The notes under the pieces were generated by a model. The model worked only from the letters and a program-made list of their open reading frames with translations, had not been told where the DNA came from and did not search any database. From assembly GCA_002189035.1 (NCBI GenBank), contig NEEC01000013.1, forward strand, positions 2,480,001-2,544,000: a DNA stretch of 64,000 bases, read 5' to 3'. This document shows positions 1 to 64,000 of the stretch, piece by piece. This DNA is from Utricularia gibba. Lineage: Eukaryota; Streptophyta; Magnoliopsida; Lamiales; Lentibulariaceae. The first letter of the stretch is position 1; each line of letters opens with the position of its first letter. The translations under genes and the position numbers were made by a program.

Positions 1-2017
1 ACATCTTCAGGAACCTTCTGATAAATGGGGGTAGCGGACCATACAAAGAAACCACCAGGTCTTAGTAGACGATTCAACTCCAGAAGTAGTTTTCCACCTA
101 AATCAATACCATTTAGTTAGTTAATCAGCAGCCTCATGCCTTTAAGGTGGGGAGGACAAATCATGAAATAAAAAATTTCACTCATATTTTATATGATGCA
201 AGATAATATCTTGTTCAAAGATGGGAGAAGAACAAGGCCATGATTCACAGTAACTCCACCATTAATGTGATGTTACCTTCGATATGCCAAGGCACTCTGC
301 AGCGTGCACAGTGGACCACATCGAACACTCTACCCGGAAAAGGAAGCCTCAGTGTACCCATGACAGCTGATATTGCAGGAATTCCCCTCTCAAGTGCAAA
401 CTGAACCTGAGCTTCATGCTCGTCTTTTGGAGCTAAAGACATTGTAAGCACATCCCTATCAAATAGGAACCCCCCAAAGCTAGCCACCCCACAACCAACA
501 TCCAGTACAACTCGGGATCGCTTGCCCCAGGAAATTTCAGATACAGACTACACAAATAGAATTCAACTTTAGTTTCAAAGATTCAAAAACTCGATATAGC
601 ACATTGTCAAGGAACATTCCATAAAATGGTATCCCTCGGTGAGGAGAATTAGATCTGATCACCATTTTTTAAGCAAGGCATGCATATTTTACCTGTTGTA
701 TGACATCAATGTAATGCAATGCGCCATGAATAAATTGGGTTCCACCGCCAGGAAAGGTGAGGTGTTCTCCACTAACTTTGAGCCAATTCTGGTGACCCTT
801 AAATTCAACAAGCTGGGTATGGGGAACATTGCGGTACCATATCTGTGAGCATGAAACAAGTTGATGAACATGAAATTATCAAAGAAAAAAAATGAATTTA
901 ATACCACATATTCTGGATCCAAGTAGTATACCTTCTCCCTGCTTGTAGGCCATGGTATTGACTGCTGATATCCTTCCGGAAGAGGAACAAGGCAGGTAGG
1001 AGGATTTTCAGGACAATGCCTCTCCCTGTGTTCATAGTGCTTAGTTGATCGAAGCTTTCTGATGGCCTGCACGTTGTCGAGGCATGGAATATAATCTGTT
1101 CCAGCGGTCGTATTGCATAGCCTCCAAGTATAACTGCTTTGCTTTTCAAGCTCAGCTGACTTTTGGGCTTCATTTTCATTTTTTGATTCAGCAGACTGCG
1201 TAGAGAATGATCCATTTTGTGCTTTGGCTTCATCTGCAAGCTCAGAGCCAACCCCAGACGGAAATACTTCAGTCAGATTGTCACTCTTCTGAACCAAACC
1301 TTGATCTAATTCTGCATCTGAAGGAATTACTTCAGTGGAATTGTCACTCTTCGGAACCAAATCTTGATCTGATTTTGAATCTTCACTACTCTCGATTTTC
1401 TTTTCCATTTTCCCCTCCTCCTCACCATCCATATTCTTGTCTTTGCCTTTTCCAGGTTCCGTGGTTTTAGTCTCCACTTGAAATTCCCCATCGCTCGCAT
1501 TTATGTCTGCCGTTTTAGGCTCATCTTTAGCGCTATCCTCCTTATCTTCGTTAATTTTCTGTACATCCTCATGCCCTGATTCCTTCTCCAAAGACATCTC
1601 TTGCGGCCCCTCATTCTTTTCCTCCTGCTTTGGACTTACATTATCATCCTTGTTGGTTATATTTTCTGGCAAATCTCCAGAATTTTCATCAAACTTCTTT
1701 GCTTCCTCACCATCCAAATTTATACTTTTACTAGCATCATCAGGGGCTCTAGTATTTTCTGTCTCACTGACCTCATTTGCATTATTGTCACCAAAAGTAT
1801 TGGTGTCTTCTACAGTATCTTCGCTGCGACTGGTAGCAGGAATCTTCACATTATCCTTGTTCTCAGCATCCAAATTCTGAACAGGGGTCAAAGGTGACGA
1901 TGCCAACAGCCATACCCCAAGAAGGCAGATGGCTATGAAAATAGTTGCGGTGAGCGTTGAACAATAGCTGGTGGAAGATTTTCGACCATCAACTCTGGAG
2001 TATTTTCCAGGAGCCAT
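1..2017 (-). CDS. Probable methyltransferase PMT24/25/26-like (DUF248), 3' part outside window
   Basis: Golgi-type putative S-adenosylmethionine-dependent methyltransferase, a family linked to pectin methylation (the link is family knowledge). Coding exons run 2017-932, 842-693, 547-277 and 97 to the window edge; all junctions are GT-AG and phases carry through. The product starts [13 protein letters not shown], has one membrane anchor at about residues 21-41 (type II topology), then a roughly 250-residue acidic E/D/K/N/S-rich stem, then the conserved domain beginning near WRLCNTTAG. The SAM-binding motif [14 protein letters not shown] and the segments [17 protein letters not shown] and [13 protein letters not shown] are present. 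The long acidic stem separates PMT24/25/26 from shorter PMTs. The stem carries a 63-bp in-frame tandem duplication (1266-1391). The catalytic C-terminal half lies beyond position 1. The ATG at 2015-2017 is the first in frame and directly precedes the anchor. Confidence 0.93.
1266..1391 (-). repeat. 63-bp in-frame tandem duplication in the PMT24-like stem
   Basis: Two adjacent 63-bp units (1266-1328 and 1329-1391) encode related 21-residue segments with the shared pattern D-Q-x-L-V-x-K-S-D-N-x-T-E-V-x-P-S. Period is a multiple of three, so the frame is kept. Confidence 0.75.
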
Positions 2018-2062
2018 GGTGCTTCTCCCCTATGCTTCAACCAGATCTATTGATAAACAAAC

Positions 2063-2501
2063 CTATATAAAGACGAAAATCATCTGAATCAGGAAACAAA
2101 AAATGTGAAGCAAAAGCAACCGTCAAGAGATCAATAAAGAAAACGAAAAGATAACCATTGTTCTACCAGATGCACAGCACGTAAAACTATCAAAAATGGG
2201 GAAAACATTTAGTTCAAAACATCCGATGCAAAGCAAACAAAACTTCCAAAATGAGATCCACCCGCCTAAAATCAAATCTATAAGCAGTTGATCAGCTTCC
2301 TACCGACCAAACGACATTCCCTCATCATTTCCTGTAGGAGATTCAACTTCATGAAGCTAGATCCGACACACATTGCAGATAGGAAAGGCATCACATTACC
2401 ATGACCCAGAAACAAACCCATCACACAAAAACCAAAAAAGAAGAAAAAAACAAGACGTTTAAGCGACACCCATATCCCAAGAAAGCGGGATTTTCGCACA
2501 C
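2063..2501 (-). other. Probable 5'-UTR leader intron of the PMT24-like gene
   Basis: Reading the minus strand, a GGAAAG|GTGTGC donor at 2502/2501 and a TTATATAG|GT acceptor at 2063/2062 would define a 439-nt leader intron 45 nt upstream of the start codon. The segment is AT-rich and has no convincing coding potential. This is inferred from splice-site appearance only. Confidence 0.4.
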
Positions 2502-2502
2502 C

Positions 2503-3830
2503 TTTCCAATCCTCAAGGATCTGATACGCACACCCACGAATGGCTCATCTGTATCCCTCGCCTTGCCTTGTAGATGAGCGTGAGACAGCACGTTGAACTA
2601 ACAAAGAAACGACAATCTTCCGACGTTGTAGATTCCTTTTATTTCTATATAATTTTTGCCAATCCATTTCATTTCTTGTTGCCGAGTAATTAATTGACGC
2701 ATTGTAGAGGCGCAGATCTGTGACGCTAATAGCAAGTTGACCAATATATTCCTGGACCCCGCTACGCTATAGTGTGGGGACCACCTGTAATAAAGAATAA
2801 ATTTTGCCTTTATTTTATTGTTGATTATCCAATTTTTAATACATAATCCATCTGACCAAAAAATTATTAAATTATGATTTAATTGTGGGATCTCCAATTT
2901 AATTCTCCAAAACTATTCTTTAATCATCATTTTTTTTATTATCATTCTCAAATTCAAATTCAATTAATTTTCATTAGATGGATACTAGACATTGTAATAA
3001 TCTATAATATTATTTATTTCAAATATTCAAATAATCATTTTTTTATTATCTACAATAAATGTGAAATATTATTATTATACCATTTATAAAGCCTAAGTCC
3101 AATAAGAAACACATTAGACTGCAGTTGACTTAATCCCAACATTTTTTTATTATAAAAAAAATCTGAAATATGAAGTTCCAGAATTTTTGTGAGATTTAAA
3201 ACAGTGCATTGAGCACAAGTCTGACTTGATTGAATGATATGTTAAGAACAAACGATAGATGGGTTTGTGTTGGGAACCTAAAGTCGTCCAACTGGAACTC
3301 TTATGGCCGTCCTTCCCTGTTCCATGGTAAAACCAGCAAAGTGCTCTGGTTTCTTCTGGATGGAGGACCGTGCATTCATGAATGCGCCAACGCTAAAGGT
3401 TCAACCCATTCCTGCAAGCCAATAAATGCTACAGAAGATCAACAACATAAATCCAGTGGCCGAAAGAAATAGGAACTATAGCTAAGAGTTTAGTCACAAG
3501 CAATCTCACAGCAAGTCTAACATTTGTTAGACCTTGAAACAGTAACATTCAAAATGGGGGTGTTTTGAATGTCATGCTACCAGTTAAAATTGAATATACC
3601 ACTACATGGTTGTGCGTAGCAGTCAAGTGTCGCCAACACCTATCTGATAGGCTACGCAAAAGAGCTGGAGGGTAACAAGCTGTGGGAACCGCAAGTTTGG
3701 ATGTTCTCATCAGGGAATGAGAACTAGCGCATGATACAACATGCTGATTACTCGCTGCCCCCAAAACAGCTTTTAGGACAAACCGAAATCTGAAGCTTAC
3801 TTGGCTAGACTGGTTGTTGGTATAAGGCTA
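2503..3830. other. Gene-free AT-rich intergenic region
   Basis: About 1.3 kb between the PMT24-like gene and the 3' end of GCD1, both on the minus strand. 2820-3180 is very AT-rich with poly-A/T runs. 3230-3830 is more balanced and probably holds the GCD1 3'-UTR. The short open frames here (for example 3230-3472) match no family I recognise and show no splice or start context. Confidence 0.5.
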
Positions 3831-5269
3831 TCAAGGAAGGATCCTGCGCCGCCTACGAGGGGTCTCTCTTTTCAGGAACATCTTTTCTTGATCGTTGAGT
3901 GGTCTGGACGAACCATCGGCTTCACTGACAAACTTGAAGCCACCACCATTTCCACGCTTGCCCTTTGTGCCAAGCTTCTCCACTGTGAAATTCCAGCCAT
4001 TGGAGGGACGCCTCCTGCTGTACTTGTGGCTTTTTACCTCACCGGCCATCTGCACGGAAACATATACACATGGCATCAGATTACATTAAAAGTAAGGCTT
4101 CATTAAAGAGTACTGCAGCAACAGAGGGTACCATCATTTTACTGAAATTCATCCTCTGAACAAACTCCTGGTACATCATTTCATCCTCCTTCATCGAGAT
4201 TTCGTAGTGCACCTCATCAGGATCACGGGTGGTTCCATCCCAGCCTTCAGGCATGACTTTGAAATCTGGTTTGTATGGAAGAGTTGCGACATGGAATTCC
4301 CGGTCATGGGAAATGAAAAACCTGCATACATAAAAATGAGGGAAACTTACTAAAATGTAGCATCTGGATAAGAGTATGTTCACTAGACTAGATTCGAAAA
4401 AGAAAATTAAACATGAGAAAAGTAAAAGCAAAAGTATCTACACGATACATAACAGAAGAGGCAAAAAACACGAAATTTGTAGATCAACTAAGCTTACTCA
4501 GGACATGAATCCAGCAGCAGCTCAATGGAATCATCTAATGGACGACCCAGCTTCTTTTCCTCCTCTTCCTCAAGCTCCTTTAACCATAAAATTGCATGCA
4601 CTCGCTGCCTCATAATCCTGTACTCCTTTGCCAATCTTTCAACAGTATACACCTCGGGGTTCTCTTTGTGCTTTTTATACATCTCTGCCTTTTCTGAGTC
4701 CTTCAAATAAGATCCCCTTGCACCAGGTTCCCTCACCTTCCACACAAAATGCCATGATATGTCCATTACAAGGAATGAGAAAAATTAGTGAACTCAGAAA
4801 ATGTGAAACACCAAGATTTCACCTGCTTCATCAGAACAGTGATTTCATCCATCCTATCGTCCCATCCATCCACAAAGGCTTGGGATTTGCGGTTCTCCGC
4901 TTCCAAGTCCTTTATCCTCTGCATCTCATCGTCCGTCCACCTGGCATTGGAGTACCAATTCTGCCTCCCCTTCTCACGGGGCTTCCCTTTTTCCGAATCG
5001 GAACTCACCTTCTGCCCAATTACTTCCCCATCAAAGTGGTCCTTGGTCAGCCCAGTCGACCAAGAAGAATCCCCCACGTCCCAGCCCAAAGAATCGTCTC
5101 CTAAAGAAGCGATTCCACCGAAATGATCCATTGAATCTTCCCCCTTGCCGCTCCCATCATTTTGCGTCGAGAAGGATCTTAGGCGTGGGATGATCTGTTG
5201 GGAGACCTTTCCAAATGCAGCGGCAGAGTTGAAGCGGAGCTGTGCCAGCGGACGAAGAAGCGCTGGCAT
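3831..5269 (-). CDS. GCD1: Protein GAMETE CELL DEFECTIVE 1-like, mitochondrial
   Basis: Mitochondrial protein needed for gamete function in rice and Arabidopsis (family knowledge). I believe it carries the Bot1/mS45-type 'eukaryotic mitochondrial regulator' domain, which would make it a mitoribosome small-subunit factor. Coding exons 5269-4823, 4736-4498, 4321-4132 and 4049-3831 join in phase to 364 aa. The N-terminus, MPALLRPLAQLRFNSAAAFG, is Arg/Ser/Ala-rich and lacks acidic residues, as expected of a mitochondrial presequence. The central ARWTDDEMQRIKDLEAENR and RIMRQRVHAILWLKELEEEE segments are the conserved core. The C-terminus is basic (KRETPRRRRRILP). The start was chosen because it opens the presequence; upstream in-frame codons offer no ATG in a better context. 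It is divergent from the PAXX-like gene, with only 369 bp between the start codons. Confidence 0.9.
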
Positions 5270-5638
5270 TTCCCCCTGCGTATGAAGAACACACCTGCGC
5301 GGAGGGAGCGATTCAGTGGGGGAAGAAAGCAGCGAGATACGTATTGGGCTAGCCCTAACACTATTGAACATATGCTGACCACAATTCAGCCACAATTACT
5401 GGGCCAGGGAAATTGGGCCATCATAATTAAAATATTAACGAAAATTAAATTAAAAGGAAATGAAAATAGCAGAATTATTTTTTTTTCCAAAATAAAAATT
5501 AATTTGATATCAATTAATATCATTTGCTGGGATGGGTATTTCTCTGTTTAATTAAAATATATTACAATTTTTTTATTTTAATTTTTTTAAAATAAAATAT
5601 AAAAATGTATGAAGGCTTCTTAGAAAAAGCAGTCTCGG
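5270..5638. promoter_or_regulatory. Short divergent promoter region, GCD1 / PAXX-like
   Basis: The 369 bp between the two opposite start codons must contain both 5'-UTRs and both promoters. 5430-5600 is strongly AT-rich with T and A runs. No TATA box is clearly placed for either gene. Bidirectional use is inferred from geometry only. Confidence 0.4.
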
Positions 5639-8206
5639 ATGGGTTTGGAAGGGTTGAATCCTGTATTCGGTAAAGTATTTGCAGATGCCGATCGGACGCC
5701 CGGGGAGCCGATTCCGTTTGTCTTTCAAGTTTGTGGCGGCGGCGAGGGTGATGAGCTCAGGGTCAGTGCCTCCGACTTTGTCTCCAACACGTTTCGGGCC
5801 GTTCTATCTGGGACCCAACTTGAGGACCTGGTCAGTTCTCTGTTAATATGTGCTCTTTCTCAGCTTCTTTCCTTGGATGTTTCGGCAGTATGTTGTCATG
5901 TGATGATTGGTATTTGCTTGATGGACTCTGCTGAAGGTTGCATGTTTGAAAACAGTAGGCACCTCTTGTTGCTAATCAGTTCATGTAATGATGGGCACTC
6001 AATTGTTAGGCTAGTCTTATTGGAGTTTTTTTAGGTTAAATCTGCTCTTAACGTTTAGCTCAGAATATTTTTGGGAGTAGATGTGTTTGTTCGGAATGAC
6101 TCATCCGTAGATGCCGTTTTTGGGGAATTCTTGACATGTTCACGCTGCAAGCTACTTTTGCTCTAAAAGCCTACCTGCATATAATAAGTTTAACGCATAT
6201 TCTACGCAACATGAAATCAAATGATTCATGATGATTCTTCTTATATTGATAGAGGGATGATACTGGAATCAGTGGCTCATTGTCTGATTTTTTGGCTTAT
6301 TTTGCAACATCGCTGAGTTCTGACGTAAAGCTCATTTTCGGGGATGGATTGGCATCAGAAGGTGAAGTAAGACGTTCATGCTCTCAAATCTGATTTGGCC
6401 CCCCTTGGTTTCATTATGAATAGTACAAACTGAATGTTGGGTTAGCTGGAAACTGAATGATGGTGGGTTTCCTCATCTCATTTCAAAATCTTTTTCGTTC
6501 CTATTCTTTATCCTCGTGGGAAAGGTAGTCGACTTGGTAGCTGAATGTTGTCCTTGATGCGACACGTAGAGATGCATTAGGTCAACTGAACATAGCCAAT
6601 TTTGGATGATAACTTTTTACCCTGCATTTACTCCCTTTCCGGAGCACCCTTTCCCGTGTAGGTATCATATGGATTCCGTTTCCTACTTCATTATCTTATT
6701 CAGTGTTGAATGAAATTGGAAAGGCTCTAAGGTGCTTCATTGGAACAATTTTTAGAGTGAATCAATATTAAATGCTTGAAATTACTGTTCCCTTCTAATT
6801 GTAGGCAGTTCTTGTGCAAGAATGGTTTCTCAAAAGGCAAAGGGACTGCCGAAGATTTGTATACGCCTTGAAAAACTTTTTGGCGCTGTTGCTGCTGAAG
6901 TGAATGCCATCCTTGCACTAGAGTTATACAATGAATTCAATAAGATTCAGCAATCGCTTGAAGAAGGTGTTTCTCCTTTTATGAGAATTTACACCTTTCT
7001 TTTATTCATGGTGAAAACGTTGTTGATCAGATGGCAGGGTTTTCGTGACTGAAGCTCTTTGTTCACTGGATACTATTGTGTGATGGTATTTTAGAAAGAA
7101 TACTCAGATCTAACTGAAGTATCTTTTATTAGCAGAGCAAAGAAACAAGGATCAGTTAATGAAACTTCTGGATGCTAAAGAGGTAAAGGTCACCATTTGA
7201 TGATTTGTTAGTCTTGTTTTCATGCTGAACTATGAGTTACTGAGTTGTGTACTTCCAGAGTCGGCTTTTGGAAAAAGTTAACTGACCTAGTCTCTGTATT
7301 CCTTAGCACCTTGCTTTTCTCAATAATATGCTGCCTTTCTCTGAGAAAAAACGAACGGGGTCATGCATCTAACTTCTTTATTATTCCATGTGTGAAGATG
7401 TCAATTTGTTGATTGTGGACTAACACGAGCAAAAATGTATTGGGCTGTTACTTTTCCTCTTAATGGTGCTCGTTGTAAATAACTGGCAGGAAAAGTGCTC
7501 GAGTTTAACTCAACAGTTGGCCACGCTGATGAGCCCAAGAAAGCGGCATTCTATGAATACTTCCAGCACAGGAAACTCTGATTCTTCTTCCACTATGGCT
7601 TTGCATGATTCACCAGGTATCTATAGTTCTCGAGGTATCCAGCGTCCACATCAAGCTTGACTTGACTCCGAACTTTGCTCTTTTTCTGGGTGTTCGTTTT
7701 ACATTTTAGACAGCACTATTGAGGGAGGTGCTTGGGGCTAGGAGAAATGTAAATTGTTTTGTTAGAAACAAAATGTCCCGCTAGTCCCTTTTTGTTTTTC
7801 TTTTGGCAATGGTCACTGTCCTTCCCTCTCACAAATCTGTCAACTACTTTACAGATAAGAGGGATCCTGGACACCCGAACATGAGAAGAGGAACCAACCG
7901 CGTTGCACCCACACACCGCAGGTTTCCTTTTTGCACCCAATTCTTTTATCTGTTTCATCAAGAAATTCCCATGTAAAGCCTTCCCACGAGAGGCAGAAGT
8001 ATTGGCTTTCCTTCTGAAGTATGTGTTCAAACTCCATCCTCACTGGAGCTGAGTAAAGAAGCATCCCTTTTCAGAGTAGTAGAATTTGTACTTGCAGTAT
8101 AACCCCTTGAATGGTGGTGATAGGTGAATGATGGGCAGTTGTTTTGACAGGTCTAGACCAAGGGGAGCTCTTCTGCACTACACAGAGGATGAAGAATAGA
8201 AGGTAA
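5639..8206 (+). CDS. Candidate plant PAXX (XRCC4-superfamily, non-homologous end joining)
   Basis: Six exons (5639-5830, 6253-6361, 6805-6966, 7136-7182, 7490-7616, 8151-8206) join in phase to 230 aa. Residues 1-115 look like a small beta-rich head domain: FVFQVCGGGEGDELRVSASD, then FRAVLSGTQLEDL, then SLSSDVKLIFGDG. A heptad-patterned helix follows (about 120-170, including AEVNAILALELYNEF and EQRNKDQLMKLLDAKE). After it come a LATLMSPRKRH motif and a Ser-rich tail. This order (head, coiled coil, SPRK-like motif, flexible tail) and the spacing of head motifs resemble human PAXX (204 aa), a Ku-binding end-joining factor. The match is from memory of architecture and short motifs, so orthology is an inference. 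The 3' end is uncertain: an alternative last exon at 7710-7741 would give a shorter tail. Confidence 0.65.
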
Positions 8207-9317
8207 ACCAGAATTCAGCACATGTTTCTCTTATTTCCCTCTTTCTTCGTGAATGACATCTAATTTATATAATTATTTAAAATGCTAAATGAACATGTTT
8301 TGTTTATTAGTGACAATTTAAATCCTAAAATATACTTTTTGTTTGTAATTATTATTATTTTATAAATTATAATTTTGATGATAAATATTTTATTTGTTTG
8401 AATAAAATCACATATTTCATTCTTCATCCTCCCCCATTTAAAAACTCCCAAGGGAGACGGAGGGAGAGAGCGGTAGAGGAGAAGAATGAATCGAAGGCAG
8501 GCGATGACCGTTCTCCTCCTTTGCGCGACGGTGCAGATGTCTTCCGCGGCGGTGCCGTGCAGATTGCAGAGAGCATGGCCATTCAGTACGCATAATGCGT
8601 TGATTTTGTGTGATGTAATTAGGGGCAACTCCGATCTGATCTGCCTAACGAGAATGACTTGTCGCTCACGCAACTCAGATTCCAAATTTCACACACGACG
8701 ACTTTGTACTTTGTAGGGGTAGTCGTAGTGACATGATCCCTATAAATTATTTTGCACGTAAATCAGACTTGTGGTATGATTTTGAATAGTAACCTAGAAT
8801 GTTTGAAAATCAATCATCCTATGTATAAAATTTTTGTCTTAATGTGTTAGAGATATGTTGGTATGATTAAATAACCATCCTATGTTAATATGCATGACAT
8901 CGCTTACCTTTGATCAATAAAATATTTTTTAACGGCAACTACTTTATAAAATAATACATAAATTTTAATATGTATACATATATATATATCTATAGTAAAT
9001 ATTGATATTTAGTATTATAAATCGTATATCCAAATGATATTTTTGTTTGATTTTAATTTAATTAATTATAAATCATTGAAATAATTTTTTATCCTAGAAA
9101 AGTTTTTTTTATTAGACTATGTATTATGAATAAATAATAATAATACATGCCATATTATATATGAATTTAATAATAGTAACTTCTATTAAATATATTATAA
9201 ATAATACTATTTTTCAAATCATTTATTTGTATATAAAAATACTCCTTATATTGTAGTTTGAAACATCATACATAGGAAAACGACAAGATTGCATATATTT
9301 CCCGAATCATGTATCTA
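8207..9317. other. AT-rich intergenic region
   Basis: About 1.1 kb between the PAXX-like and AZG1 genes. 8230-8430 and 8720-9300 are extremely AT-rich and without coding potential. 8430-8720 is GC-richer and holds a purine-rich leader-like stretch followed by a 76-codon open frame from the ATG at 8486. Confidence 0.5.
8486..8716 (+). other. Open frame with signal-like N-terminus, possible gene relic
   Basis: A 76-codon frame begins MNRRQAMTVLLLCATVQ, a basic twin-Arg start followed by a hydrophobic stretch and small residues (SSAA), resembling a secretory or thylakoid-lumen targeting signal. A TTTAAAA box lies about 50 bp upstream, with a GA-rich leader in between. The rest matches no family I know, and no downstream exon is evident. 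It may be the surviving 5' end of a lost gene, or chance. Confidence 0.2.
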
Positions 9318-9344
9318 TTTATATATCTAGAGAGAGAGAGAGAG
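9318..9344 (+). promoter_or_regulatory. TATA-like box and (AG)8 leader of AZG1
   Basis: TTTATATATC at 9318-9327 is followed directly by an (AG)8 run (9329-9344) and then about 50 nt to the ATG at 9395. GA-rich leaders are common in plant 5'-UTRs. Assigned from position and sequence only. Confidence 0.4.
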
Positions 9345-9394
9345 TCCACGTCACAGAATTTTGGTTGGAAGCAGGGGTGAGAGATTCCATCTCC

Positions 9395-11056
9395 ATGGAT
9401 ATCGAAGCTGCAGAGTCCACTCCCACGATCCTCGCCCGCCTCAACTCCTCCGTCGCAAAAACCTGCGTCGGAAAATACTTCAAGCTCGCCCAACGCAACT
9501 CCACTTTCACGACCGAGCTTCGTGCCGGCACCGCCACATTCCTCACTATGGCCTACATCCTCGCAGTCAACGCTTCCATCTTATCCGACTCCGGAGGCAC
9601 ATGCTCCGTTGCCGATTGCTTCCCCCTCTGCTCTGATCCCAATATCTCCGCCGATGATTGCACTGGACCTAATCTCCGTCTCATCCTCCCTGACCAGTCC
9701 TGCAAATTCGATCCCGTTAATCCCGGATACGCCCAATGCCTAGAGAGGACGCGCCGGGATTTAATCGTCGCCACCGCAGCCTCGTCCCTGATCGGCTGTT
9801 TGATCATGGGTGCTTTCGCGAATCTTCCCCTGGCCCTGGCGCCTGGAATGGGTACCAACGCCTACTTTGCTTACACCGTGGTCGGCTTCCATGGATCCGG
9901 AAGCGTGCCCTATAGAACTGCTCTGGCTGCGGTCTTCGTTGAGGGGTTGGTTTTTTTGTTTCTCTCAGTTGTGGGTTTGCGTTCGAAGCTGGCGAAATTG
10001 GTTCCCAGGTCTGTGAGGATCTCTTCATCCGCCGGAATTGGATTGTTTCTTGCCTTCATCGGATTGCAGGGGAATCAAGGTGTTGGGCTTATTGGGTACA
10101 GCTCCTCTACGCTGGTCACTCTCGGTGGTTGTCCTGCTTCTAAAAGAGTTTCTCTAGCGCCGGTGATGGCTTACGGGAACGGCACCGTGGCTTTGATTCC
10201 CGGCGGCACGGTTTCAGGGCCGATATTATGCCTGAGTGACCGCGTTATGAGCCCCACTCTGTGGCTTGGAGTTGTGGGGTTCGTGATTATCGCCTACTGC
10301 CTCGTGAAGAATGTAAAGGGCGCCATGATCTACGGCATCGTCTTCGTGACGGCAGTTTCTTGGTTCAGAAACACCCAAGTCACGGCGTTTCCACATACGC
10401 CGGCGGGTGATTCCGCCTTCGATTACTTCAAAAAAGTCGTCGACGTCCACAAAATTGAGACGACCGCCGGCGCGTTAAGCTTCCACAGGATCGGAACGGG
10501 GAGATTTTGGGAAGCTGTGGTCACGTTTCTGTATGTGGATATACTGGACACCACGGGTACTCTGTACTCAATCGCTAGATTCGCCGGATTCGTGGACGAC
10601 GCCAACGGAGAATTCGAGGGACAGTACTTCGCTTTCATGTCGGACGCGACGGCCATAGTAGCGGGATCACTACTGGGGACATCGCCAGTGACGGCGTTCA
10701 TCGAATCATCTACTGGGGTCAGAGAAGGTGGGCGGACGGGGATGACCGCTCTCACGGTGGCGATGTATTTCTTCCTGTCCCTGTTTTTCACGCCACTGCT
10801 GGCGTCGATTCCCTCGTGGGCGGTCGGTCCGCCTTTGATTCTGGTCGGAGCCCTGATGATGAAGGCCGTGATGGAGATCGATTGGACGGACATGAAGCAG
10901 GCGATTCCGGCGTTCTTGACGTTGATTCTGATGCCGTTGACTTACTCGATTGCGTACGGGTTGATTGGAGGAATTGGATGCCACATCCTCCTCAACAGCT
11001 GGGATTGGGCGGTTGCAATTCTGAGGAAGCATAAGCTCCATGGAACTCTCAACTGA
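9395..11056 (+). CDS. AZG1: Adenine/guanine permease AZG1-like (purine and cytokinin transport)
   Basis: Multi-pass plasma-membrane permease of the AzgA branch of the NCS2/nucleobase-ascorbate superfamily. Plant AZG proteins import adenine and guanine and also move cytokinins (family knowledge). A single uninterrupted exon encodes 553 aa, as in the intronless Arabidopsis gene. Diagnostic segments in order: [20 protein letters not shown], the Cys-rich loop [63 protein letters not shown], then [20 protein letters not shown] near the C-terminal half. About a dozen hydrophobic segments are visible. The ATG at 9395 (MDIEAAES) is the first in frame; codons upstream of it contain no ATG. The sequence is GC-richer than its surroundings, as plant transporter exons often are. 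AZG1 fits better than AZG2 because of the length and the Cys-rich loop. Confidence 0.96.
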
Positions 11057-11812
11057 ACAGAAGAATCCGGCAGCCGTCAACTGAACAAAAGAATCCGGCG
11101 GCCGTGTTCTTTGTAAATATTTCCAATATTTACAAAAAGGACCTTGGAATTTGAAATATTGCATTTTTTTCGATCGCAAAATGCGTGCGGAAATAAAAAA
11201 GCTTCATTTAATAGTTATCCACTTTTTCCATCAATATTTTTTTTGTTGTAAAAGGGAATATTAAAAATCATGCGAAGCCCAATGTTTTGGGTGGTTAGCA
11301 GAATCTGCCGCGCCGTCTTACTCCGTGCAACCGGAGTAGTCAACAATTCGGAGCTGCGTCTCTGCAAAAAGCGATATCCGGAACTCAGAGGTATCATCGG
11401 GTTGTAAATTGGAGTTCCGTTTTTCTTGATTTCCAGTCAATTTTTGTAACTTGCTTTCCATCTTGATAGATTAGCATTTCGGTATGCGATTCCCCGTTTC
11501 TTCTCAACATAGGAATGCTATTGCATTTATTGGTACTTGAGTTGGCAGCCAGTTTCTTACCTGTTTCTGCGTGTGTTTAACGATTTTCTTTGTTGGTCCG
11601 GATAATCTTACCAAGTGCCAGGTGGAACTGGGCGTGTTAACTTTCTCTGTTGTTGCAATTAGGTATTGTGGATATGTGTATGCGTATTTTGACTTTTGCT
11701 CTTCTGATTTTTTATGTTTCTTGATATGATATCCTTTACCTGTAGGTTCCGCCTTCAGAAAGCGGGTAACAGGGTGGAGTAATACTGGTTCTGAGATCTG
11801 AAATTGAGGAAG
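11057..11812. other. AZG1 3' flank and 5' leader of the SWIM gene
   Basis: 11057-11270 holds the AZG1 3'-UTR, including two near-identical 20-bp copies around 11056-11100 (GAACA.AAGAATCCGGC.GCCGT). From about 11270 a GC-richer leader exon runs to a donor at 11390/11391 (CTCAGAG|GTATCA). A 355-nt leader intron would then end at TACCTGTAG (11745), 67 nt before the ATG of the next gene. Confidence 0.45.
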
Positions 11813-14418
11813 ATGGAGGTAGTTGAATCAGTTCATGATGTCCCCGTCCAAGAACCCCCCGGGGATGATTTCTCGGCATCAAATTTGAAGTGGGTGAAGC
11901 TCCAGACAGCAGACAGATGCGAGGATGTGGCTATAATTCCTTATAATCGGGTTGATGCCTTTATAATTGGAGAATGTTCAAACATCCAGTTCCCGACGAG
12001 ATTTCATATTGAGAGGGGTAGAAAGCGAGCGAGAGGAAGCTTAAAGCAGTGCAAACCTGATGAATATTTGGAATACAGGCTGTGAGTGAAATTTCACTTC
12101 CCTTCTCATCCTCTCTTATATAGTTCCCTCCAGATGATGTTTGCAGAAGTGCTGCATAGCCACTTTTTTTTTTCAATCATGGCCATAACCCTGGCAGCTC
12201 ATTCACAGAAATTGAATATGACTTGCGCTGATTTTCTACTTGCATTATAGATTAGGCGTCAGTATTTGTGTTTTTCTTGATTACATTCCTTTATTACTTC
12301 AGGTATTGGTGTTCTTTTGGGCCTGAGAATTATGGAGAGGGTGGAGGTATATTGCCAAGTAGAAGGTATCGACTAAACACTAGGAATCGTGCAGCTAGGC
12401 CTCAGTCCATGCGTGGATGTACATGTCATTTTATAGTAAAACGGCTCTACTGCCGCCCATCACTGGCACTTCTCATATACAGTGAAAGACGTCATGTCAA
12501 TAAAGATGGATTTGTTTGCCATGGTCCTCTGGATAGAGATGCAATAGGTCCTGGCGCAAAAAATATTCCATATGTTTGTAGCGAAATTCAACAGCAAACA
12601 ATGTCAATGATATATCTTGGCTTACCAGAAGAGAATGTCTTGGAGAAGCACCTTGAGGGTATTCAACGTTATTGTGGTTCTGATGCAAAGGTTGATACTC
12701 TTGCTTCTCAATATGTGCATAAAATGGGGAGGATCATCAAGCGGTCAACTCATGAACTGGATCTAGATGATCAAGCCAGCATTCGCATCTGGATTGAACG
12801 CAACAAAAAGTCTGTGTTCTTTTATAGAGATACACCAGAAACAGGTCCCTTTATTTTGGGCATTCAGACAGACTGGCAGCTGCAGCAGATGATTCGTTTT
12901 GGCCATCGAAATATCATAGCAGCTGACTCAGCATTTGGAATAAAGAGGCTAAAGGTCTGAGAATACCATGGGCGCGCGCCCCTTCATCATAGTCTCCAAA
13001 GCATATTCTGAACTTGTATCACATGTTTGTTTCAGTACCCACTGTGCACACTTCTTGTGTTTGACTCAAGACAGCATGCGCTTCCTGTTGCTTGGATCAT
13101 TACCTGTAGTATCGCAAAGTCAGATGTCACAAAATGGATGGAAGCTCTACTTCATCGAGTGCATTTAGCTGACCCTGGATGGAGAGCAAGCGGTTTCATT
13201 ATTGATGATGCTGCTGCAGAAATTGAGCCAATAAGGCAATATATTTCTCATTTATTTTTTCTGTTTAAAGATCACATTTCTTTCATTCAACCACTCACTT
13301 TGTTTGCATTACTTTCAGAGAACTTTTTTCGTGTCCCATCTTGTTTTCTCTCTGGCGGATCCGGAGGTCATGGCTGAGGCACATTATCAAGAAATGCTCT
13401 AATATTGAAGTACAAAGAGAAATGTTCAAACGCCTTGGGCAGATAGTGTATAGCATTTGGAGTGGACTGGATCTTGCCACCGCCATTGAAGAATATTTGC
13501 TGGATTTCGCTGATCAAGCTTCCTTTTTGCAGTACTTCAAGGATTCGTGGTTGCCTAAGCTTGGTCAGTTTTTTTTTTTTTTTCTTTTTTCTATTCATCT
13601 CAGTTGTTCCTATCATGTCACTCTACTAAGTTACCAATACTGCAGAAATGTGGCTCATGTCAATGAAGAATCTCCCACTTGCTAGCCAGGAAGCTTCTGG
13701 TGCAATAGAAGCTTACCATGTGAAGCTCAGGACTATTATCTATGATGATTCACATCTTGATTCTCTTCCGAGGGTTGATTGGCTGGTTCACAAGCTGACA
13801 ACCGAATTACACTCTTGCTATTGGCTTGACCGTTATGCAGATGAAAGTGATTCTTTCTTGAATGTGAAGGAGGAATATATTGCATCTACTTCTTGGCATC
13901 GAGCCCTTAAAATACCAGATCATTCAGTTTCCCTGGATAGTGAGAATCACTTGTTTGCTGAAGTTGTGAGTCAGAAGGATAGCAATTTAAAACGGCTGGT
14001 ATGGAATCCTGGTTCTGAATTTGCCCACTGTAATTGTGATTGGTCCCTGAGTGGAAATCTCTGCAAGCATGTGATCAAGGTCAACATGGTTTATGAGAAT
14101 CAGCAACTTCGCCAAACTTCTATGTCATTTCAGTCACACAAAAGTATCCTGATTGATGTGTGGAACAAACCTATTGATGACTCGGTTGATCTGGATGTTG
14201 CAAATGCCTTGATGTACCAAGTTCTCGGCCAAGTGCAGAATCTTGTCGAACTTAGTAACACAGGCAATATAAGTCTTATAGTGGATAATATGCATCCAAA
14301 ATGGGGTGGAAGAAAAGCCAGAACGAGCTCCTTCAGTCAACTGCGGTCAGTTTCTAGGTATCAAGCTTCCAATTCTGGATCCAGGAGAAGGAACAGCAGA
14401 TCATCTCGTTTGAGATGA
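11813..14418 (+). CDS. SWIM zinc-finger protein with MULE-transposase-like domain
   Basis: Resembles the plant 'SWIM zinc finger family protein' typified by Arabidopsis At1g60560, a presumed domesticated Mutator-like transposase of unknown nuclear role. Exons 11813-12081, 12303-12954, 13036-13235, 13319-13563 and 13646-14418 join in phase to 712 aa. The N-terminal third has a Cys/Trp-containing region (YWCSFGPENYGEGGG, RGCTCHFIVKRLYCR). The centre is transposase-like (NIIAADSAFGIKRLKYPLC, DSRQHALPVAWI, RASGFIIDDAAAEIEPI). The SWIM finger CNCDWSLSGNLCKHVIKV has the CxC...CxH pattern. The tail is basic and Ser/Arg-rich. The third intron uses a GC donor (AAG|GCAATA at 13235/13236), the only non-GT donor seen in the window. 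An ATG at 11813 opens the frame after a leader intron. The 3' end converges on RFC1. Confidence 0.9.
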
Positions 14419-14780
14419 GGATTGTACCATTAATTATTATCTTATTGTCGACTAGCAACTTTTCTCTCCCGGTGAGAACGAATAGGAGCAGAAGAACCAG
14501 ACAGTTGAGCCCTCGGAGTTTTGGTCAAGCTTTGAATTTTGTAAGCAGCTTGAGTAGACTTGCATGTGTGAATTTAGAATGCATTACAGAGGAGCGAAAG
14601 CACCGTACGTTTTCAGAATTTATGAAAAATTTGGCAGTTTCATAGATTTGATGTCCATGACTTTGAAACAAAGTTTCCTACTTCCCGGGAAACAAAAAAA
14701 AAAAAAACTGCGGAAATGGTCGGTCGTTGCTTCATCCAGTACCACTACCAAAACAAGAAGACGTACATAAGCCGGAGCTG
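14419..14780. other. Convergent 3' flanks of the SWIM gene and RFC1
   Basis: 362 bp between two converging stop codons. It holds both 3'-UTRs and a 14-nt A run (14694-14707). No gene is evident. Confidence 0.5.
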
Positions 14781-17700
14781 TCATGTCACCTTCTTTCTCT
14801 TAGCAACGCTCTTCGGTGCCTTTGGCTTCACATCAGAGGTGGGAGGGGCACTTCGTTTTCCACGGCTGGAGGGTGTCTTCTTGGCATCAGCGGCTTTCAG
14901 GTTCATTTCCACTTTGATCCCTTAAATTACAAAGGAAAAGATCAAATGTTAGATCATCTCGAAATAGGACCATGGTTCTGTGATGCTGAGGGTTATTCCA
15001 TGCAAGAGCCTTTCCTTTGCACAGTACTATAGGAAAAGGAAACGAAACATCGGTTGTTGAAATGGAAATGTCATCAGCACCAACCCTTAGAATTCAGCTT
15101 CTCTAGATCAGACTGCAGCTGGTTTTTCTCCGAGTCGGAAGAATCATCTTCTACAAAAATGACAGCCTTGTCAATGAATTTGTCCAAATATGCAAGGAGC
15201 TACATGCATGTACCTTGCTCTGTTTCCGAGGCGGTTTCTTCACCGTTTTCCATATTTTCATTCAAAGGAGTCTCAGACTCAGCTAGAGGTTCTAGCATCA
15301 CTGCTACCCTTTTTTGCAGGGCCTTTTTGGCGCCAGGAAGTGTGACTAAATCAGCTGCACGAATGAGACGTGAAGAGCTGCCCTTGTTGTAAGCTCTTGT
15401 TAAAGCAGCTTTTACAGCAGGTTGAATACCAGCAAGTGGATCAGGGTAACCCTGAATTTGTTGAAAACAAGCACAATGAAGATTTGAGTTATTAACAAGA
15501 TATGTATGAGACAAGATGCACCTTGAATTTCGACAACTCGACCACCGTATCCAAGTCCTCCATGCTAATGGAATATAAATCCATGAACTCTATAACTTGC
15601 CCAACAGCTTCATCCTATCGATGCCATTGAACATGAAAAACAATACATCGAGAAAATAAGGGCAGAGTTTTTGAGATGGGCGAACAAGAACAACCTTGGG
15701 AAGCTCCTTCAGAGGGCCACTCATCTGCTTTAAGAGAAGCGTAAGATAGTCGAGCCGTAATGTTGCCCTGTGGATGAAAAGCAGAGTTAAGGTGCATTTC
15801 AAGAAAGCAACATGAATTTGGGAGGATCAGTTGCATATCAAATTCAACCATGTTTAAATAAAGGTATCTACCTTCCTAAATTTGATTCACGGGAAGAAAG
15901 AAGATGAACATGAAGGTCCTCCAAAAGTCTGTAATTTTTTCCCATGGTAGAATTCTTCCCAAGCCACCCACCAAACCTGTTGAAGTTGCGTTCCCCCTAT
16001 CAATCAAGGAAAAGGACGAATTGGAGTTAAGGTCTGTGCTTGAAGAAAAGAAAAATAATGCTGCATGTGAGCAACTGATCACCTGTTCAAATACCTCTCG
16101 TTGCCCATGTAACAAGGCTGCACTGAGTATACATGAAAATGCATAAAAGTCATGCACATATAACTCAAACAAGGACCAATCACATCCAAGTCCAAAGAAC
16201 CTACGGAATTATGCAAGATGTGAGAGAACCAATTTGTGAAAGTTGCCACCGCTGGTATCTGCGGATCTGGACATTTACAATATCACCATCACCAATGGAC
16301 TCAGCTGCCATGGCAGCAAGTTGAATTCTCTTCACTCCACTATCATCTTTGACGGCAGTGACTGGTCTGTAGTTGACATAGTTCTCCTGGAAATCAATGA
16401 AAACAATTTTGAGTTGGTCATTTAGTCATCAAGGTTTTTACCTTAATTACATGCAAGCCAATGCATGCAGTATGTGTGGTATCATGCACAGCAGTGGAAC
16501 ACTTGTTTATTTGACATAGTATGAACCCAAAGAGGACAACCAACCAACACAGAATATACGAAACTGAAAACTAGAATGAAGTATGACACCTGGATAAGCA
16601 GGGGAACAAGATCAGGATCACTCATGCTAAGTTCAATCCTCTCATCCATTCGCAATTTCGCACCATGAAATCCAAATAACCTACAAGGAAAAACCAGAAA
16701 TGATTTTCAAACCAACACAAAATTCACGAAAAGATAGGCATTCCCAAAAAACAAGAAAAGGGTCACCATACAAGGCGAGACCACAAAACTAAAAACAGCA
16801 TACTTATCCACAGCGGTGAAGGGTGAAATATCTTCATCCTTTGAGTTTCTTTGAAGTCTTTCTTTGATGTCATCGAATTTGATCACTGACATTGACAGAC
16901 TCATATACTGGAGCTCATTGATGGCCAAACGTATGTCCCCATTAACTTTCTCAGAAAGCTCCTCAAGTGCAATCTATGATAAGAAAGCATCATACTATAT
17001 GCCAATTTGTAGATTCTCAGCAGAGACCAGATAATCTCCCAGGATATAGAGGAGTGGGCAGCTATATCAATGAAGTAAAAGAAACAATACCTCATTAACT
17101 TGAAGGCCTTCTGCGCTTGCTATCTGTGATAGTCTTTTAGCAATCTACCAAAAGGAAGCATCCACATAAGATTTCATATATGTCAAATAGGAAGTTCACT
17201 GCTTAATAAATGACATTAACACCATGATCTGTTTTTAGTGACCACACGGGCTGTAAACAGAATAAGAAAAAACCTGCTGCTTTGTGGGTTTCCTGAAGTT
17301 AAAAGCCATGCAGTAATTCACAAGACTCTTGATCTTCTGGCTGTAGCGGTCATTACATATGCATATGATTGGGATCTTTGAGACTTTGATACTGGCAATT
17401 AGATCTGCTATTCCTCCCCTGTCTCCAGCAGACATACCGTCAACCTCATCCATGATGAGAACAGCTTTGGGATGTTGAGAGCTGCAACAACGAAGATATT
17501 AGATGTAAGAACGTATGAAATAAGATGCTTCAACAGATTGGGAGTATCCAGATAACAACCGCTGTATTTCGAGACTCAGGCCTTCATTGCTAACAAGTTC
17601 TTTAACAAGATTGGAAGTACTTCCACCAATTCCCTTACTGATCTTTGCATCAGCCTTTCCACGACTATCACTAGCATTGACCTACAGAAAAAAATGCATT

Positions 17701-20308
17701 TGTAAGCACCGAGAATGACTCAAAACTATAAGGCTTTGAGAGCACACAACAATGAAATCCATCAACCTCAATTGTCCGAAAACCAAGCATTTGGCTAACC
17801 AACTTTGCTGCAGTGGTCTTCCCAATCCCAGGCGTCCCACTTAGAAGCACTGCCTTCTTTGACACTGAATCATTTTGCTTCCTCCCCTTCCCCTTTTTCT
17901 CTATATTAAGATTTTGTTCATTCCAGTTCTTTAACCAATCATGTAGCTGCTTTACCTGTACATCCACTCCCCATTAATAAGAAGCCATTTGCAGTGGTAA
18001 ATACATTCACAAAATTTATTCCGAATTGAAACCCATGAATAAATAGAAAGCATGTACCAGAGTTTGGTTGCCAACAATGTCATTTGGAACTTTTGGCCTA
18101 TATTTTTCAGTCCAAGGCAATAAATTTGGGTTTGTATGCTCATTGTTTTGATGAGCACCCGCACTAGAAGCCAATCCCTTTGAGTCAGAGCCTGAATATT
18201 AAAAAAAAAAACACCTCATCATTCAACATATTATATGAGAAATGGGTTCAGACAAAAAAAGAAAACAAAGAGCTTTCTTTCACTTCCACCATCTATTCAT
18301 TGAATTAATATGGGATGCAGAAAAAGACTCACGGAGTTCAGTTTACTTCACAGAATAAAAATATAAAAGTGACGATCCCTTTAAATAATACTTTTGTACA
18401 TCCAAGCATGGGATGCAATTTGATCTCTTTTTACATATTGATAAAACAACTCAGTAATGAGCTTTCATCAACACATGAAAGTTTCAGATGAGCACATACC
18501 AAGTTTTCCAGGCATCTGTCGAGTATTTTTAGGCGATGTTTTCACGCTATTCTCTACCAGAATCTTTGAATTTTGTGCAGAAGCTTTTGATTTATTTGAT
18601 GATTGGATCATTTCAAATAAACCATCTTCCGTAAGAAAATTAGTACTGCAGAAGAAAATCAAAAACGAATATCAATCTTGCATACTCGTCTGTCTGTGTA
18701 CGTCTGTAAATGGGAGAGAGATACTCACCCAAGTTCTTTTGCCTTGGAAGACTTTCTTCCACCAATATCTTCATCACACAGGAGATAGTTCTGCATGAAC
18801 TTCATACTTTAAAAACTAATAAACTACCCTCTAGGTTAAGGATAAAGATAACAGATTAATAGGATCACCGTCTTTTTGCTGACAGATCCAGTAACACGCC
18901 CACCATGGCGTTTAATTAAATCCTCAGCTTCTTCTCTTTCCAAACTGGAAAAGAGAAAGACAGGTGACTGTAAAACAGAGTGGGTATAGATGATTATATC
19001 TAAAAAACTGAGAGAGAAAAAAATTCAAAACACTTTTAATCAGCTGATAATACATTCAGAATGATTACCTATCAAGTGTTCCACTTATAACGAAAGTTAA
19101 ACCATCTAAGCAGTTAGGAGATCCTTCAGGAATTTCCTGAGAAATGTCATCATCAGTTGAATGCACTTGACAGGATAAAAGTTAGCGAGTCTTTCTACCT
19201 TTTCGCCTTTGTGGGGAGGATCCTTCCTTTCACCAAAGTTCATGAACCCACCCCTTCCACCACCACCTCTACCTCTTCCACTTGCTGGTGCACCACGACC
19301 TCGGCCTCCAGGTTTGAAAGGTTTAGTGTCATCATCTACATTGCTTTCATCAGCGAACTTGTCTTTACCACCACTTTGTGGTTGTGAAGAATTCTTTGCA
19401 ATAGTGCCAGTGCCCCTGCCCCTGCCAGTAAACTTTGTGCTGGGTATTTCTTGTAATCCAGGATCTTCCTCATCACTCTCACTAGTGACATCCTGGGAGA
19501 CTCCCTTACCAGAGGGAGTTTTCAGCTTTTTTTTTGGATACGTTGCAGATCGACCTTTCCTTGAAATGGGTGTGGCAATATCTTCATCTTCGTTCTTAGG
19601 TAATCTTTTTTGTGGTGATGGCTTTAGATCACTAACCAAATCTTGCTTGATTCTTGCAGATGCTTCCTCAAGTTCACTCTCATTGGTTACACACTTTTGG
19701 TCTGCCACAAAATATTTGCTTGTTTTCTTTCTAGAAGAACATCCATGCATTCCTTGTTCCTGTAATTCAAAAATACGGATAAGACACAAGGTGAATTTAT
19801 ATACGGTATCAAGTTATGAACATGTCAAATAACAAAAAATTATCTTCTCTAACAATATGCTTGAGGAATCTTCGCCATACAGCCATTTGCTTAGGCCATG
19901 GACACACAAATGTAGTGAAAGTAAAGCCCGCATGATATGGAGGAACCCAACTAAAGTAACTCAGTACATCCATAAACATTCACAATATTTTCTCATCCAT
20001 ATTTTATGGAATGAAATATAACCATAAACTCGTATCTGGGATAAATAAAATAAAAAGTAAAGTTCTATGAGAATCATTTCCAAATAAATGTTACATTAGA
20101 TACACAAATACTCTGTTGCATACAACCCTAGGAGACATTCCATTTGAAAAAGAAAAAATGAGCAGCCACAAAGCACGCTCAATATAACAATTGAAGTTGA
20201 ACTAACAATTTTCCCAGACTGACTCACAAGAGGCTTCTGAGCGTTAACATTCCCAGCGCTCTTTTCTGGTTTCTTAGCAAACCACCTTCTTATATCTTGA
20301 GACTGCAT
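14781..20308 (-). CDS. RFC1: Replication factor C subunit 1 (clamp-loader large subunit)
   Basis: Large ATPase subunit of the RFC complex, which loads PCNA onto primer-template DNA in the nucleus. Twenty-one coding exons (20308-20207, 19759-19199, 19136-19069, 18944-18869, 18790-18729, 18645-18500, 18191-18058, 17955-17767, 17681-17560, 17481-17274, 17144-17091, 16973-16804, 16680-16590, 16386-16205, 16122-16083, 15996-15872, 15767-15695, 15614-15522, 15451-15214, 15150-15085, 14920-14781) join in phase to 979 aa, close to the Arabidopsis length. In order: the PCNA-binding-like N-terminus DIRRWFAKK; a charged region with an RGG-type GRGRG tract (about 190-215); a BRCT domain (LDGLTFVISGTLD ... 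VSKKTNYLLCDEDIGG); Walker A SGTPGIGKTT (about 422-431); Walker B AVLIMDEVDGM; the RFC1 C-terminal domain (HGQREVFEQGERNFNRFGGW); and a basic tail ending SVAKRKKVT. No frame breaks were seen. The gene is head-to-head with the FRA3-like gene, with a transposon between them. Confidence 0.97.
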
Positions 20309-21026
20309 TACTCACGAGCAATAAGCGAAAGTGCCAGCAAAGATAAGAATGATGAATACAAAAACTATGTCAAAACATTGACAACAAACCATGATCAGGA
20401 AATTGGCAGCTCCTTGAAGTGAAAAGCCTTGCCTTACCAACTGCAGCCAAAGACATAAAACCACAACATATGTGAACCAGGTCTGAATTTTACACTCATT
20501 AGAGCAGTGACGCAAAATTCTAATATCAAAACTCCATGCTACAATCACTAGTACACAATCTTAGGAAGTAAAAATCTTACTCAATCACGAATATCATCGA
20601 AAGAGATGCCGTACCAGTCCCTAGTTTGCGAAGAACAATAAAACCCTAGACATAAATTGTCTCTGAAACAACAAAGGAAGGCTTTTTCACAAATGAAAAA
20701 CTCACCCCACGGGGCGCCAAGCCATTCCTTCAATCCAAGGAAAAAACCAAGGTCGGCGATGCCGTTGCCGTACCCAGACGCCCAGCCGTCGATCTTGCGG
20801 TTGTAAAATCCGACGTGCTCATGTCAATTTTTTTTCGAAATAATCAAATTTATAAAATATAAATACCAAATTGTTCTATTAAAAAAAAAGAAATAAGTAT
20901 ATTTAAAAACAATATACTAATAAAAAATTAAAAAGAAAACGATAAGTATATATAATTTCATAAAATAAAATTATTTTGTATCTGGCGACACTACCGTACA
21001 CTTTCCCCTGTTCGCCGGCCGTAGCC
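20309..21026. other. RFC1 5' region, up to the transposon
   Basis: About 0.7 kb upstream of the RFC1 start codon. A strong GA|GTAAGA donor near 20580 (minus strand) suggests at least one leader intron. 20700-20830 is GC-rich and probably 5'-UTR; it is open on both strands but has no usable ATG. 20830-21000 is AT-rich. Confidence 0.4.
21014..21026. repeat. Left 13-bp direct repeat flanking the transposon
   Basis: GCCGGCCGTAGCC here is repeated exactly at 22020-22032 on the other side of the element. It is the best candidate target-site duplication. Confidence 0.6.
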
Positions 21027-22019
21027 GAGTAATTTGGCAGAATACCCCACTGTAAAAATTTACTTTGCTGAATACCCCGTCTTTTTAATTTCTTTGTAAA
21101 ATACCCCACCTTTTTGTTTTATTTGTTGAATACCCCTACTTTTCGTATGAAAAAATAATAAAAAAATACATATGAAAAATATATGAAAAATAAATACATA
21201 CATTTGAAAAAAAAAATTTATACAAATATTTTTCAAATAAAATTTAATTTATTTTGTTATATTTTCAATTGAATTTATTAATACATTTATAGAAGTATTG
21301 TTTTTAAATAATAATCTGATCAATAATTCTATCTTACTATTATATTTTCAATAAACTTTATAAATTAGGTTACATACAATTTTTTTAAATTAAGTAAAGC
21401 ATAAATTGATTACATAAATTCCATTATAAATCAGATATTAATAAAATACAATTTAAATAAATAAACTAAAGCTTATCTTACACTTATATGTACATAAATC
21501 ACATGTAAGAAATTAAATTATAAATATTTATTATTTAATTCATAACTACATAATTCATAGTTAAAATAATATATGATTATACCATGTATTTGTTATAGGT
21601 GTTAGTTATGATTATAATAAAAACATATTTTTGTAAAAATATTTTGATTTTACAATTCATAAAGTATTGAATTAATTTGAAATCAAAATTGAATTCAAAA
21701 TTAAAACTTTGAATAACAAATATTTATATACAAATATATATGTATCTTTAATTACATTTTTAAAAACATTATCTCAAATGATTTTTATTGAATTATTTTT
21801 TATTTCTATGTTTATGTTTTTATAATAATTATTTTTTTAAATTTTTATTATATATATAAATATTAAATAAATAACATTTATACATCAAAAAAATATTTTT
21901 TTAATATATTTATATACAAAATAATAAAAAAAAATCAAAAGAGGGTATTTGGCCAATACTTTTAGAACCAGGGGTATTCTGCAAAGCTGTTTTTTACAGT
22001 GGGGCATTCTGCCAACGAA
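21027..22019. mobile_element. Non-autonomous DNA transposon, about 1 kb, with repeat-built inverted ends
   Basis: Ends at 21034 and 22015 are inverted copies: TTGGCAGAATACCCCACTG on the left and TTGGCAGAATGCCCCACTG on the reverse complement of the right, with about 39 of the first 45 bases matching. The core AATACCCC recurs every 28-30 bp inward from the left (21041, 21071, 21099, 21129) and, inverted, from the right (22001, 21971, 21942). The interior of about 800 bp is AT-rich without a coding frame, so it carries no transposase. A 13-bp host direct repeat lies on both sides (21014-21026, 22020-22032). Long terminal inverted repeats and a long duplication suggest a Mutator-like (MULE) derivative, but the family is not certain. 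Confidence 0.7.
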
Positions 22020-22032
22020 GCCGGCCGTAGCC
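22020..22032. repeat. Right 13-bp direct repeat flanking the transposon
   Basis: Exact copy of 21014-21026. It ends 18 bp before the start codon of the FRA3-like gene. Confidence 0.6.
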
Positions 22033-22050
22033 TGAGGAGGTCCTCGCTCC

Positions 22051-25000
22051 ATGGATGCCGATCCCGAACGGCTCCTCTCTTTCTCGGGGCAGGACTCGTG
22101 GGAAGACATCAGGAACTTGAATGTCGACTCCGGCACGCCGACCAATCCACTACCTCCCAGGATCTTTGATCGCTTCTACAGTTTGTCTTCATCCGAGGAC
22201 GAGGAAGACAACGCAGCTTCCTCTTCCAGCTATCACCGTCGGCTGGATAATATGCTTCAGTTTCTCGACCGCAAGCTATCAACGCAGTCAACCTCTCAGC
22301 ATCCGCTTCCCGTATTTTCAGCTTCTGGTATTTTTAGGCCGCCGCTACGAGGTCCTGTTAATCTGGATCGGCCGCCTGCGCTCGAGATTCGACCGCATCC
22401 GTTGAGGGAGTATCAGGTGGGGCGCTTTATTAATTGTCTTGCGTGCGTTGATGATGGTAAAGAGTTACAGTTGTGGGCGGGATTAGAGTCTGGTATCCGG
22501 GTATGGGATTTGAAGAATGATTTGTACGGTCGATCCGAGTCTGACAAAGGCGAGGAAGAAGGAACTCTGAGATACTGGCAGTCTGAGAGTGTGTCTGCTG
22601 CTACTCTCTGTCTTTTAGGGGATGGAAGTAATAGCGTGGTTTGGAGTGGGCATAAGGATGGGAGGATCGTATGCTGGGATATGTTGACTTTTTCTATTAA
22701 GGCTCATGGAACTGAGAAAGTTGCTGGGGCCAACCGGTTTAAGGAAAGGTTTTCATGGCAGGCACATCGAGGGCCAGTTCTAACTGTTGCTGTGAGTTCT
22801 TACGGTAATCTTACCTTCGGTTGTTCAAAATTTAGGCGTTTGAACTTTTTTGAATTGCCTAATTCTATGCTTTCTTCTACACTTGGTTAATTTTTTTTCT
22901 TTTCTTGTTAATAATTTCTATTATATTTATAAAAATGCGAATGCTAGTATCTTTAACGTCCATGTGTTGGAGTTTTATTTATTTATTTTTCATGTTGTCT
23001 TATTAATATCCCTGCCTTTCTTCCAGAGAAAAACACAATTAAAATGGTGATATGGGGCAACGTATGAAAATTAGATACTAAACTACTAAGCTAGCATGTA
23101 GACTGAAACATCTAATGTGGAATGGAATCATCACCATTTTAAAGGTTCACTAGACATCATGTTGTAAGGATGATTTATTCTTTTCATGCTGTCTACATAG
23201 TGTCAACTTGGCGCATGGCACATATCTCTATGTTCTATCTTTTACCTTATTTGTTTGAATTTGTTCTGCTGTACCAAATTTAAACTGGTTGACTAATCTC
23301 ATACATGCCATACTTGCATATTGATTAGTCAGGATCCATCTTGCTTTTGAAGTAATTCAATTTGTTCGTGATTGTGAGATTATTATTTTCTCTTTTTTTT
23401 TTGTTATCCAAAATTTACCAGCTCTATAGATTGTATGGACATAGGAATTAACATTTTGTACCTTTCCTGCTTGGACTTAGGGGATATCTGGTCTGGGTCT
23501 GAGAATGGTTCACTGAAGATATGGCCTTGGGAATCAATTGAAATGTTACTTTCCACGTTGACTGGAGAGCAGGACATGGCTTCTTCAGTGATAGAGAAGT
23601 CATTTGTGGACCTTAAAGCCCAAGTTAGCCAAAACTTAATGTTCAGTAATATGTTTACTTCAGATATCAAATTTATAGTTTCTGACACTGCCGGAGCAAA
23701 TATGTGGGTTTCCAGCTACCAGATATTTTCCTTGTGGTGAGACCGCCTAGTCATTTTTTTTATTTTAATTATCTGCAATTTTCAACACCTACTTTTGTTT
23801 TTATTCATAATAAGGAGTTCAAGTTTCAGTGCAGTATGTTACCTTAAAATAATGACATATATCCTACCTTAGAGCATCAGATGTGGCTCTGTCTCTCAGT
23901 CATTTTCACAATTTATTACCAGTATTGTGAATTTCCAAAATCCATATTGAAATCAAGTTAAAGAAATGGGGGATACTGCAAAACTATCTGCTGTATTGGC
24001 AGTTAAAATGATTCAGCCGCTATTGTCTACATGTTCTCATGAACTTCTTTTTGAAAAAAAAAAAAGGGTACCCTATTTTTTTTAGTGTATGAAGAGAACT
24101 CTATATACTTACAATTTCTTGATTCACACTGTGAGAGGTGTCACAGAGAAACTGTTGTTGGATACTGGACTGTGTCAACTACGATCATGTCTTGTTTGTA
24201 TGCTTGAGTGGTACTTTTGTGCTGCACCGTGAACTTTGCTCCCCTTCTGATTATGTATCCATCTTACTTTGTTCATTTCCAGGGATGCTAGAACTAGAGA
24301 CCTACTTAAAGTTTTTAATATGGATGGCCAAATTGACTCATCACTGGATCCTTCACCAGAAGATGAGATGCGAGTGAAAATTGGATTTAACCAAAAGTCG
24401 CGAGGTCCTTTTAGTTTCTTTCAACGTTCACGTGATGCTATCTTTGGAGCAGCAGATGCTGTACTGAGAGCTACAGTTAAAGGTGCTTTTGGAGATGATA
24501 GTATGCGTTTTGAAGCATTGACTTCATCTGTTGATGGGATGATCTGGGCTGGATGTGCAAATGGAGTGGTTTTGCAATGGGATGGTGATGGTAATCGAAA
24601 ACGTGATTTTCAGTACCATTCTTCTGCTGTTCAGTGTCTCTCTGCTGTTGGGACTCGATTGTGGATAGGGTACTCAAGTGGAACCGTGCAAGTTTTGGAT
24701 TTGTCTGGTGATTTGCTTGGGCAATGGGTTGCTCACAATAGCCCAATACTAGATTTTGCTTTTGGGGCAGGTTATGTTTTCAGCCTGGCCAATCATGGTG
24801 GTATACGTGCATGGAGCATTACTTCTCCTGGACCCTAGATGATACAATACGTGTAGAGTTGGCCGGAAAAGAATTTTTATATACCAAGCTAGAGACTCTT
24901 AAAATTCTGGTGGGAACTTGGAATGTTGCTCAAGAAAGAGCAGATGCTGATTCACTCAAAACGTGGCTGGGGTCAGCTGCATTTGATGTTGATATTGTTG

Positions 25001-28000
25001 TTGTTGGGTTGCAAGAGGTGGAAACAGGTGCTGGCTTTGTTGCTATGTCAGCCGCTAAAGAAACTGTACACTTCTCTTCCATGCGTTTTTATTTATACAT
25101 CTGCTTCCTGACCTTGACTGCAAATGATCTTGTGAGGTTTTCAAAAAAAAAGGAAAACTTTTGTCGTATAGTATTGGTATTGTGGCTTACAATTTCACAG
25201 TTTGGTAGAAGTTATGATTAGTGGTATGATAATTTTACCTTTCAACCTATTAATTGATCGGTCTAGTTGCCTTTCTATCAGTTTCATTAATTTTGTAAGA
25301 AAACCAATTAACTGACCATCAAATAACCAGTTCACTGAACCATTAATACACAACTTCTTTTGTTTATATGATCCTCTACTACTTGTCTACTTTTTCTTAT
25401 TTTATAAGAATAATGATGCTTCGCTTTGCTTTTATGCTTATATGCTTTCATTCCCTGCAGATGGGCCTTGAAGGTAGTTCTGTTGGACAGTGGTGGCTAG
25501 ATATGATAGGAAAAATGTTGGAAGAGGGATCTTTGTTTTCACAAATTGGCTCCAGGCAGTTGGCAGGCTTGCTTATCTCCATGTGGTTAGTTTGGGATTG
25601 CAGCATTCAAATAAATCCAATATTTAGTTTGTATAAATATAGGATTCCTTGCTTTATCAAGTTAAAATACATATGGCGCTAAATTAAATTTCAATACTCT
25701 TGCATAGCACTTTCTCCTTCTCTCACTCTTTTTTATGTTTTATTTATTTGATTTCTTACAGAAATGTAATCATATAGGGTGAGAAACAGCATCAAATGCT
25801 ACACTGGTGATATTGATGTTGCTGCGGTTCCTTGTGGTCTTGGGCGAGCCCTCGGGAATAAGGTATATTGACTTGGAACTTATGCCATTTCTCATTCTGA
25901 AGTCTTGCTTTGTTTCTTTACTTCCTTATCGCTGCAGTACCTTATGGTTTTTTTCTATTTCATTATTTTTGATTGGGATGATAGATAAGTGATACTTTTT
26001 GGTGTTAACAAAGCATTTACATTCATTTCTTATTTAATGCTGTTAATCAGCTGCATGTAAATCCTACCGCAGATTTCCCTGCCCAGTTTCAGAATGCCTG
26101 ACAACTTTCTGGCAGACATTTTTGTCTTTCTAACGAAGCATTTCTTCTTTGTAACTGCAACACAGGGAGCCGTTGGGCTAAGAGTGAGACTTTATGATCG
26201 AGTAATGTGTTTTGTTAATTGTCATTTTGCTGCACATTTGGATGCTGTAAATCGCCGGAATGCAGATTTTGATCATGTATATCGAGCAATGGCTTTTACT
26301 CGGCCATCCAACTCCTTAACAGTGAATGCTGGTATGCTGCCTTGTTTACTCTTATGTTTATTGCTTGCTGGATCCATCTTATTACTATCACTTCATTATG
26401 GGTCGACCTTGGGGGTGGTTCTCTCCATTGTAACAGGCTTATCATCCACGATTTTGCTTCGCGTCCCAAGTGTATGTACTTGCTCGGGTGAATTCTGCAT
26501 TCTAGCTTTTTAAGTTTCCTTCATTAAGATATAGTAACTTCCTGTGCTGATGCAGGCTCTTGGAGCTTACCCTGATGAAGAAATGCCAGAGCTTTCTCAG
26601 GCAGACTTGGTTGTGTTTTTAGGGGACTTTAATTATCGGCTTGATGGCATATCCTATGAGGAAGCTAGGGATTTCATTTCTCAAAGATGTTTTGACTTGT
26701 TGAAAGAACGAGACCAGCTTCTTGCTGAAATGCAAGCTGGAAATGTTTTCCAAGGAATGCGGGAAGCTGTTATTAGGTTTCCTCCAACTTACAAATTTGC
26801 AAGGAATGTTCCGGGATTATCAGGTGATGACAAAGAAAGATTGTTTTTGCTGAATGTTCTGCCTTCATTCATATTATTGTGTTACTAATTTAGGGTATGA
26901 CTCTGGTGAGAAGAAACGAATCCCTGCCTGGTGTGACAGAATTCTGTATCGTGACAGCTGCTCAACATCATCATCTTCCTGCGGCTTAGACTGCCCTGTA
27001 GTTTCAACCGTACTGGAGTAAGTGTGCCATTCACTTTCTCCAAAGGTTTTTTAATTGAGTTTTTGAACATTTTTGTTGTTTTCATGTTTATCATTTTCCT
27101 TCTTGGCTCGTTTGTATTATCCACTAGAAAGCTCACTTAAACCAGATTCTTTATAAAACATTCTCTGGGGGTGATTCCTTAGAAACGTTGTCTGTGTTAC
27201 AGCTTAGAAGGGTGACCAGAGAGAGCTGTGTGTCTCATAAACCATTTTACCATGCGTTTTTTCCCTAGTTTTTTGTATCTAAACCTCTGGCATCATTTTA
27301 TTTCTTTGCTCCTCAGTGCATCGTTTATCCTGTGCCATGTTACATAACCTACTTGAGTTACAAACCCTTCACAGGTATGAAGCATCCATGGATGTAACTG
27401 ACAGTGATCACAAGCCTGTCCGGGCCATTTTCAACGTAGAAGTTGCTCGAGTAGATGAGGCAATAAGAAGGCAGGAGTTTGGTGAAATCATCAGATCAAA
27501 CAGACGGATCAAGCATCTGCTTGAAGTATTAGGCGAAATACCAGACGTCATATTGAGTACAAATACCATAGTCCTTCAGAACCAGGATACATCCATATTG
27601 CATATCACCAACAAATGCAAGGAACATGCAGCTTTGTATCAAATCATGTGTGAAAGTTTGACTATCATTGAGAATGGAATTGCATCTGACCATCGGCCAA
27701 GAGGTTCCTTCGGCTTCCCTCGCTGGCTTCAGGTGCATCGCTTAACCTCCCTCTCCTATTGCCTACTTTTTGTCCACATTTTTATAAAAGACTAGCTACA
27801 CTTTGTAGGCTGGTGAACTTCATTTATGAATCTTTAATGAAAATAATACATCTTAAGCTTTCCAAGTGCAGATTCTTTGACCCTTTTTTTTATCTTATTA
27901 GAAAGTGCACGCGCATGCGCTTGGATAATTACAATCCTCATATTTCATTTCTGTACCGTTGTACATTCCTTGGCTTCTTTCCTTCTCTGTTATGGCATGC

Positions 28001-28362
28001 TGATAGAACCTCTCCTACAGGTTAATCCTGCCTCAGGAATTGTTGAACCAGATGGGATTGCGGAAATTCGCATCCACCATGAAAAATATGAAACTCTTCA
28101 AGATGATGGAATACCACAAAACTTGTGGAGCGAAGATATAAGGGACAAGGAAGCAATGCTGTTAGTGAAGGTGAGTGGAAGCTACACCCTCACAGAGGCT
28201 CAATGCCACCGCGTGCGTGTGTGCCATAGCATCAGTGACCAGCATACTCCCATGAACGAAAAGAACAGCCATGAACCCATCCACCAAAACCTGCTTCATC
28301 GCTCTGATTTTGATTTGCTAACTGATTCTATTGACAACTTGGTGAATTTAGATAGCCCCTGA
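22051..28362 (+). CDS. FRA3: WD40-type inositol polyphosphate 5-phosphatase (FRA3 / 5PTase12-14 family), frame broken by 1-nt deletion
   Basis: Type II inositol polyphosphate 5-phosphatase with N-terminal WD40 repeats; FRA3 affects fibre-cell wall and actin organisation. Eleven exons (22051-22804, 23481-23736, 24283-25065, 25461-25585, 25778-25862, 26166-26331, 26437-26471, 26556-26823, 26894-27017, 27375-27732, 28021-28362) would give about 1098 aa, matching the family. WD40-type segments cover residues 130-530 ([59 protein letters not shown]). The catalytic domain follows from about 540: [35 protein letters not shown] and TDSDHKPV. In exon 3, at SPGP|LDD, one base is missing from a C run (24833-24835), giving a stop; exon 3 is 783 nt where 784 is required by phase. 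Exon 7 is a 35-nt microexon. Other paralogues of the family cannot be excluded. Confidence 0.93.
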
Positions 28363-28737
28363 GTTGCTAGATGATATATTATACAGCCACAGCCTGCTAT
28401 GGCATTGCAGCTACGGATTGTGGAAAAACCACCATCAGGTCGTATCTTCTGCTTGCCAGCAACTTTGGAATGGTTCTCATCACTGATTGGGAATCTGCTG
28501 CGTGTAATTATGTATTTTAGGTGGCCTTTGAATACTCCCTTATTTTGTGCAGTCCCTGGAAATGAAGACAAATCCCAAGATCATTATATATGAAAACATT
28601 TCAAAAATAATTTTATCACTAAATATGAATAGTTTTTATTTAAAAACATTTTATTTTTTAAAAAATATATACATTTAATTTTTATTGTATTAAAAGTACA
28701 ACTACCTCAAGTATCTCTGATTATGCAGTTGCTACTG
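28363..28737. other. Convergent 3' flanks of FRA3-like and FIGL1
   Basis: 375 bp containing both 3'-UTRs. 28590-28710 is AT-rich. No gene seen. Confidence 0.5.
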
Positions 28738-31700
28738 CTATAATGATAGGCTACCAAATTGCTCATTCCACCTCTCATAGGTGCCCAGTTCACTCAGCGA
28801 CACCGATGGTCTTACCTCCTGCAAGGCTTTCTCGAAATCCTGAGATGAAAAAGACACGAAAGACTTATTGTTCTGTAAATTGGAAATGCAATTCAGAACC
28901 TCACCTACTTTTGCATAAGTTTGCCTCCGACTTACAGCAATATATATACTTTCAATACCGTAAATTGCCGATAATTCTCGATTTTGGTCCCAAAAGCAGA
29001 AGAAATACCAGTGTAAAAGCAGAAGCAGAGAAGAGTTATTACCTCAAGGTTGACAGGCCTCATGTCATCCTTCCTTAGCTTTGTAATTTCTGTACCCTGC
29101 TTGAGAGCTTCTCGCAGTGGTCCCATTGTTGCATCCTTCACTAAATTCTTCATATCTGATCCTGAATATCCTGATGGCATGTCGTCATCAACAGTCACAA
29201 TGGAAAAAAAAAAAAGAATTAGTTGTGGATCATGAATTGTTAAAAGAGGTAGACTATACCATCAGTTAAGTTGCATATAGCATCAATATCATCATCTGTA
29301 AGGCTCAATAATCCATCTTTATCCAGCAGGTTCTTTATAATCCAGGCTCTTGCTTCTGCACAAAACTTTTTAAGATGAAGTGAGATTTTTGACTCTAAAG
29401 CAGCATACATAATGCCTTGATAAATTTGATCACGACCTGAAGTCGGAAGGGGAATGTAAAGTCTCTTTGTAAGTCGTCTTCTGGCTGCTTCATCAAGTTC
29501 CTGAGGTCTGTTCGTAGCACCTGTTGCATGATTACAAGGTATAAGAGGCTGACCAAAAACTGCTACTGACCAAGGAAATCGTTATGCATCACATGACATC
29601 TTGTGTAACTTCATCGAATTCAAATGGTCAACCCCAGCGCATGACTAAGCATGCACGGCATACATGAACTACTTATGTGAAAGATTGGATTGTTCAGCAA
29701 AACAAGGAAATTCAAACTTTGTGCATTTGCATGCTGGTGTGCTTTTTCGATACTTTTCTAAATGCTTATTTTTTGGTATCTGTGGATTACTCATTGAGAA
29801 AAACCAAACCTTCAGTTACCTATCAAAAGAATTTGTTCGTTTCCGGAATCAAAACCTTCCATTTCTATGAGGAACTGGGTTTTTAGGCGCCTGCTAGCCT
29901 CATGTTCACCATCTGACTTGCGCTGGAACAAAATATCATATTAATGAATCCGATTCTCAAAATCATTATTGAGAATGATTTCGAGGTGCCTTTACAGACA
30001 ATTAGAAAAGTGATAAAAAATAACTATGTATACCTTAGTTTTACGCAAATAAGTGCGAGAGGCTATTGACATTATTAACTCCTCCGAAAATTATTTTAAT
30101 AAAATGATAACGAAGGACATGATCATTACCTGTGAAAGTAGTGAATCAATCTCATCAACAAATATCACAGCAGGCTGACGGCAGCTGGCAACACCAAAAA
30201 GTGCCCTTACAAGCTTTTCACCTTCACCTATCTTTATACACATTTATAATAATAAACGATTGAGATACTTGCACAACAGACTAAGTTGAACAACAAATAT
30301 AGGGTCTAAAGAAAACTTACCCATTTACTTGTTAATGAACTCGCAGATATGTAAAAAAAAGTTGCTTTAGCCTCCCCAGCTATTGCTTTCCCTATCATAG
30401 TCTTACCAGTTCCCTGTTTGTAGGAGTAGAATAAAATCATGGAATGATTGAATCGTAAATGGCATCCCTTACATTTCACTTACAGGGGGACCAAAAAGAA
30501 GGAGACCACGGCCTGGAGATCGGCATCCTTGAAATATGTCAGGACGCAGCAAGGGCCATATCACCATCTCAGTCACACATTTCTTTGCATGGTCCAACCC
30601 AGCTTGATGCCAATAAAGAGAAGCGGGTCTCAAAAAGATTATCAATCCTTAGTAAGGATGGAGTTAGGTATGCATACCAATGTCATCCCAGCGCACATTT
30701 GGATCCCTCTCCATGATCTCATTGCTGATATGCTCAATAAGTCTTGGTTCTATGTTTCTCAACTTCTCAGGAAGCTCACCATCTGGGCCACAGAGCATTT
30801 CCAAACTGCACGGAAAAATACAGTTTTCATTGTTAAGCATTAAGTATAACAATTTTTAAAAGAGGAGCTTGAAGATAACCAAAGAATGATGTAAAATACC
30901 ACTTCCTAGTTGATTCATCCAAGGCATCTTCACTCTTTCCAGATCCACGGTGAGCTAAAGTACCTGAGGTGTTTCCACTTGATTTAATGGGAGGAACAAA
31001 ATTACCCCTGACTCCACGACGTGAGAACCCGTAAGACCTCGCTCCATTGCCCTTCTGGTTTACAGCCTCGACTTGTGGTGAGATTGACTCGCTTGGTGAC
31101 CTAATGAACCCACGTTTTTGCTTGGCCTCCATTTCCTTATCATGATCCACCAAATATATTTACAAGTTCAAGAAGCTAGTCACAGATTTAAAAGCAATGT
31201 GTATTCACCCCATGTAATTAGTGAATTACCAATTTTGCTCTAGCAGTTACAAATCCATTGGTGGAAGCATCCACATGAGCTCCTTCCTTCTTATAAGGCG
31301 ATCCTTCTTTGTCTAATCTTTCATCAGGCATTTCACGGTGCAGCCTTTTTGTTTTAATATTGGCACCATGTGCATCTTCATCAACATGGTCCATTAGAAC
31401 TGGAATAGTGGGTGTACAAGGAGTACTTCGATTATTATTACTCAGCCCTTTCTGCCCAAGAATAATGCAATCATCAGAGAGGGCATTTTTCATTGCACTG
31501 TACTTATTTTCACCAGCCGCATTCCGATAAGATGAAGGGAGTTTAGTCTGTATGAGATTCTTAAAGGTAGTTGATTTATCCCTCTTCTCAAGTTGCTTTG
31601 CCTGAGGGAAAAAAAGGAGGCGTTATAATAACATAATTTTTAAAAGAAATCGAACCTTATATAAGTATGTTAACGGGAGAGTCTCCAAGAAAAAGAATGG

Positions 31701-32362
31701 AGGTTATAATACAATGATCCATACCGTTCCAGAATTGGACTCCGAGGGCTGATGATAGAATGACTGGAAATACTTCGACTGCATAACGTTCTCCAAATCA
31801 ATGTCATTTCTCTTTTTGAATATGGCACCCGGTCCTTTGCCAGCTTGAGCAAAAACTTGTCTAGAAAGAAGAAATGCAAGAAAAATAAAATTACTACACG
31901 GCAGTTTCCGAAACCAACAATGCATACAAACGCAGAGCACGATCAGGAAAGCTCAATCAAAAAATGTCCAAAAATCTCCATGCGATCCTAATTAGGATAG
32001 CAAACTCGCAAACATTTCCCTACATCTTTCACAATTCCTTATGCAATCTGTATCACTACAGAGAGTGAATGGAGAACAGCGTGGGCATACCGGTCAGAAT
32101 GAGGAATCAGAGAGCAGCGAGCAGTTTGGAGCTTGGCAACTGCTTTACGGCGAATAGGCCTAATGAATGCTTCATCCAGACAGGACCGCGAGTGAGAATC
32201 CAAAAAGCCGATGAGCATGAGCAACAGCACCTGCGCCGAGGCATAATCCTTCTTCTCCAAAGCAACATCAGCACCGTACAGCAATGCCTGCAAATGCTTC
32301 AGGTTTTGATCGACTTCCTTCCTCCAGCAAATCTCCGATCCACTATCCTCCTTTCCCGCCAT
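28738..32362 (-). CDS. FIGL1: Fidgetin-like AAA ATPase FIGL1
   Basis: Nuclear AAA ATPase that in Arabidopsis limits meiotic crossovers by controlling RAD51/DMC1 strand invasion (family knowledge). Thirteen exons (32362-32091, 31860-31725, 31601-31230, 31135-30900, 30805-30678, 30602-30484, 30413-30321, 30231-30130, 29922-29820, 29520-29437, 29355-29260, 29170-29043, 28839-28738) join in phase to 656 aa. The N-terminus [20 protein letters not shown] and the disordered middle ending [16 protein letters not shown] are typical of plant FIGL1. The AAA core has [19 protein letters not shown] (Walker A, split by an intron after GPP), [13 protein letters not shown] (Walker B), [16 protein letters not shown] (sensor and Arg fingers) and [14 protein letters not shown]. 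The Vps4-type C-terminus [20 protein letters not shown] ends the protein. No frame breaks. Confidence 0.96.
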
Positions 32363-33014
32363 TTTCAAGCGATCGCGCGTGGTTGACAAGAACTTCTACT
32401 ACCCCTGCCTCTTTTTCTTCAACGCATCTTATGCATTGGGCCAAGAATTAAAAAGCCCTAGCTCCCTCGCATCGCAGCCCTAGATTCGGATGGGCCTGGA
32501 ATATTAATGCGGCCCAAGACGCATCTTTGGAAACTGATGCCGCTCATCGTTTTAAAAATGGATTAAAAATATTTTTTGATTTAATCATTTTTTAAAAAAA
32601 ATAATTAATTAAATAATTAAATAATTAAAATAAACTTATTTTTTAATGTATTCATGATTTAAATGGAATCTAGTCCTTCAAAACATTGAACCCAAGGTGA
32701 GATTGGAGAATGCAGCTTTTGCATTAAGAGCTCTTTGAACATGCTCATAAGATCATATTCAAATTCTATGATTGCTATTTTGTACACAATAGGAACAGAA
32801 ATTCTTTGATTCTCAGTTTATTGCAGTGTTGGCATCTGCAAATGATTTCATTCAGAAGATAGAAGCAGCAACTACTCAACAATCATCTTTCAAACTAAAA
32901 ACCAGAGAAACTCCACAATTCATGCGCTGAATTCCACCATTGATTACCGAGCATAGACTTTGTACAGAACATAAGTGCAACAAATCCACATCTGGGCAGG
33001 AAATTAATCACCTT
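32363..33014. other. Intergenic region, FIGL1 5' flank and INO80D-like 3' flank
   Basis: 652 bp. 32363-32520 is probably FIGL1 5'-UTR and promoter-proximal DNA; 32560-32660 is A/T-rich; 32700-33014 is probably the INO80D-like 3'-UTR. No gene seen. Confidence 0.45.
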
Positions 33015-34864
33015 TTATCCTCCAACTTCAGTATTTTCCGGCATTGCACGCTGAGCGGCTCTTCTCCTGAGTTGGATTTGGTGCACATATTCGGAGATTA
33101 TGACATGAAACTTTGGAGCAAGTTTATTAGTGGATGAGATGTTAAGACCCGCCTTCTTGAGAGCACGCACCATATGCTTCTCAGCTTTTTGGAAATGGAG
33201 AGGGCAGAATGAAGGAACTGTTGACTTCAGGATGGGTTTCGCACAAGGTATAGGTCCTATGTTTGTGCTGCGGTGCCACAAATTGCACATATTATAGTGA
33301 GATGTCAAATATACTTCAAAGAAGGAAAAATACATACCACAAACCAGAGGAAAGTGCATAAAGAATAGCACGAATAAAAAACAACTATGAGAATATTCTG
33401 TTTCTTGTTTCCCACTGTGAAGGGATGCCTACATCATTGATAACAGGATTCAATTTATAATATGCACATGCAATTACATAACCATCAAAAGATTATATAC
33501 TCACAGAACTTGAAGTTGCAATCAAAGACGTGGCTAATACAATTAACCAAAAAACATCTCATAACAAAAGTGAAACCTAAAATCCTATTCGTTATGCTAA
33601 AAACATTCATAAAGACTCTGCCAACAACCAGAGCCTCGAGATTCTGGTAGTAGCTCAATTAAAAATTTCAGGCCATATAGACTGGAGAATCAACGTTTCG
33701 ATTATTTGCTTCAATGGTATTGATACAATGCCAGTATTGTAAGTGAATTCAAAAAAAGCTTGATCATTTGATTGAAAATTCCTTGTAAGCCATTGGATAA
33801 ACCAAAAGGAGCACATACGATGACTGGGTTTCACTGGGGATGTATACCAATACAGACCCTGAACCCCAATGCAGTTAGGCAGGCACATACATCGAAGACA
33901 TGAAACTCTAGAAACAACAAGTAGCACTAAGATCATAATCAATGTCAAGTCTGCGGTAATTACGACAGCCCACTACCGATCACCCAACTCATGCCATCAT
34001 CACCAGTACTACGCCTCTTTGCATCCACAAGCATAGATAAAGATACATTATAATCTTAAAATTAATATGGTTGAAGGAGCGACTTTAACCATGCACTTCG
34101 AAGCATACATTCAAGTAAATCAAATAGATCACCCTGCAACTTCCATAAAAATCTAGATTACACATAGTCAGGTATACAAAAGCATTCAAGGTAATACAAG
34201 ACTTTCGAATGATTTTGATACCAATTCAAGAAACTAAGACACAGGTTACATCAAAGAACAGAGACCATGGAAAGGAGAAAACAGAAAAAATGCTGCGACA
34301 ATAATACCCAACAAGCGTAGGCCGGCAGCGAAATAAATCCCTAAAATGATAAGCACTTAAGAAACAAAAAAAAAGGCAGAAAAATTTGCGGGAGAATGAA
34401 CAAACCTCTTGATAGAAAAACTGCATGGCTTGTAAAGCTTCTGTCCCCTTCAGAAAGTATATGTATGTGGCAAAATTTAGTTTTAGTTAAAGCCATTGCC
34501 TTCGCTTTACAGCCATGCATCCCGCAGCGGCCAGAAACAGTACCATTAGCACTCGGGACAAAGCAATTCCCATTACCAGGATTCTCAGGCGCAGCCACTG
34601 GATGTGAATTATCCTTTTCTTGCTCCTCGTCCACCAAATAAGGGCTTTTACCGTACTCCCAATAGTACTCTCGGTATTTCACCTTGAGTTCATCCATTAG
34701 TGCCAGTAGTGGTCGCGATAAATACGAGAGAGCTGCCTGAATCTCCGGATACGGCGTTTGAGGACTTCCCCGCGCGTTAGAAACTCCGATCTTGATAGCG
34801 CAATGTCCTCTTCAAGACCGTCCATCCGAACTGGACCGGAAGAAGATGACGCAAGATCTTCCAT
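33015..34864 (-). CDS. INO80 complex subunit D-like (KANSL2-type zinc-binding) protein, two 1-nt deletions
   Basis: Likely chromatin protein related to INO80D/KANSL2, which carries a potential DNA-binding C/H-rich domain. Two exons, 34864-34406 and 33267-33015, are separated by a 1.14-kb intron; the product would be about 237 aa. Seen in order: LSRSEFLTRGEVLKRRIRR, IYRDHYW, MDELKVKYREYYWEYGKSP, the zinc-type segment GRCGMHGCKAKAMALTKTKF with CHIHIL, then after the intron PFC/CPLHFQKAEKHMVRALKKAG and ISEYVHQIQLRRR. The frame is broken twice: between DHYWH and MDELK (34698-34700) and after HILSEG (G run complement at 34445-34448). Adding one base at each gives exactly the codon phase needed at the intron. 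The first in-frame ATG is at 34864; no ATG lies upstream before a stop. Confidence 0.83.
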
Positions 34865-35309
34865 GCAGCCGTGTGTGATGACAAGGGCTTCGGATCCTCC
34901 TCTTTGAACCACAAGAGAACCGTGCGTTAGGAGACTGTCGAGCGGGGAGCCGGCGACGTACGGCAATGGGCATCGCCTTCAGAAACAAATTTCGCGTCGA
35001 CCCTTTTTATAGAAGATAATTATAAAATTAAATAAATTTCAATTAATTGATTTTAATTCAAATGAATAAAGAGCCTCATGGTAAATTAGTGGAATGTAAA
35101 TGGCATAAAAAAAAGTAAAAAAAAGTGAAAGATTGAAGTATAAAAGAAAACACATCTCCGTTCGGACCGTTTCTCGGCAGATCTCTTCCGAGATTCGAGA
35201 TTTGGATTCCGGATGCCACTCTATTTCTTGTTTTTCTGCTTTAGGCGCTGAAAAATTCTCGGATCTGCAGACTCATTGATTCCGATAAGGTGGGTTGAGA
35301 AGTCAACAA
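34865..35309. promoter_or_regulatory. Divergent promoter region, INO80D-like / BIG5
   Basis: 445 bp between opposite start codons. The frame of the INO80D-like gene stays open back to about 34966 but without ATG. 35010-35150 is AT-rich and may hold core promoter elements. A GC-balanced leader for BIG5 follows. Confidence 0.4.
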
Positions 35310-38300
35310 ATGGCCGGAGCTGCGGCAGGAGGATTTGTGACAAGGGCATTCCAGTCTATGCTTAAAGAGTGCTCTGACAACAGATACCAGGCGCTACAAT
35401 CCGCAGTTCGAACTTATTTAGGTAGGCTAGAGATTTTTTGCTTTTGCCTGAATGATTTGGTGTAACGTGATGCTGCGATTTTTCTGTTTCTTAGGGTGTG
35501 CTACAATCATGCGTTTGTCTTTCTTGTGTATTTCCAGATGACATAATATGGACATTGTAAGCAATTCGTGGATTAAAGTTTCCTGATTCCAGAATGCCTT
35601 CATTTCAAAGTGCCTTTTTTTTCATTTTCCCTTAGTCTTTAGTTTACGAGATGTGCAAGTATTCTTCTGTTTTGCTTCCTTCCATATGATGCTGAGAATG
35701 ACAGTTGACTTGTTTGCTTCGGCATTTCAGAAGCTGGAAAACACTTCAATGATCAATCAAATGCTGTTGATAGTAAAGAGACAGTACCGGAAACTTCAAA
35801 TGAAGGGTATTCTAACTTGCTTTCTTGCTATCTGGATATGTTTAGAATGTTCCACAGAAACGCATTTTCCATTTGCATTGATGAATTGTTAATGCTTTCT
35901 TGTAAAAATGGTTCTCAATTTGTGCTATTTTATTAGTAATTCATCTGGGGATACTGGTGATCTTACTGCTGATGAAGATGCTGGGTCTGGGCGTACTGGT
36001 GAATCCAAAAGAGGTGCTGAATCATTGGCTTTTCATTTGGCAAATGCGGGATATACTCTAAGTGAAGCTGAGGCCGAGCTTGTTCTAAGGCCCCTTCGAA
36101 TTGCATTTGAGACAAAAAATGACAAAGTTGTGGAGCTTGCGTTGGATTGTCTTCACGTAGGTGCTGGGTTTTGGAATTATTTATTGCCTTGCTGGACAGG
36201 TTGTTAAACATGGATCGAGTTGCATTTCTAAAAGCTGATGTTCGCCTACTTGGCGAGGCTGAGTAAACTTATGCACAAGTTTTATCTAACTGAAAAGTAA
36301 ACCATAGATTTTTAAATAAAGAGTGTTGCTATTGTCCCCGGAAATCCAGAATATTTAGCTTTTAAAGATTCATTTATTACTCATGATATATTTGAGATTA
36401 TATTATTAAGGATTTAGAGTTCTTCTCGGTCAGGTACATGGTGTACTATTTTCCATTTATTTATGTGTCACTGTTCTATGCTGAGTTGCCTGTTCTGGTG
36501 TTTGAATTGCTGAAAAATTCAAAGAAAAGAGGGTCTTTTCTAATTTTCATGTATAAGTGTCATGAACCTGGATGCATGCTTTCATAGGAGGCTATATGTT
36601 ACTTTTGGATGGATTAATTTGTGGTTGCTGTATAATTTCTTTCTTAATCATCTTTCTCAATGCAGAAACTTATTGAATATAACCATCTAGAGGGTGATCC
36701 TGGTACTGATGGGGAAAAAATGCACAATTATTTTCCGAAATTCTGAACATGGTCTGTTCCTCTGTGGATAATTCGTCTCCAGATAGGTATCTTAAAATGG
36801 GATCTATAATATGATGGTTCGATCATTCTTAGTCTAACCCTGAGTTTATGGAGCACAGTACAATTCTTCAAGTGTTGAAGGTTCTGCTTACTGCTGTGGC
36901 ATCTACCAAGATGCGTGGTATGTGCATTTCACTTGCTTAATTCTTTTGATCTGCTCCCCCTATCTTTAACGATTCTTGGACTTAAATTTTGAGAAACCAC
37001 TTACGAAACATTTCGAAAAATTTGAATATGCATTAAAGAATTGACGAATATAAAATCAAGCATACTACTCTATCCCTTTCTTGTATTACCCTTTTCAATG
37101 CTTTCCATGATCTACTAATTTCCTGCTTCTAAAATGTACATTGTTGATGTTGCCTGATTACCTTATTTTGTTGTAGATGTGTTGTACCCATTATCCTGCT
37201 TATTTCATTGATATTCCACTCAACCATCCTCTCCACCCAAAAATTTATTATTTGGTACTTCGTATATAGTTTGGTGGTTTGGCAGTGGATTTTCACAATG
37301 ATGCGCACTATATGAATTATATCTGGGGGTGAATCATTGCAACTTACAAAAATTTATGCTGTAAATTGGCATTACATGTTTAATTTCAGTATTTATACCT
37401 GCAATGCTAAAGTTGCATTGATTTGAATCTATTAATGCAGTTCATGGAGAGTTGTTGCTTGTTATTATCAGGGTATGCTACAATAGTGCACTTAATAGGT
37501 ACACATTGAAAAGTTCTTACTTTTTTCTTTGATGTTTTTTAAATTTAAATTTCCATGCAAAATGTGCAGCAAGAGCCCTGTAAATCAAGCAACTTCTAGG
37601 GCCATGCTAATGCAAATTATGAGCATCATATTTAGGCGCATGGAAACAGATGTGGTATGTATTTGCTGTTTGCTCTCTTGAACGTTGTATTAGTACTATG
37701 GGTAAGCTGGAAGGAAGATGAGTGATTATTGTACACAGTAATTGTTGACTCTATAGACTTCAGGTCTCTGGAAATTCTACCAAGCCATCTGAAGTCAACT
37801 CCGAAGTCAAATTAATTTCAGTGGGTAAAGAGGGGAAGAAATGATAGAAACACTTCATAATGAGTCAACTATCAGTCTGGGGGAAGCACTTATGGTGAAG
37901 CAGATGGATGATGCTACTGCTCCTTCTGCAGACGAAATTCAAGATCTTATGGGAAGTTCTGATATAAAGGTACTGTCATTCTGGTTGTTTCCATGATTCT
38001 AGTATTTCTATTACTCTGGGTTTTCCTGATTTCACTTTGACGTCATAGGGTATAGAGGCTGCCCTTGAAAAGGCTGTGGATATAGAAGATCGTGAGAAGT
38101 TCACAAGGTATACGTATAAATGGATGCACTTCGTGTGGTTTTTGTAGCATTGATCTTTTTTTTTTTTTCATTCTAGATTCTCTAATTTTTGCATAGCATG
38201 TTTTCCTTCTAACCACCATCTATACGGGCCAAAATAATTTGGAGTTCACACAGCTTTCTCTTCTAAAAGACCATGTAATCTTTTCATTTTCCTTTTTTGT

Positions 38301-41300
38301 ATCCTAATGTCTCTTACTTGACTTGCCTTTCTATTTAGAGGGGTGAGCTTAGAAAGCCTAAGTGTTGAACAGCGTGATGCGTTGCTGCTCTTTCGTACTC
38401 TTTGTAAGGTTTGTGCATCAGCGTAGTAGCACTACCACTAATTCTAAGGCTTCTTATCCTATCAGAGTTATCTGATCTTAAAATGTGCTGGCAGATGGGC
38501 ATGAAAGAGGACAAAGATGAAATTACAACAAAAACTCGTGTTCTTTCATTGGAGCTTCTGCAGGTCAGCTTTTCACTTCTGATATTCAAAAATGTATTTT
38601 TGCAATCAGCGTATATGAAAATGTGCCATTTTACTTCTGGATTCTAGGTTTGCATTATGTTTTTTTTTTTCACATGACACTATTATGTGATCTCCTATAT
38701 AATTCTGTTTTGATCAGTGCCATGCTTCAAATTTCTTCATTTGAAATGTGTTCCAACCTGCCTCCAGAGCTATTTCTTTGTGATTTTTAACTCATTGTAA
38801 CATTCACTTTTTTTGCTTCTATGTATGCCTGTTTTTATTAATAAATTTGTGCTCTCTGATATTACTGTGGGTGGGGGGACACCTTCGATTCATGAATATA
38901 ATTCCCTATTTTGATCATTTCTTCTTTGATCTGTCCATTAGCATTCGTGCAATTTGCTTGTTTTAATGGTCACCTACTTCGCTCATTGTCCTTCATCCTT
39001 TGAACTTTTTTGTCTAATATTTATTTGAGTGTATTGGATGTCTTCAAGAGCTCAAAATATATTTTCAAAAAATTGTGTGGTGAATTTTTGTTCCTTTTTT
39101 GTTGAAGGGCTGCAGAAAACATGTTTAGGTGCTAAAATTTTACATTTTATTTTCTGTATATAGGGTTTGCTGGAAGGTGTTAATGTCCTTTTCACCAAAG
39201 ACTTCACTTTCATTGACTTAATCAAGGCTCATCTCTCATACACTTTATTACGAGCATCTCTCTCTGTTTCTCCAGTAATATTTCAGGTATACTTTTCAAA
39301 AATGCCTTTGTGAGTGATATCTTCAACGGCTTCTTCTTGATCTTCTAAAATATCTTCCTCCTACATTTTAGTATGCAACAGGAATTTTTGCAGTTCTGTT
39401 GTTGCGTTTCAGGGAAAGCCTCAAGGTACAGATATTTTGTTTTCTTATCACCTCATATTTGATTTTCTACAGTGCTTGAGTATGGTGCTTAATCTTTCTG
39501 TAGGCTGAAATTGGTGTCTTCTTTCCCATGATTATTTTACGGTCTTTGGATGGCTCAGATCTTAACCAGAAATTAAATGTCCTTCGGTATGAAATTCCAA
39601 CCATTATTGCTTCGTTACACTTTCTGCTGAAAATGCTCTTTCTTTGGTGAGAAAAAATAAATACGTAAAAGATACAATGTTTCATCTGCTTTCCACAGCA
39701 TTGTGAAATGTATTCAAGTGCTATCAAATGGTTACTGCGATACGATTAGCACACCAATTTTTCTTCTTAGCTGTATCCAATGGAGTTTTCCCCTTGTGAT
39801 CTTTTGTTCACAGAGAATCATCCCTCATGCATCTAAATCTTTGATGCTTTTTCTGCTTCGAAATATATGTATCAGCAAGGAAATCGACTTTTGCCCCTTC
39901 CTTATTATCCATGTCGTGGCCGCATTAACACTTTTCTATCCTGTTTGAACTCTCTTTTCCAGGCTCTTGAGTGCTGCTACATGTGTGAAAACCTTAGTTC
40001 TTATAACCAGTGGTTTTTATGCAATGCATTTCAGGATGCTGGAGAAAGTATCCAAAGATCCTCAGATGCTTGTAGATTTGTATGTGAATTATGATTGTGA
40101 CTTGGAAGCACCAAATTTATTCGAAAAGATGGTAAGGTTTATTGTTGAATTCATTACCAGCATTTTTACACTTCCCAAGTTTCTTATATTTTGTCTTAGA
40201 TCGCATCGTTATCCAAAATTGCTCAAGGCAATCTCAATATAGACCCAAAGACTGCAATCACATCACAGGCTGGATCAATTAAAACAGCATCTCTTCAGGT
40301 TTGCCACTGGGCTATTATTTTTTACCAGCATTTTCTTCGTATGATTTGTTTTTTCCAAATATCCTCTTTAGGGTCTCGTGAACGTGCTCAAGTCTCTAGT
40401 GCGTTGGGAAGAATCTCGTAGACAACTAGAAAACAGCAACAAGGCCATTGAAACCTCTGATGATGATACATCAGCTGAATATCATGATGATGCAAGACGT
40501 AAGGAATCTTCACAAAGCAATATTGAGAAATTGAAAGCGCAGAAAGCCACTATAGAAGCTGTCGTGTCTGAGGTAAATTATTGCATTGCTTCCTGATTTT
40601 GTGTAAACTTACTTACTGAAAAGAGGTTCTTGAATTCCTGTAATGCTGTGAGAACTCAGATGTTTTGTTTATATATTACAGTTTAACCGTAAGCCAGAGA
40701 AGGGAATAGAGCATTTAATTTCTACAGGGCTCGTTGAGGGGAACCCCAGTGCAGTTGCTCTGTTTCTTAGGAATACTCCTAACATAGACAAGGTGGAAGA
40801 TTTTCCATATTTTTGGCAGCATAATTTCCCCATACAATTAATCTTATAGGAACTTCTTACCTGTTTAATTATCAGGTTAAGCTTGGAGATTACCTAGGTC
40901 AACATGAAGAATTTCCTCTTGCTGTCATGTATGCTTATGTCGATTCCATGAATTTCTCTGGATTTAAGTTTGACCGTGCAGTTCGTGAGTTTCTCAAAGG
41001 ATTTCGGCTTCCTGGTGAGGCTCAAAAGATAGATCGCATAATGGAAAAGTTTGCTGAGCGGTATGTACTTTCTCTATTTTTACAGTTTCTTCAATGGTTG
41101 CAGGTATCATCTATCTCACATTACACCATATCAATTGTAACTGGTACTCAGAAAATGATGTCATGCTTGTGCATTGAGTCATCTCATCTTGATCACAATA
41201 AACATAGATGCACAAATGGTTTGTTTGACATATTCATCTGTGGGTGGTAATTATCTTTTTCTCGAGATGTAAGCTAGTTTGTAATTTTCTTGATAGATAT

Positions 41301-44300
41301 GCTAGTTTGTGTTTAAGATCATCAGCGAGTTGGAAGAAGTGATCAAAATAAAACTTTATTAGATTTTTTAGCGATCATTTTATATCAAGTAATAATCTTG
41401 ATAGATATGCTAGTGGTGTCTAGAATTGAATGATTTTTTTTGACCAGATACTGTGCTGACAATCCGGGTCTCTTCAAAAATGCAAACACAGCATACATTC
41501 TTGCATATGCGGTTATTATGTTGAATACTGATGCCCATAATCCTTTGGTGTGGCCAAAAATGTCAAAAAAGGACTTCATTCGCATGAATGAAATGAATGA
41601 TGCTGAAGAATCTGCCCCTGTAGAACTTCTGGAAGAGATATATGAATCAATTGTGCAGGAAGAGATAAAAATGGATGTTGATTCAGCTGGATATATGAAA
41701 ACTGGTCAGCAGAAATCAGATGTTGGAGAGAAAGGTCTCATCAATATTCTCAACCTTGCACTTCCTAAGAGGACATCTTCAAATGATTCTAAGCCAGAGA
41801 GTGATGTAATAGTCAAACAAATTCAAGCTGTGATAAGGGACAAGGGAGGGAAACGTGGGGTATTTTACACTTCTTACAGGGTTGAACTTGTACGCCTTAT
41901 GGTGGAAGCAGTGGGATGGCCGTTACTTGCTACCTTTGCTTTTACCATGGGTGAAATTGACAACAGACCAAGGATCACCCTTTGTATGGAAGGATTCAAG
42001 GATGGTGTGCACATAACTCATGCACTTGGAATGGATACCATGCGTTATGCCTTTTTGACATCATTGGTTAGGTAGTTCACTTCTGCTAGTGAGTTTTATT
42101 ATCTTATGTATCTGAGTGGGTAATGCATGTGTTTATATTTGTGATATTTTTTTATGTTCTTAGGTGTGTGATCTGTATCATTCTACATTTTATTATGTAG
42201 GTAGAAAATGTGCATAGTTTGATTTTCAGAAAAAACAATTCTAACTGCATATATAACTTTATTTTCTCATATGCATCATTTTCAAGGTGCCAAATAACTT
42301 TTGGGTCAGTGAGTTGTTTGACTTTCCATAATTAGGACTCACCATTGGTGGTTCAGCTCAATTTTAAGAGTTGAGTTCCTTATTATTTTACGTGTATGCA
42401 TTGAATATTGTAGGTATAACTTCTTACATGCACCAAAAGACATGCGTGGGAAGAATGTAGAGGCACTACGCACTCTTCTTTCATTATGTGATACTGAGAT
42501 ATATGCCTTTCAAGACTCATGGTTTGCCGTCTTGGAATGCATCTCGCGCCTAGAATATACAGTCTCCTGGCCTCCTATGACTGCATCTGTTATGCAAGGA
42601 ACAAATCAAATCTCAAGAGATTTTATTATACAGTCGCTGAAGGAGCTAGCGGGAAAGCCAACTGAACAAGTTTTCTTGAATAGCATCAATCTTCCCAGTG
42701 AAGTGGTGGTGGAGTTTTTTACTGCATTGTGCACTGTTTCGGCTGAGGAATTAAAGCAGGTTCCTGCTCGTGTATTCAGCTTGCAAAAGGTTGTTGAGAT
42801 TAGCTATTATAATTTGGCTCGTATCCGCATGGTAATTCCTTTTCCTTTTAGTTATGATTTGTTTAAAATTCGGGGCCTTGGATTTTTCGTTGTCTTTGTT
42901 TTCTGCTTTGCTCTTGATCTGGTTGTTTTAATATTTTATGATATTTACGCATTTTCCTGTTTACTTTTATTATACTAGGAGTTATCCCTTCGTTTAATAT
43001 TTTTATTCTATTGAAGTGGTTTGTTTTTGGACCTTGGATTGGTTGCCCCTCAGCATATGCCTGCATTGAACCACTGAAAATTATTGCCATTGTTTGTTAG
43101 GTTTGGGCAAGAATATGGTCTATATTAGCGCATCATTTTATATTTGCTGGGAGCCACCCTGATGAAAAAGTTGCTCAGTATGCAATTGATTCTCTGCGGC
43201 AACTTGCAATGAAGTATTTGGAGCGGGCTGAACTTTCAAACTTCAGTTTCCAGAATGATATCTTAAAGCCATTTGTTGTTCTTATCAGAAGCAACAGAAA
43301 TGATTCTATTCGAAGGCTTATTGTGGACTGTGTTATTCAAGTATGCATTTTAGCATTTCATCTTAATCTTATCTTGTCTTCTGTGATATTTCATATTTCA
43401 AATATTTTCATTGGTACGACAGATGATCAAATCTAAAGTTGGAGGCATTAAATCTGGTTGGCGAAGTGTATTCATGATTTTCACTGCTGCTGCTCATGAC
43501 AGTATGGAAACCATAGTTGAGAGTGCATTTGAGAGTGTAGAACATGGTAAGTGCCAAATTACTCTGTAGTAACTTGCTTTATTCCAGAGCTTCAGAAAGC
43601 CCTTCTGACGCAAACGAATACTGCAGTTGTTTTGGAACACTTCGATCAGGTTGTTGGGGACTGCTTTATGGATTGCGTCAATTGTCTAATTGGGTTTGCC
43701 AATAATAAGGGTTTCCATCGCATAAGTTTGAAGGCAATTGCTCTGCTTCGTATTTGTGAGGATCGCCTTGCAGAGGTTTGTCATGAATGTGAAATCCTTT
43801 TTACAAAGTGTCTGCTAAATTCTGTGTGTTATTATCCCATTTATTTTAGTTTCTTATGGCTTTATTGGCTGTTCTCAGAAATTATTGATCATAATAATTA
43901 CATCAATAAAGTTTCATAATATATAAAGAGAACCGGATTAGAGAATATTAAAAGTAGATGGGATAAAATCTGGATTTTAATAATCTTGGCGTTTTGTTAC
44001 TTCAGAGAGTGGTCATAGCTATTCATCTTTTGGATATTTTTGGTTATCGAAAATTTAAAATCACATGGGTTTCTAATTTTGAGCAGAAAATGAATAGAAA
44101 ACTAAAACATCTTTTGAATGGCTCATTCCATCATCAGTACGAAGCATTTTTTTATATATACATGGCCAGTAATCAGCAGTACGAGAATGTTGTATAAGTT
44201 AAAGTGGACCTCACATATGCCAGAGGTGCACTATAATAACAAATATTGTTCATTAGCAAAACTATCCTTGGAATTTTGCACAGAAAGTACAAAAGGAGAG

Positions 44301-47300
44301 GGTGATAGGTTGTTCCTTGCATGTGCTTTCAGTCTTGCAATATGCGCCTTTGAGGAATTTGAAGGTTTTGAAGCTAAATTTTTTATGTGCAGCTTTTTAC
44401 ACTCAGATTGATATTTTTAGATGGTTTTTCACCTTATATTTTCTGGGATGTCGATCTTCCTGTGAGCTCTTTTTCTCAGAAAGCATCATGGGGACCAGTT
44501 CACATGTCTTGTCCAATATAAATCATTTAGACCAATTTATGTTTTAATCAAATATGGATGGCGAAAAAACAAAATTTTAATTGCTTCTCGGTTTCCTCTT
44601 ACAGGGCCTTGTTCCCGGTGGAGCCCTTAAGCCTGTTGATATTAATGCTGATGAATCTTCTGATGTTACTGAGCACTATTGGTTCCCTATGCTTGCTGGC
44701 CTTTCTGATCTGACCTCTGACCCTAGATCAGAGGTCAGAAACTGTGCACTTGAGGTTTTATTTGATCTGCTGAATGAGAGAGGCAGCAAATTCTCTTCTT
44801 CATTTTGGGAAAATATTTTTCATAGGGTCCTGTTTCCTATTTTTGATAATGCACGGCATGCTGGAATTGACAATTCTACGTCTTCTGATGATGATTGGCT
44901 TCGTGAAAGCAGCATCCATTCATTGCAGCTTTTGTGCAACCTTTTTAACACCTTTTACAAGGTAATGTTAGATAAAGTCATTTTTCCAGTGGTTCTATTA
45001 AGTCTGTGGCAGTATCTGGACTTCTTTCAAAACATTGTAATATTGGATATTAGATCACGAATCATGAGATGTCTGGGTAAACCACTTGTATATATGAGCG
45101 CTATATATCTGGAATTAACCACTCATCTATGCAGTGGATTGTATTTGTATTTTGTGTAGCAAATTCCTATTTTTTTAGAATAATTTCCTAAAAATCCTTG
45201 GTGAGCTGTTAGAATAATTTACCCTCACTTTCTTTTTTTCTTTGTTACTTTTTCGGTTTTCACCATCTCCATTTGAACCAATAGCTGTGGGATGAACATG
45301 AATCTCTCTCGTTGATAATTAGACACTTTGTTTATGAACCATGCCTTTGTGGGTTTTTTCTACTTTCTATCTGCAGGATGTTTCTTTTATGCTGCCTCCA
45401 CTTCTCAGCTTATTGTTGGATTGTGCAAAGCAAGTGAATCAATCTTTGGTTTCTATATCCTTGAGTGCATTAGTTCATCTGGTTGAAGCTGGAGGGCACC
45501 AATTCAGTGATGATGTTTGGGACACTTTGTTAAAAAGTATAAGGTAACTAAACATGCTGTCCCTTCAACAGATTCATTTTATTTGTGAATTTACCTTTTT
45601 AATTATTTTCTTTCTTTGTGGCTTTATCTCTGTAACAGAGACGCTTCTTACACAACCCAACCACTTGAGCTTCTCAATACTCCGGAGGAACATAAATCTG
45701 CACTTGACCCTTCAACCCCGTATACTGATAAGAGTTACCATGGTGTATATGATGATGGTGATGCATCAGGAAGAAGTGTTGGTTTTGAAGGTGTTTCATT
45801 CGAGAATATTCAAGAAATTCGCTCTATGGATATGGATGGCTATGAGGGTTAGCTTCTGATGATATAAAGTGTTAATTTGTTGAAATTGAGGAATGCAGTC
45901 GAAGTCTTATTTCTAAAACTTATACTGTAGGCATTCCATCGCAATCTGGACAAACTACTGGACATTCTAATAATTCTGGTCTTCAGCGAAGTCAAACATT
46001 AGGACAGAAAATCATGGGCAATATGATGGACAATCTGTTTGTGAGAAGTTTTACATCAAAACCCAAAACCACTCCAAGTGATCTAGTGATGCCTTCCTCT
46101 CCATCGAAGGTTGGTAGTGCCATTTGTTTTATATTATTGTGTCTTCGTCTTCTTTGGCTGCAGGACACTTCAATAGGCAATGGAAATATAAAATGACGAG
46201 TACTGTGTGTGTGTGTGTGTGGTTGTGGGGAGGGGGGAGCATTTTGAATGTAGAAAAACCATTATGGAATGCTTTAATAACCATTGGAGAAAGTGAAATA
46301 GTATATATTTCATGCAGAACCAAAAGGTTGAACTGAGATTTTTGTAAGCAGAAGCAAGTCTGGAGAGAAGCATTTTTTTATGGGGATTTCTTCTTTTTTT
46401 TCAATGTAGTGCAATCCGAATATCATGGATGGTGTATATTTCGATAATGAAAGGTACTAAATGGTAGAATCTATAATGGAATTCAAGACAAAAGTTATCT
46501 ATGTAGAAGCTGGCATGAGGAGGAATTTATGAGTCTATATAGACTTCTTTCCTAATTTAGCATTTCTGTTAAAAATGATACAATTATTCTTCTATTCGAT
46601 ACTAGATTCCAAAGATTGCTGTGCGCTCTGCAATTGAGAAAGATGAAAGTCCTGTTCATGAAATCATTCGGAGTAAATGTGTTACCCAGTTGTTTCTCTT
46701 AGATGTCATTGATAGTATACAGGTACGAGACTAAAATTTAAGCATTTTTTCCAAGTTAATTATTTCACAGCTTAATTCAGCAGCTCATATTTTTGTGCAC
46801 AGTCACTATTATATGTGACATGGAGTACATCTCTTATTCAGAACAGTTTTATGGAATTGTTATCTATGGATATCCTTTTTCCACTCAGCCAATGTTGTGA
46901 TCATTTTTGAGGCACATGGTTGTACAATAGAAACATAAGTTTCCAGATTCTGCGATAATTTTGCCTGTTAATCGTTATCTATTATTTTTGTGCTTGCAGA
47001 AGAAGTATTGGAACAAATTGAATGCAGGGCATAAGATTTCCATTATGGAAACTTTGTTCTCTATCCTAGACTTTGCTGCCTCGTTCAATTCATTTTCTAA
47101 CCTCAGATTGCGGATATGCCACATTTCCTCTGAAAGGTTATTGATGTTTTTGTGTAAATCCATATAACATGAAAATGATTCTGGTTGCGCCTGTTCATCC
47201 ATCTGAACATTTTTTTTCTGTGGATAGACCATTGCAGAATCTTCTGCGTCAGGAATTAGCTGGAACTCGTATCTATCTTGATATCCTTCAGAAATCAACG

Positions 47301-48419
47301 GTGCCTGCAAACAGTTATGAAGGAGACTTGAGAGAACAAAGATTTGAAAGTGTAGCTGAAGAAAAGCTTATCTCTTTCTGTCAGAAGGTTTTGATAGAGG
47401 CATCTGAAATCCAAGCCACTATTATGGAATCAACCAACTCAGATATTTATCGAGTACTGGAACTTCGCTCTCCTGTTATTGTAAAGGTATACATAGATTA
47501 AGCAGTGGTCTTTTTCTCTTCGTCCCTTCCCTTGGCCCTTTGTTTGACGAGGTTTTTGGTGGGGGTGATTATAATCAGCTTTGTTTTTTTTATCAATCAA
47601 ACGGAAAATGTGGCTTTTGATTTAAGTGTGCCATGTTTTGCTGGCTGATGCCATGCATAGCACACATTTATTCCCAGTGCACTCTATGTGAGATTGTCAA
47701 AACCACTACTAAAAGCACTTGATAATTTATCGCCTCCTTTATACAAGTGAATGCCAAATTCTGTGTTCGCTGTTTTCTGGTTCAGGGAAACTTTTTTCTC
47801 TTGAAGTGTAGTATCCGTTTTTCACTGGCCTTCTGATATTCCAGGTGTTGAGAGGAATGAGTCAAATGAATACCAATATTTTCAGAAGCCACCTCAGGGA
47901 TTTCTATCCGTTGATCACAAAACTTGTATGCTGCGAACAGGTAAGCTCCATTTCCAAGTTTCTCGCCTTGCGATCAGGCTTTGTTTCCATCAATTCCAAC
48001 CCTTCTTTTGCTGCAATGCCTATGCTACGCATTCTAGTCAGTACTCTGTATTTCCAGTATATTCTGATCATCTGGTTTAGCATTTTCATGGAATCACATT
48101 TCAAGCTTACCCTCCATCACCACATGGTGACTGCCCCACGCCACCGTAGTCTAATCTGCATTTTTAGTGCGTCCATGTATCTGTTGACTCATTCCCATCG
48201 ACCTTGAAACTTCATCAGTCTGCATAATCCTTGTTTGCATTGCATATACGTAGAGCGCCAACAAACATGAATACAGATCGTTTGTTAGAGATTTCTTGCA
48301 TAAAGATCGCCTACACGAAACAATATTCCAGCATATCTGACTTGTGATTTTCGCAGATGGAAGTCCGTGGTGCGCTGTCGGACCTGTTCCAGAGGCAGCT
48401 CTACACACTAGTCCAGTAG
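35310..48419 (+). CDS. BIG5: Brefeldin A-inhibited ARF-GEF BIG5/BEN1/MIN7, two 1-nt deletions
   Basis: Large Sec7-type exchange factor that activates ARF GTPases at the trans-Golgi/early endosome; the Arabidopsis protein acts in PIN recycling and immunity. Thirty-three exons, starting 35310-35421, 35731-35806, 35937-36156, 36666-36786, 36859-36917, 37441-37498, 37570-37654, 37764-37969 and ending 47845-47940, 48357-48419, give about 1742 aa against about 1739 in Arabidopsis. The N-terminus is [18 protein letters not shown]. The DCB/HUS region follows. The Sec7 domain (about 599-790, exons from 40682) contains the catalytic glutamate near residue 683 in [20 protein letters not shown], and [21 protein letters not shown]-terminal HDS regions include [20 protein letters not shown] and [16 protein letters not shown]. 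One base is missing in exon 4 (A run 36715-36720) and one in exon 8 (G run 37832-37835); exon lengths 121 and 206 are each one short of the required phase. Confidence 0.95.
46204..46221. repeat. (TG)9 microsatellite in a BIG5 intron
   Basis: Nine TG units between coding exons 28 and 29, followed by a G-rich stretch. Confidence 0.9.
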
Positions 48420-49698
48420 TGTTTTCAGTTAAAAGATGCAATACTCGTCTTGGAAATATGCAGAAGAATTCCATCCTCCTTACAACTTATGCATGGTTAT
48501 TACTTCGATTTTGGGGGAGATGAATGCTGGCTTTATCAATCAATTCATTCCTCTCTTATGCGTTGCATACTGCATTCTTGTGAAACTGAAGTGAAGAGAA
48601 TAGCACCAAACATGAGGTTTTATGATTGGCTTCTTGCTGCAGGATAAACAAGAAACCCCTAGATGAATATGTTGGGTGCACTTGTCACCCCAATGGAAGA
48701 TGAAGTTTCCCATAGAAACACACACATTGCAACCATTTCTCTGCCATAAAAAGGTTACAACACCCAAATCTCATATTGAAAAAAGAACCAACTCTGCACA
48801 AGCCAGCAACTTCCCTTGAGGCCTTTCTGATATCATCAGAACGTGCACTGTGATGCCATTATATCATAAAAGAGGACAGCCACCAACTTCCCTTGCTCTT
48901 TCTGATATCAAAACGTGCACTGTGATGCCATTATGTTATAAAAGAGCATACTAAATGATTCTGTGCATGTGGGCAGGGAGGGGGGCCTGGGAGGTTCTTC
49001 TTTGTTTGGAAAGGGTGTGATTTGATTACCTACCTGCAAATCATGTCCACACGTGTGAGGCATGGCGTCCAAGTGGGCCACCCCCCACCACCACACGTGC
49101 ACGCAACTGTCAAGCAAACTCACCATACTAACAGGAAAAGACATAACGACCCCTGGGGTGTGACCATTTCAGTCCGGTTCCGTGGATTTTTTAAAATAAA
49201 AAATGCTTTTAATATTTGATAATAAAATTATTTTTGTAATTGTAATAAATAGACAGTATTATTACATCTATAGATTTCAATACGGGAGCAGAATAAATAC
49301 ATTTTTATTTGTAGAGGCTCATAAAATTGTCGCGTAGGGTGGCCTAAAACTTGATTTCTATTTAATAAATTTGATGATGACGTATTTAATTTCTGAATTA
49401 TTGTTCACCCAGAACTCAATGATTGAGGATATAAGGGTCGGGGTATGAAGGATGGCGGTGGACGCTATACCGGAGGGGAGGGGCTACGCCTATTGGACTA
49501 TGGAGCCGGATATGGTGGTTGTTCGCACAGAAGCCTTTTTCGTACGTTCACATCTGTGTATTTGGTGTGAAGTCCGCCGTCGCGTCCAGGACTTGCCTTC
49601 TGGCGGAAGCTAAATTTTGTATCTGGAGCTTGCTGCGGGATTTCGCCTGTTGCTGAACATGTGTTTTGTGCTCACTTTTTCTCTGGATTGAGTTGGCG
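48420..49698. other. BIG5 3' flank and upstream region of the proline-rich gene
   Basis: 1.28 kb. The first few hundred bases are probably BIG5 3'-UTR. At 48823-48865 and 48891-48930 a motif recurs (CTTTCTGATATCA...AACGTGCACTGTGATGCCATTAT), a short tandem duplication of about 72-bp period. 49190-49400 is AT-rich. 49430-49698 is GC-richer and likely leader. Confidence 0.45.
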
Positions 49699-51673
49699 AT
49701 GGCCAGGGGAGTTAACGGCGGAGTCGATGCCTTGGAGACGATAAACGCTGCCGCTACGGCGATTGCCGCCGTCGGGGCGCGTGGCGAGCGGGCTCCGGTT
49801 CAGGTATATGGAGTTTGAACTTCGAATTTCGGTTGATTTGAATTGAACCTCCTTTAGATGTTTCCGTTACTGAAAAATATTGGAGATCGGATGGGTATGA
49901 TCTGCTGATTTTTCCGTTCTAGTAATGATTGATTCTGGAATCAAGGTGTGCGGGATTTATACACAATTTGATTGCTTGCTGGTTATTGTTTCCTGATGGT
50001 TAGATCGTGTTCTGGAATTTTCAGTTGTCATGGATTTTATTTGAGTTCTGGAGCTTCGAAGAGTTCGTTAAGAATTATTAATATTCGAATAGGCGTGGCT
50101 TCCTCGCACCAGCTTGTGGAATCCTTTTCTGTTAGTCATCATATTTAGCTATTTTATGGTTGTCGACTAAAAATTTGTACATTATATGACTTAGACTGGT
50201 CTGTAATTAATATGGGATTACATGCTGAATTTCTTCTCTATAATATGGTGCGCGCCTTGCATGAGATTGCGCGGTTCATTGCATTTCCTCCCACTGATGT
50301 TAAGATCTTGGGTTAGTGTACTCTTGTCGATTATGAAATTCTCCCTAAACGAATGCTTGCGTTTTCTTCCAAATTTTTTGACCCTTACATTCATTTATCG
50401 GTTTTCTACCAAAGCTCAACTATTGTTATCAGGAATTAGTAACATGCTATATTACTCGTATCTTGCAGAAAAGATGGGGAAGCTGCTTCAGCATTGGTTG
50501 GTGTTTCGGGTTGAAAAAAAGCAAGAGAATTGGATCTGCCATTATTGTTCCAGATACCATAGTCTCCTATCCAGATTCTGTATCAACTCAGAGTGCATCC
50601 CAACAACCGTCTATGGTGCTGCCTTTTATTGCACCTCCTTCCTCTCCTGCATCATTTCTTCCATCAGAAACTCCTTCAGTAGTGCAATCGCCGACTGCCA
50701 CGATATCATCAGTAAGTATATCTGCTGGCATGTATTCTCCTGGTTGCACCCCCTCAATGTTTGCCATTGGCCCATATGCGCATGAGACTCAGTTGGTTTC
50801 TCCGCCTGTCTTCTCAAGCTTCCCCACAGAACCATCTACTGCACCTTACACTCCTCCCCTGAAATGGTACAGTTGACAACACCTTCTTCACCTGAAGTGC
50901 CATTTGCACAGCTTCTTGAGCCATGTCTACCTGGTGATGGAAATTGTCAAAGATACCAGTTCTCTCAGTATGAGTTTCAATACTATCATCTTCAACCTGG
51001 TAGTCCAGTGAGCCATTTGATCTCACCTTGTTCTGGTATCTCTTATTCTGGCACATCATCACCTCTCCGGGATAGTGAGTTCAGTAAGGCCATGAACCCC
51101 TTCCTATTGAAAGACTCCTCACCATCTCCTTACCCTGCTAAACTTCTGGATCTTGAGAAGATTGTACTTCAAGAATGGGGTTCGCATCCAGGCTCCACCA
51201 TAGGAACTCCAAGGGCCGGTTTGAATCAGCAAAATACAGATGTGCCTCCACTTTCAAGCACACCGAGTGGATTGGAAAATCATGAATCCCCAGCTGATCA
51301 CAGAGTTTCCTTCGATACTGGAGCTGAAGGCATGATAAAATCTCCACAAGGTATGGCCGTTGCCTGCCACAGGATGAAGAAGAACGTAGAGCGTGTACCA
51401 GAAGAAGAAGAAGACGACGAGGAGGCAGCAGTCATCATGCCACATGGAAACAAATGCGCATGCCCTGATTCTACCAACCCATCTGAGGAAGAGCACCGCC
51501 ATGAAAAGAACAGGAGAACAATCACCCTTGGATCATCCAAAGAATTCATGTTCGATGGTGTCGATGAAGTAAAACCGGATGAACCACAGATTGGTTCGTC
51601 TGTCTGGTGGACAAATGAAGCTGAGGATGGAAATTTACGTGAGAGCTGGCCCTTCTTCCCTGGGGTTAGCTGA
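49699..51673 (+). CDS. Hydroxyproline-rich glycoprotein family-like (Pro/Ser-rich) protein, one 1-nt deletion
   Basis: Resembles Arabidopsis At5g52430/At4g25620, annotated as 'hydroxyproline-rich glycoprotein family'; molecular function unknown. Despite that name I see no signal peptide, so an intracellular location is as likely. Exons 49699-49803 and 50469-51673 give about 436 aa. Diagnostic segments: INAAATAIAAV, KRWGSCFSIGWCFGLKKSKR, VLPFIAPPSSPASFLPSE, FAIGPYAHETQLVSPPVFS, TTPSSPEVPFAQLL, ADHRVSFD and the terminal SWPFFPGVS. A deletion of one C in a run (50856-50859) between APYTPP and EMVQLTTPSSP breaks the frame; both sides match the family in their own frames. A run of acidic residues (EEEEDDEE) precedes the C-terminal third. 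Confidence 0.83.
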
Positions 51674-52200
51674 AACTTAACTTAGGCTGCTCGGTGCTGA
51701 CACACATCCCAGGATTAAGATGGCTGTGTTCCTAACCACAGAAATATCAGATTAGAAGAAGAGCAGTTGAGATTTCCGTAGCCTATGAGAATTGTTCGTT
51801 GCTCTCTCTCGCTCAGTCTATCTCTGTATACATGTAATATATGTGTAAGGTAAAGTTGGTAAAAGTGGCTACTGGATCATAGTTTGATTGATGAATATTT
51901 TTTGAATACCAAAGGACTGAGATGCAAAGTTTGAACGAGTTGATAAAATCAGCGTGCGGTTTCGTGAGGGATATTCCAGCACTTCCCTCTGGGTCCCCAG
52001 TTGAGTCTACTTCTAGAATGAGGACAAGTCTTGTACGTGTGAAATGTCAAGTCTTTTTTTCTGCCGTTGATCAAAGTCCAGCTTGCTACATGATTTACAA
52101 GCGAGTGTGCGACTTTGTTCCCTTTGGTAGACCTTGACTGCTGCATCTTGTGCCTTATTTACAACTGAGTTTCTTTTCTGATGCAGCATAGTGTAAGAAG
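51674..52200. other. Intergenic region, proline-rich gene to LEA-2 gene
   Basis: 527 bp with the 3'-UTR of the upstream gene. TTTCTGATGCAG just before 52191 could be a leader-intron acceptor for the LEA-2 gene. No coding gene seen. Confidence 0.4.
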
Positions 52201-52806
52201 ATGCCAGAGAGTCCTGACGAGGAGAAGCCCCTTGCTGCTGCTGCTCCAGCTTCATCCATCACCAGCAGCTACCGGATCTGCATCAAATGCTGCGGCTGTC
52301 TTGCTGCTGGTCTCTTGATAGCGATCACCATCACCCTCATCCTGACCTTTACCATCTTCCGTATCCGGGATCCTATCCTACAGACCAGTTCTTTCCACAT
52401 TAGAGAAGGAGGAGGCTTGGATCATGGCTTCACCTCCAACAACAACACTCTCAGGCTCAAACTTGAAGTCTGTCATTCTCTGAGGAACCCGAATTTGGGT
52501 GCCTTCAGGATCCGCCGTATGTCCCTCCTGGTTTACTATCATGGCCTTCTAGTCGGCGAAGCAGCGGCATCTCGGCTTGAGGGGGAAGTGCCAGCCCGGG
52601 AGACTCTCTGGATGAACAACACCGTGGGAGTTGCTATGGAACGAGATGATGGGATTCTGGTTTTCGATACGAATACTACCATCACGGGGGTGGTGAGGAT
52701 CACCAGTTTGCATTTGAGGCACATCACTTTGAGTACAACTTGCTCAGTACATGTCAATTTAAGCAGCAGCGGCAGTCTCATCCATCAACAGAACTGCAGA
52801 ACATGA
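52201..52806 (+). CDS. LEA-2 / NDR1-HIN1-like (NHL) membrane protein
   Basis: Single-exon, 201-aa type II membrane protein of the LEA14/NHL group, many of which sit in the plasma membrane and respond to pathogens or drought. Residues 1-26 are a hydrophilic cytosolic head; CIKCCGC (about 27-33) is a likely S-acylation site next to the membrane span (about 34-56, LLIAITITLILTFTIF). The ensuing IRDPILQTSSFHI start and the LRLKLEVCHSLRNPNLGAF segment correspond to the 'NPN' core of LEA-2 domains. Asn-X-Ser/Thr sequons (NNT, NTT, NLS) lie in the extracellular part. Short for a full NHL protein but complete from ATG to stop. Function in this plant cannot be told from sequence. Confidence 0.87.
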   Translation: MPESPDEEKPLAAAAPASSITSSYRICIKCCGCLAAGLLIAITITLILTFTIFRIRDPILQTSSFHIREGGGLDHGFTSNNNTLRLKLEVCHSLRNPNLGAFRIRRMSLLVYYHGLLVGEAAASRLEGEVPARETLWMNNTVGVAMERDDGILVFDTNTTITGVVRITSLHLRHITLSTTCSVHVNLSSSGSLIHQQNCRT

Positions 52807-53441
52807 GCTTCCCGCAACCAAAACAGCAAGCGCTTGCTTCTACATGAGCATTCTACTGTCATAAAAGTTGGGTTGCAGGAAATGGATGATTTACTACTGC
52901 GGAAAAACAAACACACACACACACACACACAGGATGGCATGGCACTTCTTTTTCTGAAATCTAGAGACTTCTCTTGTGTTTATAGCGCCTTTTGTAAACT
53001 TGTACATGCTGGTTTGATGTATTGAATCTGCGAAGACTTCCCTCCAGTGTTTAAAAGAGTAATGCAACCAGGAAACAACTTGGGACTCTTCATCCATCAC
53101 ACTCCCTTCAGACTTCGAAACCATGGAAATTGTGTCACTGGTCAGCTTCATCTCAAAAAAATAGAGAGAAAAAAAATGAATCTATATAGCTTTTTGAAAA
53201 TCAGAAAAGTTTTTCTTTTCTTTGTGAAATGAAAATGATTCGCGGTCGTTGTTCCATGATAATCCCGAAGCTGTCACATAATTATAGGCGTCCTAAGCAG
53301 AGTTCAGCAGTTGTCAGTAAGTCATGAAGTAGGATTGGTACATGGGATCAGTTAGCCATTACATGTTGGCGGCTGGGTGCATAAAGAAGGTTACACATAG
53401 AGTAGGATAATCAGCAGCATTTTGTTAGTTCTCCTCCTCTC
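52807..53441. other. Intergenic region with (AC)n microsatellite
   Basis: 635 bp between the LEA-2 stop and the CDPK stop (convergent genes). It holds both 3'-UTRs and an (AC)10 run at 52911-52931. No gene seen. Confidence 0.5.
52911..52931. repeat. (AC)10 microsatellite
   Basis: Perfect dinucleotide run downstream of the LEA-2 gene. Confidence 0.95.
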
Positions 53442-55986
53442 TCACTTCCTGCGTCTGATGTTTGCGGCCTCCGGGTTGCCCTTCCTCATCATGGCCACGA
53501 ATTCATCATAATTTATCTTCCCATCCTGGCAAACCACAGCAGCAGCACACTATCAGCTGCCAAGAAGCTTCACTCTGATCTATATATGAATGTGTGTGGG
53601 GGTGGTGCATAGAATGGCTTCATGTATGATGCCTCAAGTGTCAGCTATGAAGTGAATGTTGCAGAGTGACTACCATACTGAAAAAAAAAAGCACAACAGC
53701 GAGAAGTATGGGGAGGAAGAAATGCATACATGATCAGTATCAACTTCCGCCAGGATTTCCACCATACTTTTCGCATCGCCCATGTTGTATTCTTTTTTCA
53801 AGGCATGCTCCAATTCTTCATATGTTATGTATCTGAGTCACATATTTGGCATGAATGAGAACAAAGGACATGGCGCCTAGGATGCCCATTGAAATGAAAG
53901 ACAAAATGACATACCCACTCTTGTCCTTGTCAAAAAATTCGAAAGCTCTATATAGATGCTCCTCCTTCTGCATCTGGTTCATGTGAATTGTTCCTGTTAT
54001 GAATTCCATGTAATCAATTGTGCCGTTTCCATCAACATCAGCCTGATGCAAAGAGGTAAGCTTGAGTTCCCAAAGAAGTAGAAGATTTAATATATCACTG
54101 AAAGACAAGGACACTTGCAATAAAAAAGGAGGGAGATGTTACCGCTTCCATGAACTGCCTCACTTCTGATTCAGAAATCTTTGTTCCCAACTTTGGTAAA
54201 CCAGCTTTCAGTTCATCAAGGGTAATAGCTCCACTATTATCAGTATCCATGGACTTGAAAATCTCCTTCAACCCAATAATTTCTTCTTCGGAAAGATTTT
54301 CTGCAATCACCTGAAAAGCCAGGACAGCTATAAGCATCATATCTCAGCTTACAGGTCCGGGTTAAGGCAAGTCGCCACCCCTGTTTTATGTACTGTTTCT
54401 ATGCCCACCATATGGCTCTATCTTCTGTGGATGTATGAAGTGATGATGCATATTCCATCCATTTCAATTCACAAACTTTGGGAAAAAATAATACAGGATT
54501 AATTTTGTGCTTACTCTCAAGGCTGCTTTCTTGAGCTTGTTCATCGCCTGGAACTGCTTCATTCTGGTCAATACAGCTACATCAAGAGGCTTATCAGGTG
54601 CATCTCCATCTTCCCGCATCCACGGATGATCTGAATATTAAGCTAAGGTTACCATCCCACACAGTGATGATCAGTGAAACAGAAAATAGATAATTCTCTC
54701 TGAAATCCCATTAGTTTATGGCAGCCGGATAACAAAAGCAGCTTACTTAGGACCTCCACGACAGTTAACCGAGCAGTGGGATCAGGATGAAGCATTTTTC
54801 TAACAAGATCTTTCGCACTGGCAGAGATTGATGGCCAGGGATCAGAATAAAAGTTCAGGTGGCCTTGCAGTATAGCATCAAATATTCCCTTCTCAGACTC
54901 TGACGTCACAAAACAATAATTCGTCAATCACTGAAACTTGGCAAACACCATTCTCAAGTGCCCTACTCTCATCTACAGAATTTGAGCTCTGTATCAAAAT
55001 ATTACCTGCCCAGAAAGGAGGGACGCCACTAAGTAGGATATACAACATTACTCCAGCACTAAAGACATCAGCTTCCGGTCCATAATGTCGACGAAGGATA
55101 TCAGGCGCCACATAATATGCGCTGCCAACAACATCTGTGAATACTTCTCCTGAAACAAAAAAAAAGGCTCAATGGACAATCATGTCATTAGAGGCCAGCG
55201 TTTAGAGCATCTGGATTCCAGAGGTGAAATAATGAGATATCACAAACTTGAAACACCAGAATATTCTACCCAAAAAGTTGCATTAATTTCTTTCACCAGG
55301 TGATTCCTTTCATCAGATAAAAAGGGGAGAAAATAGCCTAAGAGAAAGAATAGAGGGAACAAGTTACCCGGTTTGAAGAAAACAGACAATCCAAAATCAG
55401 TGGCCTTGAGGGGTGAATCCTCGTCGGTGCTCAAAAATAGGAAATTTTCCGGCTTCAAATCCCTATGCATAACGCCTAGAGAGTGACAATCGTGCAAAAC
55501 GGTCACAATCTGACGACAAAGAGCAGCCGCAGCGCGTTCGGAGTAATGCCCCTTAGAAATAATCCGATCGAAGAGTTCGCCCCCAGCACACAACTCCATT
55601 ACCAGATGAACGTTCTGTCTATCTTCGTAAACATCAAAGAGCTCCACAATATTCCGGTGGCCCGTGAGATGGCGCATGATCTGCACCTCACGGCGGACGT
55701 CAGCGACATCAGATGGGCTGGTTATTTTCCGCTTCGCAATCGACTTGCAGGCGTAGGTCTGACCCGTTTCACGGTGGGTCACCAAATGGGTAACGCCGAA
55801 CTGCCCCCGGCCGAGTTCTTTACCAAAAACATACGTGGAATGGACATCAGCCATGGGCTTTCCAAGCACCCGCCCGGTGCCGCTCAAGAAATAGCGACGC
55901 TTCGAATCACTCGAGTCCGCTCTCCCGTTCCCCTCAGGGCGAGGGCGGGGGCGGGAAGAAGAGGTACCACTCCCGGTGTTTCCCAT
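53442..55986 (-). CDS. Calcium-dependent protein kinase (CDPK, CPK3/CPK17-like subgroup)
   Basis: Ser/Thr kinase activated directly by calcium through a fused calmodulin-like domain. Eight exons (55986-55368, 55149-55006, 54899-54747, 54630-54515, 54310-54143, 54042-53915, 53832-53730, 53525-53442) join in phase to 504 aa. The start [10 protein letters not shown] gives an N-myristoylation site but no nearby Cys for palmitoylation. The kinase (about 54-312) has GRGQFGVT, catalytic Lys 81 (YACKSI), HRDLKPEN (His174-Asn181), DFG (197-199) and the APD variant in place of APE (VAPDILRR). The junction segment [20 protein letters not shown] is the autoinhibitory/pseudosubstrate region. Four canonical EF hands follow: [39 protein letters not shown] and [13 protein letters not shown]. 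No frame breaks. Group II placement is by motif resemblance only. Confidence 0.96.
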
Positions 55987-57034
55987 AAAACGCCGATCTT
56001 TACGTCAACTGACTCCAAATCTCGATTCAAATCAGAAGGGGCTTTCAGAGTAGAGGACGAAGGAAGCCGGAGCTGCAAATTTTTGACGAATCAGATAAGA
56101 TTAGACTGGAGAGGGGCAGCCCCAGCTGCTGCTCGTCTCCTTCGTGGAAAGAGTCCACCTTGGAATGTGCCCGATGACGTTTCTTCCTGTTTTACTTTCC
56201 TTTCTTCCCTCTTCTACTGCGTTCCATTTTTTATATATATTTCTGAATTAAATGACATAATTAATAAAAAAATGATTTTTTATTTTTGAATTTTTTTTAA
56301 AAAAATGTAACAAAACGGTCCAAATCAGTTTATGTATGTGGGTCCCATTTGACTATGTGAGACTGGAGTCTTCGGAACCGCGGTCAAATCCTTGTGTGTG
56401 TGTGTATATGTGTGGTGTGTGTTTGTGGAGGGAAAGGGCGTTTGATTTGATGGCGCAGTTTTTGAGTTTTCAAGAAGGAAGAAGACGCTGTTTGTGGGGT
56501 TTCGGATACGTTGATTTGATCCGGGAGTTGCGCGAATTTCGGAACAACGAGGTAATTTGGCATCATGCTTTTCGTTGCTACCTATGCACTTTGAATAAAA
56601 GTGCATGAATCTGATCCGAAAATGCTTCGATTTGTGATTTCCCATGTTCAGCTTTTGGGCACTCGTGCTCCTACCTCAGCCATAGCAGCAGTCACTTCAG
56701 TGAAGCAAAACCACAAATTGCTTCACCTCGTCGGGACTCCAGACGTGTAGTAACAAACTTTTCTTTGCATTATGTTTTGTTGGGTTGGTTGAATCGATGT
56801 TAGGACTTAGATTACTAGAACGAAAGATGTCTATGAAGTAGTGGCTAGAGAAGACCCGCACCGTATGGTTGCAGTTAAGCTGCTTTTTGTCATTTGGGAA
56901 TCAGTTCTGTTTTCCGACAGTTGCTCTGCACCGTTAGAACGTGATTGTGTATGTCGCTATAAATCCTGGTGCTCAGCTGATGAGTTAAAGATGAACCGTG
57001 ACCGTGGTTTAGTGTTTCTCCTATTTGATTCATA
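55987..57034. other. Divergent upstream region, CDPK / WAT1-related gene
   Basis: 1.05 kb. CDPK leader about 55987-56170, then a T/A-rich stretch (56220-56310), a TG-rich stretch (56392-56422), and leader-like DNA before the WAT1 start. An open frame at 56336-56608 has no recognisable product. No gene supported. Confidence 0.45.
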
Positions 57035-58868
57035 ATGGAAACAATGAAGATTCATCTTCCGGTGATCGCAATGATCTTTATTCAGTTTTTATATGCAGGG
57101 ATGTTTCTTCTTGGCAAAGCTGCTATTTCTAATGGCATGAAACCTCCAGTTTTTGTGTTCTATAGACAGACTGTGGCTACTGTAATTCTGGCCCCTTTGG
57201 CCTACATCTTAGAGAGGTCTTTGTTTCCTTTTTTTTTTTTTGGTTTTGTCCGTTATAAGTTTCCTTGTGAACTAATGCAGCCGTGCGTGCGTTTTCACAA
57301 ACTTTCAGGAAAGTGTCCACTTCTCTAACATGGTTGCTGCTCCTCAAGATCTTCATTGTTTCTTCCTGCGGGTATGTGGCTCATTCGTCTCCAAGCACAT
57401 ATTGGCACTCTGCCTCTTAATTTAGCTACGTGAAAGCTTTTCTTTTTTACTACTTGAAGGATGGCACTGTCTCTAAATCTCCACTTTATCTCGCTCAAGT
57501 ATGTCACGGCGACTTTTGCAACAGCATCAACAAATGTCATTCCGGCTATTGTCTTCATCATGGCAGTTGCCTTGAGGTACCATCCAGCCTTCTAGCCTCA
57601 AGCTCAATTTCCCTACGAAAAAAGAAAAAAAAATAGAACTTATCCTTTCAATAAAACTGTAGGATTGAAAGACTGGATATAAAGAAAATCCATGGGCAGG
57701 CCAAAGTTTTGGGTACAGCGGTTTGTATATCAGGAGCAATGGTGTATGCTTTATACAAGGGACCCTCTCTGTACTCCGGCACTAGAGAAGAAGGTAAAGA
57801 TGATTGTACATGATGACCATACTGAAAAGGCTTAGGTCAGATCTTGCTTGTTGTAATAAATCTCACATTCATTATCTTTATTTCTTTTTTTTTCGATCCC
57901 AACTAGGTACAAAACCTATATCAAACAGCCCCACGATGGAAGAATGGATAAAGGGCTCAATATTCCTGCTAGCCTCTGGGGTTTCTTGGTCAGCTTGGCT
58001 CGTGGTGCAGGTTCCTTTCCTTCTTTCTAGATAATTCACTGTCTTATGTCTAGGTGGCTAACCATTACTTCTCTTGTTTTTTTTTTATTCAGAGACCATT
58101 GCTAAGGGAATTCCCTGCAAAACTACGATTAGCAACCATGCAAATAGGATTCAGCTGCATACCCACGGCTCTATACGGCGGTATCATCGTTGAGAGGGAT
58201 GCATCTTCCTGGAAGCTCACATGGAATATCAACTTGCTTTCCATAGCTTACTGCGTACAAATCCTTCTTCCCTTTCTCTATAGCGACCGTGTTGAAGCAG
58301 ATGACAAAACCGTGACTGATGAAATGCAGGGAATTGTAGTAACTGCCGTATCATATCCACTGATGATTTGGGTTGTTGAGAGAAAAGGCCCCATCTTTTC
58401 ATCGGTTTTCAGCCCATTGACATTACTTTTAACGGCCATATTCTCCGCTGTCTTTTTCCATGAAGCCTTCTGCTTGGGAAGGTACAGTGAGCAGCAACCC
58501 ATTCTCTGTCATTTTGGCTGCGGAAAAATAAAAGATTAACGGCAAGTCGTCACTGGTGGCCATGAATGATTTTATGCAGTGTGGTTGGAGGCCTCCTGCT
58601 GGTGTCAGGGCTCTATGCCTTCTTATGGGGTGAAGCCTACCAGGCCCCCGCAAGAATGCGCCGACGCAAAGCGAAGCCCAGTTGGAATCTGTCGTCCCAG
58701 ATAACTAAACAGGCATCGCTCTCTTGCATTGTATCCAGTAACTTTCAACCTCGTTGGGTTTCAGTGTCATGTCCGAAAGTTCAAGAACCATTTTTTCAGT
58801 TAATGTACAAAATAATACCTTGTCAGTTTTCAATTCTTTTTCAAGGAAACAGACTGTCTTTTTGGTGA
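57035..58868 (+). CDS. WAT1-related protein (nodulin MtN21/EamA transporter)
   Basis: Ten-span EamA-type transporter of the UMAMIT/WAT1 family, which moves amino acids or auxin-related compounds across vacuolar or plasma membranes. Eight exons (57035-57216, 57309-57371, 57460-57576, 57663-57793, 57907-58010, 58093-58254, 58330-58481, 58580-58868) join in phase to 399 aa. Family marks in order: [132 protein letters not shown] and YAFLWGEAY. The 75-nt intron 58255-58329 is open and a multiple of three, so retention would insert 25 residues. The C-terminus after WGEAY is about 75 residues, longer than usual. Confidence 0.92.
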
Positions 58869-58997
58869 GTGGAGGAGTGATGGGGTGGCGGTAGCCATAG
58901 CCAATCCACCACATTATCGGTTAGGAGGCCCTCCCTCCCGCATCCGCCATATCCACCACAGTTCCTCAGCTCTCAGCTCTTCTTGTAAAGGGGAGAA

Positions 58998-60251
58998 ATG
59001 GGGATTCCCTGCTGTTTACAATCTCATAAGGCAGTGATTCTGGTTAAGCGCAATCCATCCACTACGCAATCCCCCAAGTTCCATCGCATTTTCTCACCCA
59101 AAAGAAGGATTTTTGGGGCTAGTAGTCCCGTTTTTTCTCACTCTCAACTCTCGAAATCCATACCCATCTTCATGGGCGCTGGAATCGCGCTATTTTCCTT
59201 TATCGCGCCCTCCGACGCAGCCGAGATTTCAAGCTACAGCGAACCGTGGAATGCGCTATCAATTCCCACCTGGGCCGTTCATGTTTCCAGCGTTGTTGAA
59301 TGGTTGGTGATGATGATTCGTAATATGAGACGCTAAGTTGGTTAAATTGGAATCAAATTCCAGTATCCAGTTGCGTTAGGGTTCTTGTTTTCTCTAATCG
59401 TTTTGAATGAGGTTTTTATCAGGGCCACTGCAATGGCTTTGGTATGGCGATATGGAGAAAAATCTGGCCTTGAATCTTGGAAGGGTCTGTCTTGGGGAAT
59501 GGTGAACTACTTACCCTCTTTCCGCTCTCCAGATTCCATAAATGGTGTTGTCACTTTACTGCAATGTTAGTTTTGTGGTCTTTGAAAAGCCTTATTTGGA
59601 CCTTGAGATCCAAGTTCTTTGCTCTAACTTCTTCCATGAAGCTCATCATATCCATTACAGTGATCATACTTTTCACAATCATGCAACTGTGTAGGTTCCC
59701 CTTCTTGCTGGAGCACTCTGTGCTTGCACTTGGCATTTCTTCTACAACTCTGAGTCCTTGAGGTACAATTTATCTTTTCTTGCTTTCCTTTTCTACCCGG
59801 TGATTTGGTGGTCGAGTACATCAACGTAGATGCAATAGCCTCCCACAAGTCATGCTCTTTTCAATCATTCCATGGGTGGCTAACAATAAACAGTTCATTC
59901 TCTATTAACAAGGGTTGGTAGTTGAGCACCTTAACAGTAAAGGGGAAATCTAGAAAGAATCCAGAGACTGTGCTCCATCCACTGTAGGGAAAGCATCGCT
60001 GATCACCTTGACAGCGGCTGCATGCCTACCCACACCATTTTTGCAGGAAAAAAGATGACTTTGGCGTTGTTGAGTTGCAGATCATTATGGTTTTATTTTG
60101 ATGAAGAAGAGTGTCTCATTAACCCAACCCTTTGCTTGATACGAATGAACAGGTGCTGGTAGCTCTCCAGGCAGCATTAACAGTAGCGGGCAACACAACG
60201 ATGTGCATTGCAGCCTATCGCATCTACAAGTCGTCGCAAGAAGAATTATAA
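58998..60251 (+). CDS. Ycf49-like chloroplast protein (DUF2499), one 1-nt deletion
   Basis: Nuclear homologue of the cyanobacterial/algal Ycf49 (DUF2499) membrane protein; function unknown. Exons 58998-59302, 59423-59501, 59695-59762 and 60153-60251 would give about 183 aa. The N-terminal 75 residues are Ser/Lys/Arg-rich with few acidic residues, as expected for a plastid transit peptide. The conserved core reads LSIPTWAVHVSSVVEW, ATAMALVWRYGEKSG, ESWKGLSWGM, VPLLAGALCACTWHFFYNSE and VALQAALTVAGNTTMCIAAY, with several membrane-spanning segments. At the end of exon 3 the sequence reads TCC-TTG-AG| where the family needs a Glu codon: one G is missing near 59760-59761. Exon 3 is 68 nt where phase requires 69, and the unrepaired frame hits a stop at once in exon 4. 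Confidence 0.9.
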
Positions 60252-60560
60252 TCAGTTTGTTGATGAGGTCCGCTGCCGCCTTCAGGTCTGATGGCTGCCT
60301 TCGTGCCGGCGTTGAAGCTGGCCGAATAAATTCGCCGTCTGGTACTGTCTCCGGCGCTGTATTGTGGATCTCCGTTTACCGGTTCATTTAAGGAAGCTAA
60401 TGAAATGAACCCGGTCTGGATCCGGTTCAACCGCCCCAATTTCTTTTTTAAAAAAGAAAATCATAATTTCGATTAATTTAGAGAGAGAGAGAGAGAGGAC
60501 TTTTGTGCATCACTGAGTACTACTAGTAGCTTTATCGGCAACCCGTGGCCGTTGTATTTC
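60252..60560. other. Short intergenic region with (GA)n leader
   Basis: 309 bp between Ycf49-like and AT74-like genes. 60430-60480 is A/T-rich; a (GA)7 run at 60481-60495 lies about 65 bp before the next ATG and is probably in its 5'-UTR. Confidence 0.45.
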
Positions 60561-61911
60561 ATGGCTGCTGCTCTGGTGTTCTTGTGTTCAGCTTCTTCCC
60601 CGTATCCGCCGCGCCTACACAACGACGACCTCTCAAGCTTCCCGGAGAAAGCGGCGGCGGCGGCGGCGGCTCAGGCAACCTCGAAGAAGCCTCCTCGTCC
60701 ACGCCGCATCATTCTGGTGCGCCACGGACAGAGTCAAGGGAACGTCGATGAGCGCGTATACACACGCGTGGCAGACCCCAAGGTGAATCTGACGCCACAA
60801 GGCGTGGAGGAGGCTGAAGAATGCGGGAGAACCATTCGGAAGTTGATCGAGGGAGATGGAGCGGATGATTGGAAAGTCTATTTCTACGTCTCGCCGTACA
60901 CCAGGACCATCGAAACGTTGAAGAATTTGGCGAAAGCGTTTGAGAGATCGAGAATTGCGGGTGTTAGAGAGGAGCCCAGAATCCGGGAACAAGATTTCGG
61001 TACCCATACTTTTTTTTTCATCGGTCTGTTTCTTTTCTCCGCTGCTGATGGATCATCTTCCTCTTGCGTCGGAAAGGGAATTTTCAGGATCAGCATCAGA
61101 TGAAGATGCATAAAGAGATTCGAAAACGATACGGCAGGTTCTTCTACCGTTTCCCCAACGGCGAATCCGCCGCAGACGTCTACGACAGAATCACAGGTAC
61201 CTCCCTCACTGCCCCAAAAGAAGGATGCTGAGGCATTGATTGCATAGATTCGTTGTTGATCCTATGAAAACAAGGGGAGTTTTATTTAGCTGTGGGTTGA
61301 CTGAAACTGGCAGGTTTCAGGGAAACACTGAGGAGTGATATAGACATAGGGAGATTTCAGAAACCAGGGGAGCAAAGTCCAAACATGAACCTGGTGATCG
61401 TTTCTCATGGCTTAACTCTCCGGGTCTTCTTGATGAGATGGTACAAATGGACTGTCCAACAGTTCGAAGGCCTTCATAATTTCGGCAATGGGAGCATGAT
61501 GGTCATGGAAAGAGGCTATGGAGGAAGGTCATAATGCTTATAAACCAGCCAAGTGTGCACAGACTCGCTCTTCTTGCACATGTGTTCTCTGTTTTTTTTC
61601 TTCAGGTACTGCTTGCTGATGCACCACACAGCCGATGACATGAGGAAGTTTGGATTGACAGACGCCATGATTATCGATCAAGAATGGTTTGTATCAAATC
61701 CAATTGTGTCCCCATGATCCCCAGAGATGAAACTAGCTCTAAGAATTGCATTTGCTCTGAATGAAGGCAAAAATTTGCTAGGCCTGGTGAACTCAACTAC
61801 GACTGCTTGATCACGGGGCCCTCCTACTTCACTCACTTCGATGATGAACTGCAGGAGGAGATTGCGGCAGGTGTTATGACTGAGGAACAGGCAAACTTCA
61901 GAGCCTTTTGA
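60561..61911 (+). CDS. Phosphoglycerate mutase-like protein, AT74 type
   Basis: Member of the histidine-phosphatase superfamily resembling Arabidopsis AT74/At3g05170; the natural substrate is unknown. Exons 60561-60999, 61077-61196, 61314-61527, 61606-61686 and 61767-61911 join in phase to 332 aa. The catalytic motif RIILVRHGQSQGN places the phospho-accepting His at residue 55. YVSPYTRTIET carries the second arginine, FGRFFYRF-like YGRFFYRFPNGESAADVYDR is the plant AT74 signature, and NLVIVSHGLTLRVFLMRW holds the second catalytic His. Residues 31-37 are seven alanines encoded by six GCG and one GCT (60651-60671), between a hydrophobic N-terminus and the domain. The ATG at 60561 is the first in frame. 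The final exon ends EEQANFRAF, as in relatives. Confidence 0.93.
60651..60671 (+). repeat. Alanine-coding GCG repeat
   Basis: Six GCG codons and one GCT in the N-terminal part of the AT74-like gene. Confidence 0.9.
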
Positions 61912-62290
61912 ATAACAGTCAGCTGTTCTCCTAGAGCTTGTTTTGAAACCCACGGTACAGTCTTGGAAGGCCACACACACTCAACGACTCAACCATGTAA
62001 GTAGTAGAAAAACATTAGCAATATGTTGAACCTGGAGGTATTTTGGGAGGTGACAGTTCCTCTTCCCATTAACTCTATGTCTAAAGATCTCATCAGGAAA
62101 AAAAGCACTTGAAAAAATGCTGTTTTTTTGGTCTTGACACCAGCATTTGAACACATTGGGTGGAGGCTGTAAAGCAACACAGACAGACAACTGCTACTAA
62201 CATCATATATTATCATACCAACAACTTGCTTTGTTTCAGACGTCACGCTTACAACTAGATTATCTAATGCAGTGTTTTTTTGCCATCTTA
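61912..62290. other. Convergent 3' flanks of AT74-like and polyamine transporter genes
   Basis: 379 bp holding both 3'-UTRs; no gene or repeat recognised. Confidence 0.45.
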
Positions 62291-63676
62291 TTAGTCGTCC
62301 TCGTCATTATACACCTTGTCAAAGCGAAGCCATTTCCTGGCTCGCACGACTCTCATGAACAAGAACCAGATAATCCCAGCGCCCGTCATCACCCCGGACA
62401 ACAAGAACACAGTTTTGGTCGCCGTCACCATGATGAACAAGAGCATCCCGATGGGGATCAACGATAGTGCAGACAGGGCCGGCAATCGCAACGGCACCCT
62501 GAAGGACCGTCTCTTCTGCGGCAACTTCCATCGCAGGAACAGAAACGATGCGAACTCGAGAAGCATACCTAAGCTATACAAGAAGTTGGCCGATGACACC
62601 AGGTTCGTGTAGCTCAAGGACGAAACCCCGAGGGCTATCAGCGCGGAAAGCAGGATCCCCATCCATGGCGTATTGAACCATTTCGATCTCATGGCAAAGA
62701 AGCGCGGCAGAAGGGCGAGATCCGCCATTCCTTCCAGTTGGTATGAGACGCTACTCAGCTGTGCTTCGAATAATCCGATGGACGATAACACCGCACCGAT
62801 TTCGATCCATAGCTTCAGCCACCCACCCGCGATTAGTTTCGCAACGTCCGCCATGTACCCGGCTTCCCATTCGCTCTGCTCAACGACGATGGCTCCAGTT
62901 GCGGCGAAGAGGGGTATTATGTAGCTCAACGCAATGAAGATCACAGCAATGAACAAAGCCAAGGGAAAGGTTTTACTAGGGTTTTCGACTTCACCAGCCA
63001 TGGTGCTGACGCTGTCCCAATAGTTCAAGTTCCAAAACAAAGTGTTGAACAACAAATTCCAATCTTTTTTCACACCTCTTTCGCCTAAAGAAATCCATCG
63101 ACGGGGACGAAGCTTCGGGATCGCGATCAACGACATCAAGAGAAACGGAGAAAGGGAGAGAATCCCCAGGGCAAGTGCAAAGTAACCCATGATAACTAAA
63201 CCAGTGTAATTCAAAGAAGCAAAGACCAATATGAAGACAAAGTTGGCCACATGGTTCGCCAGCCCGGAGGAGAGCAAAGGGAAGAGCCTCATCAAGTACT
63301 GCATGCAGAGCGATGTGACGGCGGCGATGTTTATCACTCCGGAAAGAAACTTCCATGTCCCCATCAGTGACCCAGCGAAGGACCCAAAGGCACGCTCCGC
63401 CCAGATCACAAACCCTCCATTCCCAGGGTACATGGTGGACAGCTCTGCAGTGATCAGCGCAACCGGGATGCACCAAACGAACGGGAAGATAAGAAACCCG
63501 AGGATTGCGAACAGAGGGCCGGCAGCTCGGATGGTCGGCTCTTCGCCATAGGGCCCGCCGGCAACTTCAAAATAGATCAAGGAGATGAGAGGTATGAGGG
63601 ACAGCTTCTTGGACGCAGCAACTCCGATGGGGGCGCTCGTCGGGAGCTGTTGAGTGTCCAAAGCCGCTTCCGCCAT
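62291..63676 (-). CDS. Polyamine/amino-acid transporter, PUT (LAT/RMV1) family
   Basis: Intronless 461-aa member of the APC superfamily related to the plant polyamine uptake transporters (PUT1-5, including RMV1, which also carries paraquat). Proton-coupled polyamine uptake at plasma membrane or endomembranes is family knowledge. Twelve hydrophobic spans are visible. Marks: [20 protein letters not shown] (the APC Gly-rich first span), [71 protein letters not shown] and FRVPLRLP. The N-terminus is short and hydrophilic and the C-terminus ends NDEDD. The ATG at 63674-63676 opens the conserved region, with no longer in-frame alternative needed. Which PUT paralogue this is cannot be decided from sequence alone. 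Confidence 0.93.
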
Positions 63677-64000
63677 CGTCCGACAACTACTAGTCTTGGT
63701 GGTTCCAAGTTGAGGAGAAGGGGATCCATGACCCTCCTTATATGTTGTAGTGGCTGAATCTACTGTTCTGGTCTTATGGTAAAAATAATGCTACATCATC
63801 ACTTTATATTTTAATATCTCCATAAGTTTTATCATTTTTAATTCACATATTTTAAAAATACAAATATTTATCATTTTATTTCAAACATTATCATCATATT
63901 CTTCATTATAATGGATTAAATAGTATTTGTTAATTTGGAATTATATTTATTGTAAAGTATTATAACAAAAAGTAAAAACAATCCTTTTAAAACATTGTGT
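63677..64000. promoter_or_regulatory. Upstream region of the polyamine transporter gene
   Basis: On the minus strand a CATATAAGG TATA-like box (63737-63745) lies about 60-65 bp before the start codon, with a short leader. Beyond 63780 the DNA is strongly AT-rich and empty to the window edge. Confidence 0.4.

Follow-up and report, generated by a model that had tools for sequence, protein, structure and literature searches.

A probable PAXX orthologue encoded by a seven-exon gene of Utricularia gibba

Human PAXX (C9orf142; PDB 3wtf, 4wja, 7zwa) consists of a head, a short coil and a tail, in that order, and is a member of the XRCC4/XLF/PAXX superfamily. In human complexes, Ku70 is bound by the PAXX motif and Ku80 by the XLF motif (PMC10413649). 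An earlier human study reported PAXX in all vertebrates, with most invertebrates and yeast lacking it (PMC4339890). A plant PAXX was described by Khan and Ochi (2023, Plant J 116:58-68, doi 10.1111/tpj.16359), whose paper is cited by PMC12707071 and PMC12636532. As summarized in the first of these, a 2025 review, the plant protein binds KU70, KU80 and XRCC4, and the title quoted there calls its function XLF-like. Plants are reported to be without either XLF or DNA-PKcs (PMC12707071). Their main route for repairing double-strand breaks, which also influences the outcome of genome editing, thus has PAXX as an accessory factor. The suggestion in an earlier note on this DNA that a plant PAXX might still be undescribed is out of date, given the 2023 publication.

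The window is a 64,000-nucleotide stretch of Utricularia gibba (contig NEEC01000013.1, positions 2,480,001 to 2,544,000), and all coordinates below refer to it. To assemble the coding sequence, neighboring AG and GT choices were varied until one open frame was obtained, and a single combination among those tried was consistent. Positions 5639-8199 on the plus strand contain a genuine multi-exon gene, with a coding sequence predicted as seven exons, all bounded by GT-AG introns, and encoding 250 amino acids plus a stop. The earlier note had correctly placed a multi-exon gene here, giving its extent as 5639-8206; the coding sequence ends at 8199. Its model of six exons and 230 amino acids is slightly off, since the sole consistent splice chain has seven exons and 250 amino acids. 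The exons are as follows, with alignments referring to the solved protein 8p26.

5639-5830, plus strand: coding exon 1, which opens the head and covers residues 1-64, supported by an open reading frame and a GT donor; aligns from 8p26 residue 7 on.
6253-6361, plus strand: coding exon 2, central portion of the head, with AG/GT borders and frame kept; matches 8p26.
6805-6966, plus strand: coding exon 3, in which the head ends, with the VSQKAKGLPKI block (nearly identical in 8p26), and the long helix begins.
7136-7182, plus strand: coding exon 4, coiled-coil helix, EQRNKDQLMKLLDAKE.
7490-7616, plus strand: coding exon 5, end of the coil, MSPRKR and a Ser-rich linker.
7855-7921, plus strand: coding exon 6, basic tail, covered by the 8p26 alignment.
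8151-8199, plus strand: coding exon 7, carrying the stop and, at the C-terminus, the conserved (R)RSRPRGALL..EDEE, a candidate Ku-binding motif; covered by the 8p26 alignment.

When the 250-residue protein was compared with solved structures using phmmer, the sole real match was 8p26_A (238 residues), which aligned with residues 4-249 at E = 4.2e-30, the runner-up having E = 0.11. Pairwise identity is 39%, and the match, which includes the last 20 residues, is far beyond chance. The VSQKAKG(L/M)P block encoded by exon 3 is almost identical in the two proteins, and both carry HRR(S/T)R(P/K)RGALL near the C-terminus. We take 8p26 to be the crystal structure of Arabidopsis thaliana PAXX that lies behind the work of Khan and Ochi, in which case the window protein is orthologous over its full length to the plant PAXX that they described. 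The deposited entry, which has ten chains, bears the molecule name U2 small nuclear ribonucleoprotein auxiliary factor-like protein, and a splicing protein of that kind would be the reading that follows the name of the best match. That reading is extremely unlikely: neither the window protein nor 8p26 is hit by any RRM, UHM or zinc-finger model, the layout of head, coil and tail suits the XRCC4 superfamily, and the molecule name was probably assigned automatically by a database.

By alignment, the head is encoded by exons 1-3 and the helix by exons 3-5. The domain order given in the earlier note (head, helix, tail), which is also that of human PAXX, therefore stands, but the support it drew from an SPRK-like motif at the end of the coil does not. 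SPRK occupies residues 185-188 of the window protein, which has extra length after the coil relative to 8p26, in the segment around SPRKRHSMNTSSTGNSDSSS; 8p26 has a gap at that place and no SPRK. Because the motif lies in a segment missing from 8p26, it is no family feature, and SPRK was rejected as a PAXX signature. Single-sequence structure prediction was applied to individual exons. Exon 3 alone was modeled largely as a single long helix spanning residues 14-52 (pLDDT about 95); exon 1 alone gave a poor model. In fold searches with Foldseek and VIA-align 2, the model of exon 3 alone had no match, and that of exon 1 alone returned only noise, with 8p26 absent from the results.

For comparison with the human paralogues, a two-sequence plant profile (the window protein and 8p26) was aligned to the head-plus-coil regions of human PAXX, XLF and XRCC4, after the human sequences had been checked against PDB. 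Human PAXX gave a colinear alignment of 66 columns (33-99 to 30-95), within the head, with 2 of 200 shuffles scoring as well; the sequence relationship between plant and human PAXX is weak (hhalign E about 0.07-0.1). Human XLF (NHEJ1) yielded just a 10-column match that was outscored by its reversed sequence, leaving its head without a credible alignment to the plant protein, and nothing in human XRCC4 head-plus-coil aligned with the profile. The three-way comparison thus points weakly to PAXX over XLF or XRCC4. In Pfam scans, the PAXX model (PF15384) matched neither the window protein nor 8p26 (chance-level hits only), and an exon-wise genome search with it found nothing, its control being equally silent. 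PF15384 appears not to extend to plant sequences, and its silence bears more on annotation than on orthology. The failure of the model may explain why plant genes lack a PAXX label, and automated annotation is likely to miss the present gene for the same reason.

Taken with the full-length match to 8p26, the weak preference for human PAXX over XRCC4 or XLF supports the identification made in the earlier note. The window protein is very probably a plant orthologue of PAXX, with an N-terminal head, a presumably dimerizing coiled coil, a flexible tail and a candidate Ku-binding motif at the C-terminus. A different member of the superfamily (XLF, XRCC4 or SAS6-like), with a role in end joining and not orthologous to animal PAXX, would be the other way to read the protein. 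We consider this very unlikely given that the longest of the three colinear alignments is with human PAXX, that the genome contains a separate XRCC4 match and that the name PAXX was reportedly chosen by Khan and Ochi on structural grounds. What speaks for it is the weak sequence link to human PAXX, a C-terminal motif nearer to that of XLF than to the Ku-binding motif of PAXX, and the XLF-like function ascribed to the plant protein in the title quoted by PMC12707071. Read as PAXX, the gene is an ordinary orthologue of the plant end-joining factor described in 2023; it adds no discovery, and is useful for annotation as one more orthologue.

The conserved feature of the tail is the basic C-terminal motif HRRSRPRGALL..EDEE. 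Human PAXX ends in KSKKPAGGVDFDET, from which the plant tail differs in having no VDF. In sequence, the end of the plant tail resembles more closely the human XLF terminus, VKRKKPRGLFS (sequence checked): each combines a basic cluster, RG and a hydrophobic pair (KRKKPRGLFS in XLF, RRSRPRGALL in the plant protein), although in the plant protein an acidic stretch comes after the motif, whereas the XLF motif sits at the terminus. As HRR(S/T)R(P/K)RGALL is kept in both plant-type proteins and is similar to the XLF terminus, it is a candidate Ku-binding motif, and the plant tail may bind Ku80 in the manner of XLF. An XLF-type Ku80-binding motif on a PAXX-type body, so that one gene would unite the two factors of animals as far as the tail motif is concerned, is conceivable but somewhat doubtful.

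By analogy with the published plant protein, we infer dimerization, binding to Ku and XRCC4, and stimulation of ligation. PAXX would form a dimer through its coiled coil and be recruited by its tail to Ku at a double-strand break, where the tethered dimer would bridge to XRCC4 and stimulate end joining by DNA ligase IV/XRCC4, thereby filling the role that XLF has in animals.

The genome (100.09 Mb, 516 contigs) was searched for PAXX and other end-joining factors. PAXX is single-copy, with one locus. Ku matches were found at two places, XRCC4 was represented by two adjacent, colinear matches below the family cut-off, and a LIG4-domain match exceeded its cut-off. XLF was not found in the same genome; as the control for this search was also silent, absence of XLF is not demonstrated.

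Other genes in the window were noted as follows. The upstream neighbor is arranged head-to-head with PAXX, and the two appear to share an intergenic region of <400 bases.

4495-5395, minus strand: upstream, divergent gene, one exon of which matches Bot1p (mitochondrial regulator/ribosomal subunit type, E 3e-8).
9257-11053, plus strand: downstream gene on the same strand as PAXX, of the xanthine/uracil permease family, in one open frame (PF00860).
13012-14415, plus strand: SWIM zinc finger (PF04434) encoded in open frames, possibly of a FAR1/MULE-derived gene.
22036-27792, plus strand: gene resembling those for inositol polyphosphate 5-phosphatases, matching the IP5P C-F models for a beta-propeller and an Ig-like domain.
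41434-42072, plus strand: Sec7 domain exon (PF01369, E 3e-24), probably part of an ARF-GEF gene.
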